From positions 35,562,501 through 35,626,500 of the forward strand of contig NC_092568.1 of NCBI RefSeq assembly GCF_037975245.1: a stretch of 64,000 bases of DNA, read 5' to 3'. The notes beneath the pieces were generated by a model, which saw nothing but the letters and a program-made list of their open reading frames with translations, was not told where the DNA came from and did not search any database. The position numbers were made by a program, and so were the translations under genes. Of the stretch, positions 1 to 64,000 are shown in pieces. How positions within the stretch are numbered: position 1 is the first letter of the stretch; every line of letters starts with the position of its first letter. This DNA comes from Apostichopus japonicus (taxonomy: Eukaryota > Echinodermata > Holothuroidea > Aspidochirotida > Stichopodidae).

Positions 1-36
1 GCTAAAAGCAAAGGAACCTATGTATTCAGGTTGGCG

Positions 37-80
37 TGTGTGTGTGTGTATGTATGTGTGTGTGTGTGTGTGTGTGTGTG
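37..80. repeat. (TG)n microsatellite
   Basis: A near-pure TG dinucleotide run with a few TATG interruptions lies at the left edge, directly before the long-period array. Confidence 0.9.
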
Positions 81-89
81 ACGCTTAAG

Positions 90-2880
90 CTTGTATGCAC
101 GATAACTCAACAAGGGATTGACTGATCATGATCAAACTTGGTGGGTGGGTGGCCCATAGTGAGTAGATGAACCCTATTGTTTTTGGTGCCCACAAAGGTC
201 ACCAAAGGTCAGTTATGGTCCAAAAACCCAAAATACTAAAACTGCAATAACTCCCAGTGCCAATGTGCGACAAGGTTGATATTTTGGGACAAGTTGTGAA
301 CTGGTTAGGGAAACATTTTGAAACTTAACGGTCATGTGATGTGAGGTCACCAAAGGTCAATTAATGTTAAAAAACTAGTTTTTTTGCGATAACTTGAGAA
401 CGAATTGTCCGTTAGGGTTGGGAGTTGCTTCAGTGTAATCCAATTGTCGACCCACATCTGGGTGACCCTTGACCTCAATTTGACCTCTGGTGACCTTTTC
501 ATGTTTTGGGGATTTTTACAGTTTCGATGCTATTTTCAGATGTCAAAGGTACCTTCCGATCATAAATATCGATAGGTTGACCCCCGTGTGACCTTTGTGT
601 GCGAACTTATAAGGGGTCAAAGTTTTCGGTCGGAGTTAGGATGGCTGTACAGACTTATCGTGTTGATTTTTGGAATCAGCAGATCAAACTACATTTGAAA
701 CCAAGGTCAAAAGGTCAAAGGTCACATTAGAAAAAATGTGCTTAGTTTGGGAGAAAACGGGCGAAAAAGAAAATGTTTGGTTTTGATGCTAGATTTGGAT
801 ATCAAAGGTACCTTCCGATCAAAAATGTCAATGGGTTGACACCCGGGTGACCTTTGTGTGTAAAGTTATACAAGGTCAAAGTTAATTTTCAGACATTTAA
901 TGCAATAACTCCCAGGGCCAAGGTGTAACAAGGTTGATATTTTGGGACAAGTTGCAAATGGTATAGAGGAATATTTTCAAACTTAACGGTCATGTGATCC
1001 GAGGTCATCAAAGGTCAATTAATGTTAAAAAACTAGTATTTTGGGTGAGAAAATGGGCAAAGAAAAAAATGTTTGAATTTTTACAGTTTTGATGCTATAT
1101 TCACGTCTCACCAATCAAAAATGTCAATAGGTGTACCCCAGGTGACCTTTGTGTGTGAAGTTATATGAGGTCAAAGTAAATTTTCAGACATTTAGTGCAA
1201 TAATTCCCAGTTCCAAGGTGTGACACAGTTGATATTTTGGGACAAGTTGCAAATGGTATAGGGGAATATTTTCAAACTTAACGGTCATGTGATCCGAGGT
1301 CACCAAAGGTCAATTAATGATAAAAAAATAGTATTTTTGCGATAACTTGAGAATGAATTGTCCGTTAGGGTTGGGAGTTGCTTCAATGTAATCCAATTGT
1401 CGACCCGCATCTGGGTGACCCTTGACCTCAATTTGACCTCTGGTGACCTTTTCATGTTTTGGGGATTTTTACAGTTTCGATGCTATTTTCAGATGTCAAA
1501 GGTACCTTCTGATCATAAATGTCAATGGGTTGACCCCCGTGTGACCTTTGTGTGCGGAGTTATACGAGGTCAAAGTTAATTTTCAGACATTTAATGCAAT
1601 AACTCTCAGTTCCAAGGTGTGACACGGTTGATATTTTGGGACAAGTTGCAAATGGTATAGGGGAATATTTTCAAACTTAACGGTCATGTGATCCGAGGTC
1701 ACCAAAGGTCAATTAATGATAAAAAACTAGTATTTTTGTGATAACTTGAGAACGAACTGTCCGTTAAGGTTGGGAGTTGCTTCAATGTAATCCAGTTGTC
1801 GACCCGCATCTGGGTGACCCTTGACCTCAATTTGACCTCTGGTGACCTTTTCGTGTTTTGGGGATTTTTACAGTTTCGATGCTATTTTCAGATGTCAAAG
1901 GTGCCTTCTGATCATAAATGTCAATGGGTTGACCCCCGTGTGACCTTCGTGTGCGAAGTTATACGAGGTCAAAGGTAATTTTCAGACATTTAATGCAATA
2001 ACTCTCAGTTCCAAGGTGTGACACGGTTGATATTTTGGGACAAGTTGCAAATGGTATAGGGGAATATTTTCAAACTTAACGGTCATGTGATCCGAGGTCA
2101 CCAAAGGTCAATTAATGATAAAAAACTAGTATTTTTGTGATAACTTGAGAATGAACTGTCCGTTAAGGTTGGGAGTTGCTTCAATGTAATCCAGTTGTCG
2201 ACCCGCATCTGGGTGACCCTTGACCTCAATTTGACCTCTGGTGACCTTTTCGTGTTTTGGGGATTTTTACAGTTTCGATGCTATTTTCAGATGTCAAAGG
2301 TGCCTTCTGATCATAAATGTCAATAGGTTGACCCCCGTGTGACCTTCGTGTGCGAAGTTATACGAGGTCAAAGTTAAAAAATATTAATGAGGTCACAGGT
2401 CAAACGTGAAAAACTCCCAAGTTGCAATAACTTGGCTACTATGTATTGGAATTTCGTCAAACTTGGTATGATATTGGTAGATAGTCTCCACACACTGATG
2501 TGTGTTGCAATTGATATCATGCATGTTTATAGGGGGGGGGGGCCTAGCATTATTTTGTTATGAAAAGTTTGTATGCACAATAACTCAACAAGGGAATGAC
2601 CAATCATTACCATACTTGGTGAGTGGGTGGCCCATAGTAAGTAGATTAACCCTGTCGATTTTGGTGCTCATTTCATGAATATTAATGAGGTCATGGGGTC
2701 AAACGTGAAATACTCCAAATTGCAATTACTTGGCTACTATTACTAGTCAGAATTTCGTCAAACTTGGTATGATGATAATGGTAGATAGTCTTCACACACT
2801 GATGTGTGTTGCAATTGATATCAGGGCTTAGCATTACTTTGGCAACAAAAGTTTGTGAGCATAAATTACTGTTGTTGTAT
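90..2880. repeat. Long-period tandem array (about 397 bp), rich in AGGTCA hexamers
   Basis: The segment beginning GATAACTTGAGAA recurs near 399, 1343, 1740 and 2137, so the last full units are about 397 bp apart and nearly identical. Earlier copies (90-1000) are more diverged and partial. The flanking type beginning near 90 (GATAACTCAACAAGGGA) returns near 2579, so two related unit types bracket the array. Each unit holds several AGGTCA/TGACCT hexamers, including AGGTCA-CCAA-AGGTCA. Short open frames here (for example 1358-1579 and 1796-1978) repeat with the unit and are not genes. The array probably lies in an intron or upstream of the SCCPDH copy that starts at 3503. Confidence 0.85.
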
Positions 2881-3502
2881 TAGGGCTTTGTTAGAAATTT
2901 CCCTATGAATGGAACTAATGAACAGCAGCAAGGAACCATGAAATGTTTTCATTCTGGTTACTGTAGAGTATAATGTTTGTAATACAATGGGGATATTGAA
3001 ATAGTTTTACAACTTAACTTAAAGCAATATACTTTCTTTACACTGTTGTCATACTGCTAGGCTCTTCATTAACACAATCCGGGAATTTCCCCAATTCAAG
3101 CAGATCAAGTAAATACTGGAAACCGTGAAGTTTCAAGCTCCTTGAAAATATTCTTCATTTGGATGCTAACTAATGTTATTGTCCACTGACGGTTTTAGGA
3201 AACGAAATATTCTTCGTTCATGTCACGTCAGGTAAAATTTGGGTGGCAAATGGTTAGTGCCTCGGTTCAATCGGTTGCAATTACTTTAAGAGCAGAGTCT
3301 CCATTGCCATGGGCAAACTGTTTGAAACCCTCGATGATACTCCAAGAAGGCTTGTGCATCATTTATTTTGGGTGAAATTTTGTGACAAGAATATGTCACG
3401 TACATAATAAAACATTTGACAAGTCACATATTTTGAGTTTGAATTTGATCCCACACTGCAAGTTACTGTCATACCTGTGATCTATCTTATCTTTCATTGT
3501 AG

Positions 3503-6500
3503 AAACCGTGTATTCTACAGCGACTTCTGTGAGAGATGGAGTGTGGTATTCTCTGGCTCTGACGTCCCTAACGTTGAAAGGTCACAGAGATACCTCTATG
3601 AGAAGGAGAACCAGAGACCGGTTTGTTATAGACTGTTAACTTTATGGAATTGGTTTACTTGACTAGGACAAAGATATTGCTTATAACTGTTCTTTAGGTG
3701 TAAGTTGACCTTTTTTGGTCCAGTGGGGCTTCCATAGGGATGTAGTGGAGGAAGGGGGAGGGGGGGGCAGAAGGGACAGGGAGAGGGAAGGAAATTCCAT
3801 GTTCCCTCACTAGAGGAGGTCGACGAAGGAACATCAGGACAGGTGAAGCATTTCAACTTTGACCTCGTCCAAAAGAAAAATGCTACCAGTGAAAACAGCT
3901 TACAGGCCGACTAGCTACAAAACATCTCTATGCGTGTTTTTTTTTTCCCTAGTCTGCAGAGTGTAGTTCGGTGGAATGGTAGGGGATTGGGGTGGAGAAT
4001 GCTGGGAATAATATTTCAAAGGGGTCAAAATTACCTTGCCTTTCTTGGACAAACCGGGGGAGTTACCCTGGTAAGGTCAATAGTAACCATTCAATAACCA
4101 AATCACTTTGGTTCATCTTCACGTTGCTGGTTTTTGGTCGTTTCAGATTCAGTATGCTGCATATGCTACCGAGAAGAGTCTGGCTGTATTACTGGGTATC
4201 ATTCTGGTCGTCGTAAACTTGGCCATATTTGCCTTCTTCCGTTGCGGAAGGAAGCTGATTGAAAAGGTGAGGACCCAAAGCCAACCGGTGGTTTATATCA
4301 TTCATTGTTTCATTAAGAAATGAGTGAACTCATTGAAAGTTTGAATTCAGTGATAAAAAAAACTAATTTAAAAAAAGTTCAATCTATGCTTTACATGTAC
4401 AGTTTTGCTTTATCAGTTTTCTATTTCTCCTTCACTTGCAATGATATCTGAAAAGAAAAGGATTTCAAATATCTTGAAATAACTTTCCTGATTTGCATAA
4501 AGATGATATGAGTGTTTATTTATCACTTTACATGCCATCCTCATTGGTTCGAGTCCTAGCAACTTACAAACAAGGAACATTGTAATAATTCTGACAGTTT
4601 TGATGAATAAAAATATTTAATAATAATATTAAAATTGGATTTTTATATAGCGCTTTATACCAGCAATAGGTCTCAAAGCCCATTTCAGACGTCATATTAC
4701 CCCTGGTCATTGATAACCTGTCCCAGAGACAATCCCTCTAGCCGGCTGCAGGTATATACTGCGCCCAATGACAAGTTACCTCACAGGTACCCATTTAACC
4801 CCTGGGTGGAGAGAGGCAATTGAGATAAAGCATCTTGCCCAAGGACACAAAGTAATGAACTAGGCAGGAATCGAACCAGTAATCCTTGGATCACAAGCCT
4901 GACGATGCCTTACCCAATGGCCCACCATGATCTCAATTTCAGAATATGAACTCTTCTCAATTTCAGTATCCAGGGGCATTCACGTTTGGTGCTTTCAGTC
5001 ACGAGGGACCCAGTGACGCCCAGATGGCAGGTACTTCCTTCAACTTTAAGTTCAGAGGCAGAGGTTTCTCGTCAGAAGCTGTCGAGAAGACGGAGAAAGA
5101 GGACATGGAAATCATCACACAAGTCGATGGACCAGGTTTGCGAAAATATTATTTGAAATCATCTATTTGTTATTTCAAATCTGTATTTTGTTCAAATTTG
5201 TGACAATCTTGTGTTTACCGTACACCACCGGTAAAGAATAGATAAGATACCAGAAAATCTGGTCCCTTTATTCCACTAAAACCTCACCAAGTAACAAGGA
5301 AACTGGGCAAACACGATACTTTGAGCCAGGCCAGGCGCATTAAGCAGTTTTCCCGCGAAAAAGTTAAAATATACATGAACTCTTGTTTGATGAAAATTTT
5401 CTGTACTGGCTTAAAGTGTAAACAAATGGATAGGTAGGGAGGGGCAGCTAAATGGATGTTAACACTTCAGTCTGTTAGTTGGATTGAATAATAGTTGGAT
5501 TGAAATATGTGTGAATATTTCATGGTCTGGTTAGAAAGATACAAAGTACCATTAAATATTCAATATGCAACCAAAAAGCTGATGTGGTAACAGGTCTCAG
5601 TCTTAGAGCGGCAGGTTTCAAGTAGCAGCTTGTTTAGATTACGTAACAACGAAACAATTATTTTAGTATAGCTGACACCGTTATCGATCAAAGAGAGCAA
5701 AATGGTGTTAAGAATTATACTCCCCGCCTCTGTCTTACTGGAAAAGCCTTCAGTCAAGGAAAGTATGAAAGTTACAAAATTTGTCTGATTTTCAGTACAA
5801 GAAACTATACTTTTTCTGAGGTAGGCTGTCCAATTAATACAAAGTTGTTTGTTTGTTGTAAACTTTGTCAGTCTTCCTCTGAATAAGCAGGCCCTCTAGT
5901 TAGGGCTGTTGACGGGGGTAGGAATTAAGGTGTGAAATCTCCGGCCTGACCCTAACCCTAAGGAAGGAGTGTCTAAAAGTCGAGTCGTACCATTTGCAAA
6001 ATTTTCTTTGATTGAGATTGCTTATATGGAAAGTGGTAGTACCTCTTTCAGCTTCCAAGCAGAAGAAAGCGCCTACAGTTTTCATTTTTCAATTAGGGCC
6101 TGTTTTTATGTCGTTATCGATGGTTTTATGCATCCACCCATCCTTCTTGTGGTCGGTCAGTCTGTCCGTCCGTCCGTCCATCCGTCTGCTTGTTTGTTCT
6201 GTTTTCATTCTTATCAAGACCCACGGCCCAGCCATCCAACAGGTCATTGAATAAAACTTTGCCTCTTACCCACAACAAAAACTGCAGACTACCATACTGT
6301 ACATGTAGGTAAATTTCCATTTTGAGGATATGATCATAGTTTAACAGTGTGAACGAAAATGTAAACTTACTAGAAGCTGTATCCAATGGAAAGTAGTAAT
6401 TTCAAATGACAAGCCCCGTTCTCATAACCAGAATAATTACGTCGGCAAACACTTTTCTTTTCTTCCCATCGCAGAGATGGCCTACGTCGCTACTCCGATC

Positions 6501-7459
6501 GTGATGGTCCAGTCAGCACTGACCATCTTACAGGAAGCTGACAAACTTCCTGAAAGGTAAGTTTGGTTGAGACTTTCAGTATGTTACACATTGTTGGGTA
6601 AATCGTTACATTGAAAAGCCACGTATTTGAATGACAGCTTTTGTTGGAAACTGTTTTTAGTTTTTTTTACTCTTTGCCACCCCTTTGTGTCACCCTAATA
6701 CCATTCTGTGCCACCCTGTGAACCTACTATTAGCACCTCTCTTCTGACTCCACTCATCTATTTTGACTTGTGAGAAAACATTTCAGTCTAGTATGAGTTG
6801 TACAGTGTAGGTTGACATTTCGATATCATTGTGTGGTTGACATTTCAATACCATTGTGTGGTTGACATTTCAATACCATTGTATGGTTGACATTTCAATA
6901 CCATTGTATGGTTGACATTTCAATACCATTGTATGGTTTTCATTTCAATACCATTGTGTGGTTGACATTTCAATACCATTGTGTGGTTGACATTTCAATA
7001 CCATTGTATGGTTGACATTTCAATACCATTGTATGGTTTTCATTTCAATACCATTGCATGGTGTATTAAAATGACCTCCATAACATGTCAAGTTGGCCAT
7101 ACCACTATGTTAAGTATGTAAACCATAGATTCTGTTCATCATCAGAATCAACAAAAGATGGGAAACAATGGTAAGCATTATTTCACTCCTACCTTACGGG
7201 TAGCTCGTCACAGAAAATCCTCTGTTCTGGTGAAAGACACTGTTGAAGGAATGAACAGAGGAAGTGGCCGTCCGCCCCTCCTCCACCCCCCCCCGCCCTT
7301 ATCCTCTCCCCTGTCTACTTTCACATCCTTTGATTTGTTTTATATTTCAGAGGTGGAGTGTACACTCCTGCTGCTGCCTTCTACAAGACCACTCTGATAG
7401 ATCGTTGCCACCAGCATGGAGTCAAGTTCTCTGTCACTAAACCAGCGTACAAGCTCTAA
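3503..7459 (+). CDS. SCCPDH: Saccharopine dehydrogenase-like oxidoreductase, C-terminal exons (5' partial)
   Basis: Five exons with consensus splice sites: 3503-3620, 4147-4266, 4967-5135, 6475-6556 and 7351-7459 (stop TAA 7457-7459). Phases join without a break. They encode the C-terminal half of the SCCPDH family: RSQRYLYEKENQRP, then IQYAAYATEKS with a hydrophobic helix (LLGIILVVVNLAIFAFF), FTFGAFSHEGPS, EMAYVATPIVMVQSALTIL and GGVYTPAAAFYKTTLIDR near the end. SCCPDH proteins are poorly characterised NAD(P)-fold membrane or lipid-droplet associated proteins; a true saccharopine dehydrogenase activity is not established. The N-terminal nucleotide-binding exons are not visible between 2880 and 3500 and must lie left of the window, or be lost. 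A second copy lies on the opposite strand at 11550-19877 with the same exon lengths. Confidence 0.9.
4635..4930 (-). mobile_element. tRNA-derived SINE (family 1), intron copy
   Basis: Read on the minus strand it has a Pol III B-box-like GGTTCGATTCC, then TGTCCTTGGGCAAG, then ATTGCCTCTCTCCACCCAG, and a tail resembling GCGCTATATAAAAATCC. The same order of blocks occurs on the plus strand at 24163-24560, so both belong to one dispersed family. It lies in the intron just upstream of the SCCPDH exon at 4967. Confidence 0.75.
6811..7061. repeat. 25-bp minisatellite
   Basis: About ten copies of a 25-bp unit beginning GTTGACATTTCAATACCATT, in the last intron of the plus-strand SCCPDH gene. Some copies carry TTTTCATTTC in place of TTGACATTTC, alternating in a pattern that suggests block duplication. 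Confidence 0.9.
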
Positions 7460-10400
7460 AAGGCGGTCAAGGTATCACTTTCAAAGCTAATTTCACAATT
7501 AAACTAGACATTTATATGTGATAGGCAATTCCTATTCCAAACTAATGTACGCTAGTATATTGGATTTTTACCAAAATGAGTCTAAAATGTTTCAAGTGTA
7601 ACATTCGGCACTGCCAATTTGAAGAGCGGCCATTTTGTCTTATTCTCAGCATATTTTGCTGTCAGTTGGATGCAGTGTGCGCATGACTGCAAAATGCTAC
7701 ATAGCCGTATACTTATTGGCCTAACGTTACAGTATCTCACAGTTGATTACATGTTACTGCTTCAGTTCACTGCAAAGGTATAAAGTCTGGTATCGTACAT
7801 AATACATATGTTCCACCTCACACCAAACAGCTGTTTTGGGGGATTTTACGTCATACAAAATGGCCGCTCTTCAAATTGCCGGGGACTTTATGGAACATGA
7901 AAATGGTACTTAAAGGGTCACTATTTATTTAAAAATCAACTCATTGATATGTTGGACCTGTTGTACAGGATAGGCAGGTAGGGTGCTGAATCATTCCCTG
8001 AAACAATATTTATACTTTCATTGGTCACAAGAAGTTACAATGATGCCCGTCGCAGTGGTAACCAGACTTTTACTTATATGTTAATTACTCATATTTAGTG
8101 CCTTGTGCTCATATTTAGTGCCTTGTACTCATATTACTTGTACTCATACTGAGTGGAATTTGAGTTGTACTCGTACTCATGCTGTTGTACTTGTGCTACA
8201 AGTCTGGTGGTGAAGCCTCCAGACTTAGTTACTCTTGCATCAAAATAATTTGATTATAAAGGATGCGTGTAGCAGTGACTTTCATCATGGATGCGTTACA
8301 TACCTTCAAAATATTTGTCTTTCAAATTTCATGAATTTATTAGATCTTGAGTAAAAACCTGAAAGTTTATGTATTATTGTCTGATATATCTATCTATGAT
8401 ATCAGTGAGTGGCATTTGTAGATGAAACCTTTCATATACTTTTATTAATACAGAATATACCAAGCATTTGTTTTTTAAATTTAATTGTTTCTAATCTTTT
8501 CTTTCCCATTCAGGAAACTCCTTCTGTCTCGGTTAGGGAGTGGAAGAAATTAAACACACCAGATGGTATTATAAAACTGGAATAACTTTCCAATTTATTG
8601 AAAATCTCTAGAAATGATAAATGACAAAACTTCTTTGTACTATTTTCCAATACTTAATGGAATAGCGTAACCTTGCAAAATGAAGTTTTTAATTTCTGGT
8701 AACGTGTCGACCCGGTTTGGATAATTTTTTGTAATGGTGAGCAGTTTTTCATCTTCTTCATGTCAATGACATAAGTTGAATCAACTAAAACTTGGAGACA
8801 AGATTTTATTATTAACACAGTATCCTATGTAATTTTTTGCTAGAAGTGTACACAAGCATTGGGTTTTTGGAAAGAAGTTGATTTTCCCAAACATGTCATT
8901 GAATATATGTTAGAAAAAAAATATTACGAAGAAGTATCTTATAACAAAATTCCTTGGGGAGGGGGGAGTGGGAAGAACAAGGGGGGTGGGGACGATTAAT
9001 AAACATGCACACAAAATGTTATGATACATAATGTTCCTTGGATTAATAACTTGTGCAAACAAAACTCACTTCTTAATTTTAAATTTTGAAACAGGGTATA
9101 CACATTTTCCCACTTTTTTCTTCACTCTCATCAGGAAGAAGAAGTAGTTTTTTTCAAGGTTTGATGGTTAATGACTAATGTAGCTTCCACTCATTCTCAG
9201 TTTTCTCAACAACGAAAAAAACCTTGCTTATTTCTCGTTCTTAAATTTGATTTGTGCAATTTTTCTCAGGATGGTTTTAAGTTTTCAGCTGGAGTTAGTC
9301 TTTCTTTGCACTGATTTCACTTATTTTCTCAGCAATGCTTTTGAGTGATAAGGCTCTATCTTTGTTGTAACGTTGTAAATCAGACGGGTGGGGAAGATGG
9401 AGAGAAAGGAGATTGGTAAACGGACATGCAAGTCACAGATGTTGCATCGTGGGGATAAAAAAAGTGGGATTTTCTTGAAGTATCGCCGTCTGTAGTGTAA
9501 GAAATCTGTCGCCTTGCCCACCATTCAGTGGCACTAAAGAATAGGGTACACTGTACTATATACTATTTGTAGAAAAGTATAGTTTATTATAATTACACCT
9601 TGATTTTACACTTGAGGTAATCTAGGCTTGACAGCAGCAGACAATGAATCTGTCCTTTCAGTCTGAATGATACATGTGAAGAAAATAAACATTTATTGTA
9701 AAAGTATAAGATCTTAATTATGAATCTGATACATTCGTCCACTGTTAATTGAATGAAATGTGCTTTATAATTGATTACACAAAAAGTATTGTAATAATTC
9801 AGTTTAGCATGGAATATCTTAATAATTCAATTTACATGAAACATCGCAATAATTCAGTTTAGCATAGAATATCTTAATAATTCAGTTTAGCATAGAATAT
9901 CTTAATGATACAGTATAACATGGACACCAAACAAATGGACACAATATATCACAAGTATTACCTCTAATTTATAAATGTATATAACCAACTTAATAAGATG
10001 ATTAATTATGAGAGATGTATATTATGATATTGATATTTCATGTTTTCAACTAAATCAATTTTGGTTTGATTAAAGTTGGTTTTCCTTTGGGCTTGAAAGT
10101 GGTTTGCTAGAAATATTGACAATGTTGTTGAATATTAATCTCTTGGCTTTGGGATTAAATCATTAATTGTTTACATGTTTAAGGTACCTTGTGGATTAAA
10201 AGATATTGTTCAGACTTGATCATGAACAATCACAAAAAGAAAATTTCATTTTCTTAAACTTACCCCTTCCTAAACCCAATATAAATCATGAATTGATTTA
10301 CATTTTTTCACCATTCATTAAGGTATGTTTTAATACAACTTTCAATAAGGCATATATATGTTATTAAACTTGTTTTTTCCTTGAATTAAATTGTGCTGTC

Positions 10401-11549
10401 AATATACTGGGTTTTTGTCTTTTTCCTAAGTAGTAACTACATGTCTTGTACATTTTTGGAAGTGCTTAATTGAATTGCAATAAATTTAAGAGAAATTTTA
10501 TGGTATTTGAAGAAAATGTTTTCATTATAATCGTTTACTAAGAAACAGACAGTAACAAGGATAGAAGAAAATGACCTTAGGGAAAGTGATTATCAATTTC
10601 AGAATTTAATGGCAAACCTTTATGAGTTAAAAAATTTGAATAAAATGGTGGGTAAAATAGTGGTCTAAATTTATACAAAAAAAGGAGTTTTGTCACAAGG
10701 TTTGTTCATGTATGGAGTTTCATGTTACCGTCAATGGAGATATATGTTGAACAGTTTTTTTCCCCTTCAACAAACTGAGGTGACAATATAAGATCATTGT
10801 TGATAATGCAAACAGCTATCCTAGCCCTCTCCTCACCCAACATTCTCACCACCACTCCCCCCCTTCCCCTTCCTCATATCTACTTTGATTGAGGCCTTAA
10901 CAATTCGTAAATACACAGCACCCACATAAACATAAGTATAGAAGAAAAATTATAACGTGTGTCCATGAAGGAGATAACGATTGCACAGATACACAAAGAG
11001 TTGAACAAAGCCACATTTTTTTGAGGTTGTGTCGAAAGTACAGGAAAATATGTCGCAAATCTCTTCGAGTCTTAGTGTTGGGAAATAAGTGACACGGGGT
11101 ATGACTAGGCCTGATGAGACATGGGTCAGGGGGGGGGCAGCGCTGGTGTGCATTTTGGGGCCCAGCCTTGGGAGATACGTAGGGGCCTGGGAAAATCATT
11201 GATGAAAAATAGCATAGACTCTTCTCATGTTTATAATATATGTAATATAAAAATGAAGCATGGCATAAGGGGTGTGGGAGGTGGGGGAGGGGGGGGGGTG
11301 GGAGAGGGCTTCACCTGACCCTCGCCTGTGTTCGTGACCTGTTACAACCTTGCACATTTTTAGGCTTACTTCTGGTTACAGGGAAATAGCTTGCATATTA
11401 TCTGGTTAGATGGATGGGTGGTTACAGATAACCATTATGAATTTCTGCTAGATTCTATCAGATCGGTCCTTTTGATTTTAACCTTCGTTCAAAGTGAGTA
11501 CATACATAAACGAAATAAGCTGCAAGCATTTCCAATCAGTATGTTCATT
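7460..11549. other. Intergenic region between the two convergent SCCPDH genes
   Basis: No coding exon recognised. It is AT-rich and should contain both 3' UTRs; AATAAA occurs at 8998-9003 and 9684-9689 on the plus strand, but which is used cannot be told. It also holds short imperfect tandem repeats near 8095-8185 and 9789-9905, and G runs near 8957, 11129 and 11280. Confidence 0.6.
9789..9905. repeat. Short tandem repeat, unit about 31 bp
   Basis: Four to five imperfect copies of a unit containing AATAATTCAGTTTAGCATAG and AATATCTT. Confidence 0.75.
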
Positions 11550-14500
11550 CTATATTTTGTGAGCTGCTCGTATCACAGAGAACTTAATCCCATGTTTATG
11601 ACAGCGATCTATCAGCGATGTCCGATGAAAGGCTGCTGCGGGTGTGTAAACGCCACCTCTGTGAGAATACGTAGATATAAGCATACAAAGATAGCAGGTT
11701 AGAGAAATGAACAAATTGATTGACACCTAAAACAATTAACACGCAGTGAATAAATATAAAGCCATATTTAATGGATTACATTTTGAGCGAGGGGGGGGGG
11801 GGGGTGGAGGATGATTCAGCGATATACAGATATGCGCACAAACACTGTAGGGGGAAAGGGTTCCCATAGGTGCATGGATGTCTGTAGGGTAATTCTTCCA
11901 TGATAGGTGGATATCGATACTATATCCTGCAAAGGCGCAAGGAAGTCCGTGGTATTTTGGTTATAGTGGCTTTAACGGAGTATTGCTGTGTTTGTGTCAT
12001 GCGTGTGTGAGGGTGGGGGGGGGTGGGGAAGGGGTGATATATTAAGAAAAACTTGTGAAAATATAACACCATATTACAAATAAAACTCAACACACTGTCA
12101 TAAAACTTGCTTGGCAAATCGTGGGACATTTGGGTGCGGGTGGGGGGGGGGGTGGGGGCGGTGTTACTGACAAAGATGTGATTACCTGTCTGGAAGATAG
12201 CTCGTTTCTTTAAGAATCGTCAGACCAGCTTGTATCATGCCAATCGGAGTTGTGACGTATGCCATTTCTAACAAAAAACAAACAAACTACAGTTCAAAAT
12301 ATTTCAAAACATACTTTATACAGGCCTTAGTATCGACCTTATGTCTATAAACTGCATATATAATCATTGCAGTTAATATATAGATCGCTGTTATTTTGGG
12401 CAAGTTACGAAGGCATATACTGTTGTATCAGAGTATATGAATTGAAGTACAGACCCATAGATTCGAGCTTTTGATAGCAGTTTCAGTTTCGATCATTTTG
12501 TAGATATTCTTATAAGTAGTACTGGAACTTGCACAAACTGATGTCGAAGACGTTATCAGATCCACATATATAGATATGTATAGATTGTCTTGACTTACGC
12601 AATAGAATGTGTCACCAACGGTCAATTATCAATTCTTCTTATGTCTACCCGACCCCTCCCCACCCCTTTGGGAACCAGGTAGTGTTTCGGGGACATCTAT
12701 GTCACCAGACCCCTGAAGTTTCTGACAGTATTATGAAATAGCAACACTATACTTAAGTTACTTCGCGAGCCCTCGGTATTTTTCCTGGCTCCCTAATTGC
12801 CACAGGTTCCTCCCTTATACCACTCAGCCTGATCAGCCCCTCGCATCGATTCTCTCTCTATGTTTATAAATCCCTAATTAAGGCATGACGTTGCATCCAT
12901 GATGACAAGTTCGTGTGTAATTGAACAATAATGTTGGGAGGTGTATGCTGCGTTGTTTTACCTCCATGGTTGTACTATGAGTCACATTGAGAGAGTTTGA
13001 ATTTCCGATCAATTGAAAACTGAAAACGCTCTTTTACAAACCTGGTCCACATACTTGAGTTATAATCGCCATATCTTCTTTTCCCGACTTTTCGACAGAT
13101 TTAGATGAGAAACCTCTACCTCTGAAGGTAAAGGTAAACGATGTGGTCGCCATCTGGGCCTCAGTGGGTCCCTCGTGGCTGAAAACTCCAAACGTGAACA
13201 TTTTTGGGTACTAATGTCAAAGGATTATTAACCATTAGTTAGACCAAAACAATGTTGACAAGAAATGTCAAAGTTTGGAAGGAAAATTAATTTGAAAGTC
13301 CTAATCATGGATTAAAAATGTAGACTTGAAAGTTAAACTTTTGAAGGACGATTATTTTGCAACTAAATTGTTGGCAAACCTGAGTTTCCTCATAAGAAGT
13401 TAGCCAATTTTGCAGACAAACGTAACATATTTGAGTGACACGAGACATATGTCGAATTGCCAGTTATAATATAACCAGTTGCCATTATTCTTGATTCAGT
13501 GTTGAAGTTAAGTTTCCGTAGATGTATGCAGGCAGATGGGCAAAAGTTGAGCGGCTGAAGGTCAAGGGGGTTTCAAAGGTCACGGGACATATTTTGTTAG
13601 CTTCTCGGCCTTTTGGCTAAGATCATAAGTAGTATCTCTTCCCTTTCGAGGGAAATGGTGATGCACACCTGACGATGATCACACAGTCACAGTCCCGATG
13701 CAAGGGGACTGGGGTTAGAAGCGGATCAGTCGTTCAGTAGTTTGGTTTTCGTGCCCAGGTTCTTTCCTGGGCGACTTTTTCTTAAAAAGTATATTTTGTT
13801 AGCACTGACGGGCAAGGTATAAATAATGTCTGTCTTTTGGTTTGTGCCTGTAACATTTAGTATGGGGGGGGGGGTGGGATGGGGCTTGCAAGCATGGCAC
13901 TCTATATAGAGGGTGCTAATCTGGCACCGATAGCTGTATACAATTGTCGGTATGTCATATTTCTTACATAACTTGACAATTTATCGAATGTCAGGTCAAT
14001 AAAATACAAGACAAATATCCTCAAATTTGCAAAAGAAAGCATACTTCATTTACATAAGAAAGAGTACTTCATTTTCATAAGAAAACAAACAAAGTTGCTT
14101 CATGAATTTACCTTGGAGAGAAGTTTTCGTCCACATCTGAAGATAGACAAGATCCCAATATTTATCATGACAAAGATAAATGACATCAAAGATAAGAAAC
14201 TCCGCCTAGTGTAACTTTGTCGATACTGCACCTGTCAATATTAAATGAACGAAACGATTGGAACAGTGCCCATTAATTGTTGTCTCTTAATTAATTTACA
14301 CACAATTATAGTATACATTCTAAGCCTGCCTATTGTAAGCTGGTTGCATGTCAGAGCAGGGAGTTGTTCCATATAACAACTCCCTGGTCAAAGGCATTTT
14401 TGAACACCCCACAGCCTCCCCGTGTCACTGTCCCTTCCCCCAGCTCCTTTCAAATTCTCCAATCTCACATTTACCTGTCTAGCAGCGGTTGCTCCTGTTT

Positions 14501-16151
14501 TCTAATCCTGTTGTAAAATCGAGACAGCCGATTGGTAACTGATGTCATGCATTGCAAAGAGAACTGAGAGGAAGATCAGAGCATCAAATTCCATTACACT
14601 CAGCAGTGGCGTAGGAAGGTACTTTTGAGTGGGGGGGGGGGCTGAAGACTGACGGCCGGCCTGGGGGAGGGGTCTAAGGGGAGGGGGTGTCCCCTCCTTT
14701 GGATTTTTTTTTGCATTTCCAGGTGGCCTCAGATGCAATTTGGTGCAATATAGCACACTTCAACACCCACTCCATTTTGTAACTAATTTTGCATTTTCAC
14801 CTGGCCTTAGATGCAATTTGGTGCTCCAAATGAGATTTTTTTTCTCATTTGGAAATGAAAAAGGGGGTTTCTGACTTGCGAAGCGGTGGGGGGGGGGGCG
14901 GAATGATACTTCCGCCCCCCATATTTTTCACTAGGGGGCTGGCGCCCCCAGCCCCCCGGTTCCTACGCCCTTGACACTCAGTAAAAGGAGATTAATTTCT
15001 TACCGGTCTTTCCTTCTTGGTCTCGTAAAGGTATCTCTGTGATCTATTGACAACACTGGCATCAGTACTGTTTAATGGTATGCACCAACCTCCACAGATA
15101 TCACTGTAGAACAGCGGGCCCCTGTATAGACATATAAAAACAAGTATTAAATAAAGTGGTATCAGGAAAAACGTGTGTTTTGAAGCTTAACAATATGAAT
15201 GTAAAAATTATTTGAATGGCCATAACGCCAACTTTAATTTACCTCTTGATTTTATTTGGAAAACTGCTAGAATTTTACAAATTCTATACAGGAAAGATAT
15301 ACGAGTCAAGCTGGTCGGTTACCGAGGACAATTATGTCACCAGGTTGCCCCCCCCACTCTATGGTACCCTCCATTCCCCCTTAAGTATATTATGAAGAGT
15401 ATATATTTTCCCGGGCACTCTTCACATTTTCTCGGCTCCCTAATTCCAAGGCCCCCCCCCCCCGACCAACTTGTGTCAGGTCTGATCCGATGTGCAAATA
15501 ACCTATTTTCCAGAAACAGAGTTCTTGTAAAAAATTATCCGTTATGTTAGAGAAAAACACGTATTCGAGTTAACATCAAGTGTATCGTGAAATTGTGATG
15601 TTTAAGGGACGCTCGAAAAGTTAGGCAACTACGGTACCTCGCAATTTTACCTTATCACGACGTAGTCCATTGAAAACACATAAAATCTACTAAGATGGAT
15701 GCTTCAGAGATTCAGCATGTACCTTGGTTTAAGTTTGGGCTTGCACTCAGGTAACGGAGCATAGTGAAACCTTTCACGTATTTCCTTAATCTCATTTCGA
15801 TTGGCTACAACGTGCACTGCAGAATTCAAAGTTCCAAAATTTAAGGTTGTTCCCTGTGTGTAAAATGAATGCGCAAGATTATCAGATGCAAACAGTCTTA
15901 GGCCTATAATTCAAACCGTCGTAATTATAGAGAAAAGAAGAGCAAATTAAGATTAATAGATTTATGATGATGACAATGAGGAAGATCATGCTGACGAAAT
16001 GAACAATAATGATGACGATTACTAACAGTACAATAAACAGTACAAAATATAACAATAGTCATATACCGATAACAGTAACAAGGTAATAACGATATGACGA
16101 TAATGATGATGATGATGACGACGACGACGACGACGATAATGATGATGATGC

Positions 16152-16242
<91 letters not shown>

Positions 16243-16290
16243 TGTGGTTGTGGTAGTGATGACTATGACGATGATGATGATGATGATGAC

Positions 16291-16363
<73 letters not shown>

Positions 16364-16764
16364 GTGGTGGTGATGGTTGTGGTGGTGATGACGATGACGA
16401 TGACGACGACGACGACGATGACGATGATGACGATGACGTTGACGATGATTTTGGAAGATTCTCAATCACAAATTGATTCAGTAATACATGATTTTGTTAT
16501 ACCTCTGGTCCATGGTGGGAGGCCTGATAACCTTCTACTGAATTCAAGATTCCTAGAGGTAGAGATAAAGAGAGACGGGAAGTAAGAAAGGAATAAAAAC
16601 AAAGTGAAGATTTCTGGGATCATTTATGCTAAGATGACTGCAATGAGAGGACTCAATGCAATTAGATGATAACAATCGAAGCAATAGATGCTAACCACAA
16701 AAACATAACCTTAAACCAGAGGAATGCAATATCTTTCAGTATAGATACACACTGCCCACGCATG

Positions 16765-16845
<81 letters not shown>

Positions 16846-19604
16846 GGAACGTCAGTCGGTGAGTTATGAATTAAAATAATTCAACTTTGAAACTTTTGTT
16901 GCCCTCTCTTTGTCTTTGGCAAATCCTTTCCATATTACTTTTTAGTCACATGAAATTTCAACCTGAATTTATTTTTATCATTTAAAATTTGACGGAACGT
17001 ATAGTCAGACTAATCATGAATTGCTATGAGATTTTTGAATTCAGCAGTACCGGAAAAAATAATCGCCCAAACGTTGCTTTCTAGTAAGTAGAGTGCATGT
17101 TGTTAGGAATTTGGTCTCAAAAGACAATTTAAACTTTCACGGAGCCTTAACACAAACAATCTCTAAATGTACAATCATATAGAATAATTCATTCTACCAG
17201 TGAAGCCGTGAAGTGACATACGTACGTTTGAGATCAGGACGAGAACACCACTTGATTTATCAAAATATGAAACTATTAATACATATAATGTGTTTTCTTT
17301 ATCATTTTCAAGGACATGAAATCAAAGTCAACATTTTCTTACCTGGAAATTGTTTCTTGACAAATAAGACTCCAAGATCTGAAGGAATGCTATCAAATCC
17401 ACACGCTTCTACAATGTATACTCCGGCCTTCTTGGCAGTCTCGTGATAATCAAGTTGTAACTTTTCAAGAAACTGCAGGAAGAGTTACATTTATGACGTA
17501 CAGTTGGTTGCTATTGTAAAGTAGGCTACGTATATATACTTGAGTATAAACGATACGGTCTACACACTGCAGAAACTAACGTGCATATTATTGCATCAAA
17601 GGTAGCAATGCATTTTAAAGTTTTAGTAAATTGTTATGTCAGTCCGAGGGAAAAACAAACACACATGAGTGCTCATAATGTCTCTAGCTGTTCCGGTTTT
17701 CAAGACTTCCAGCTTTCAATTATAACTGCTAAATATCAGGAACGCTCCTTTAAGGCTACACTGGCGATGTCGTCACGTCCTCAGTGGAGTGCGTACATGT
17801 TAATTTTAATCCTTTGTCTAACTCGACCAAAACATGTCCTATCTACTTCGTATGGACAATAGAGAACCCTTTGTTGACGTTCAACAACATTTGTCGGTTT
17901 CTTGTACATTGTTAATTAACGTGTTACTTGAGGCCATACTTGTAAGAGTCTTATGGTTCCAATGGATGTTTGTGTTGTATCTGAGGAACTGACCTAATGG
18001 TTTGTATATGTGTTCAACTGAACAGTACAACCACTTAAAATGACGAGCCACTAGTATTTAAATGATCATTTCTCATTTTCAGCTCTTATAGACATGTATA
18101 AACTGACAGCTTTAGTATTTTACGGTCTACATAATCAAACTTAATTTTGTGACTAAAGCAATCCTTTTAAAAATAGGTTGAAATGCATCGACAGACCGTA
18201 TGTATGAATGTACAGTATGTATGAATTTTAGTTCCTCCTGCAAGCAGGCACTCGCGAAGAAGCCATCATTGTCTTATCAAAGCCGCAAGCTGACCGAAGT
18301 CAGTCTCTTAGATTCATATTTAACGTCCATGATTATGAATTGTCAATTGTCAACAACTGTGTAACTTGACGACATACATTATTCTTGGGATGACTCGAAC
18401 TGGGGACCTTTTGATTGGAAGGCACCGGCGTTAACCACTAAGCTAGCACTCCTTGAGCTAACACTTCACACCGTTTATACAATTGTGTTTTTCTCTCAAA
18501 ACTACTTGGCATTTTGTGCCTATAAAGCAATCCTTTTTACAAGAGGTTAAAAAGCATCGACAGCCCGTTTATACAATTTTTTTTCCTTCTCAAACTTCAA
18601 TTCAGGCCTAAACGAATTGGAAACAAATTGTTATTACGATGAGAGGTCTGAAAGCAAATTGAATGACTACATCATTTTAACGAGAAAATATAAAAAAGAA
18701 TTTCAACAAAGTTCAGATTTTTAATTACATCGTCCTTCAAAATTGATTTACCTGTATTTCACCGCTGATATCAATGTGATGACATTTGTTTCTTATGCAA
18801 GCTTCCACCACAGGTACACCGTAGAAACGATACTGTTATAACATAAAAGAACTATAAGATTAAAACGTAGTCGGTTCGCCTCATGATCACGGAGGAATCG
18901 TTTATGACATGGAAATGTTAGATATGTTGTGAGTCTACATTACCAGGCAGTACTTAAAGTATAAGTAATTCTAACATGAAAAGATACTTGTTCCGCACGA
19001 CGTAATATTTACAACTATTCGATCCCTGTCACACAATTGAACGCACCCCACCCCCTTTCTCTATATCACGTAAGGTACCTCACTCCAGACTAAGTTGAAC
19101 ACTTTTAAGGTTGTCATGGGCTCTTCCGGTTTGTATACGCCTTGGCAAGTAGTGAGACATCAATTAAACTGGTCTTTCTCCTGTATGGATATAATTAACT
19201 GTTACTTTCCTGCTCTCATCTTCCCTCGCTTTTTTCCTACTCATGGAATGTAATACATATATATATTTAGAAAATGCAGAGATATTTACGATTTTAAATT
19301 TTTGACCATTGACTGCATGGTATGATGCAATACAGGATAAAATCTTACGGGACCAACAAGATTGAGCAAAAGCTTTCCTCGCCGACACATGGCGTCCAGA
19401 GATGCAACATCGCTCACATCTGCAGAAACGTATCCGACTTGCTTCAGGTTAACTCCTATCAACAAATATTCGAACATAAAACAGCTTTAACGGTGAAGTG
19501 TAGCCTACGTCAAGATTACTGTACTCACACAAAATATCTTAGAAATTCGAAACGTAGACACCTATTTGATCAAATTTGCAGACTGTTTGTGTCTATATAT
19601 AAAT

Positions 19605-19675
<71 letters not shown>

Positions 19676-19877
19676 AGATCAGCTGCGCTAACTATTTTAT
19701 ACCTGTCTTCCGTTCTGCCCAGTCCACTACGTTCCTCAATTTCTCTTCATTCCGCCCTGCAACAGCCCATTTCAAGCCAGGGTTTTCTTTGCAAACTTCA
19801 GCTAACTGTATAACACAATGTTTCCCCGTAAAGCCACTGGCGCCAAACAATACTATGTCGAATTCTTCAGAGGCCAT
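11550..19877 (-). CDS. SCCPDH: Saccharopine dehydrogenase-like oxidoreductase (second paralogue, nearly complete)
   Basis: Exons in transcription order: 19877-19703, 19455-19349, 18832-18752, 17472-17343, 15853-15723, 15121-15004, 14231-14112, 13210-13042, 12267-12186 and 11658-11550 (stop TAG 11552-11550). The ATG at 19877 gives MASEEFDIVLFGASGFTGK, the Rossmann-type dinucleotide-binding start of SCCPDH; an upstream in-frame GTG is not needed. Later blocks include WAVAGRNEEKL, LLLNLVGP/YRFYGVPVVEACI, GFDSIPSDLG, SQRYLYETKKERP, a hydrophobic helix (FLSLMSFIFVMINIGILSIF), FTFGVFSHEGPTEAQ and GGVYTPAAAFHRTSLIDR. About 407 residues are accounted for, against about 429 in human. The exon ending at 17343 is in phase 1 while the one starting at 15853 needs phase 0, and about 13 residues of the family are missing there, so one short exon in 15854-17342 was not found. 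Substrate unknown; a membrane or lipid-droplet association is known for the family. Confidence 0.9.
13602..13790 (+). mobile_element. SINE-like element with a U2 snRNA-derived head (copy 1)
   Basis: The first 40 or so bases follow the 5' end of U2 snRNA: TTCTCGGCCTTTTGGCTAAG, then GATCA and the branch-site-recognition segment GTAGTATCT. The rest does not follow U2; it includes ACACCTGACGATGATCAC and a perfect hairpin CCCAGGTTCTTTCCTGGG near the end, followed by TTCTTAAAAAGT. The element is flanked by an exact 13-bp direct repeat ATATTTTGTTAGC at 13589-13601 and 13791-13803, the mark of target-primed insertion. It lies in an intron of the minus-strand SCCPDH gene. A second copy is at 51760-51951. 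Confidence 0.85.
14604..14973. mobile_element. hAT-like MITE (family A, copy 1)
   Basis: About 370 bp, beginning CAGTGGCGTAGGAAGG and ending CCTACGCCCTTG, which are imperfect terminal inverted repeats. An exact 8-bp duplication ACACTCAG flanks it (14596-14603 and 14974-14981). CA...TG ends with 8-bp duplications are typical of the hAT superfamily. There is no transposase frame, so it is non-autonomous. A second copy in opposite orientation lies at 55753-56113. It sits directly beside the exon at 15004-15121 of SCCPDH. Confidence 0.9.
16091..16450. repeat. (GAT)n trinucleotide microsatellite
   Basis: About 350 bp of GAT/ATG repeats with GAC and GGT variants, inside an intron of the minus-strand SCCPDH gene. 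It makes open frames of poly-His, poly-Met or poly-Ser in several registers that are artefacts of the repeat. Confidence 0.95.
16767..16846. repeat. (TA)n microsatellite
   Basis: A TA dinucleotide run with minor interruptions. Confidence 0.95.
18152..18597. repeat. Short tandem duplication split by a SINE
   Basis: A unit that begins TAAAGCAATCCTTTT, contains GCATCGACAG and continues CCGTTTATACAATT...TCTCAAAAC occurs at 18523-18597. In the left copy the first part is at 18152-18198 and the second part only resumes at about 18471, with a SINE (18233-18466) in between. Confidence 0.65.
18233..18466 (-). mobile_element. tRNA-derived SINE (family 2, copy 1)
   Basis: Minus-strand reading starts AGTGTTAGCTCAAGGAGTGC, has TAGCTTAGTGGTTAACG (A-box position) and CCCAGTTCGAGTC (B-box position), then a non-tRNA body with CTGACTTCGGTCAGCTTGCG. 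The plus-strand copy at 39253-39455 shares head and body in the same order. It cannot be a working tRNA because the acceptor stem is absent and the body is fused on. Confidence 0.8.
19605..19676. repeat. (TA)n microsatellite
   Basis: A TA run just upstream, in transcription order downstream, of SCCPDH exon 1. Confidence 0.95.
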
Positions 19878-22059
19878 TTTTGTCAGCACCTCATTGGTGA
19901 TGAATTATGTAGGCCTATATATACAGTGGTTATTGTGTCATGGACTTCTTGGTCTGCACACAAGATAATTTACATTTAAAGTTTAATCTGTACTTTGGAG
20001 TTTGAGTTGAGTGTGATTACGTTTCTTAATTAGATCAATATTTGATTGATACGGATTAAATCAACTAGACTAGTATATACATGGATATTTTGCATTAATT
20101 TTGTTAAATTAACAGACCTTTATCGTGTTTTTACACCAATATTGTATGTAATTTTAGTTCATTTGCTTGAAAATTGGTTTTATTTGAAATAGTGAAAGTG
20201 TCCAAAGTTTGGGAAATCTTAAAAAATAAGGTGTTTGCAGATGATTATAACAGTACAAAAGAGCTTGTGGTCGTCAAAATATTTAGAGCCGACCGGACCC
20301 GGAACCGGGAACAGGCTATACGTCAAGTTCCCCTGCCTCCTGCTCAATCTGGTGAAACTTTGAACCTGGAAGTGGCCCTTGGTATAATTATAAACTTAAG
20401 GTTTGAAAAAAAGCTTTTGAAAGAAAGTTTACCTTTTCATCAATTGAAAATGAAAATGCCAGCACGTCAGAAACACATTTTTTTCTTCAAATTGACATGC
20501 TACGTGCCACGCAGCAATGCGACAATTTGGTAATTTTCACCATTGCAAGATATGATATTATTATAATTTACAACTGTCAACTGGACAAATATTGTAAATA
20601 TGGCTTACCGTGTAACCAGGGCTAATGTTTTAGACAACTTACTCCAGCCAATTCGTAATTAGTTTGACAATAACATACATATTCGTCTTTTTTGTCCATT
20701 TTGTTTTGTAGTTGAAATTTGTTAATTATCAAAATTGTAAGATATATTGCAATTGCAATAACATCAATTGTACAATCAGCATGTAGCAATATAATCGAAA
20801 TATGCAAATAATTTTGACATTTGATCGCTGGAACGAATCACGTTTCACGAAGTAGCATAGCGCCATCTAATATAGGCCTCGACTGCGTACCGAATCCCTG
20901 TTCAATACATCATGGTTCAGACTACAGTTAAATAACAGGCTAAACTTAGGCCTAGGTTTCTCAGTGTGCACCGTTTACACAACCAACCTTAGGTTTCCTC
21001 TGTACTTTCACCAACACCACTTACAGTTCGCAAGGTAAGGCACACTCAGTATCACTCATGATTCATGATTATCCTTCTCATCATAAAAAGGCGTCGAACG
21101 GAATGGATGTAAGCAGATCCTGTGTCTTCGTTTACTAAACTACCAGCCTTTGGAGGCTATTTCTAGGGTACTACAATGAAGGCCCTAGCCTAACGTGAGC
21201 CAGTAATGTCTTTGCCTAGGCATTGGCTAGTTACAAAACGTAGGCCTACACTTCAGTAGTACTGTAGTTTTATTTCCAAGGAGTCCTACTTAGCAAAGTA
21301 TCGATCGCTATTCGTGTAAAATCATAGCGAACAGGTAGAAACTATACCTAGCCTATAAAAATCCTTGCCATTAAGCGAAAGATACCTAAACATATGATGA
21401 TACCAAACAGCTTAACTGAGCCTAGGCTAGTATGATATTCTAATGACATTGTATACTTAGCTGTAGGCTAGGGCTTCTCAATCAGAACTTGATGACAGCA
21501 AAGCAAAATACAACTTCATATACCTACAGGCTACAGGAATGTTTGGCTAACATCAACGTTAGTCTTACACTATAGTATAGTACCAACAGAAACTACCAAT
21601 TCAACAGGGTACTCGTGATACACATGAATTTAATTGAACAATTTTAAGCTAATTGCAACAACCAATTCTACATACGCTAGACTAACATTTGTTCTGGGTA
21701 TGTGTCATTAGTTTTGTCATGCTATGCTCCAACTGTAGAAAACTGAGTACCCATCAGTTGGAACCTCAATTCACCGTGCAGCGTAGTAGCCTCAATCATA
21801 AAACTATAATTTAAAAGTTAAAACTACACTTTCTTTGACATAAGAATTGTGTCGTTCTCAAATTTAAGGCCTGTAATCAGTTGTTCCACTGCAATTCTTC
21901 ATCACCCAGAATGGAGACTTAGTGGACTTGTGCACTTTTCTGAAATGATCTCTGTATATAACATTAACATTTACCCCTGTACAATACATATAAGTGAAAT
22001 ATAAATGAACCATAAAGGTTTTTCAAGCACTTTTGCTTCTTATTTCAGAAACAAGCACG
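19878..22059. promoter_or_regulatory. Divergent intergenic region between SCCPDH (-) and the ATP5MJ-like gene (+)
   Basis: It should hold both promoters. A consensus donor GCAAG/GTAAGG at 21034-21039 could end a non-coding first exon of the plus-strand gene, whose first coding exon has a clean acceptor at 22048. I see no convincing TATA or initiator. An open frame at 20174-20533 shows no family resemblance. Confidence 0.35.
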
Positions 22060-24733
22060 ATGCCAGCAGGAGCTATGCCATCAAGGCCTGTGCAGGCTTT
22101 GGCCCCGTATGTCAGGCAGATCGGACCATTTCTCATACCTTGTGTAGTACTTACAGGTTACCTAATGACAAAGGCAACAATAATTGGATGTAAGTTACAC
22201 TTCTATCTCATGTATCTATTCTTTCAACCTCAAGACAAAACTTCATGATAATATTTAGCTTGTCTCACATTTCCAGAAATGTGACTTATGTTGAACTTAG
22301 TGACTTGGCATAAAACGGCTCTTTTGTCACATTAACTTCACAGCAACTCTTTGGCTTTGATTTTATTACTGTTAGATTGCTGTACAACAATTAAATTCCA
22401 TTACACTGTTCATGTCGGGCATTAACTAAACTACTGAGGATCTTTTTTATGTTCAAACAATGAGGTAACACTCCAAAGTTCTGAACATCTTGAATTTGTT
22501 CTTTGTATGTGCTTAGTAAACTATGTTAAGTGTCTGGTTATCAAAGTGTAGAGGATTGGATCAAACTCAATAAAGAATCCCTCAGTAACCTTCATTTGGT
22601 AATCAAACCCAGGAGGTTTATTAACTATGATTGGTTGTGTTTTTCAAATTGACCACAAAGCTCAAAAGGCACTTTAAGTTACCAAATCTAGTTGGAATTG
22701 CAGGAGTTTTGCCATCCAATGCCCCACTCCCTTTCCACTCCTAAACAGAGGTTGGTTTCAGAGACCCCAGGGCAGCACCCCCTGGTTTTTAAAGTCCATG
22801 ATTTGCCTCTGGTCTTTCCATAAGGGTTCAAGGATCCTACCTTCAGCAGTCAGGGGAATTTTGCTTTTTGAGATCGAGCCAACACCTCGGACCTACTGTA
22901 CGTTAGGCCCTATGGACTTTAGAAGGTCCCACGGAAATACTGTATTCTACTTTTAAGTTTCCTGTAAAGTGTGATGGTTCTGTTCTGTTGTAGGTGCATA
23001 GTCATATCAAACTACTTGATACTAAATGTAATGTGCATCAAAAGGCTGCCAGACTGACTCTTCAAAGATTGGCCATAGTTGCTGAAAGAATGTAGATTTG
23101 TCTTGTCTGTTGATGTTAACAGAGGTTATCCTTGGGTGTAGCATTCTTCTCTGAAGATGCAATATTTTCTTAATTTCAAATGCCTTTTCTTTTCTTCCAG
23201 TGAGGGAGAAACGTGCAAAACAAGCAATGGGAGGTGACTCAGGTAAGGTTTTGAAGAAAAACTGTTGCTTGCACAGTTTGGTATAAATTTGTGATACATT
23301 ATTGATACTTAAATTGTATATTTATTATTCAAGTTTTCATTGAACCAACAGCAAGCAAGTTCAATATTTTGAAACATTCGTGACTGGGTCTTCGTCCATG
23401 CGACACAATTTTCAGATTCAAATGCAATACCTGGTGGGTTTGTAAAAGTTTACAAGAAAGCTCCTTTAATGACACAATGGGATAGAGCAGCTCTGTACAA
23501 TTGATCTCTAAGTGCTGACAATTTCTAGCCGGCATTCTGAGTATTTTGGACACTAGGACTGTTATTAATCAATCTAAGAAACCATCCCAGCTGTTTTCAC
23601 TGTGACAAATCATGCAAGACTACTCTTGTAGAATTGATATGTCACATACAGTTGCTTTGCAACTGAAGTTCACTGAATCACATCATCTACCTAGACTTGT
23701 CATTACTTCGAGGTGCCTTGTTGAAACGAAACTAAGCCGTCCATTTTTGATATGCTTACATCATAGTATGCACATATGTATACATAGTATGCACATATGT
23801 ATACATAGTATACATAGTATGCACAAGGTAAGTTGCTGCTATGTTAACCATGTGGCTTGACTTACAATAAATGAAATGAATTCTGACTTGACTTAAGTTG
23901 TGCTAAAATGTAAAATGACTTTTGACTTGAGCAAAATTGACCTGTGACTTGGCTTCACAAAAAGTAAGCTTCTCTGAGCTATGGTGTAGGTTAACCAATC
24001 ATTTCTAAGTTATTAGATTGACTTGCAAATCATGGACCACTAGTTGGCTACGGAATCTCTTATACTCAAGAATAGAAACGACAGGTATCATTGACCATTA
24101 TGTGTAGTAATTATAGCACTGCCCGAGGATACCAATTGCATTCCTGGAGAGATACGTGTCAATGTGGTTTGCGGTCAAGTGGTTAAGGCAGTGGACAGGT
24201 GATCTAAGGATTACAGGTTCGAGCCCTGGCCAGATCATTGCGTTGTGTCCTTGGGCAAGGCACTTTATCTCCATTGCCTCTCTTCACCCAGGTGTATAAA
24301 TGGGAACTTGCAAGGTAACTTGTAAATATAGTTGCGTGCGCCGGTTTGTAGTTGTACCCTATGGGAAGTCCCCCGGGGGACACATGGTTGTGGTGCACTT
24401 TGGTGCCCCAGGAGAATTGCGCACACTTTGGTGTGTAGGTGTGACAAGTTACCAATGACCAACGCTTAGTTGTACATGCTATGGTACATTTAGCGCCTTT
24501 GAACAATTTCTGTTGACTTTGGCGCTATAAAATGTCTTCTGATTGATTGATTGATTGAAAGAAATGTAAACTGAAGTTGGTTGATGGCGCAATGTCATGT
24601 AAGATCGATTTGAACTGGAGGTACAGTTATCTGTATCACATAATTCCATGATATTGGTTCGGTTTGCTTCTCCTTGACTGGAAATGCTTCTTCTTAAAAA
24701 CAAAAATTGTTTCTATCTGCAGGTCATCATTGA
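22060..24733 (+). CDS. ATP5MJ: Single-span mitochondrial protein, probable ATP synthase 6.8 kDa proteolipid (subunit j)
   Basis: Three coding exons join in phase: ATG 22060-22189, 23201-23242 and 24723-24733 (TGA 24731-24733), giving 60 residues. The first coding exon begins at 22049 after TTATTTCAG. The protein has a short N-terminus with a proline, APYVRQIGPFL leading into one hydrophobic helix (FLIPCVVLTGYLMTKATIIG), a basic stretch LREKRAKQA and the C-terminus GDSGHH. The vertebrate subunit (MP68/6.8PL, 58 residues) has the same layout: a KPYY-type entry, one helix, a basic KRSKAL segment and a C-terminal GHH. That subunit sits at the membrane part of F-type ATP synthase dimers in the mitochondrial inner membrane. 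Overall identity is low, so the call rests on size, topology and the shared GHH end; another small membrane protein remains possible. Confidence 0.55.
24163..24560 (+). mobile_element. tRNA-derived SINE (family 1)
   Basis: It begins GCGGTCAAGTGGTTAAGGCA (tRNA-like A-box region), has ACAGGTTCGAGCCCTGGCC (B box), TGTCCTTGGGCAAGGCAC and TTGCCTCTCTTCACCCAG, and ends with GGCGCTATAAAATG followed by (GATT)n. The short tandem tail and the internal promoter order are SINE features. It lies in the last intron of the ATP5MJ-like gene. Confidence 0.85.
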
Positions 24734-25045
24734 TGAAGGGGCCTGGTGCTGCTTCTCTCCGTCTCTACCATTGGTGGGAGGATAGAAGTAACTCGTGTAA
24801 TCATTTTGAAGTGAACTTTGAACTTGGGAGCCGTGCATATGCAGATACAATGAGCTAGTGTCTTTTGAGATAGTAATATCCTAGTTTCTTTCCTGTTGTA
24901 ATGGACTGAAGACAAAAATAATTCATTTTGGCTCATTCACAGCCACAATATTTTTCAATTTATGATTTGCATTGTGTCATATATGATGTAACTTGTCAGT
25001 TCTTTTGTCATGGATTTGCTTCACAGTTTACAACATTAGTCAAGA

Positions 25046-25051
25046 AATAAA
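25046..25051 (+). terminator. Candidate polyadenylation signal AATAAA
   Basis: A canonical hexamer about 310 bases after the stop codon of the ATP5MJ-like gene, within the presumed 3' UTR. Confidence 0.5.
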
Positions 25052-27220
25052 GATTCTATGAATAGTTAAATTTGAGCCTCTTGTTTCTCTTTAGTTGTAT
25101 TGAAGATTCAACATGAGCACTTTCAAGTGACAGTTGCAGCTGTGTTGGGTAGTTCATGGAACTTCAAGCAAGATTTCAAGCTTTACTCGAGCTTCATTTG
25201 GCTCTGGGTTGTGACTTAACAACCTTAACAATATTCTCAGTGCTCCATGTAATATGTATGTGCAAATGAATAACGAAATAGTTCGTTTTGGACTGATATA
25301 TTGAAACTACAATTCTGGCTGTCATCATTTTAATGTGTTTTGGGTGGTTGCTACGTAACATCTCATCCATTTAAGAAACACACAAAGCTCAACAATTATT
25401 GTTTATCATTTTTTCCCAGATGAATTTGACAGGTGATATAACAGAACAGAACTGACTTTCCCTTTTTTGCAACATTGATACATTTTGGCAACATTGATAT
25501 ATTTTTGCAACATTTTGACGAAGTTTTTTAGTTCACTCAAATCCTCAATTGACAGGCCTTTATTGACAGTGCAAACATGAATAAAATTTGTCAGCTGGTG
25601 TGATGTTCTTTATTTCATATAGTTTGTAGCATCATATCAGAGCAGACGCTTTCAACTTACCATTATGTTAGGTTTTCAAACATGGACAACACCTAACCTG
25701 GGTGCAATACTTTCTAACAGTCTGCAGATGTACCCCTTGAGTTTGCCTGTTCATATGGAACCTTTGGCTAAGCCTAGACATATGAAACACTGAAGGTTAA
25801 TGCCTGCAGTAGCTTTTCTCATTCTCCAGCACTGTACCTGGCAGGAGTGAATTGCTGAAAGTGGGGATATGGGAGAGGGAAGGAGAGGCTGTGGTTTGAA
25901 AGCAGTTTTCAGTGGCAATTGTATGATTCTCTCCAGCCCCCCCCCCCCAATTAAAAATGAGAAATTGTTTTATAGCTCTATTTAAATTAACAAGTTTTTT
26001 CAAATTCATCTATGCACAATAAAATTGAGTAAGGAATGGTTTAAGGGGCTTGAACTTCCCTCGAAGGAAAAGCCACAACTAGACTCCACTTGGGTACAAT
26101 TGCAGCTCCACAGGGCATAGTGGTCTAATGAAAATGGTAAATTTCAACTTGGGGGGGGGGGGGGAGGGTGGGGAATACTAAGTGTTTGTCAGGCAGCTTG
26201 TAGAGAGCAGAGATGTAGAGGGTGGTGAAACATTTGCAGGCCTGTCCAAGAATTCCAGTTGAAATATGCCATGGCACAAACAAAAGAGTTGGTTTTCTGA
26301 ATCACGACATTTTTGAGTCTTGCTAACGCAATTGCTGTACTGGTACACTTTCAGACTTCAGTTACTAAATAGGTGAATTCTCAAAGTTGTAACACTACTA
26401 TTAATTAGCAAGTAGGAAAGGAAAAACTCAAAAGATACAAACCAGCAAAATGTTAAGCATATTTATTGATGACAGAGACCAAAATATGATTACTTTCACT
26501 TCAAGGTATTTCTGTATCTCAGGCGCTATCTAAACCATGTAAATTTAATTTTAGACAATGCGACCTCCAAATAGTACTAACTTCTAAGGCATTAAAAAAT
26601 GATCTTGATCTGTATGACATATGCTAAAACTGATAAATTTTCCTAAGTACTTTCCCGTTTTAAAAACATGATTGGATCATGGAGGCAAACATTTACCAGA
26701 TTGACAAGGCAAGATTGAAAAGCTTGAACAGTAAATTTTGGTTCATCTCGGACAGCTCTTTAAAGTTTCTATCTTTGAGTGTTACATGAACTTAGGCAAA
26801 AGGAAATGTCACTTGACGATACCAAATACAATGTAACCATAAACCAACTATTTGTCATTGTAAAAATCAATGCATTTTTTTCTAATCTGAAAATCTTTTG
26901 AAGTTCTTTGAGACTATCTAGCAATTTTTGTTTCGTGATATTATGAGAATGGATACGTTTCATGTAAAACCTTATCAAGAGGAAGGAATTATGATGAAAA
27001 AAGAAAATGAATACAAAAACTAAGTGAGAGGATGGTTAGATTTGATCAGAATAAGCAGCTACTAAAGATAATGAACTATGACAAGAAATGAAGGCAAACT
27101 TGAATGAATAACAAAATTAGTATTTAATTACTTATAATTATTTTATTAAACGCTTTTATCATATGTTCAAATTTCTTGATTAATTAGCAATATTTGAAAA
27201 TTGAAATTTATATATATTTG

Positions 27221-27318
<98 letters not shown>

Positions 27319-28989
27319 ATATTAACATATGTATATATATATATTTGTTTCCTGGAAGACAGCTGTGAAAGTACTTTGATATTTATATTGACTGACTTGT
27401 TCAATCTGATTTGCTCAATCTTGATTGATTCTTTCAATCTGACTGACTTTCAATCTGTTTGATTTGCTGAATCCTGATTGACTTGTTCGATCTGGCCGAC
27501 TTCTGATGAAACCATACTTATTGACAGGACTTTTATAGTTAGAAATAGCTGGTTCTTTATACAAGAAAAATTTGTTTGTTAATATCAAACTCAAATGTTT
27601 ATAAATTGTGCATTCTTCCGTAACTCCAAACAGTCTGTTTACTAAGACACTGGTAGGATTCAAAATCATTCGATAAATTGAGGCATTCATAAAATGGTCA
27701 AGAAAATGAAAACATTGACAAATGAATAGCTAAACTTGGAGGGCATTGTGGACCTTGTCTTTCTGTAACATTTCATGTCTAAACTGATATGATTGAACCA
27801 TTTTAACATTTAAATCTTGTAGCCTTTTCATGGAGTTACCTTTCAGAATCAATATTTTCCTGAAAAGAGGCTGGGGAGCCCTCAATTTAGACCCCTCCCA
27901 CAGGTTGTTACAACCTGTCCTCCTTTCTCCAGATGAAATATGGTAACCTTATTGCAATCAAAGTTATTACACAAAGCGATGTCTTGGATATAGATAACAT
28001 TATATTACTCCCCTTCCCCCCACCCCCCCCCCCCCCCCCTGCACCAAAGAATGGAATTTTGGTTTGCTGATTAGCAGAGCTTGAACATGGTATAAAATTT
28101 AGACAACAATAATAGTTTATGCGTCCATTAGTGTTCGATACCCTTTGATAAACATGCATCCGTGTTGCAACCTATATACATATTGATGGGTTCTAGGCAA
28201 GAAAGTTTCAAAACTAAAATGCTAAGTCTTCCAAACTGATGCACAAATCGCAGCTGAAATATTGCAAGCATATAGTTTTGCAGTAGGTGGGATTTTCAGT
28301 TTACACATTATACATCCATTAGAATACAGCACCCTTTGGTAACCATGCATCCGAGTTGCAACCTACATACATATGATAGGTTCTAGGCAAGCATATAGTT
28401 TTGCAGTACGTGGAATTTTACACATTGTAAAATCTGATGGCAAAGAAAAAAAGAATAAAAAAAAAGAGAAAACTATGCCCGAACAATGGTTTCGAAAAAC
28501 CTGATATGAACACAGGAGGTAGTTTCCGTTTTTAATTTGGTACAATAGCTGTTGTAAAATCTTATGCAAAATCATTTCTATTCTCAGGAATGGGGTGGGA
28601 CCTTGGATAGTATCTTTGACTGGAATAACCAACGGACCAAGGTTTCCGTAGAATCAAATACTCTTCGCTTGGGTAATATCTAATATATTCTGTTTTTCCC
28701 AACAATCTTTTTGATGATTATGATTATTGCATATTACCTTATTTTGCAACTGAGCCATATTATTAATGTAACAAAAAGGTTAACAAAGAAAAAAAAAATT
28801 TTTTTTTGGTTCTTTCAAGTTGAAATGGGGTAACCAATCGTATATTGAATAAAACAAAATGGTTTACTTCTATTTGCTGTTTCACATCCCTATGCAAATG
28901 GAAAGTAAAGTTGCTTACAAAAATTTCCCCTAAAAATGAGAGTTTTTCACACGTTTCTAATTCTTGCGATAGGTCGTCGCCCTTTCAGG
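25052..28989. other. Gene-free interval
   Basis: No exon recognised. It contains an oligo-C run near 25938, oligo-G near 26151, a large TA microsatellite (27207-27346), a GATT/CAATC-rich stretch at 27375-27500 and a diverged duplication at about 28120-28200 versus 28310-28390, which share TGCATCCG and GTTGCAACCTA. Confidence 0.6.
27207..27346. repeat. (TA)n microsatellite with TATG variants
   Basis: A TA tract with several GTATAT interruptions. Confidence 0.95.
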
Positions 28990-31900
28990 TCACTCAACCT
29001 TCTTCTCCAAGCCAACTAACTCAGCACTGACTTCCCAGAGCTTCCTAGCTATTGCTTCATCTTCTGCTTTGGGTAAGGGTTTCTTGACTTTACAATCGCT
29101 GTTGAAGAGAGAAGAAAACATGCATTGAACGGAACTCTTTACTTTGAAACCTAATCCAATAACATTTGACATGACAGTTGTTATTTCATTCGGTTTAAGT
29201 TATTTTGTTTTATCATAATGTACATATACAGACATGTGTATATCAAATAATATGTAGGGATATATACATACATACATTGAACGAAGTGATCTAAGAAAAC
29301 ACCAAGTTTGCAGTTTAGTCCAGTTGGTCACTGTAAAACACAGTATAACCAAATGACATGTAAACACAACAAACAAAACAGATACAAATACAACCAGACA
29401 GTATTGCTAAAAGTAGAAAATACGTGGCCTTGACTGACAAAAGAATTTAAATTATCTACTGGATGATGAAACAGTGCAACAATTTTTTAAAATCCTGTGG
29501 AATTCCAGAGAGAACACAGTCTAAATTTTGGCTGTATTCTTTCATTTATATTTTGACGTCAGTAGCAGAACAAAAACCTATCACAGTGGATACTGTTGAT
29601 AGATTCAGTAAAGGGCAACACGAGAGAGATGATGAGAAAGGTGCAATGGGGTGGGGAGGGGGGGGTGTGGGGATTCCAAAACTCTACAAACTTTAGTTTT
29701 TATCCCTGATAGATTGCTAGACTCAACAGAGCTCCTATCTGCCTTCTCTGTCAGATTCATACTTCCTTTCAGTCCTATCCCATAATTCAATGAGCAGAAT
29801 CTGCCTACTTCCTGTCCCCCCTCCATCTTCCATCCACCAAACAGATGTAGCACTCTACATCCCTTGACTGTTGCCCATACATTCTCTCCGGAACCCAACT
29901 GAACGACCACACTGTGCAGGATCTCAATACATTCAAGTATTAAGGTAAGTGTCAAACAATATGCAGTATGAAATCAAAGAGCCATCACCGCACTCACCTG
30001 TAGTACAGACCAGTCTCCTGGCCAGCTTTCTCGTCCACGGCGCAGTGAATGGTGGTCTGGGCGCCCTCTACCGCCGATTTGAACATCAACCTCCTCAAGA
30101 AGGGACCCAGTATGGCCAGTGGTATACCCAGCCAAGGCCACGAGGTAGTGACGTGTCTCTGCAGCTCTGTATCGACTCCACCGGGATGCAAAGAATAGGT
30201 AGTCACCGATGTTCCTATTAAAAAGATAAATAATTTTTCGTTTTTTCCCCTTCAAACCTTTGGTAAAGAAAATACTGTTTGGATAAATATAACAGTACCT
30301 TGCTATTACACAATATATTATTAATGTAAAAACAAGAAGCCTAATATCTTGTACTCTTTCCTTTGTTCAAGAGATGGATTCATCGCCAAACAACTACAAT
30401 AATAATAATGTGAAATGTCTTGTCAACTCTTTGCCGTCTATTCAATTAATGAATATATATTTTGAATAGACTGTCCTAAACGACAGAATCTCAGAGCCAG
30501 GTCGAGTGGAGGGTACAATTGCTTCATCAGACCCACATTTAGAAGTCTTCTTTTTTCATCAAGCATGAAGTGAAGAAAAAGAAAGAAGTATTACTCTCCC
30601 CCCCCCCATTTTTCCTCAGGCCCCCTGATTTACCCTGGTCCCCAGACTGTAGCCCCTCTCATTCCATCTTGTCAGACCTGCTTAGGCACCAAGAGAGATT
30701 AAACCCTTCTTACAAACATAATAAACAATTCACAATGCATACAAATTGTGCAATCGGCACTCTTAATAGTACTGTTCTACAAATTTTCAAATATCTATTA
30801 AAGTCATATAACTAATTCCCTCAAAGGTCAGAAGTATTGGGCCCACATATAATCATGTTAAAAATCACTAGAGAATTTCAAAACTTCTTTCTGGGAATAG
30901 TGGACTCTTCAAATTACTAATGGGTACTACAGATATTGAGGAGTTCTAAATCAGACTGCTAAATCATATTGGAAAAAAAGGCTTTGGGGGTGCAATTAAA
31001 ACAAGTTTTGGGGGTTTGAACATGAGAGATCAAAATTACTTCATTTTCTAGCTAATAGCCCAAATACTGACAACTTTAAAGAGCTCTACGCATGATGATG
31101 GTAAGGCAAGAGTACCGTTTCATGTGAATGTCATCATGGAATTGTTTAAAACACGTACCTTCCAGACGTCTGGCTAGTTCTTTGGTAAAGAGTACATTAG
31201 CTAGTTTACTCTGACAGTAGGACTTGATGGGTGTGTAGTCTTTCTCAAGCATCAAGTCATCAAAGTGTATGTCACCGTTCTCGTGTGCCAACGATGAAAG
31301 ATTGACGATTCTGGCCGGGGATGACTTCTTTATGAGATCCAGCAGAAGGTTGGTGAAGAGAAAATGGCCCAAATGATTGGTCCCAAACTGCAACTCAAAA
31401 CCATCTTTGGTCGTCCATCTCGGACATGTCATCACCCCTGGAAGAGGAGAGTGTAAGCAACGACGCTCAGACCGATGAAAACTTAATTAGCATGCCTGGT
31501 TGCGATGACCCTAAGCTACAGGTTAATTGCACGGTCTACGACCTTAACATCGTTAGTTGGAAGATTTCAGACAGAAACATAGCACTGGGCAACAAAACGG
31601 CATTTATGAATACATCATTTAAATTTGGAGAAACAAAACCTGGTTACAAGAAGGCAACATGAGATGTCATTTTTTTGGCAGTAATTTATTTGGTAAAGAG
31701 CAATGCTGTCAAGTTAAGCAGTAACACAATAGAGTTCTGCAAAATAAATCAAAGGATTATTTCTGTGAAAATTTGTGTTTTCAAAACAAAAGTTGCTCAG
31801 AATGTATAAATCATCATATCTTTTGTCACAATGTGAAAATAAGTCATTTAACAATTTCTGCATAACATTCTGTATCAACTTCTTATCAATCTGGATGTTA

Positions 31901-34223
31901 AGGGCCAAGGTTTTAGCCAAATCAATGCTGAAAACTTTGCAAATGATGTCTTTATATAAGGATCATGATTGAGAGGCTCTACTTATCCAAAAGAAAATTA
32001 CAGAACTTTTGACTATATAAGGATTTGTATTGTGCCTTTAGATTCCTCTTGTTTTCACTATGGTACTCAAATAATTCCCTGGAATTGTAAAAATTGTTGT
32101 ACTGTATACTGATATTTATTTGTATTAAATATTTCAATAAATTTCAATCCATAAAAATTTCAATTAAATTAGTAATATTTGACAAGATTAAAAAATACTC
32201 TACCAGCATTGTTAATGAGGATGTCCAGTCTCGTCAGCTCCTTATTAATCTTCTCGGCACACTGACGAATCGACTCAAGGGATGCCAAGTCCAATTCCAT
32301 GACAGATACATTTCTATTTCCTGAGAACTCAATGATTTCAGCCTGGGCTGCTTCAGCTTTCTGTACGCTCCGACAAGCAATTATGATCTTGGCACCTGGC
32401 AAATGAAACATTTGATGATGCCATTAGAATTAGGAAGCATTCTACAGCATCTACTGTATTTCACATGGATCAAAGAAGAAGGATTGATGCACATATGTGT
32501 AAATCTTCACATGTCATTGGGGAATAAGGAGGTTCACCAGTTCTAACACTAATAATCATAGTCACTATATATAGTCCCAGTCAGTAAAACTAGCTGTTGC
32601 AATTGATCATGAGCTCTATATGCCATATGAGAAGTCTCTGGGTCCCCCATATTATTCTTCCCCTCCCCCTCCATTCCCTTGCAGGGAGTGGGGGGGGGGA
32701 TACTGTATGCCTCGTCAGCCTTTTGCAGTCTGCACTGGTAGGCCTTGTTGATTTTTGTTAGGTTGGCAGAGATCTTGGCTACAGTGCTGATAGCATCTGT
32801 CAGCCCTCTGTTCAAACAGCATCTGAGTAACTCACCTCTCTTTGCCAGGTCAATGGCTGTCTCCTTACCAATACCAGTGTTAGCTCCAGTTATCAGCACA
32901 GTTTTGCCATCAAGACGAGCTTTACTGTAGCACCATCCTCCAGCTACCCACCGTCTGAACAGAAAGAGGCTAATTCCTTCAAGATACCAAAAATGAACAT
33001 GAAAAAGTTATCATGCTACAAACACGAAAGGCCATGAAAGAGAAGTTAATACAAAAATTTCTGAGATTAGGCTCGGCAAATTCTAACTTCTATCTTGATA
33101 TAGGCCTATTTCAATATTGACTGAACTTGAACAGCTTACTATGTACAGTGAGTTACACATCATCATGAAATAAAAGTAGTTGGAATATCTGTCTCTCGAC
33201 AACTGTCGCAAAACCTATACCCCTAGTCCCCTACTGTCCATTTGGACTTCTTAGTCTTAGAGTCTGACTACAACACTCAGTAGCTTATTTCTGCAGCTAC
33301 TACTAGTGTACTCCTACCAGTACTAGTACTACTTATGCGAGCGCTAGTTGTGGGATCTTATGATCGCTGAATTACTTGCTTTAAGATATGGTATAAACCA
33401 TAACTTTATATGAAACACCTAATTTGAAATTAATGAGTCAATCAACTCATCGGTTTGCAAAAATGGTTTCTATTTCATCGTTAAGTCTGATTAATAGATT
33501 CTACACAAATACAAAACACCCTAATAATAGTGAAATATACCGACCGGCGACGAATTGGACATGATCCATGAATTCTAACATATTTTGTTAGGCCCTAGTT
33601 ATTACTATAGTCAGTATTGCGAAGCTCGGAACACTGCGAAGTTCGGACACCCCTAAGAAATACTGTACACGATTTAACCATGAAAACCTACAGCAAGAGC
33701 CAATTTCACGAAAAACTACGAAGCTAGTTATTTTCTCTCCAAAAGGACCCGTGTGCAAGCAAGTACTTACATATTTTGTCAATGAAAAGAAGTTATAGTT
33801 TTGGGGTGTTTTAAGGCTTAGGTGTCCGACCTTCGCACTGTGCATGATACTACTAGTACTAGGTCTAGCCTAGTACTAGTAGTAGTAACAGTTACAAGTT
33901 ATACTGATGAATAGATAAAACATTCGTGATAAAAAGCATCAAATAAGCTCTATTTCAGGCTAACCACCGAAATATTCCAATGACTAGGCCTAGTATGAGT
34001 TGCGGCAATGTTTTCGCGATGTGTAGTTTCAATTGGCGAAATCAGTACTACTATTGTAGCCTAGGGTTACTTTGACTTTGTACTCTTACTCAGTCTTACC
34101 CTTACTACCTTAGCCTAACTGCCCTAAGCTACACATACATCTTAGTCCTTTACCTGTCCCAACCAAAGCGGAGATAAGCACGGGGTGCTTTTTCACGTAT
34201 TCCAAGAATAAGTCAAAATCCAT
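28990..34223 (-). CDS. Retinol dehydrogenase-like short-chain dehydrogenase (RDH11/12/13 group), complete
   Basis: Six exons: 34223-34154, 32943-32836, 32395-32204, 31437-31159, 30214-29998 and 29098-28990 (TGA 28992-28990). They total 975 nt, 324 residues, the usual size. The N-terminus [16 protein letters not shown] and the following short hydrophobic stretch suggest a membrane anchor. Then come AGGWC, the cofactor motif [10 protein letters not shown] (TGxxxGxG), IACRS (a basic residue suited to NADPH), INNAG, the catalytic serine in IVNLSSLAH, the catalytic YCQSK (YxxxK), [12 protein letters not shown] and the C-terminal [13 protein letters not shown]. Members reduce retinaldehyde and other aldehydes in the ER or mitochondria using NADP(H); which paralogue this is cannot be settled by eye. 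Exon 2 must use the TAG acceptor at 32944-32946: the nearer CAG at 32955 would put a stop in frame. Confidence 0.92.
33632..33840. mobile_element. Short element with terminal inverted repeats (possible MITE)
   Basis: The left end CACTGCGAAGTTCGGACACC is matched, inverted, by the right end (CAGTGCGAAGGTCGGACACC on the other strand), about 20 of 22 positions. About 209 bp in total and without coding capacity. No clear target duplication was found. It lies in intron 1 of the RDH-like gene. Confidence 0.55.
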
Positions 34224-35904
34224 TCTGAATTGGTAAACTTTACCCTGAACTTGAGAACAGAAATTGTGGATGAATTCGACTTAGCGCTAACTCACTTGCC
34301 AATGTCAGTGTAGCTCGTTCGTGTATACCAAGCACAGACCTATGTAATCAAGTAACAGACTAGGGTCTACTACATGTGTTCAGTTTCACAACAGACTGTA
34401 CAGTGTTCAGACTGTACACTGTATCAGTTTTTGTCGCGTCATTCCCAGGCCGACTGACCTAGAAAATTAGTTTGTTTATCCAAGAAGGCTACGTGTTTAC
34501 ATACTGATGCCTGACTTATTCCCCCCCCCCCCCACTTATGCAGTCTAGAATTCAAAAATAAGTAAAAGTCCTTGTGAAATAGCTACATCAAAGGAAAACC
34601 AAACCCAACCATCATAATTAGGGTACGTAATAGAGAAATCTTTTATGACCAATGCAACGACATTGTGGCGGAGGTTCTAGTCTATGCTTATCTAGCTGTG
34701 AGGGCTTTCCTGCCGCCGAGCGAGACGTAGCGAAAATAGGAAAAAACATACACGTTGTCTTGCCTGCATTAAGTACATAGGGTATCATGAGCGGTTTTCG
34801 ACCACTTAGATATTTTAATGCTAATTGTAAAAAGGAGAGAAAGTAACGTATTTTACAGTGCAATTATGGTGTGCGCTATCCCGTCTGGTATCTTATCCCT
34901 ATAAGATAGTTTTGATTGAAGATCGCTTACACACTTACATTTGTGATTTCTTAGTGGCAATCGGGATGGGGTCTTAGGCATAGTATGCGAACTTCGACCT
35001 CATAGATAAGCAAACTTCGACCAAAAGATATGCTTATTTCGACACGAAAGATGAATATTTTGCTCCACGTTTTCGTTATTTGGAGAATCCACTGGCTAAA
35101 TTCGACATGTCCATTGTTATTCCGACATGTTGAATTCGGCGATATTCGACATGCTTTATCAAATATCTTTGAGCAGTGCGATGAATGCAGTCACCACGCG
35201 AGGCTAATTATCCCCGTATACGTTAATTTGTCACGCGTGTGATTTCTATATCCGGTTTTATTTATTAATTCCGTATTCTGTAGTTGTTAAATCTGTTTAC
35301 TTATGATAATTCCGACAGTGGTCGTAAATTCGACATGTTTGTATTGGGTATAATAGACATGGTCTTAAAATCATTCTCTCCCATTTAAGAGTTTCTCTAA
35401 TAGGCGATAATCGAACACACATTAGCCAAATACTCCCGAACATCTTATATTTGGATACATATTTGATAAATGACCATATTACAAGACTAATATGGAATAA
35501 AGCCACCTTTCGACCTGTCGGATATCTGAGTTCGGCATGAAAACATTTTGCTAATTGCATCCAATGGAACAATTGGAAAGTTACATTATCATTGTTAGCA
35601 TCAAGTTTCGTTTTCGCTTTAGGTATCAGCTATGGAATTAAAACAATAACTAATTAGACATTTCTGTGTTATATCATTCGTTATGATGTTTGTGTGCAGG
35701 AACACGAACTTGTGCAAATCATAACTGTCAGTGTCTGTGTGATTATCATAAATGGGCAACTGTAATATCATATATCTGAATACATAACTGTCATCTACAC
35801 GTCTCGTTCTTTTGTATATTGAACACAGTTCAAACAGTAATAAATTTCACAAATTAAATTGAGGAATCAGTTTGTAGCTTATATTAGCTAGCATTTGATT
35901 TAGA
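34224..35904. other. Gene-free interval upstream of the RDH-like gene
   Basis: It should include the RDH promoter (minus strand). It also contains an oligo-C run at about 34521 and several scattered TTCGACATG or TTCGACC motifs (35099-35340) resembling a decayed repeat. A Cys-rich frame near 35700 was considered and rejected. Confidence 0.5.
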
Positions 35905-37402
35905 AATAAGCAGTCAGGTGATCTCTTTAAGAAGATCCCTTTCTTACATTCATAAGCAGTTAGGTCATCTCATTCTTACATTCATAAACAGTTAGGTGAT
36001 CTCATTCTTACATTCGTAAGCAGTAAGATGATCTCATTCTAACATTCATAAGCAGTTAGGTGATATCATTCTTACATTCATAAACAGTTAGGTGATCTCA
36101 TTCTTACATTCATAAGCAGTAAGGTGATCTCATTCTTACATTCATAAGCAGTAAGGTGATCTCATTCTTACATTCATAAACAGTTAGGTGATCTCATTCT
36201 TACATTCAAAAGCAGTAAGATGATCTCATTCTTACATTCATTTGCAGTTAGGTGATATCATTCTTACATTCATGAGCTGGAAGGTGATCTCATTCTTACA
36301 TTCATAAGCAGTTAGGTGATTTCATTATTACATTCATAAGCAATTAGATGATCTCATTCTTACATTCATAAGCAATAAGGTGATATCATTCTTACATTCA
36401 TAGGCAATAAGGTGATATCATTCTTACATTCATAAGCAGGAAGGTGATATCATTCTTACATTCATAAGCAGTAAGGTGATCTCATTCTTACATTCATAAA
36501 CAGTAAGGTGATCTCATTCTTACATTCATAAGCAGGAAAGTGATATCATACTTACATTCATAAGCAGTAAGGTGATCTCATTCTTACATTTATAAGCAGT
36601 TAGGTGATCTCATCTAACATTCATAAGCAGTAAGGTGATATCATTCTTACATTCATAAGCAGTAAGGTGATCTCATTCTAACATTCATAAGCAGTTAGGT
36701 GATATCATACTTACATTCATAAGCAGTAAGGTGATCTCATTCTTACATTCATTAGTAGTTAGGTGATCTCATTCTTACATTCATCAGCAGTAAGGTGATC
36801 TCATTCTTACATTCATAAGCAGTAAGGTGATCTCATTCTTACATTCATAAGCAATTAGATGATCTCATTCTTACATTCATAAGCAGGAAGGTGATATCAT
36901 TCTTACATTCATAAGCAGTAAGGTGATCTCATTCTTACATTCATAGGCAGTAAGGTGATATCATTCTTACATTCATAAGCAGGAAGGTGATATCATTCTT
37001 ACATTCCTAAGCAGTAAGGTGATCTCATTCTTACATTCATAAGCAGTTAGGTGATCTCATTCTTACATTCATAAGCAGTAAGGTGATCTCATTCTTACAT
37101 TCATAAGCAGTTAGGTGATCTCATTCTTACATTCATGAGCTGGAAGGTGATCTCATTCTTACATTCATAAACAGTAAGGTGATATCATACTTACATTCAT
37201 TAACATTCATAAGCAGTAAGGTGATATCATTCTTACATTTATAAGCAGTAAGGTGATATCATTCTTACATTTATAAGCAGTTAGGTGATCTCATTCTAAC
37301 ATTCATAAGCAGTAAGGTGATTTCATGCTTACATTTATAAGCAGTAAGGTGGTCTCATTCTTACATTCATGAGCAGTAAGGTGATCTCATTCTTACATTC
37401 AT
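35905..37402. repeat. 32-bp minisatellite array
   Basis: About 46 copies of a 32-bp unit of the type TTACATTCATAAGCAGTAAG followed by GTGATCTCATTC, with variants (GTTAGG, GATATC, GGAAGG). It ends about 20 bases before the acceptor of the transmembrane exon of the pseudokinase gene at 37424. The unit is not a multiple of three, so it cannot encode an extended repeat protein. Confidence 0.95.
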
Positions 37403-39977
37403 ACTATTTACTTTGTTTCACAGTTGGTGTGTTCGCTTTGTTATTGGGTAACCTAGCATCGGTTATTCCCAGTGTGGTGGCGTTTCTGTCCTGCTGTATG
37501 TTACTTTGTATGTATATCAGTAACAAGAGAACTGGATGTAGGTATTACAAATTATTAATGTTAAGACTCGTTTACACCTATATGTCTCCTATTAACACCA
37601 TATGCTTGTAATTCACACACACAAAGGATACATATAGTTTGTGCGTTATAACGCCAAAGGAATATGACTTTTAATTTAACTCGTAATTGATTTGGTTCTA
37701 GCGAAAATTGACCTTTAACTTAACATGTAATAGCTTTAGTTTCAAAACGAATCAAACCAATGTTCTGAGTTCTTTCTGTGTTTTCAAATTTCTTTCCGAT
37801 TTTCTGACAGTTTTCTCTTACTTGGAAACTTAGCTTATCTGTGTTTGAAAATAATGTATTAGGCCTACCTCCCTTTAACACTAGATTCGGATTGCACACT
37901 CGAGGCTCAAGTTAAGAGACATAAGCCCTAAGTTAAATAAGAAGTTTTAACGTAATTCCAATAACGTAATGCATTTGAACTTTCCTGAAATGTGGTCGAA
38001 TCGAGTAGAGATGGGTCACGATCTTATTACTATTGCATAAACTTTATACCACGTGTATGCTTTAGCTACCGACTATGTAGTCGGTGTATATAGCTAGAGA
38101 TCTTGGATAGACCAGTGCTGCAGTATTACTACCAGATTATATTCCATGGAGTGAAATAAATTGCAAATCATTCTGACCAATCTTGACTGATCGTAGTTAT
38201 AGCTGTTCACGACTGTTCACGACTGTTTGTAACTGTTCGCGACTGTTTGCGACTGTTCGCGACTGTTCGTGACTGTTCGCGACTGTTCGCGACTGTTCGT
38301 GGCCGTCTTTTTCTATTCGAGTATATGTTTAATGGACATTTCGAATTATTTGTAAATAAATTTACTGTAACACAATCAGTTTCGTAAATGTAAAATAGTT
38401 AGATATTGTGACTAACACATATGTATAGACCTCTACTTGAAGTGTGCTTAGTTCCCATCATAAAGCTATTACTGTTAGCATATTTTGATTGATTCAGTTC
38501 ACTTTATTTAAGTTCATTCCACTATGTAAAAAACAAGGAAAAACCAAGTATGGATACAAGACGTGGATGGGAGCTGAAGAGGCTAAATGCATTTACAGGC
38601 AGCTCCCATTTACAAAATTAAGACAAACATTAAATCTATTCGACCAACTGTCGATATCATTTCTTCATGCAGCACACTTGATGACAGTTGGAGTCAGCAC
38701 GTAAGTACTCCAATTATATCAACTCCTCCACTCCCCCACATCAACCCCAATCATAACAACAACACTCTGGTGAACCATTGATGTGATAAGTCTCAATTGG
38801 TTAGGTAATTGATAAAGTATCAATAAAGGATCGCTCGTAAAAATAATATGGCTTTTGCTGTTTTACTCAGTAAGTTGCTGGTCCAAGTGATATAATTTAA
38901 TTTTTATTCAGTATATGACAAACGACATAGCACAAAAAGTCTGATGACTGCATGATTGCATTCTTATTTTCGTTTTCCTTTATAGAAGGAGCGACGCTGC
39001 ACTGAATTCTAATGAAGTTTCTTTGAACGTTCTCAGCAGAAATATTGAGAATCCTCAACGACCGGGTAAATACTTTTGAAATATAAATTTTGATATTTTA
39101 ACTTGAACAAGTCAACAACTTTTCCTTTTTTTTTCTGTTTTTCCTTCCTTCTTTGCATGTTTAACTAAACGTAATAGTTAACAAAATAGTTAAGTAATTC
39201 AGCAGGTTGGTCGCGTCTTACATAAAGGACGTCTTATATAATATATATAAATGAGTGTTAGCTCAGTGATTAACGCCGGTGCCTTCCAATCATAAGGTTC
39301 CCAGTTCGAGTCACTACAAGATTGTATGTCGTCCAGTTACAGAGTTGTTGACATGGACGTTAAATATGATCTAAGAGACTGACTTCGGTCAGCTTGCGGC
39401 TTTGATAAGCCAATGAGGCTTCTTTGCGAGTTCCTGCTTGCCAAAGGATCTAAAATACATATATACATATTTTGTGCTATATGTTTTCGGTTTGTTTGTA
39501 TATTGTACACGTCCCGTTCATCTTGAAGCAATATGAAAACACTTGCACATAACATTAGGCTGATATGTTCTCTATGTATGAATGATGTGTATGGTGTCAT
39601 TTTTACTAACCAAATACTTATTTGGCAAGATTGAAAGAAGGGGGAGCATGGCTTACTCTTTATCATCTGCAGTATACTAGTAGTATTTTACCCAGGAAGC
39701 ACGTGACTGTCATGTTAATTACCTTCTCATCTGATACATTTGCCGTATGCTTCTGTCAACTAGCTTGTCATGTATGTTCAACCTTATGGTATCAGTACTA
39801 CGTTGTACCAGGAAAATGGGAAAATAGAACCTGGCCATCTCAGTCATCTTCCACGATATTGGAGTTAGCAATATGTTACGTATAACATATACAATACACT
39901 TACATGACTGTACTCCAACTGCAATACGTTGCCTCTCACTGCACCTCGTAGAATCTACCATAGCAATGTATTCTGAG

Positions 39978-40045
<68 letters not shown>

Positions 40046-43000
40046 TTATTTCATAAATTCAATTTTCTTTCTCCATTTTCATTAAAAAAAATTGTTACGT
40101 CATTAGTCGGTTGATTAACATAAAACATTTCTATTACTTGCTATTATTTTACGTAGAGAACTTTAAATACTATATTTTTTTTACTTTATATTTTCCTATA
40201 TAGTTGTTCAACCTAGCATTCCAGTACGCAAAAAGTAAGTTTTAATTACCCTGTTAATAATTAGTACAGGGTTATTCCCTTCGTTTAAATGATAATGTCG
40301 ATATACTTAAGAATGGGCTTACCATAGCAGACGAATGTACCAAGCTGTTTGCCAAAATTACATAATGGGGGAAGCAAATGTTGGCTAACGGTCGTCAAGG
40401 TAGAGGCCTAAGGGGAGTCTATTTCGCCTCCACTTTGTGAAACAATTGTTGGGAAGATATGGGGAGAGATTTCCAGCACCTACCACCCCCCCCCCCCCTC
40501 CTTCCTAACATGCATCTATGGGTCCGATATTGATTGTTTGATTAAAATAACGGTCAATAACTTGTCATTTCAATAACTCCCTGCGTCACAAGTTATACTC
40601 AAGGTATCACTTTTTAGCTAGCTTAGCTATGTAAAAACACACTCCTTATGGTATTCAGTTAGCTTAGCTAGGTAAAGGCACACTCCCTATGGTATTCAGT
40701 TAGTTTAGCTATGTAAAGGCAACTTCTTTATGGTATTCAGAGGCACACTCCCTGTGGTATTCAGTTAGCTTAGCTATGTAATGGCACACTTCTTACGGTA
40801 TTCAGTTAACTTAGCTTAGTGAAGACACACTCCCCATGGTATTCTGTTAGCTTAGCAATGTAAAGGCAACCTCCTTATGGTATTCAGTTAGCTTAGCTAT
40901 GTAAAGGCAACCTCCTTGTGGTATTCAGTTAGCTTAGCTATGTAAAGGCAACCTCCCAATGGTATTCAGTTAGCTTAGCTATGTCAAGGCAACCTCCTTA
41001 TGGTATTCAGTTAGCTTAGCTTTGTAACGACACACTCCCCATGGTATTCAGTTAGCTTAGCTATGTAAAGGCAACCTCCTTGTGGTATTCAGTTAGCTTA
41101 GCTATGTAAAGGCAACCTCCCAATGGTATTCAGTTAGCTTAGCTAAGAAAAGCACACTCCCGTTGGTATTCAGATAGATTACGTTACTAAATCTTCTAGC
41201 GGACACTCACTTTCATTGAACTTATGTTTTTGTTTCAGAAAAGAATTACCAATGATTCCTGTTACAGCAGAAAATTCGCGGTAAGATCAATATGCCTTGT
41301 CAAAAAGAAACCGTTTCTTCCTCCTTGAAGAATATCCTCTTTTTTCTTACTTTGGTTGTATTTTAACGATAATCGCTTTAATTTGGTCATTTCAGAATAT
41401 ATAAGGCAAATTTACTCGAACAGAGACTTGGAGAGGATATATCAAATGATTCTTCAGAGAGCGAAAAAAGTAAGTTGCTTCAGTGACCTTTCAGTTTTGT
41501 TCTCGTCTAAAATGTTACATCAATTTAAATAAGGGTAACTCCTGTTGCCTCAAAAGAACAATTATTAGCGAGAGAAGCACTGTTTTACCATAATAATGGA
41601 AAACGGGACGAAAAAATAGTCAAGAAATTTTGTGGCAATACTTAAATACCATGACTGCAGGAACATGATGTTGCATGATCAGTGTAAGAATATAAAGATT
41701 TAATTTGTAACGAGAAGATAATGTTACTAAAGCGACATCTTTTTATCATAATGTGTGGAACATTTCTCAATCCAAACATGTTTTATTAAACCTATCGTGT
41801 ATATAAGCAAATAATCTCGCCTAAATGTCGAACTTTCTGAGAATGATGATATTGCATTTAAGTTATTCCGTATGAAATGAATAAAATAACTTTAATATTT
41901 AAATTAAAAATATTGTCTTGTGAATAATTTGCTTCTGTCTTGAATATTTCGGTAAACTTTTAAGACATTCAAGGGAATGTTGTTTGAGTAGAAAGCAATT
42001 CTGTACGTATCTGCAAGTATCAGGTAAGTTCATTGTTTGGATATTAAAGTAACATATATAGCCCATGTGGATTAGAGGCTGTCAATTACGTCATACATAA
42101 TGCGGTATTGGTGCTGCTGTTACATAACTCTTTACGATGTAATAATTAAACCATCGAGTTATGCGTTCCCCTGACAGAGTACTATTCTACGACAAACGAA
42201 GGGATATACCATGAGGATAGGATACTAGACCAGAAAGATGTTAGTATTATTATGGTTATCAAGATTGGAAAGATCCACAACAGATGGACGGGATCCATTA
42301 ACATCCCTGGTGGTATCACCAAATGTGTGGTACTAACAACTATGGCAGGTAGGAATGTGTATTATGCAGGTACACAATGCTTGGTATGACAGTATTGACA
42401 GGAATTTGACTAACTAACTTGACGGACTAGGGCATTGAATGGGACAATCTTACTTGACATACTAGGGTATTGAATGGGACAATCTAACTTGACATACTAG
42501 GGTATTGAATGGGACCATCTTACTTCACACACATTACGGTATGGAATGGGGCAATCTCACTTGACATACTATAGGGCATTGAATGGGACAATCTCACTTG
42601 ACATACTAGGGCATTGAATGGGACAATCTCACTTGACATACTAGGGCATTGAATGGGACAATCTCACTTGACATACTATAAGGCATTGAATGGGACAATC
42701 TTACTTGACATACTAGGGTATTGAATGGGACTATCTTACTTGACATACTAGGGTATTGAATGGGACCATCTTACTTCACACACATTACGGTATGGAATGG
42801 GGCAATCTCACTTGACATACTATAGGGCATTGAATGGGACAATCTCACTTGACATACTAGGGCATTGAATGGGACAATCTCACTTGACATACTATAAGGC
42901 ATTGAATGGGACAATCTTACTTGACATACTAGGGTATTGAATGGGACTATCTTACTTGACATACTAGGGTATTGAATGGGACAATCTTACTTGACATAAT

Positions 43001-46000
43001 AGGGTATTGAATGGGACAATCTTACTTGACATACTAGGGTATTGAATGGGACAATCTCACTTGACATACTATAGGGCATTGAATGGGACAATCTTACTTG
43101 ACATACTAGGGCATTGAATGGGACAATCTCACTTGACATACTATAGGGCATTGAATGGGACAATCTTACTTGACATACTAGGGTATTGAATGAGACAATC
43201 TTAAATGACATACAAGGGCATTGGATGGGACAATATTACTTGACAAACTAGGGTTTTGAATGGCAATATCTTAATTGACACACTAGGGTTTTGAATGGGA
43301 CAGTCTTACTTTCTCAATGTTACGTTTGCTCTCTGATAAATGTTCATTCTTGTTACCGTATTTATATTTCCAGATGAACTTAAAGAGTGACGCGAATAAT
43401 AACCAAAAACCTTTTTTCTTTTCTAAAGATCGAGTGAAAAAGAAGACAATCCATTGGGATGCTTTCATCAAGTTATGTCTAGAATTGCCAAAGACAGAGC
43501 ATATCGTAAAGGTTGAGGCGATTTCCATCCAAAAGAGTAAGATATAAGCAGCTTCCAGTTGCTTCCCTCTCGTGATGTTCTATAAATATATTACCTATCC
43601 AATGTTTTACATGAGTAATAACAAACAGAATATAAATTAACTTGCTTTCCTAAGCTACTTATATCGTGTGAAGAGTAAGTTTTATATTAAACAACAATAA
43701 GATTGATCAAAGTTAGAAAAAGAAGCAATCTGATTTATTTTTGCTGCCGCCTCATTTCAGAATACAATTATCTCATTACCGAGCATCTTGTCTGTGAAAC
43801 CTTGAAGAGCAAACTCTCCCGGACAGGAGATGAATCTGCTGCTGCTAGCTCATATGGTTCACTTTCCATTCCTGACGTCATCCAACACGTTGCAGGTATT
43901 TTAGAAGCAATGGACATTTTGAAGTCGTTTGGGGTAAGCTTTAGTTTATTGACATATGTTATGTCAAACGTATTTACCATCAAGCTTGCTATCATTTCAA
44001 GATGCATGTTAATATGTACACTTCGGTCTTATATTTATTACATCGATTATTAATGTAGGATGATGTATTCTGTATGATGTTATACTATCTTGTTTTCTTT
44101 GCATCAAAGTTTCTCCATCCTGGTTTATCAACCAGAAAGATCTTGATAACTCACCAAGGAGTTTGTAAACTTTATGATTTCTGTTTGGCTGGTGATGCAC
44201 CGAAGATAGCTGCATTGATTAAACAACAGGTAATTTAATACATCATTTCAAAGTAGTATCATTTAAAACTGGCGATTTGCTTTTCCATGGTGTTTCTGAA
44301 GAGACAGGCAAATTGTGTACGCTGACTGTTGTAGTTTAATATTACATTCGACAATTTGTCATATTTGTGAAAACGTCATTGTAGTCTAACTCGATTGTCA
44401 AGTGATAGACTTTTGTTTTGAGATGCCGTGAAATTAAAGGTAAGCTAGCTCCATGTGAAAAATCAGCTTTTGACAATTGACAATTCTTGTGAAGACATCA
44501 CGCTAGCGTGACTTTTTCTTTCTCTAATATAATGCAACACAGTCACTCGACAATTTGGCAAAGTTAGTCAAGATATATCATCTATTAAAGTACGACAGCT
44601 CGACAAAAGTATACATTTTTCTTATGATGTAATTTTGTTTCTGACACAGTGGCTATTTATTTTCGCTGTTACAAGAGATCTGAATATTCTGGTTGAGCAT
44701 ATTTCTGCTGTTACAAGAGATCTGATTATTCTGGTTGAGCATATTTCTGCTCTTACAAGGGATATGATTATTCTGGTTGAGCATAGTTCTGCTGTTAAAG
44801 CAATCTGATTATTCTGGTTGAGCATATTTCTGCTGTTACTAGAGATCTTATTATTCTGGTTGAGCATATTTCTGCTCTTACAAGGGATATGATTATTCTG
44901 GTTGAGAATATTTCTGCTCTTACAAGGGATATGGTTATTCTGGTTGAGAATATTTCTGCTGTTACTAGAGATCTTATTATTCTGGTTGAGCATATTTCTG
45001 CTGTTACTAGAGATCTTATTATTCTGGTTGAGCATATTTCTGCTGTTACTAGAGATCTTATTATTCTGGTTGAGCATATTTCTGCTCTTACAAGGGATAT
45101 GATTATTCTGGTTGAGAATATTTCTGCTCTTACAAGGGATATGGTTATTCTGGTTGAGAATATTTCTGCTGTTACAAGAGATCTGATTATTCTGGTTGAG
45201 CATATTTCTGCTGTTACAAGAGATCTGATTATTCTGGTTGAGCATATTTCTGCTGTTACTAGAGATCTGATTATTCTGGTTGAGCATATTTCTGCTGTTA
45301 CAAGAGATCTGATTATTCTGGTTTAGCATATTTCTGCTGTTACTAGAGATCTGATTATTCTGGTTGAGCATATTTCTGCTGTTACTAGAGATCTTATTAT
45401 TCTGGTTGAGCATATTTCTGCTGTTACAAGCAATCTGATTTTTCTAGTTGTGCATCCGCCTGTAAAAATATTCCACTTAGGAATGGGTCAGTACATACAT
45501 TCAGTGTGAAATATTGAGGTGGATCAAATATGAAATTGTGACCTTTTTTTCATACAACTCTCATGTATCAAACACAAGACATCCATGTACACTGTAATGT
45601 TCGATAAAGTTATAATAATGGCAACATTGATACATATCGTCATTAATACTGCTTTTAGTAATATTCAGCTAAGGGATATATCATAGTGAAAACAAAAACG
45701 TTAGTTATGAGTAGTAACAAACAGTGTATTTGCCTCTTAGATGATGAATGTGTCATTGAACGAATTTCCACCTGAACTGTTGCTGTCAAGTGAATATACA
45801 GAATCCAGTGACGTGTGGTCTACAGCTGTGGTGATATATGAAATTATGTCAGGTGGTAAGACTATACATCAAAGACACCATGTATATAACATACATTAAT
45901 ATTTATTGCACTTCTTTATTACATAGGTTGTATAAAGTAGCATGATTAAATCGAATCTAGCGATGTTTGATCAAGAGCAGTTGTGATGTTTATGACCATG

Positions 46001-48280
46001 ATTTGTAGTTACATCTTTCGGTACTTGTTTACCTTAAAGCAAGGGTTCCCTAACTAGGGTGCATAAACCCCCAGGGGTACGTGAGTCCATCCCAGGGGGT
46101 CGTGAGACGTTTCTGAAAGTCAAAACTAGAGTACTTTTTTTTGTTGAACTAAAATCTGAGGTATCATATCATTTAGTAATGTACAAAAGTTGTACCTATC
46201 GACAAACTCTTTTGGCGTTCCATACACATATGTTGCCATAGTAGTACCGTACCGTGCATTTTTCATTACATTATTACACTATGAACTTGATCTTTAACAA
46301 AGCACTGTTATGAGTGTTATAGTATAATAATTACTCAGATCGTGTCTCGAAAATTGCGGGGTTCGTGGACATCTCTGATATCCACAAGGGGTTCGTGGGG
46401 GATAAAGTTAGGGAAACCCTGCCTTAAAGTATAAGACTGTTAAAGCAGCATTTTGCGTTGGGTCGCTTTTTTCCACTTTTTTAACATGTGCATCGATTTT
46501 TTTACATGTATCAATCATAAAACAGCAATCTAAGATACCATCCAAGTTTCACCCTGCCAAGAGCGTTAATTAGCGAGTAATTAACGATTTATGTCGATAA
46601 ATGAGAAGAGTGTCCTCGACAAATTTCACAGTTAAAATTAATCGCATACAATTCCGCCAAACCCACTAGTTTGAATTCAACCAATCAGAGATGCAGGTTA
46701 AGTTATGAGCCGTTGCTAAAAATAGATTCAAGACTTCGCGTTGGTTGTACCATGGAGTTGTTATGCAACTCCCTGGTACAACTGCCATATAGACTGTACA
46801 CAAATCAAGCGTGGTGTTATATTACGTATCTGTCAATGACGTTCGTAGTGTTTAAATATTCATATTATGGGCGAGGTTTATTGGGTTCCCAACGGAAAAT
46901 ATCTTGGAGAACAACAAAGTTGAAAGTTGCAATTTTTTCGACTTTTATGCCACCATTTGAAGTAAAATATAAATAGATTAGCTAGTTATGTATGTCGTTA
47001 TGGCAAAGTGGAATCAGTGAGGTTGAAAAAAATCATAGAAAAGGACGCAAAATGCTGCTTTAAGTACCAGACGACAATATTTTAGAGGAATGTCCTGTAA
47101 CTGCAGTGTGATTCCTGCTCAGAGATAATTCATGATAATTTGTTTAATCAGTAACATTATACTGGAAACCTTATTAATATATACCTCAATAATTGAAAAT
47201 TGGAGATATGAGATATTTATTTAAGTCTTATAATATGCTCTTGCAGGTAATCCGCCATTTCCTGATAGCATGAAACCTGATAAGGATATGCATGCAACAA
47301 CTCCATCTTGGCCGACAACATACAAGGAGTTCAAGTAAAATTGTGCAATCTTTGCTTGGGAAACATATTGTTAGAGCTGATAGGAAATTTGAACTTGGAT
47401 TATTTATAATAAAACAAAAAATGTCCTAGTATCCAGATACAGCGATTATGAAAATATTATAATGAATGCATTGTAATTAAGTTTGCATAATCATTTTCAT
47501 TCATCCCTGCATGTAATGTTAACGTGTAATGTAATAAGTTTGCATGTTTCCTTTTCCTTCTTCCCTGTATGTATGGTTAACTTCTAATTTATTAAGTTTG
47601 CATAATTCCTTTCATGTATGTAATGTGAAACGCAGCGAACCTTTGTGGTTGAACGAAGAGTTTTTTCTTGTATGAATCACTAAAACTTTTGCTGACTATT
47701 TTATTAATGTTGCTAGTGCATATGTATTCTACAGAAACAATGCGTTGTTTGAGAGCTGGAGTCACAACTGTTCTTTGCGTCCCTCCATTCACCATTTAAG
47801 AGGAACATTTTTAGAGGTAACTCATATTCCTGCTAATTGTTCTATCGTTAATTATGTCTTACTTTAGAGGGTGGCGGGCTTTGCTAACGATCCACATTAT
47901 TTTGCTTGTAACGTTATTCCTGATGAATAATATTTTCAAGATAGCATTAAGTCTAATCATCACCTTTTACTTTATTCTTGATCACCAATGATTTACCAAA
48001 ATGTATTTTTGCAGAGGATTTAGTTCTATATTTTCCAATCCTCATTCTCAACATTTATTCTTCTTTTTGCGGGATAGATTATATTCTGGCAGAGGCACTG
48101 CTACAATCTTTGTTGTATTTACTAATAGAAATAAATTGCTTGAATCGACAGATTTTTGAGAAGATTATTGAAGACGGTTCATATGAGATACCAATCCCAA
48201 CTATGTACATACCCATGCCAGATCCCTATGACGTCAATGACGAGACATATCAGGACCGCATTTACCATGCTTGGGAGTAA
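37369..48280 (+). CDS. Membrane-anchored tyrosine-kinase-fold pseudokinase (receptor-like)
   Basis: Exons: 37424-37541 (or starting at ATG 37369), 38599-38700, 38986-39065, 40204-40234, 41239-41280, 41396-41469, 42178-42348, 43429-43536, 43761-43933, 44110-44229, 45741-45855, 47247-47334, 47735-47816 and 48152-48280 (TAA 48278-48280). All join in phase without a stop; from ATG 37369 they give 495 residues. A long hydrophobic segment (VGVFALLLG...CMLLCMYI) is followed by a basic NKR, a serine-rich juxtamembrane part with tyrosines (KYYSTTNEGIY), and a kinase fold. The fold is recognisable from FLHPGLSTRKILI (HRDLAARN position), LYDFCLA (DFG position), EFPPELL (APE), SDVWSTAVVIYEIMSGGNPPF and WSHNCSLRPS. 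Glycine loop (GKIHNRWTG), beta-3 lysine (CVVLTT), HRD aspartate and DFG glycine are all altered, so phosphotransfer is unlikely. No ectodomain exons were found upstream. The weak first donor (GTATTA) is the least certain join. Confidence 0.8.
38206..38305. repeat. 10-bp minisatellite
   Basis: About ten copies of GACTGTTCGC with C/T variants, in the intron after the transmembrane exon of the pseudokinase gene. Confidence 0.9.
39253..39455 (+). mobile_element. tRNA-derived SINE (family 2, copy 2)
   Basis: Begins GAGTGTTAGCTCAGTGATTA, with CCCAGTTCGAGTC at the B-box position, followed by the body GACTGACTTCGGTCAGCTTG as in the copy at 18233-18466. It lies in a pseudokinase intron. Confidence 0.8.
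39981..40041. repeat. (TA)n microsatellite
   Basis: A pure TA run of about 60 bases. Confidence 0.95.
40615..41174. repeat. 41-bp minisatellite
   Basis: About 14 copies of a unit containing TTAGCTTAGCTATGTAAAGG, then CAACCTCC and ATGGTATTCAG. It ends about 65 bases before the pseudokinase exon at 41239. Confidence 0.92.
42413..43312. repeat. 35-37 bp minisatellite with higher-order structure
   Basis: About 25 copies of a unit with GGCATTGAATGGGACAATCT and CACTTGACATACTA. A variant copy (CACACACATTACGGTATGG) returns at about 42523 and 42774, so a block of about 250 bp was duplicated. It fills the intron between pseudokinase exons 42178-42348 and 43429-43536. Confidence 0.93.
44653..45446. 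repeat. 42-bp minisatellite
   Basis: About 19 copies of a unit with TTCTGGTTGAGCATATTTCT and GCTGTTACAAGAGATCTGAT. Because 42 is a multiple of three and the unit lacks stops in some registers, both strands carry long open frames (263 codons on minus, 145 on plus) that are artefacts. It lies in the intron before the pseudokinase exon at 45741. Confidence 0.93.
46040..46421. mobile_element. hAT-like MITE (family B)
   Basis: About 382 bp with ends CAAGGGTTCCCTAACTAGGG and TTAGGGAAACCCTG, flanked by an exact 8-bp duplication CCTTAAAG at 46032-46039 and 46422-46429. Non-autonomous, in a pseudokinase intron. Confidence 0.9.
46440..47063. mobile_element. TTAA-flanked MITE (piggyBac- or Kolobok-like)
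   Basis: Perfect 15-bp inverted repeats AGCAGCATTTTGCGT and ACGCAAAATGCTGCT lie directly inside TTAA at 46440-46443 and 47060-47063. TTAA duplication is a mark of piggyBac and Kolobok superfamilies; the size (about 620 bp) and lack of a transposase make it non-autonomous. Only 18 bases separate it from the hAT-like MITE. Confidence 0.88.
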
Positions 48281-50411
48281 TTTATTCAACTGATGATTCA
48301 CGTTCATAGTGTTTTTAAATATCAATTATGTTATTGTTTTAATCTTGTTTCAGAGTTTGAATGTTTTTCCAATGTAGACAATTTTATTAGCTATTTTAAT
48401 CATAACAGAAAACTAACTGAGGAATTTTAGACGATGGAACAAACAAATAAATACTTTCAAACAGTAAATGAACCACCACATTGTAAAGTGAGCGCTCAAC
48501 GTATGTTTACTGTTTTGGATGATTAAAATTTACACCTGTTTGTGTATCTATAAATAGGGTTGCCTTTATACGTTGTTTATGTACACAACTTGCATGCTCA
48601 AAGCACACGAGGAAAGTAAGATAAGCTATTAATGCAATTAGTGTTTGCCCACCATGTGTGGGATTTCATCGTTTTACATGTTTAGGTGTCTGTTGGGAGA
48701 GCGCAGGGAGAGCTGTATATTTCACATGTTACTCGTTTGAAAACCAAGTGCTTTGTAACTTTATTATTTCTTGATAACTGTGTGTATAATGCACTTGAAG
48801 CATTAAAATATTACTTAGGTCTATTTTGTGAGTTTTCCTGAATAAGAAGAAGGAGGATGTATGAAAGACGCAGATAACGCAACAACAAAACCATTTGACA
48901 TTGGACATTAGAAATTACCACTCCTTTTAGTGTTAATTCAAATCATTTTCTTGCAAACAGACTTTATGATGAACAGTATGTATATTAATTATAAGTGCAT
49001 GATAATGTGTGGGTGCAAACAAGTGTTGACAATTCTTAATGAAGACATATCGATAAATTTCATTGATTACCTATGGTATTGGATGTTGTGTTAATATAAA
49101 ACCACTATAACTCCGGAAAAGTGACTTAAAACCACAGTTACTGTGTTATTAATACACACGCATATAACTACTGTTCCTACAAGGATATTTCAAGGCAAAC
49201 TGGTTATATATGCAAAATATTATTGGAAATAAAATGAATGCGCCTTTGTCCAGGAAATGATGTTCATACGTATACTTTATGTATCAGTTTATTTGTTCGT
49301 ATCTAAATGATGCTAACGAATTAAGGAGTCTTAATATACTTCAGTGATACTAGTTGAATAGTTAACGTTGTACGCATTTAATGAATGTACAATTTCTTCA
49401 TTGAACGAGTATCGCTGCAGGGGACTTATGTGTTGTTCTTGATTGTCTTAAATTGGTCATCATTGACTAATACCTTCAAAACTGGTCAAACAGAATAATA
49501 AATAAGTAATGACCGATTAATCATTTCAGAGTAAACTGAACATTATTTCCGTCACATGAATTGATTTTTTTCCCTAATAAAAATAATTGCGTAGACACAG
49601 TTATCAAGAGATCTTTGTTTGAAATTTTGTCAACTGTTCAGCTCATTATTCTCAATTATTTCTTGAATCATATATCCTTCTCTTACAGTCATCGTAGACA
49701 CTATATACCGGTAAAGACAGACGAACAATACAACATCATTTTCAATTGTTTAGTTGTAATTCAAAGCATGTCAGTTATAAATAGAAATTTAAAAGTCTGT
49801 AGTTACAAGCTTCGTGTGTACAGTTACATCACCCATCACAACTTTACTACTATAGAATTAGTATTGTCATACAAACATTGTACATTTATGTAGACTGCGA
49901 ATGCATAGGTTTGATTTATAATAGGAGTACTACAAGGAAGTATTATCAAACAAGGAAATATTAATGAACAACTAACCCAGAACAACGAACCCACATACTG
50001 AGAGATACAATACTCAAAAGGGAAATTGTTTAAAAGATACTTTCATTGCACATCTGTGTAAAGTTAGAAACGATACTAAAACTATTTGATCACTACTCTG
50101 CATACGTATGGCCATTACATTACATATGATGAGTACATATCATTGTCCTAGAAGGTAGAAATGCATCGAGGTTTCTGTTTCTTGGTTTCATTTTATATTC
50201 TATCAAAATGGTTTATTTTTACTTAGCTCTCAAAACGAGCTTAGCAGCTATTAAGGAACAATAATGTAATTTCCTAACATTTTACATTAAAAATATTTAG
50301 TTTAGTGCTGATGAAGAAAGCTGTCAACACACCTACATTACAATAATTAGATTGATTGGAGTTATACATGGCAGTCAATATCTACTGTTATTAGCTTCCA
50401 TACAACACTTT
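48281..50411. other. Gene-free interval after the pseudokinase gene
   Basis: AT-rich; AATAAA at 48446-48451 is a candidate polyadenylation signal for the pseudokinase. No exon with family resemblance was found; the open frame at 49561-49893 is AT-rich and featureless. Confidence 0.6.
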
Positions 50412-50586
50412 ATATCCCGATATGTGTCCTCGTACTTTCCTACACATCCCGAAAATGTGTTCTCGTACTCAACCTACACATTCCGATGCGTGTCCTCGTA
50501 ATATCCTTCACATTCCAATACGTGTCCTCGTACAATCCTACACAATCCGATAAGTGTCCTCGTACTACCCTACACATCCCGATACG
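50412..50586. repeat. Minisatellite, unit about 31 bp
   Basis: Six imperfect copies of a unit containing TACACATCCCGATA and TGTCCTCGTAC. Confidence 0.85.
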
Positions 50587-50723
50587 GCATACTCTATTTG
50601 TTGCACCAAAGGACAATGTAGAATATTGATGTTAGATGGTGTAAGCTGGGCTACGTACATCTCCATAGAATTAAACGCGATACAGTGGCTGTCTTCACTC
50701 TTTGGTAGAAAGGGATCAGATGT

Positions 50724-51056
50724 ACCACGGATTACACCTGCTACCAACCGATCCAAGTCCACCACGGATTACACCTGCTACCAACCGATCCAAGTCGACC
50801 ACGGATTACACCTGCTACCAAACGATCCAAGTCCACCACGGATTACACCTGCTACCAAACGATCCAAGTCCACCACGGATTACACCTGCTACCAAACGAT
50901 CCAAGTCCACCACGGATTACACCTGCTACCAAACGATCCAAGTCCACCACGGATTACACCTGCTACCAAACGATCCAAGTCCACCACGGATTACACCTGC
51001 CACCAAACGATCCAAGTCCACCACGGATTACACCTGCTACCAAACGATCCAAGTCC
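50724..51056. repeat. 37-bp minisatellite
   Basis: Nine nearly identical copies of a unit containing CCACCACGGATTACACCTGC and TACCAAACGATCCAAGT. High identity suggests recent expansion. Open frames over it on the plus strand are repeat artefacts. Confidence 0.94.
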
Positions 51057-51759
51057 ATAAATTGAATACACTAAGTGTTGCATCTATATATCTCTTTTAC
51101 TTGTAGCGGGATTCCTCTACAGGCAAACGTATCTGTGGAAAAAATCCATTAGGGTATCGAAAATTGTGCGATTTGTATATATTACATGCTTCTATAGCAC
51201 TGTAAATGTTGAGTGTAATATTTACATTCCATCGACTAGATAATAAAACGCTTTATGCTATATTTTAGTGAATCGTTTACATAGGCACTGTACAGAGCAT
51301 GTTGCAATCCCCAATTAGCATGACAAACGTAGTTAGTTACACACAAAACGATCTGTAGGCCTAATAAAATAAACAAGTGAAATATTACGAATTAATAATT
51401 GAAGATGTGAATCACTTACATTATAATAAATACATAAATACATAAGTTATGTTATTATTAGCTTGAAAACATCTTTATCTATGATCTATTACTTAACTTC
51501 CATCAATGGATTCTTACAGACCGTAGTAAGAGCATTGCATCGAAACTACGAATCACAATGTTAGAGCCACAGGAAACATCAAATTTGCACATTTTCATCA
51601 ACGGTAAAATAATTGGTGAAATATTAAGTCAAGAGGGATTCTTTTGATAAATGTAAACACTAAGGCAACATTTTCCTGTAATATATCTCAGGAAAAAGGA
51701 AAGAAATGCAACAGTCGAATATTATGGCTGACCGATTATTCCCGACTGTACCCTACATA

Positions 51760-51951
51760 CTTTTTAAGAAAGGTCACCCAGGAAAGAACCTGGGCACGAG
51801 AAAACCAAACGACTGATCTCAAGCCTAGTACCCCTGCATCGAGACGTGACTGCGTGATCATCGTCAGGTGTTCCCGGCCTAAAATTTTCGAGAATATATA
51901 GTGCTACACGGTCATGATCTTCCAAGTTAGCCAAAAGGCCGACAAGAATTT
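51760..51951 (-). mobile_element. SINE-like element with a U2 snRNA-derived head (copy 2)
   Basis: Read on the minus strand: TTGTCGGCCTTTTGGCTAAC at the head, then a diverged middle, the shared block ACACCTGACGATGATCAC with CAGTCAC, and the same 3' hairpin CCCAGGTTCTTTCCTGGG with TTCTTAAAAAGTAT. Head, middle block, hairpin and 3' end occur in the same order as at 13602-13790, so the chimeric structure is shared and not accidental. More diverged than copy 1. Confidence 0.8.
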
Positions 51952-52023
51952 AATTACATATATTGACGAAGTGTCTCACTCCAGACTCGGCACTCGAATG
52001 CCCTCCAAACTACCAACAATTAC

Positions 52024-53450
52024 CAGGTGCGTATCCAGGGGGGCGTTGGGGGCGTGCGCCCCCCGGGTAAGAAAAAGAGGAGAGAAAAGAAGAGAAGAAA
52101 AAAGGGAAAAGGAGGGGGAAAAAGAAAAGGAGGAAAGAAAGGAAGGGAAAAGAAGAATAAAAAAGAGAGAAAAAGGAGAAAGGGAGGGAGTAGAAGATAG
52201 CCAAGACTTCGGGAAGAGAAAGAGGAACAGTCATAGTTAAAGCGCTGATCCCTATTATATACACAGGGTAGCCAGAGACAGATCAAGGATTACGGAGGGG
52301 GTGTGCGCCTCACCCTACCCCTTACACCAACAACTCCATTTTTGACGAGGCAAATTTTCTTTATGACATCGCTAGTAATTTCAAAATAGACAATGCTTAG
52401 GTGCAACTTATAAGGCCTGGGAAGTGTCATTTCCAGCGATCTGGGAGGCATTTTCGGCCAAAATTTTTCTTGCACGCTTCGCGCCAACACATGGTGGCGC
52501 TTCGCTTAGATAGTTTGCATACAGGCTTCGCCCTCCCTTGGCAATTACTCGGTACACGCCTGTTCGAATTTGTAAAGCAAAGAGCAGATATAACATCATA
52601 TCAGTGAGCATTGAAATGCCTGTTCCACGATGAACAGCCTCAAAAACTGTCTATGTGTGTAGTTGAAGGCGTAGCCCAATTGGATTTGGGGCTGTAACGA
52701 CTTGCCCGAAAAAAAGCCAAAATTTTTCTCGCCCTTTGCGCGCGTTCAACATATCGATGCCAATATCATATAAGCAAGCATCGGTCATTACATTGCATTG
52801 CATCGTGTACCTTGCGGTCCGTGAAAGTAGCACAGTATACCGCCGGATGCTAATGTAAACAACCAAATGTCTTATGTAGATGGAGAAAAAGCATACAGAT
52901 CCATTTATGTTAAACTCTCTTTTACAGTAGTAATGTCGGCCAATCTTAGAACTTTATTTTAATTACCAAGGAGATAATTTTTAAGCTATTCATTGCTATT
53001 TACTTTTCTCTCAGTAGGTGCCCGAAAAAAAGTGGAAAAAAAAATTGGTTGCGGGGCGCGGGGTGGGGGCTGCAGCCCCGCCTCCTACGGGACCTACGCC
53101 TATGTGTGTAGTGCTCGGTTTCGATATACCTGATATCGGAAATATCTGGTATTTTTCATTTCCTTCAACCAGGTTTTATAATAGCCATAATAAGAGGTTT
53201 TAATATTTCTACACCAATAAATTAACTGTGTCGGAATTTTCGACAATTTCCTCACCAACATTCTTCATCATACTTTCCTCTACTCGTGCAATTTGTACCT
53301 GTCTATTAGGGGTTGAAGGAGGTTTTTCTCTATTGGTTGTCCATAGACTGAATTTTGTGCAACATTATGGGTATGTTTTGAAGTGATTTTTATTCACGAG
53401 AAATGTGAATTTTCAAATTCTCAACAAATAATGGGCTGGATACGCGCCTG
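52024..53450. mobile_element. Non-autonomous DNA transposon candidate, about 1.43 kb
   Basis: The left end CAGGTGCGTATCCAG is matched inverted by CTGGATACGCGCCTG at the right end (one mismatch). ATTAC directly borders both sides (52019-52023 and 53451-53455), but an 8-bp duplication is not apparent, so the superfamily is unclear. The interior holds a long homopurine tract and GC-rich pieces such as GGGGGCTGCAGCCCCGCC near 53065, with no transposase frame. Confidence 0.65.
52069..52190. repeat. Homopurine tract
   Basis: On the plus strand 52069-52157 is entirely A or G, and after one T the purine run continues to 52190. Low-complexity frames on both strands come from this tract. Confidence 0.9.
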
Positions 53451-53455
53451 ATTAC

Positions 53456-54643
53456 AGCTGCTACTGCAAGTAATTAAAACACAAATAACAGAAATAGCAT
53501 TGTTATACACAGCCGTCTAATTACTTTCAAAGTGCAAATGAGCTTCACTTGACAATAAAGACAGTTTACGTAACATAGTATGCTAAGCATACACTCTTAT
53601 ACCAACCTCAACAGAGAAAAATCTGGTTCATTTGATGCAACCCCTAGTTTTGGTTTCGATGATAATCGTAACCTATGAATTCATGCAGGCGGAGAGTGTG
53701 TGTGTATGTGTGTTTGTTGGGGGGGGGGGGGGGGTGAGCGGTGGATTATAATCTTCCTCGACTGATTATAAGGTAGAAGGTCAATGGGAAGAACTAGGGT
53801 TTAATGAAGGTGAGGGTGTAGTCCTGGGGTCGTCGAAGCCTTCTCCCATGTAAGGAGGTTCGCCCCCCTCCCCCACCGGCCCATTCGAGAAATTAGTTTT
53901 TAGACGTTAAACGGTGAAGTTCTGCTAAACAGTCAATATATTTTCGAAGTTTTTGGTGTTTGATGTTGTTCGAAAAGGGGTCCGACCGGTAATTCTTCCC
54001 GAGCGCATGTAAACAAAACCATCGACTGGATTTCTATTGTACAAAATGGTCTTAGGTTTCAAACTGTTCTTATGCACATTGCAGAGAGTCATTTTTGGCT
54101 TTCCCGACATACTTCTCCACACTCGACTATCATATCTATATACAAAGTGACTTTAATGTTAAAGACACCGACGTATGTACAGGCCTACTAGACTAACTTT
54201 AACACATCAATGTCTTGGACTGGTGTTATGAATGCAATTAGGTTAATCGGCAATTAGAAGTAGATTTGAAACGGCAACATAGTTTCCAGCTCATATACAA
54301 ACTTTACTATTAAATCTAAGAAAAAGTCAATGGTAATTTCATGTTCAAATAACATCATAAGCCCAATTTCAATTCCACATACATTACTAAGACTATATAT
54401 ACAAAGTATTTCCCCTAATAAAATGGTAAACGAAGGTTTTTTCCTCTAAACAATGAATGCCACGGGTTCTTTAAACACGAATGATAGTCAGTAAATAAGA
54501 CAAATGAACTCGAAATGAAAATCTTTAACGTTCCTTTTAATTTTAAATTAAACTCATATATATCCGTGTACGGTAAGTACATTAATAAAATTAGCATAAA
54601 AATTAAATTCAACCTCTACTACAATATCGATATGTATACCTCT
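53456..54643. other. Gene-free interval
   Basis: No exon recognised. It has a GT-rich stretch followed by an oligo-G run of about 17 at 53717, and AT-rich DNA otherwise. Confidence 0.55.
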
Positions 54644-54992
54644 ATTATACATTGTCATGTATGAGTTACATTGTCATGTAATGAATATCCAATCATGTAA
54701 TGAGTTACATTGTCTTGTAGTGAATTACATTTTTATGTAATGAGTAACATTGTCATGTAATGAGTTACATTGTCATGTAATGAGTTACATTGTCATGAAA
54801 TGAATATCCAATCATGTAATGAGTTACATTGTCTTGTAGTGAATTACATTTTCATGTCATGAGTTACATTGTCTTGTAATGAGTTACATTGTCATGTAAT
54901 GAGTAACATTATCATGTAATGAGTTCCATTGTCATGTAATGAGTAACATTGTCATGTAATGAATTACATTGTCATGTAATGAGTAACATTGT
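54644..54992. repeat. 20-bp minisatellite
   Basis: About 17 copies of ATGAGTTACATTGTCATGTA with variants. A block with GAATATCCAATC recurs about 125 bp apart, showing local block duplication. Confidence 0.92.
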
Positions 54993-55752
54993 CACAGTAT
55001 GAAACAAATTAATAGATTAGCGAACAAAAGCTGGTGTTTGTAGTTTAAAACGATTCATTCAATTATCAATAAAGTTATCGATCAAGCACGTTGAAGATAT
55101 AAATTGCCTTATTAATACGCGAATCACAATATGGAAGTTACAATAATTATTTTACATATAGAAGAATGCCAAAATGGTAATAATATCAAATATCCATGCA
55201 GACAAAACGTTTCACATATTCTGTGTGCATTATTTACGAGCCTGTATATACACACACTTTAATCCAACACCACCTCTGGATGGTTATCCAACTACAATAA
55301 AGATTAGGAAGGGATCCTTAAGTACTTAGTGTTATAAGCGTTAATATCATGATGACTTTAAACATTGTCATTAGCACCCCTCTGCCCCGTCTTTCCTCCC
55401 CGTTTAACCGCTACTCCCACACCACACCGCCACCAACCTTGCTACCTTCGAGAAAGAAGACTGCTTGTACAAGTAATCTATTACGAATACCTAAATCGTC
55501 TCTCATTCCCTTCCAAATTACCCCTCTATATTCCCCCATTCCCTTTCCTTTCCTTCGAAAAAATACCTTGAAATACTACAATGATTACCCATAAATATTA
55601 TGGGCCTATTCATGTTGTGATAACATCACACTATTATAAGCCATGTCTCCTTTCTCTTCCTCCCCCAGTCATACCATTTGCACGACCCTTCATTTCTTCC
55701 GCATTACAATAATCCTTCATAATAAATAATTAAATATATAGGCATACACTAT
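54993..55752. other. Gene-free interval
   Basis: No exon recognised; CT-rich patches at 55370-55560 give open frames without family resemblance. Confidence 0.5.
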
Positions 55753-56113
55753 CAAGGGCGTAGGAACCGAGGGGCTGGGGGGCGCCAGCCCCCCAGTGAA
55801 AAATATGGAGGGGCGGAATTATAATTCCGCCCCCCGCTTCGCAAGTCAGAAAACCCCTTTTTCATTTCCAAATGAGAAAAAAATCTCATTTGGAGCACCA
55901 AATTGCATCAAAGGCCAGGTGAAAACGCAAAATTATTTACAAAATGGAGTGGGTGTTGAAGTGTGCTACATTGCACCAAATTGCATCTGAGGCCACCTGG
56001 AAATGCCAAAAAATTCCAAAGGGGAGGGGGACACCCCCTCCCCTTAGACCCCTCCCCCAGGCCGGCCATCAGTCTTCAGCCCCCCCACTCAAAAGTACCT
56101 TCCTACGCCATTG
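55753..56113. mobile_element. hAT-like MITE (family A, copy 2)
   Basis: Starts CAAGGGCGTAGGAACC and ends TCCTACGCCATTG; it is the 14604-14973 element in opposite orientation, with the same AAATTGCATC and GGAGCACCAAATTGC blocks inside. An exact 8-bp duplication TACACTAT flanks it (55745-55752 and 56114-56121). Confidence 0.92.
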
Positions 56114-56234
56114 TACACTATTATGATTAACATTCCTCCCTCCCTCCCACAACTCCCTCTCCTCCATATCAATTTACCATATCAATTTACGATGACCGTT
56201 TGACGCTAATAACCCGTGAACTTACCATCATTTG

Positions 56235-56240
56235 TTTATT
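56235..56240 (-). terminator. Candidate polyadenylation signal (AATAAA on minus strand)
   Basis: About 90 bases after the stop codon of the P450 gene. Confidence 0.45.
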
Positions 56241-56327
56241 TGTTAGTGGTGATACCTGTTTACATCTTGAATATCGCATATATGCGAGTATTCCTCTTGT
56301 TTAGTCAAACCTGACATATTATTGTAT

Positions 56328-59300
56328 TTAAGCAGCCATTTTCCTCGTATAGATGAAGTTAGTACAAAGACCTTCCGGTTTCAAAGTTAGTTGATCAACA
56401 ATTCCAAAACTCTGAGTTTGATCTAACTTGAAGGTAAAATTCTGGAATAACTTGGCGAGAATCACACGAGCTTCGATCTATAAGGCATTATAAAGAATAA
56501 AGTAAAATGTGTTGGTTAAAAATGTAAAGTACACATACACACACACACACACCCAAACATATTGATAACTTTCTCCACATGATAGATACTTGCTACAAGT
56601 TCATATGCGGTAGATCTTCTGAAAAGTACCGTCAATGCAAACATTCAAACTACAACGTTAATCATTATTGATAAGGAGGCATACAAATTTGAAAAGTTTG
56701 TTCCTTAGCCTTACGAAATAGCTATTATCAGGTTGTCGTCGTCATTAGTTATTATCAGGATGTCGTCGTCAATAGTTATTATCAGGTTGTCGTCGTCAAC
56801 AGTTACTATCAGGTTGTCGTCGTCGACAGTTATTATCAGGTTGTCGTCGTCAATAGTTATTATCAGGTTGTCCTCGTCAATAGTTATTATCAGGATGTCG
56901 TCGTCAATAGTTATTATCAGGTTGTCGTCGTCAACAGTTATTATCAGGTTGTCGTCTTCAACAGTTATTATCAGGTTGTCGTCGTAAACAGTAATTATCA
57001 GGTTGTCGTCGTCAATAGTTATTATCAGGTTGTCCTCGTCAATAGTTATTATCAGGATGTCGTCGTCAATAGTTATTATCAGGTTGTCGTCGTCAACAGT
57101 TATTATCAGGTTGTCGTCGTCGACAGTTATTATCAGGTTGTCGGCGTCAATAGTTATTATCAGGTTGTCGTCGTCAACAGTTATTATCAGGTTGTCCTCG
57201 TCAATAGTTATTATCAGGATGTCGTCGTCAATAGTTATTATCAGGTTGTCGTCGTCAACAGTTATTATCAGGTTGTCGTCTTCAACAGTTATTATCAGGT
57301 TGTCGTCGTAAACAGTAATTATCAGGTTGTCGTCGTCAACAGTTATTATCAGGTTGTCGTCGTCGTCATTATCACCATTCCGTATTTCTTTTTTTAGTTG
57401 ATGAACAGAATTTTAGAAGGCTCGCTCGTAATGAAACTAACGGGATCGGGGTAAGAGGAAGGGGTGGGGGTGGGGGTGGGGGGTGGGGGACGTACATGAG
57501 TTTACAAGAAAAATCATCAGAAACATGCTACAGTGAACTTACCAAAGCAAACTGTTGTCCAATGCAGGACCGAGTGCCGAGAGAAAATGGAAAGTAGGCG
57601 TACAAAGGGCTTTAAAAGAAAAATAAGGAAACCGTTCATTTTATTATATACATGTCAAGTATGCTTCAAATACAAACAAATATGAAACGAAGTAATTATT
57701 ACTGCTGCTCAGTATGAAAACAATCAGTCAGAATTGTTGCAGCATTCAGAGAGTGAGGTTGCTACAGAAGCACGAAATCTTACAAAATGAATGAGTTATC
57801 AAACTGTGGAGTAGATGATGGGAGGGGTGGGGAGGGGGGGGCGAGGATCAGTCAGAGAAAGGGTCAGCTTTTTCTCCGGAAGGAAGACAGTAGTACTTGG
57901 AGTAAATCACACGAGGCAATGCTTTATCATAATTATTGTAAATTATTGTTTCGTGAAGATGGAGGGGGCCGATAGGGGTGGGTGGCCTGGGGGTCCCCAC
58001 CACCACCCATAACCTCATTGTTAACCTCACTGTCTGGGTACTTACTTGTCTTCATCTCTGAGGAACCGATCGGGATCAAACTCCAAAGGATTTTTGAAGA
58101 ACTGTTCCATTCTGGACATTATATAATGAGTCAGCTTCACATGTGGAGGAAAACAACAAGCAAGATTCAGTGTAGCCTATACATATCAAACTTAAGGATT
58201 GACATACTCTTAAGAGTGAACGCTTGAGTTCGCCGCTAGCAATTTCAATCACATAGATTGATTAAGATATCACTTAGAATCAATCTGAATGAACGTTGGT
58301 TTCATTGAACTGACAAAGAAAGTTTTTCATCTGTCGACGGCTAACTCTGAGTAAACTTTAGGTTACTATAACAGGGACTTACTTAGTATATAAGGCTATA
58401 TCAACGAAGTAGTGCGCCTGATCCTCCCCATCAACCATCCACACCCTCTCACCCCTTCTTCGTCCCTAAACAAACATAACTAACGCGTAATATCACCCGT
58501 ATTTTTATTGTTTATATCATGATGTAATGGAATTTCATTTAACAAGTGTTTATGTATCCGTTTATAGTGCATGGACGTAGATAGCTTTTCTGAAGTGGGG
58601 GGGGGGGGGGGGACGATACCAGTCGGATCAATCGAAGATGATGTCACATGGGAAGCAGAATGATGTAATACTAGAACGCATTCGTCGCTGTTATCAATAC
58701 CCGGATATCCGGATTTTTTTTTAAATAACGCTATAGGGGCAGGTTAGCACTTAATATTTGAGTTTCAACATACTGAGTTTTCACTTGGTCAAATCAGTTT
58801 CAATGTACTCTAGTGCCTCTGTCACATCAACAGTATTCGTGAGACATTGGACGATATTGCCAGTACTGAATATTACGACTTACCATTCATTTTCTTCTCA
58901 CACGTGGAGGGATGTTCGTGATGATGATTATTATTATTACTTTTTTCATTAGAGGCTTGAAAAGTGGGCGGGATATTATGTGTTACGTCCCCCACAGCTC
59001 ACAAGTGTGGGGGGCATATCCCCACCCTCACGGGTTCTACGCCCTTGCAATAGCGTATATACAAAGTACCTGAAAAGTTATCAGCCTCACCTTTACATAT
59101 ATTTCGTGATTAATTAGAACAGTAAATACCTGGCAATTGGTTCCAGCGGGGACGTGATATCCACACACTTCCAGATCGTGGGCACATTCCCTGCTTGTTC
59201 CGGCAGCTGGGGGATAAAGACGCAAGGCTTCCTTCAAAACCTGCAAAGATAAAACAACATCGCTTTGGGCTATATAGACTTGGAAATTCTCTCGATTCAG

Positions 59301-59485
59301 TTAACAACAACCATACTAATATGTATATGTGATAGTATATATAAATTCGTCAACGGTATAATTTTGTCAAAATTCATTCTCACCAGTAATGAGTATTCCA
59401 TCTTCATAACATCTTGATATTCTACGAATTCTTTGTCGCCAACGATAGAATCGATCTCCTCTTGTACTCTAGGGAGAAATATGTA

Positions 59486-59516
<31 letters not shown>

Positions 59517-62500
59517 GGTTTTTGTTGTTGCTTCTTTCTACCTAATTTTACTATTAGCATCAATATCTTGTTCTGAATGTCCGATGTCGATATCAAAATA
59601 AACAGTAAAAGCCAACTCGATAGGATTAAGATAAAAAGAAATATGTCAAATAGCACTTGTGAGACATAGTCAATCTACTATAACCCTTTCAGATCACCTT
59701 CGAAGTTTATTTTTTAATTTTGAAATATTACTTTTGGGTTACAATATCAGTTCAATTCAGTTGAATTTGACCATTGTTAATGTCTTATATATGAACATAG
59801 TTCAGAATTATAACAATGCAGGAAAGTAGAACTCTTACAGACAAAGGGTAAAAACAGTCATTTTTAATACCTTAAAAAAATCGCAGTTGACTGTTTTAGA
59901 GATGTATTATTTTTTATATCCCGTCAGTGTCCTATTGTTAGTAATAATTATTTTCTAATCTGACAGTTTTATAGAAAAGATTACTTTTTTAGGAGAAGTT
60001 TATTCAATGAATAATTAGGGCACGGCGGAAACTTTATATTGTCACGGTCAGATTTATATCCATCTTCGTATGATTTTTACGTTATATCTTATTGATAATA
60101 GGCCTGTGTCTATAATCTATGCGGTATTAAAAAGGCTCGGTACGGTACAGCAAATACATAGCATCAAAGGGATCTTATCCAAACAAGGAAACTTATAGAG
60201 GACTTACTTCTTTGCAATTTCCGGTCGCCTTCCTAACTCAAGAAGGACAAAGCCTAGCATATTGCTAGTCGTTTCTTGTCCTAACATGTAATAAAGAGGG
60301 AGAGAGAGAGGTGTAGAAAGGTTGACAGAATTGTCGGAAAGAATTTGGCATTAGCTTTATCAAAGCAGAAAATCACCGATTAAATAAATAAATCATAAAT
60401 ATCACCAATCACCAAAATCTGAAGATGCCTTTCCATAAAGTCATATAATTTCGTTTTGTGAATAAAAAAATGTTGTTTTCCCACTTTTATAGTTACGCCA
60501 ATTTTTTTTTTTTTGGAAAGGGGGGGGGGGGGGAGGTGAGGGTTATGAATATTGGAATTGGAGGTATACAGACTGAAAAAGAGCATTTCATTTTATCGAA
60601 AAGTGTTGATGTACTTTAAATGTGTGGCCCGGCAAGCAAAGTCACATATGCCAGTGCCTCTCCGGAAGTTCTCTTCTCTCCTCAACCTCCACAGAGTTAA
60701 CCCTCATCTACCGCCCCTGAAAAACACGTCGGGTGTCTGCCTATATTCGTATTATGTCCGTCATAATGATTTCATTCTCATCTATAAGAATGCAAAGAAA
60801 CACTTACCGGCGACGAAAAATGTCAAGAATTCATCCACCATCGTTTCCATATCAAACTCCTCTTTGCTGAAGTCAAAATATTTGAGAATGTTGTTCAGAA
60901 TGTTGTTAGTCTGGGCTTCTCCTTTGTATTGTTCCTCTCGACTTTTTGCGATGGTATCTCTGCCAAAGTTACGGAGGAAAATCAGGGATTTCCGAATCTC
61001 TGCATGATATTTCCAATTGCGTGGATTCATCTGAATTGAGGAGAGATGCAAAAGGATTATCTATCTGTGATCACTTAATGATGAAGGTAAAGGTTGCTGG
61101 TTTTATTACCCAAAGTTCATCCTGACAGGCATGTGGAATATATATATATATATATATATTTGTATATATATTTGTATATATATATATATTTATATATATA
61201 TATATATTTGTATATATATATATATATGGAAGCCATATCGGTTACATATTTCATTGTTTGATGTTAACTGTTCAGATTACCTGTTATTAGATGGTTGTGA
61301 CCATTTTATAATTACAAGCCAATCAGATGTTGCTTGATTCTTTCAAGTGTAGAAATATTCTGTTCATTTCTTTTGTGGGACCGTTCCACTAAATAAAGGG
61401 GGGAGGTCAACTTATGAGCGTAAGAGTCCCGTCTGCTTAAAACTGACCAAAGGACTAAGAATAGTTTTGTTAACAGTTCAATCATTATAATTCTAGAACT
61501 ATTTGTTTATAGTGCACATTATAACAGTTAGTTCTACGGAAAAAAATACCACTTAATAGAATGGTTGACCCGTACTGCGTAACATTTAATTATTCTTCGA
61601 ATGAAACCGTAGAAGCTACACAAAAGTAACCATTATAGCGTATTGAAGCACAGGTAAGTGGGGAAATGGAGGGCGATCAAAAACATACCACTCAATGAAA
61701 TAGTCAACTTAACAGCGTTGTATCTGTTCAAGTATGCGAATACGTTCATACTGAGCGTGTGTTAATGTAATTGGAGCATGAGAACTTTACTGTTATATTC
61801 ATACGCGAGCAACGTAAGATGGCGCAAAACCACGTGACAATATCTACAACTCATATAATCGAAGCTGAGGGTTTCTATTAATCACTGTCATAATACGCAA
61901 CTACCATGGGAACGTACAAAGGCGTGACGTTGTAGGATGATATGACCTATGAACTTTACGTAACGATACGTTATACGATAGTTTATACACAATAGAGAAA
62001 TAAATGTAATACATTTTACGCCAGCTGTTCTTTTTCCTGAGGCGACAATATGTAACTCCAGTTGTGTGCAGCTATCACGTTAAACAACAAATTTATACAC
62101 GAATGCATATCGCTGGTAACGGGGTTCATTATCTCCAAATACAGCAAGAGTTGTTGATGAGTAGAAGTAAAAGTTAAGCAACATTCCTACAATATTGACT
62201 TATACAAATTGATTTATACAAATAATTAAGTAACAAACCCAATCGAAAGGATTTTGAAATTTGTGGAGCATTCCTTTGAGGGAAGTCTCGACGGCATCGA
62301 TAAAGGGGCTGTCTTCCAAAATTAGTTCTTCTTTCATCCCGAAACCAGCCTGAGAAATAAAAAAATTAATAAAAAAGAAACGTTGTTTATTCCTTCTGTA
62401 AACAACACAATGTTCAAATGATGATGATATTTAACATTATATGCTCTTGGCTCGTTAATTTATTATAGTCATGTTATTAGAGGCCATAAAGCTTGTAAAG

Positions 62501-63765
62501 CTTTCATTTCTTCTTGCATCGATTATTGTGTGGTTCTGAGCTGATGGCGTAATGATACATGCGCTAGGCTAGGCTTTCCATCCACTTTCAGTGATGCACC
62601 ACCATGATTTAGAAGATGTTTTTCTTTCTACACTGTCTCAAACGAACTAATATAGACATCGTGTATAACCAATTTTTAAAAATGACATTTTCTTTTTCAA
62701 AATCATTGTTTTCGTTTAATGTTAATTATACCAGTAAAATAATAAAACATTACAACAACAAAACATGCCACATTCAGTTCCAGAAGAAATACTGAAGGGT
62801 CAAAAGAGACCTTCAATTTATCGATCCAGGTTGCATTACATGCTTCCGGTTACCATTGTAACAAGCTACACATTGAGAGCGCTCTTATGAATATTTCCTA
62901 CAAGGCCATATACTCATATCTTTCTATAGTTACTGTACAAACATAAGCATGTGTTTGCTATTGTAATGTAGCAAGTAACCATGCGGGAAGTGATATAGGT
63001 TTCCTGTGATTGAGGTTTCTTTTCTTCACAAAATAAACAAAATCACAAAGTATCTCCGATTTTATCGAATTAAAACGATTGCTAATACTATATGTGCTTG
63101 TTTCTGATATACTCTAACATACTGATGTTATATAACAAGGATTTATAAAAGGCTAAAATAGAAGGATAGAAACCAAAACCTACGAAATCAAAACCCTAAG
63201 ATAAACTAGAGAGTGCAAAAGTTAAGTACTATAACCAACATGAAAACGATTAAAAAATAAGTTTTTAACAGCTCCTCAAAAGTTAAAAAAGGTGTCACTA
63301 CTACGAATTTGAACAGGCAAACAGTTACCAAACTAAGCAGTTATTACAATATATCTCCGATTGCAAAATTATAATTGTAAGCAAGGGGGATCATGACGTC
63401 AGCTGTAGACATGCCCGAGATAAGGATGACGTCACTTCACTCGTCGATCAAAGGCATCGTCGCATAGAAGGGCAGAACATAAACATACAGATGAAATTCA
63501 CGCATTGTACTCAGACTAATACAAAGGACGAATTTAGTCAGGTATACACCTAGGTTATCGTGCTGTCGTTTGATTAATCAACAGCACAAGTGGTGACATT
63601 CTACCTTCACCTTCAATTCTACCTACCTTCGCAATAACATCTAACGTTGTGCGACACAGGCCGTCCATAAGTTGCACGGGCTTATCAGTGTCAGCATCTT
63701 GTTTGAATTTCACAACAAGTTTATCTGAGCTCGTGTTGAAGTGACCCATAAAGTCTATCAACTGC
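56328..63765 (-). CDS. CYP46A1-like: CYP46A1-like cytochrome P450, nine 3' exons (5' partial)
   Basis: Exons in order: 63765-63627, 62349-62239, 61030-60808, 60280-60208, 59468-59384, 59240-59130, 58134-58046, 57609-57543 and 56477-56328 (TAA 56330-56328). Phases fit throughout, giving 348 residues, which correspond to about residue 150 to the end of a 500-residue P450. Seen: the I-helix oxygen-activation motif AGQETTSN, the K-helix EALR in KEALRLYPPA, FDPDRF in the meander region, and the haem-binding FSLGTRSCIGQQ with its cysteine ligand. Best family resemblance is CYP46A1, cholesterol 24-hydroxylase, for example DVIAKAGFGM, RMEQFFKNPLEFDPDRF and the last exon EARVILAKLFQ. P450s of this type are anchored in the ER and use NADPH-P450 reductase. 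The sterol substrate is inference. All key residues are present, so it is likely active. N-terminal exons lie right of the window. Confidence 0.9.
56728..57368. repeat. 27-bp minisatellite with higher-order blocks
   Basis: About 23 copies of a unit with GTTGTCGTCGTCAACAGTTA and TTATCAG. Variant units (for example CCTCGTCAATAG followed by GGATGTCG) recur near 56871, 57031 and 57196 in the same order, so larger blocks were copied. The 27-bp length gives stop-free frames that are artefacts. It lies in the last P450 intron. Confidence 0.93.
58571..59046. mobile_element. Decayed hAT-like element
   Basis: Left end CATGGACGTAGATA and right end TTCTACGCCCTTG are imperfectly inverted, with a run of G near the left and CCCCACCCTCACGG near the right, as in the family A ends. 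The flanks (TTATAGTG and CAATAGCG) agree at only five of eight positions. It lies in the P450 intron between exons 59130 and 58134. Confidence 0.45.
59483..59515. repeat. (AAAT)n microsatellite
   Basis: About eight copies of a TAAA tetranucleotide just upstream of a P450 exon boundary at 59468. Confidence 0.9.
61138..61228. repeat. (TA)n microsatellite with TTTG variants
   Basis: TA tract interrupted by TTTGTATATA at intervals, in a P450 intron. Confidence 0.95.
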
Positions 63766-64000
63766 CTACATAAAACAAACAGAGAACATGATTAGTACCG
63801 ATGGGAACTATAATACAACAGATCAGGACATATAAGTTTAATTTGGTGTAAAGGCTATATATAAGGTAAAAGCAGAGAAATAAAATATGATTCATAATTA
63901 AGTAAAAAAAGTAAAAAGGAGTGTTGTTTTAGAAAATAAATTGGAATTTTCGGTCCCCCTGGGACCTTCGTCAGCCATTCTTGGCAGTGGAATGAAAAAG

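Follow-up and report, generated by a model that had tools for sequence, protein, structure and literature searches.

We asked how a short repeat in the genome of the sea cucumber Apostichopus japonicus came to carry the 5' end of U2 snRNA, and whether that head says anything about how the repeat moves. The repeat lies in a stretch of 64,000 nucleotides, here called the window (GCF_037975245.1, NC_092568.1, positions 35,562,501 to 35,626,500). The original prediction, made from the letters of the window, was of a SINE-like transposing element with a U2-like head, an unrelated body and a terminal hairpin, bounded by exact repeats. This reading was right in kind, and the biology is more specific than it supposed.

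A U2 head on an unrelated body

The predicted parts are all present in the first copy, including the exact ATATTTTGTTAGC repeats on both sides (Table 1). Copy 1 (13602-13790) opens with TTCTCGGCCTTTTGGCTAAGATCA, which equals U2 nt 6-29 with 0 mismatches. The head continues with GTAGTATCT, its second U2 match being TAGTATCT, and is followed by about 150 nt of non-U2 sequence with two 3' inverted repeats. The terminal GC of the left ATATTTTGTTAGC could equally count as U2 nt 4-5. The Rfam U2 alignment spans 13597-13684 with 37.2 bits (E 4.4e-6, 401 bp searched); it rests on the head and stays below the gathering score of 46, and a scan of the whole window at the gathering threshold found nothing. 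An Rfam scan for another origin of the element body gave weak matches only. Pattern scans of IMG/VR with the body, the tail and the U2 head gave 3, 0 and 0 matches, and the 3 were chance 17-18-mers.

Table 1. Parts of the two element copies in the window
Feature	Positions	Strand	Remark
Left target-site duplication ATATTTTGTTAGC	13589..13601	+	exact repeat of right duplication
U2-derived head	13602..13641	+	U2 nt 6-45 in window copy 1
Body and tail, unrelated to U2	13642..13790	+	Rfam: chance-level match only
Terminal hairpin GCCCAGG-TTCTTT-CCTGGGC	13753..13772	+	within element tail
3'-terminal inverted repeat ACTTTTT-CTT-AAAAAGT with T5 run	13774..13790	+	element end
Right target-site duplication ATATTTTGTTAGC	13791..13803	+	exact 13-bp repeat
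Second, older copy (head, body, tail)	51759..51945	-	73% identity

The second copy that had been proposed near 51760 is real. It has the same head-body-tail order as copy 1, and the identity between the two is measured over 201 columns. Its U2 head alone scores 11.9 bits in Rfam (E 5), and no clear target duplication was found around it, the best candidate being TATGTA. A family profile, made from 95 copies in the genome, matched only copies 1 and 2 in the window (E 1.7e-66 and 6.3e-30) and gave 0 matches in the reversed window.

The window has other features of its own. An inverted pair of about 370 bp (14604-14974 and 55752-56113, 91% identical) is another interspersed repeat. Long tandem arrays, whose units range from 27 to 399 bp, occupy 1114-2377, 35934-37403, 42417-43311, 44661-45455 and 56723-57364. 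Two exon-like short-chain dehydrogenase frames, slightly below the Pfam cut-off, lie on the minus strand at 31079-33007. The window has 31 ORFs of at least 110 aa; in the 20 of them that were scanned, Pfam showed no LINE domains, but SDR exons and a weak P450 were seen.

The element belongs to a dispersed family

We searched the genome of 671,581,487 bases in 35 contigs. The tail hairpin, with at most 2 mismatches, matched 2,349 places and the exact 23-mer across the head/body junction matched 674, while the controls gave 0 in both cases. The whole-element query gave 44 matches from the best 40 of 2,575 candidates; 40 of these were at 94-100% identity and four neighbouring matches at 81-91%. 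The copy number thus lies far above two, and the U2-headed element is a real dispersed family rather than a lone chimera. Elsewhere, five tail-hairpin matches stand in a row at C3:3634965-3635668 with a spacing of 170-171 bp, and eight stand in a row at C2:21947795-21948917 with uneven spacing, as though all or part of the element had turned into a tandem repeat.

For a closer description we used the first 100 of the 674 exact-head places, on contigs C1-C4, a sample that leans to young copies because it was drawn in this way. Five places without a recognisable 3' end were dropped, leaving 95 copies, and the removal of 9 near-duplicate loci left 86. From these, 61 copies with a clean GTA end served for counts in the 3' flank and 40 for the pre-integration logo; the logo includes L158, which abuts the tail of another copy, and L184, which lies in an AT repeat.

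The complete family head is ATCGCTTCTCGGCCTTTTGGCTAAGATCATGTGTAGTATCTGTTC, which equals nt 1-45 of the host's U2, including the T at nt 30. The U2 start (ATCGC or TCGC) opens 14 of the first 30 loci examined. Among the 86 distinct copies, a simple match criterion places the start at U2 nt 1 in 16 and somewhere in nt 1-6 in 50. The sequence that lies upstream of U2 genes was absent from the 23 copies starting at nt 1-2, where mean identity to it was 0.25, the chance level, and the best was 0.46. In L064 and in the flank of L158 there are head variants that continue along U2 as far as about nt 50 (TCTGTTCTTTTC) and only then give way to the body.

The top Rfam match of the element is U2, as a U2 retropseudogene or a lone chimera would have it. 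This explanation is refuted by the hundreds to thousands of copies with a common non-U2 body or tail, and we give it practically no chance. Collinearity with U2 ends at nt 45, and the U2 gene reads TCTGTTCTTTTCAGCTTAATATC at the position of the body, so the element is neither a U2 gene nor a retropseudogene of one.

Flanking duplications were found in 46 of the 86 distinct copies (51/95 before near-duplicate removal), with a median length of 12.5 bp; in five rounds with swapped 3' flanks the figure was 1-2 of 93-95. The remaining 40 of the 86 had no duplication by the criterion used. Duplications, size and copy number therefore bear out the term SINE-like. The same three properties would fit a conventional pol III SINE whose head or body hides a cryptic promoter and whose 5' end is U2-like. 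Several observations speak against this. The A- and B-box consensus scored no better in the two window copies than in shuffles, and in the strict pol III sense the term SINE is not supported. Of the 95 sampled copies, 57 have a T5 run inside their last 24 nt and 87 have four or more consecutive T there; such a run is also present in the copies that reside in U2 genes, described below. The letters of the head are those of the host's own U2, nt 30 included. A pol III SINE is therefore very unlikely.

In Table 6 of the A. japonicus assembly paper, SINEs make up 0.02% (159,644 bp) and splicing snRNAs number 996 (PMC10344927, in part). Speculatively, copies of the family may hide among the unknown repeats or the snRNA calls of that annotation.

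Copies reside in U2 genes between nt 38 and 39

The U2 genes among the best 46 of 40,968 candidates form an array of 645-bp units on C16, with four more genes on C15. There are 87 exact U2 3' halves in the genome (89 with at most 3 mismatches). Their own 5' half, joined by an exact uninterrupted junction, is present at 60 of the 87 and absent at 27. All 27 interrupted halves are on C16; 6 follow the element and 21 follow a LINE, and the junction is at U2 38/39 in each of the 23 that were read. For the 21 halves preceded by a LINE, 12 junctions were read in loci (including L196) and 5 in matched pattern letters, and the other 4 (31051685, 31083268, 31097707, 31140502) were assigned from a nearby LINE protein match only. 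The mismatched U2 3' half at C16:30966281 was left without assignment. Thus, with 27 of 87 exact 3' halves lacking their 5' half, this spliceosomal RNA array is heavily loaded.

Genome-wide, the element itself was found joined to U2 at 38/39 in 8 places, of which 6 are in the U2 array, 1 in a degenerate U2 on C20 and 1 in the head of a SINE on C5; the control gave 0. A pattern combining the element's 3' end with a generic U2 nt 39-50 gave 214 matches against 159 in the control, and is informative only as a cluster in the U2 array.

Three of the six array residents read U2(1-45), body, U2(39-), which adds 153 bp to the gene. Another is a tandem pair. The last two are 5'-truncated with a 15-bp duplication, TCTGTTCTTTTCAGC, and one of them is located behind a LINE. 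Upstream of 5 of the 6 residents lies the same sequence that precedes U2 in an undisturbed unit, and the sixth follows the LINE. The duplications measure at most 7 bp in full-head residents (11 if AGTA is counted), 15 bp in the truncated ones and 12 bp in one LINE. With their 15-bp duplications, the two truncated residents fit target-primed reverse transcription (TPRT) at U2 rather than recombination through the head. A full, undisturbed head is present in only 3 residents, and homogenisation of the array could have copied one resident event.

Residents and dispersed copies share sequence and site

Over 167 nt, the dispersed copies L157 and L169 do not differ from the resident at C16:31132318, and 16 of the 95 sampled copies are at least 97% identical to it (gap columns ignored). 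The window copies are only 92% (copy 1) and 74% (copy 2) identical to that resident, and so derive from older members rather than from today's residents. Identity gives no direction, and the residents could be a sink rather than a source.

We then compared the sites of dispersed insertions with the U2 site. In the 40 copies supported by duplications, the pre-integration site had T at -2 in 19, A at -1 in 35, T at +1 in 25, C at +2 in 24 and T at +3 in 19; the 35 of 40 at -1 is somewhat inflated, because the element's own final A favours the calling of a duplication. TCT at +1 to +3 occurred in 11 of the 61 clean copies, while control offsets averaged 1.2. Tested against local background in the same 61 copies, T at +1 gave p 1.3e-8, C at +2 2.1e-6 and T at +3 0.047. 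Outside TA/TCT the likeness to U2 is weak (6.55 of 18 vs 5.15). By these base counts, dispersed insertions favour TA/TC(T), a degenerate form of the U2 site GTA/TCTG (the slash stands at 38/39). Two copies, L064 and L141, are nested in the head of another copy at 38/39. Some tandems are thus explained by copies nesting in other heads, and other tandems have a common duplicated flank (L157 with L185).

Several LINE families share the U2 site

The region C16:30998968-31170205 (loci L034-L085, and L196) contains at least 4 LINE families within the U2 array, three of them sharing 50%, 44% and 32% of their protein sequence with the first, and they sit at 38/39 wherever the junction was read. Two of the families, at L084 and L085, encode an AP endonuclease and a reverse transcriptase; zf-RVT and a CCHC ORF1 were also seen among the LINEs at this site. 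Of the LINEs described as targeting U2 genes, Keno has an AP endonuclease and Utopia a restriction-like endonuclease (PMC4640811, in part). Judged by domains, the array LINEs thus appear Keno-like rather than Utopia-like.

A shared 3' end would be one sign of a partner LINE, and a comparison of the element's last 60 bases with LINE 3' ends had been proposed. The tail found no match in a sample of 16 LINE 3' regions (best E 0.19), of which L200 at least may stop before the end of the LINE. The tail and body have at most a terminal AAAGTA or so in common with the ends of the array LINEs. An internally deleted LINE would be expected to resemble its parent at both ends, and the element had no match to the LINE ends compared, the LINE interiors being covered in part.

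A dispersed LINE related to those of the array, with an A-rich 3' end, was seen near tRNA genes (L189, L190). ARAGORN called tRNA-Leu and tRNA-Gly in 2 of the 10 loci scanned, and tRNA-like text is also found in L187 and L192. It is possible that this LINE targets tRNA genes.

Residence in the target gene may explain the head

The explanation that we favour, and consider probable, is that the element is a U2-site retroelement whose head is a captured part of its target gene. The U2 promoter probably drives its transcription during residence, and a U2-targeting LINE would integrate it through TPRT. The element would be non-autonomous and use the LINE's machinery, and it would have its home in U2 snRNA genes, at position 38/39. 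The promoter of a U2 gene is located upstream of it. A resident joined in sense to U2 nt 1-45 stands behind an intact U2 upstream region, and its transcript would for this reason begin at +1 of U2 and extend across the body. Reverse transcription of this RNA would begin at the element's 3' end where a U2-like site had been nicked, and the U2 sequence 3' of the resident would complement the nicked strand of U2. The new copy could land in a U2 gene once more, in the U2 head of another copy, or elsewhere at a degenerate TA/TC(T) site, with a duplication of about 12 bp. The dispersed heads, coming from the transcript of a U2 resident, would therefore be captured target gene, and the dispersed copies would be promoterless. 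Transcription from the U2 promoter, the identity of the source copy and the LINE that supplies the enzyme are all points that we infer.

A different origin of the head is a template switch, in which a LINE reverse transcriptase jumped onto U2 snRNA, the way that snRNA-LINE chimeras are known to arise; the sources would then be dispersed copies, and insertion into U2 genes would be later and incidental. Jumps of R2 to small stable RNAs are documented (PMC3414825, in part), and dispersed copies are vastly more numerous than the six U2 residents. However, a jump onto the whole U2 RNA should bring its 3' part, and the head holds only nt 1-45. The head also ends 7 nt past the 38/39 nick that LINEs use in the same array. 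Headless truncated copies were inserted at 38/39 as well, so homology through the head is not needed for insertion there. Finally, the variants reaching about nt 50, known from L064 and L158, may point to repeated capture of the head. We regard a template switch as unlikely, though less so than a pol III origin.

Capture during residence in the U2 gene, the reading that we prefer, can be put more generally: residence in a target gene creates snRNA heads, in that the U2 promoter and its +1 are borrowed, copies are exported and the head is repeatedly renewed. We would put the chances of this broader statement at about even. If true, there would be a class of SINE that uses its target gene as promoter and nests there alongside multiple LINE families, and the origin of snRNA-headed SINEs would be explained in general. 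It bears on how SINEs gain snRNA heads and on how a family persists with a promoter that lies outside its RNA. The capture model is directly testable, because residents, dispersed copies (two of them identical to a resident) and LINEs of the same site coexist in this genome.

Comparison with known systems

SINEs with snRNA heads are already known under the name SINEU. These are reportedly the U1- and U2-headed SINEs of crocodilians described by Kojima in 2015, where a LINE of the Tx1 group is said to be implicated and the target is said to be a Mariner transposon. Like SINEU, the present element has a head from the 5' region of U2, an unrelated body and dispersed copies. Its host, however, is a sea cucumber and not a crocodilian, and unlike SINEU as it has reportedly been described, the element resides in U2 genes at a LINE site that its head boundary fits. 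We keep it provisionally apart from SINEU on account of its host. The titles and abstract openings that we searched, a partial coverage of the literature, named no U2-headed SINE outside crocodilians.

Keno and Utopia insert into U2 genes in such a way that the downstream U2 resumes at nt 39, according to excerpts of PMC4640811. The element likewise inserts between U2 nt 38 and 39. In contrast to these LINEs it does not code for protein; the part that is its own measures about 150 nt, and its tail is without a match to the LINE ends compared.

The R2 SIDEs are short non-autonomous residents of 28S genes that rely on co-transcription with their target (PMC3414825, in part). They are internally deleted LINEs, and a 5' ribozyme frees them from the 28S transcript, as the same source describes. 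The element resembles them in being non-autonomous and resident in a target gene, and it would probably share their co-transcription with the target. Unlike the SIDEs as described there, it keeps the 5' part of its target as a head and spreads widely outside the target.
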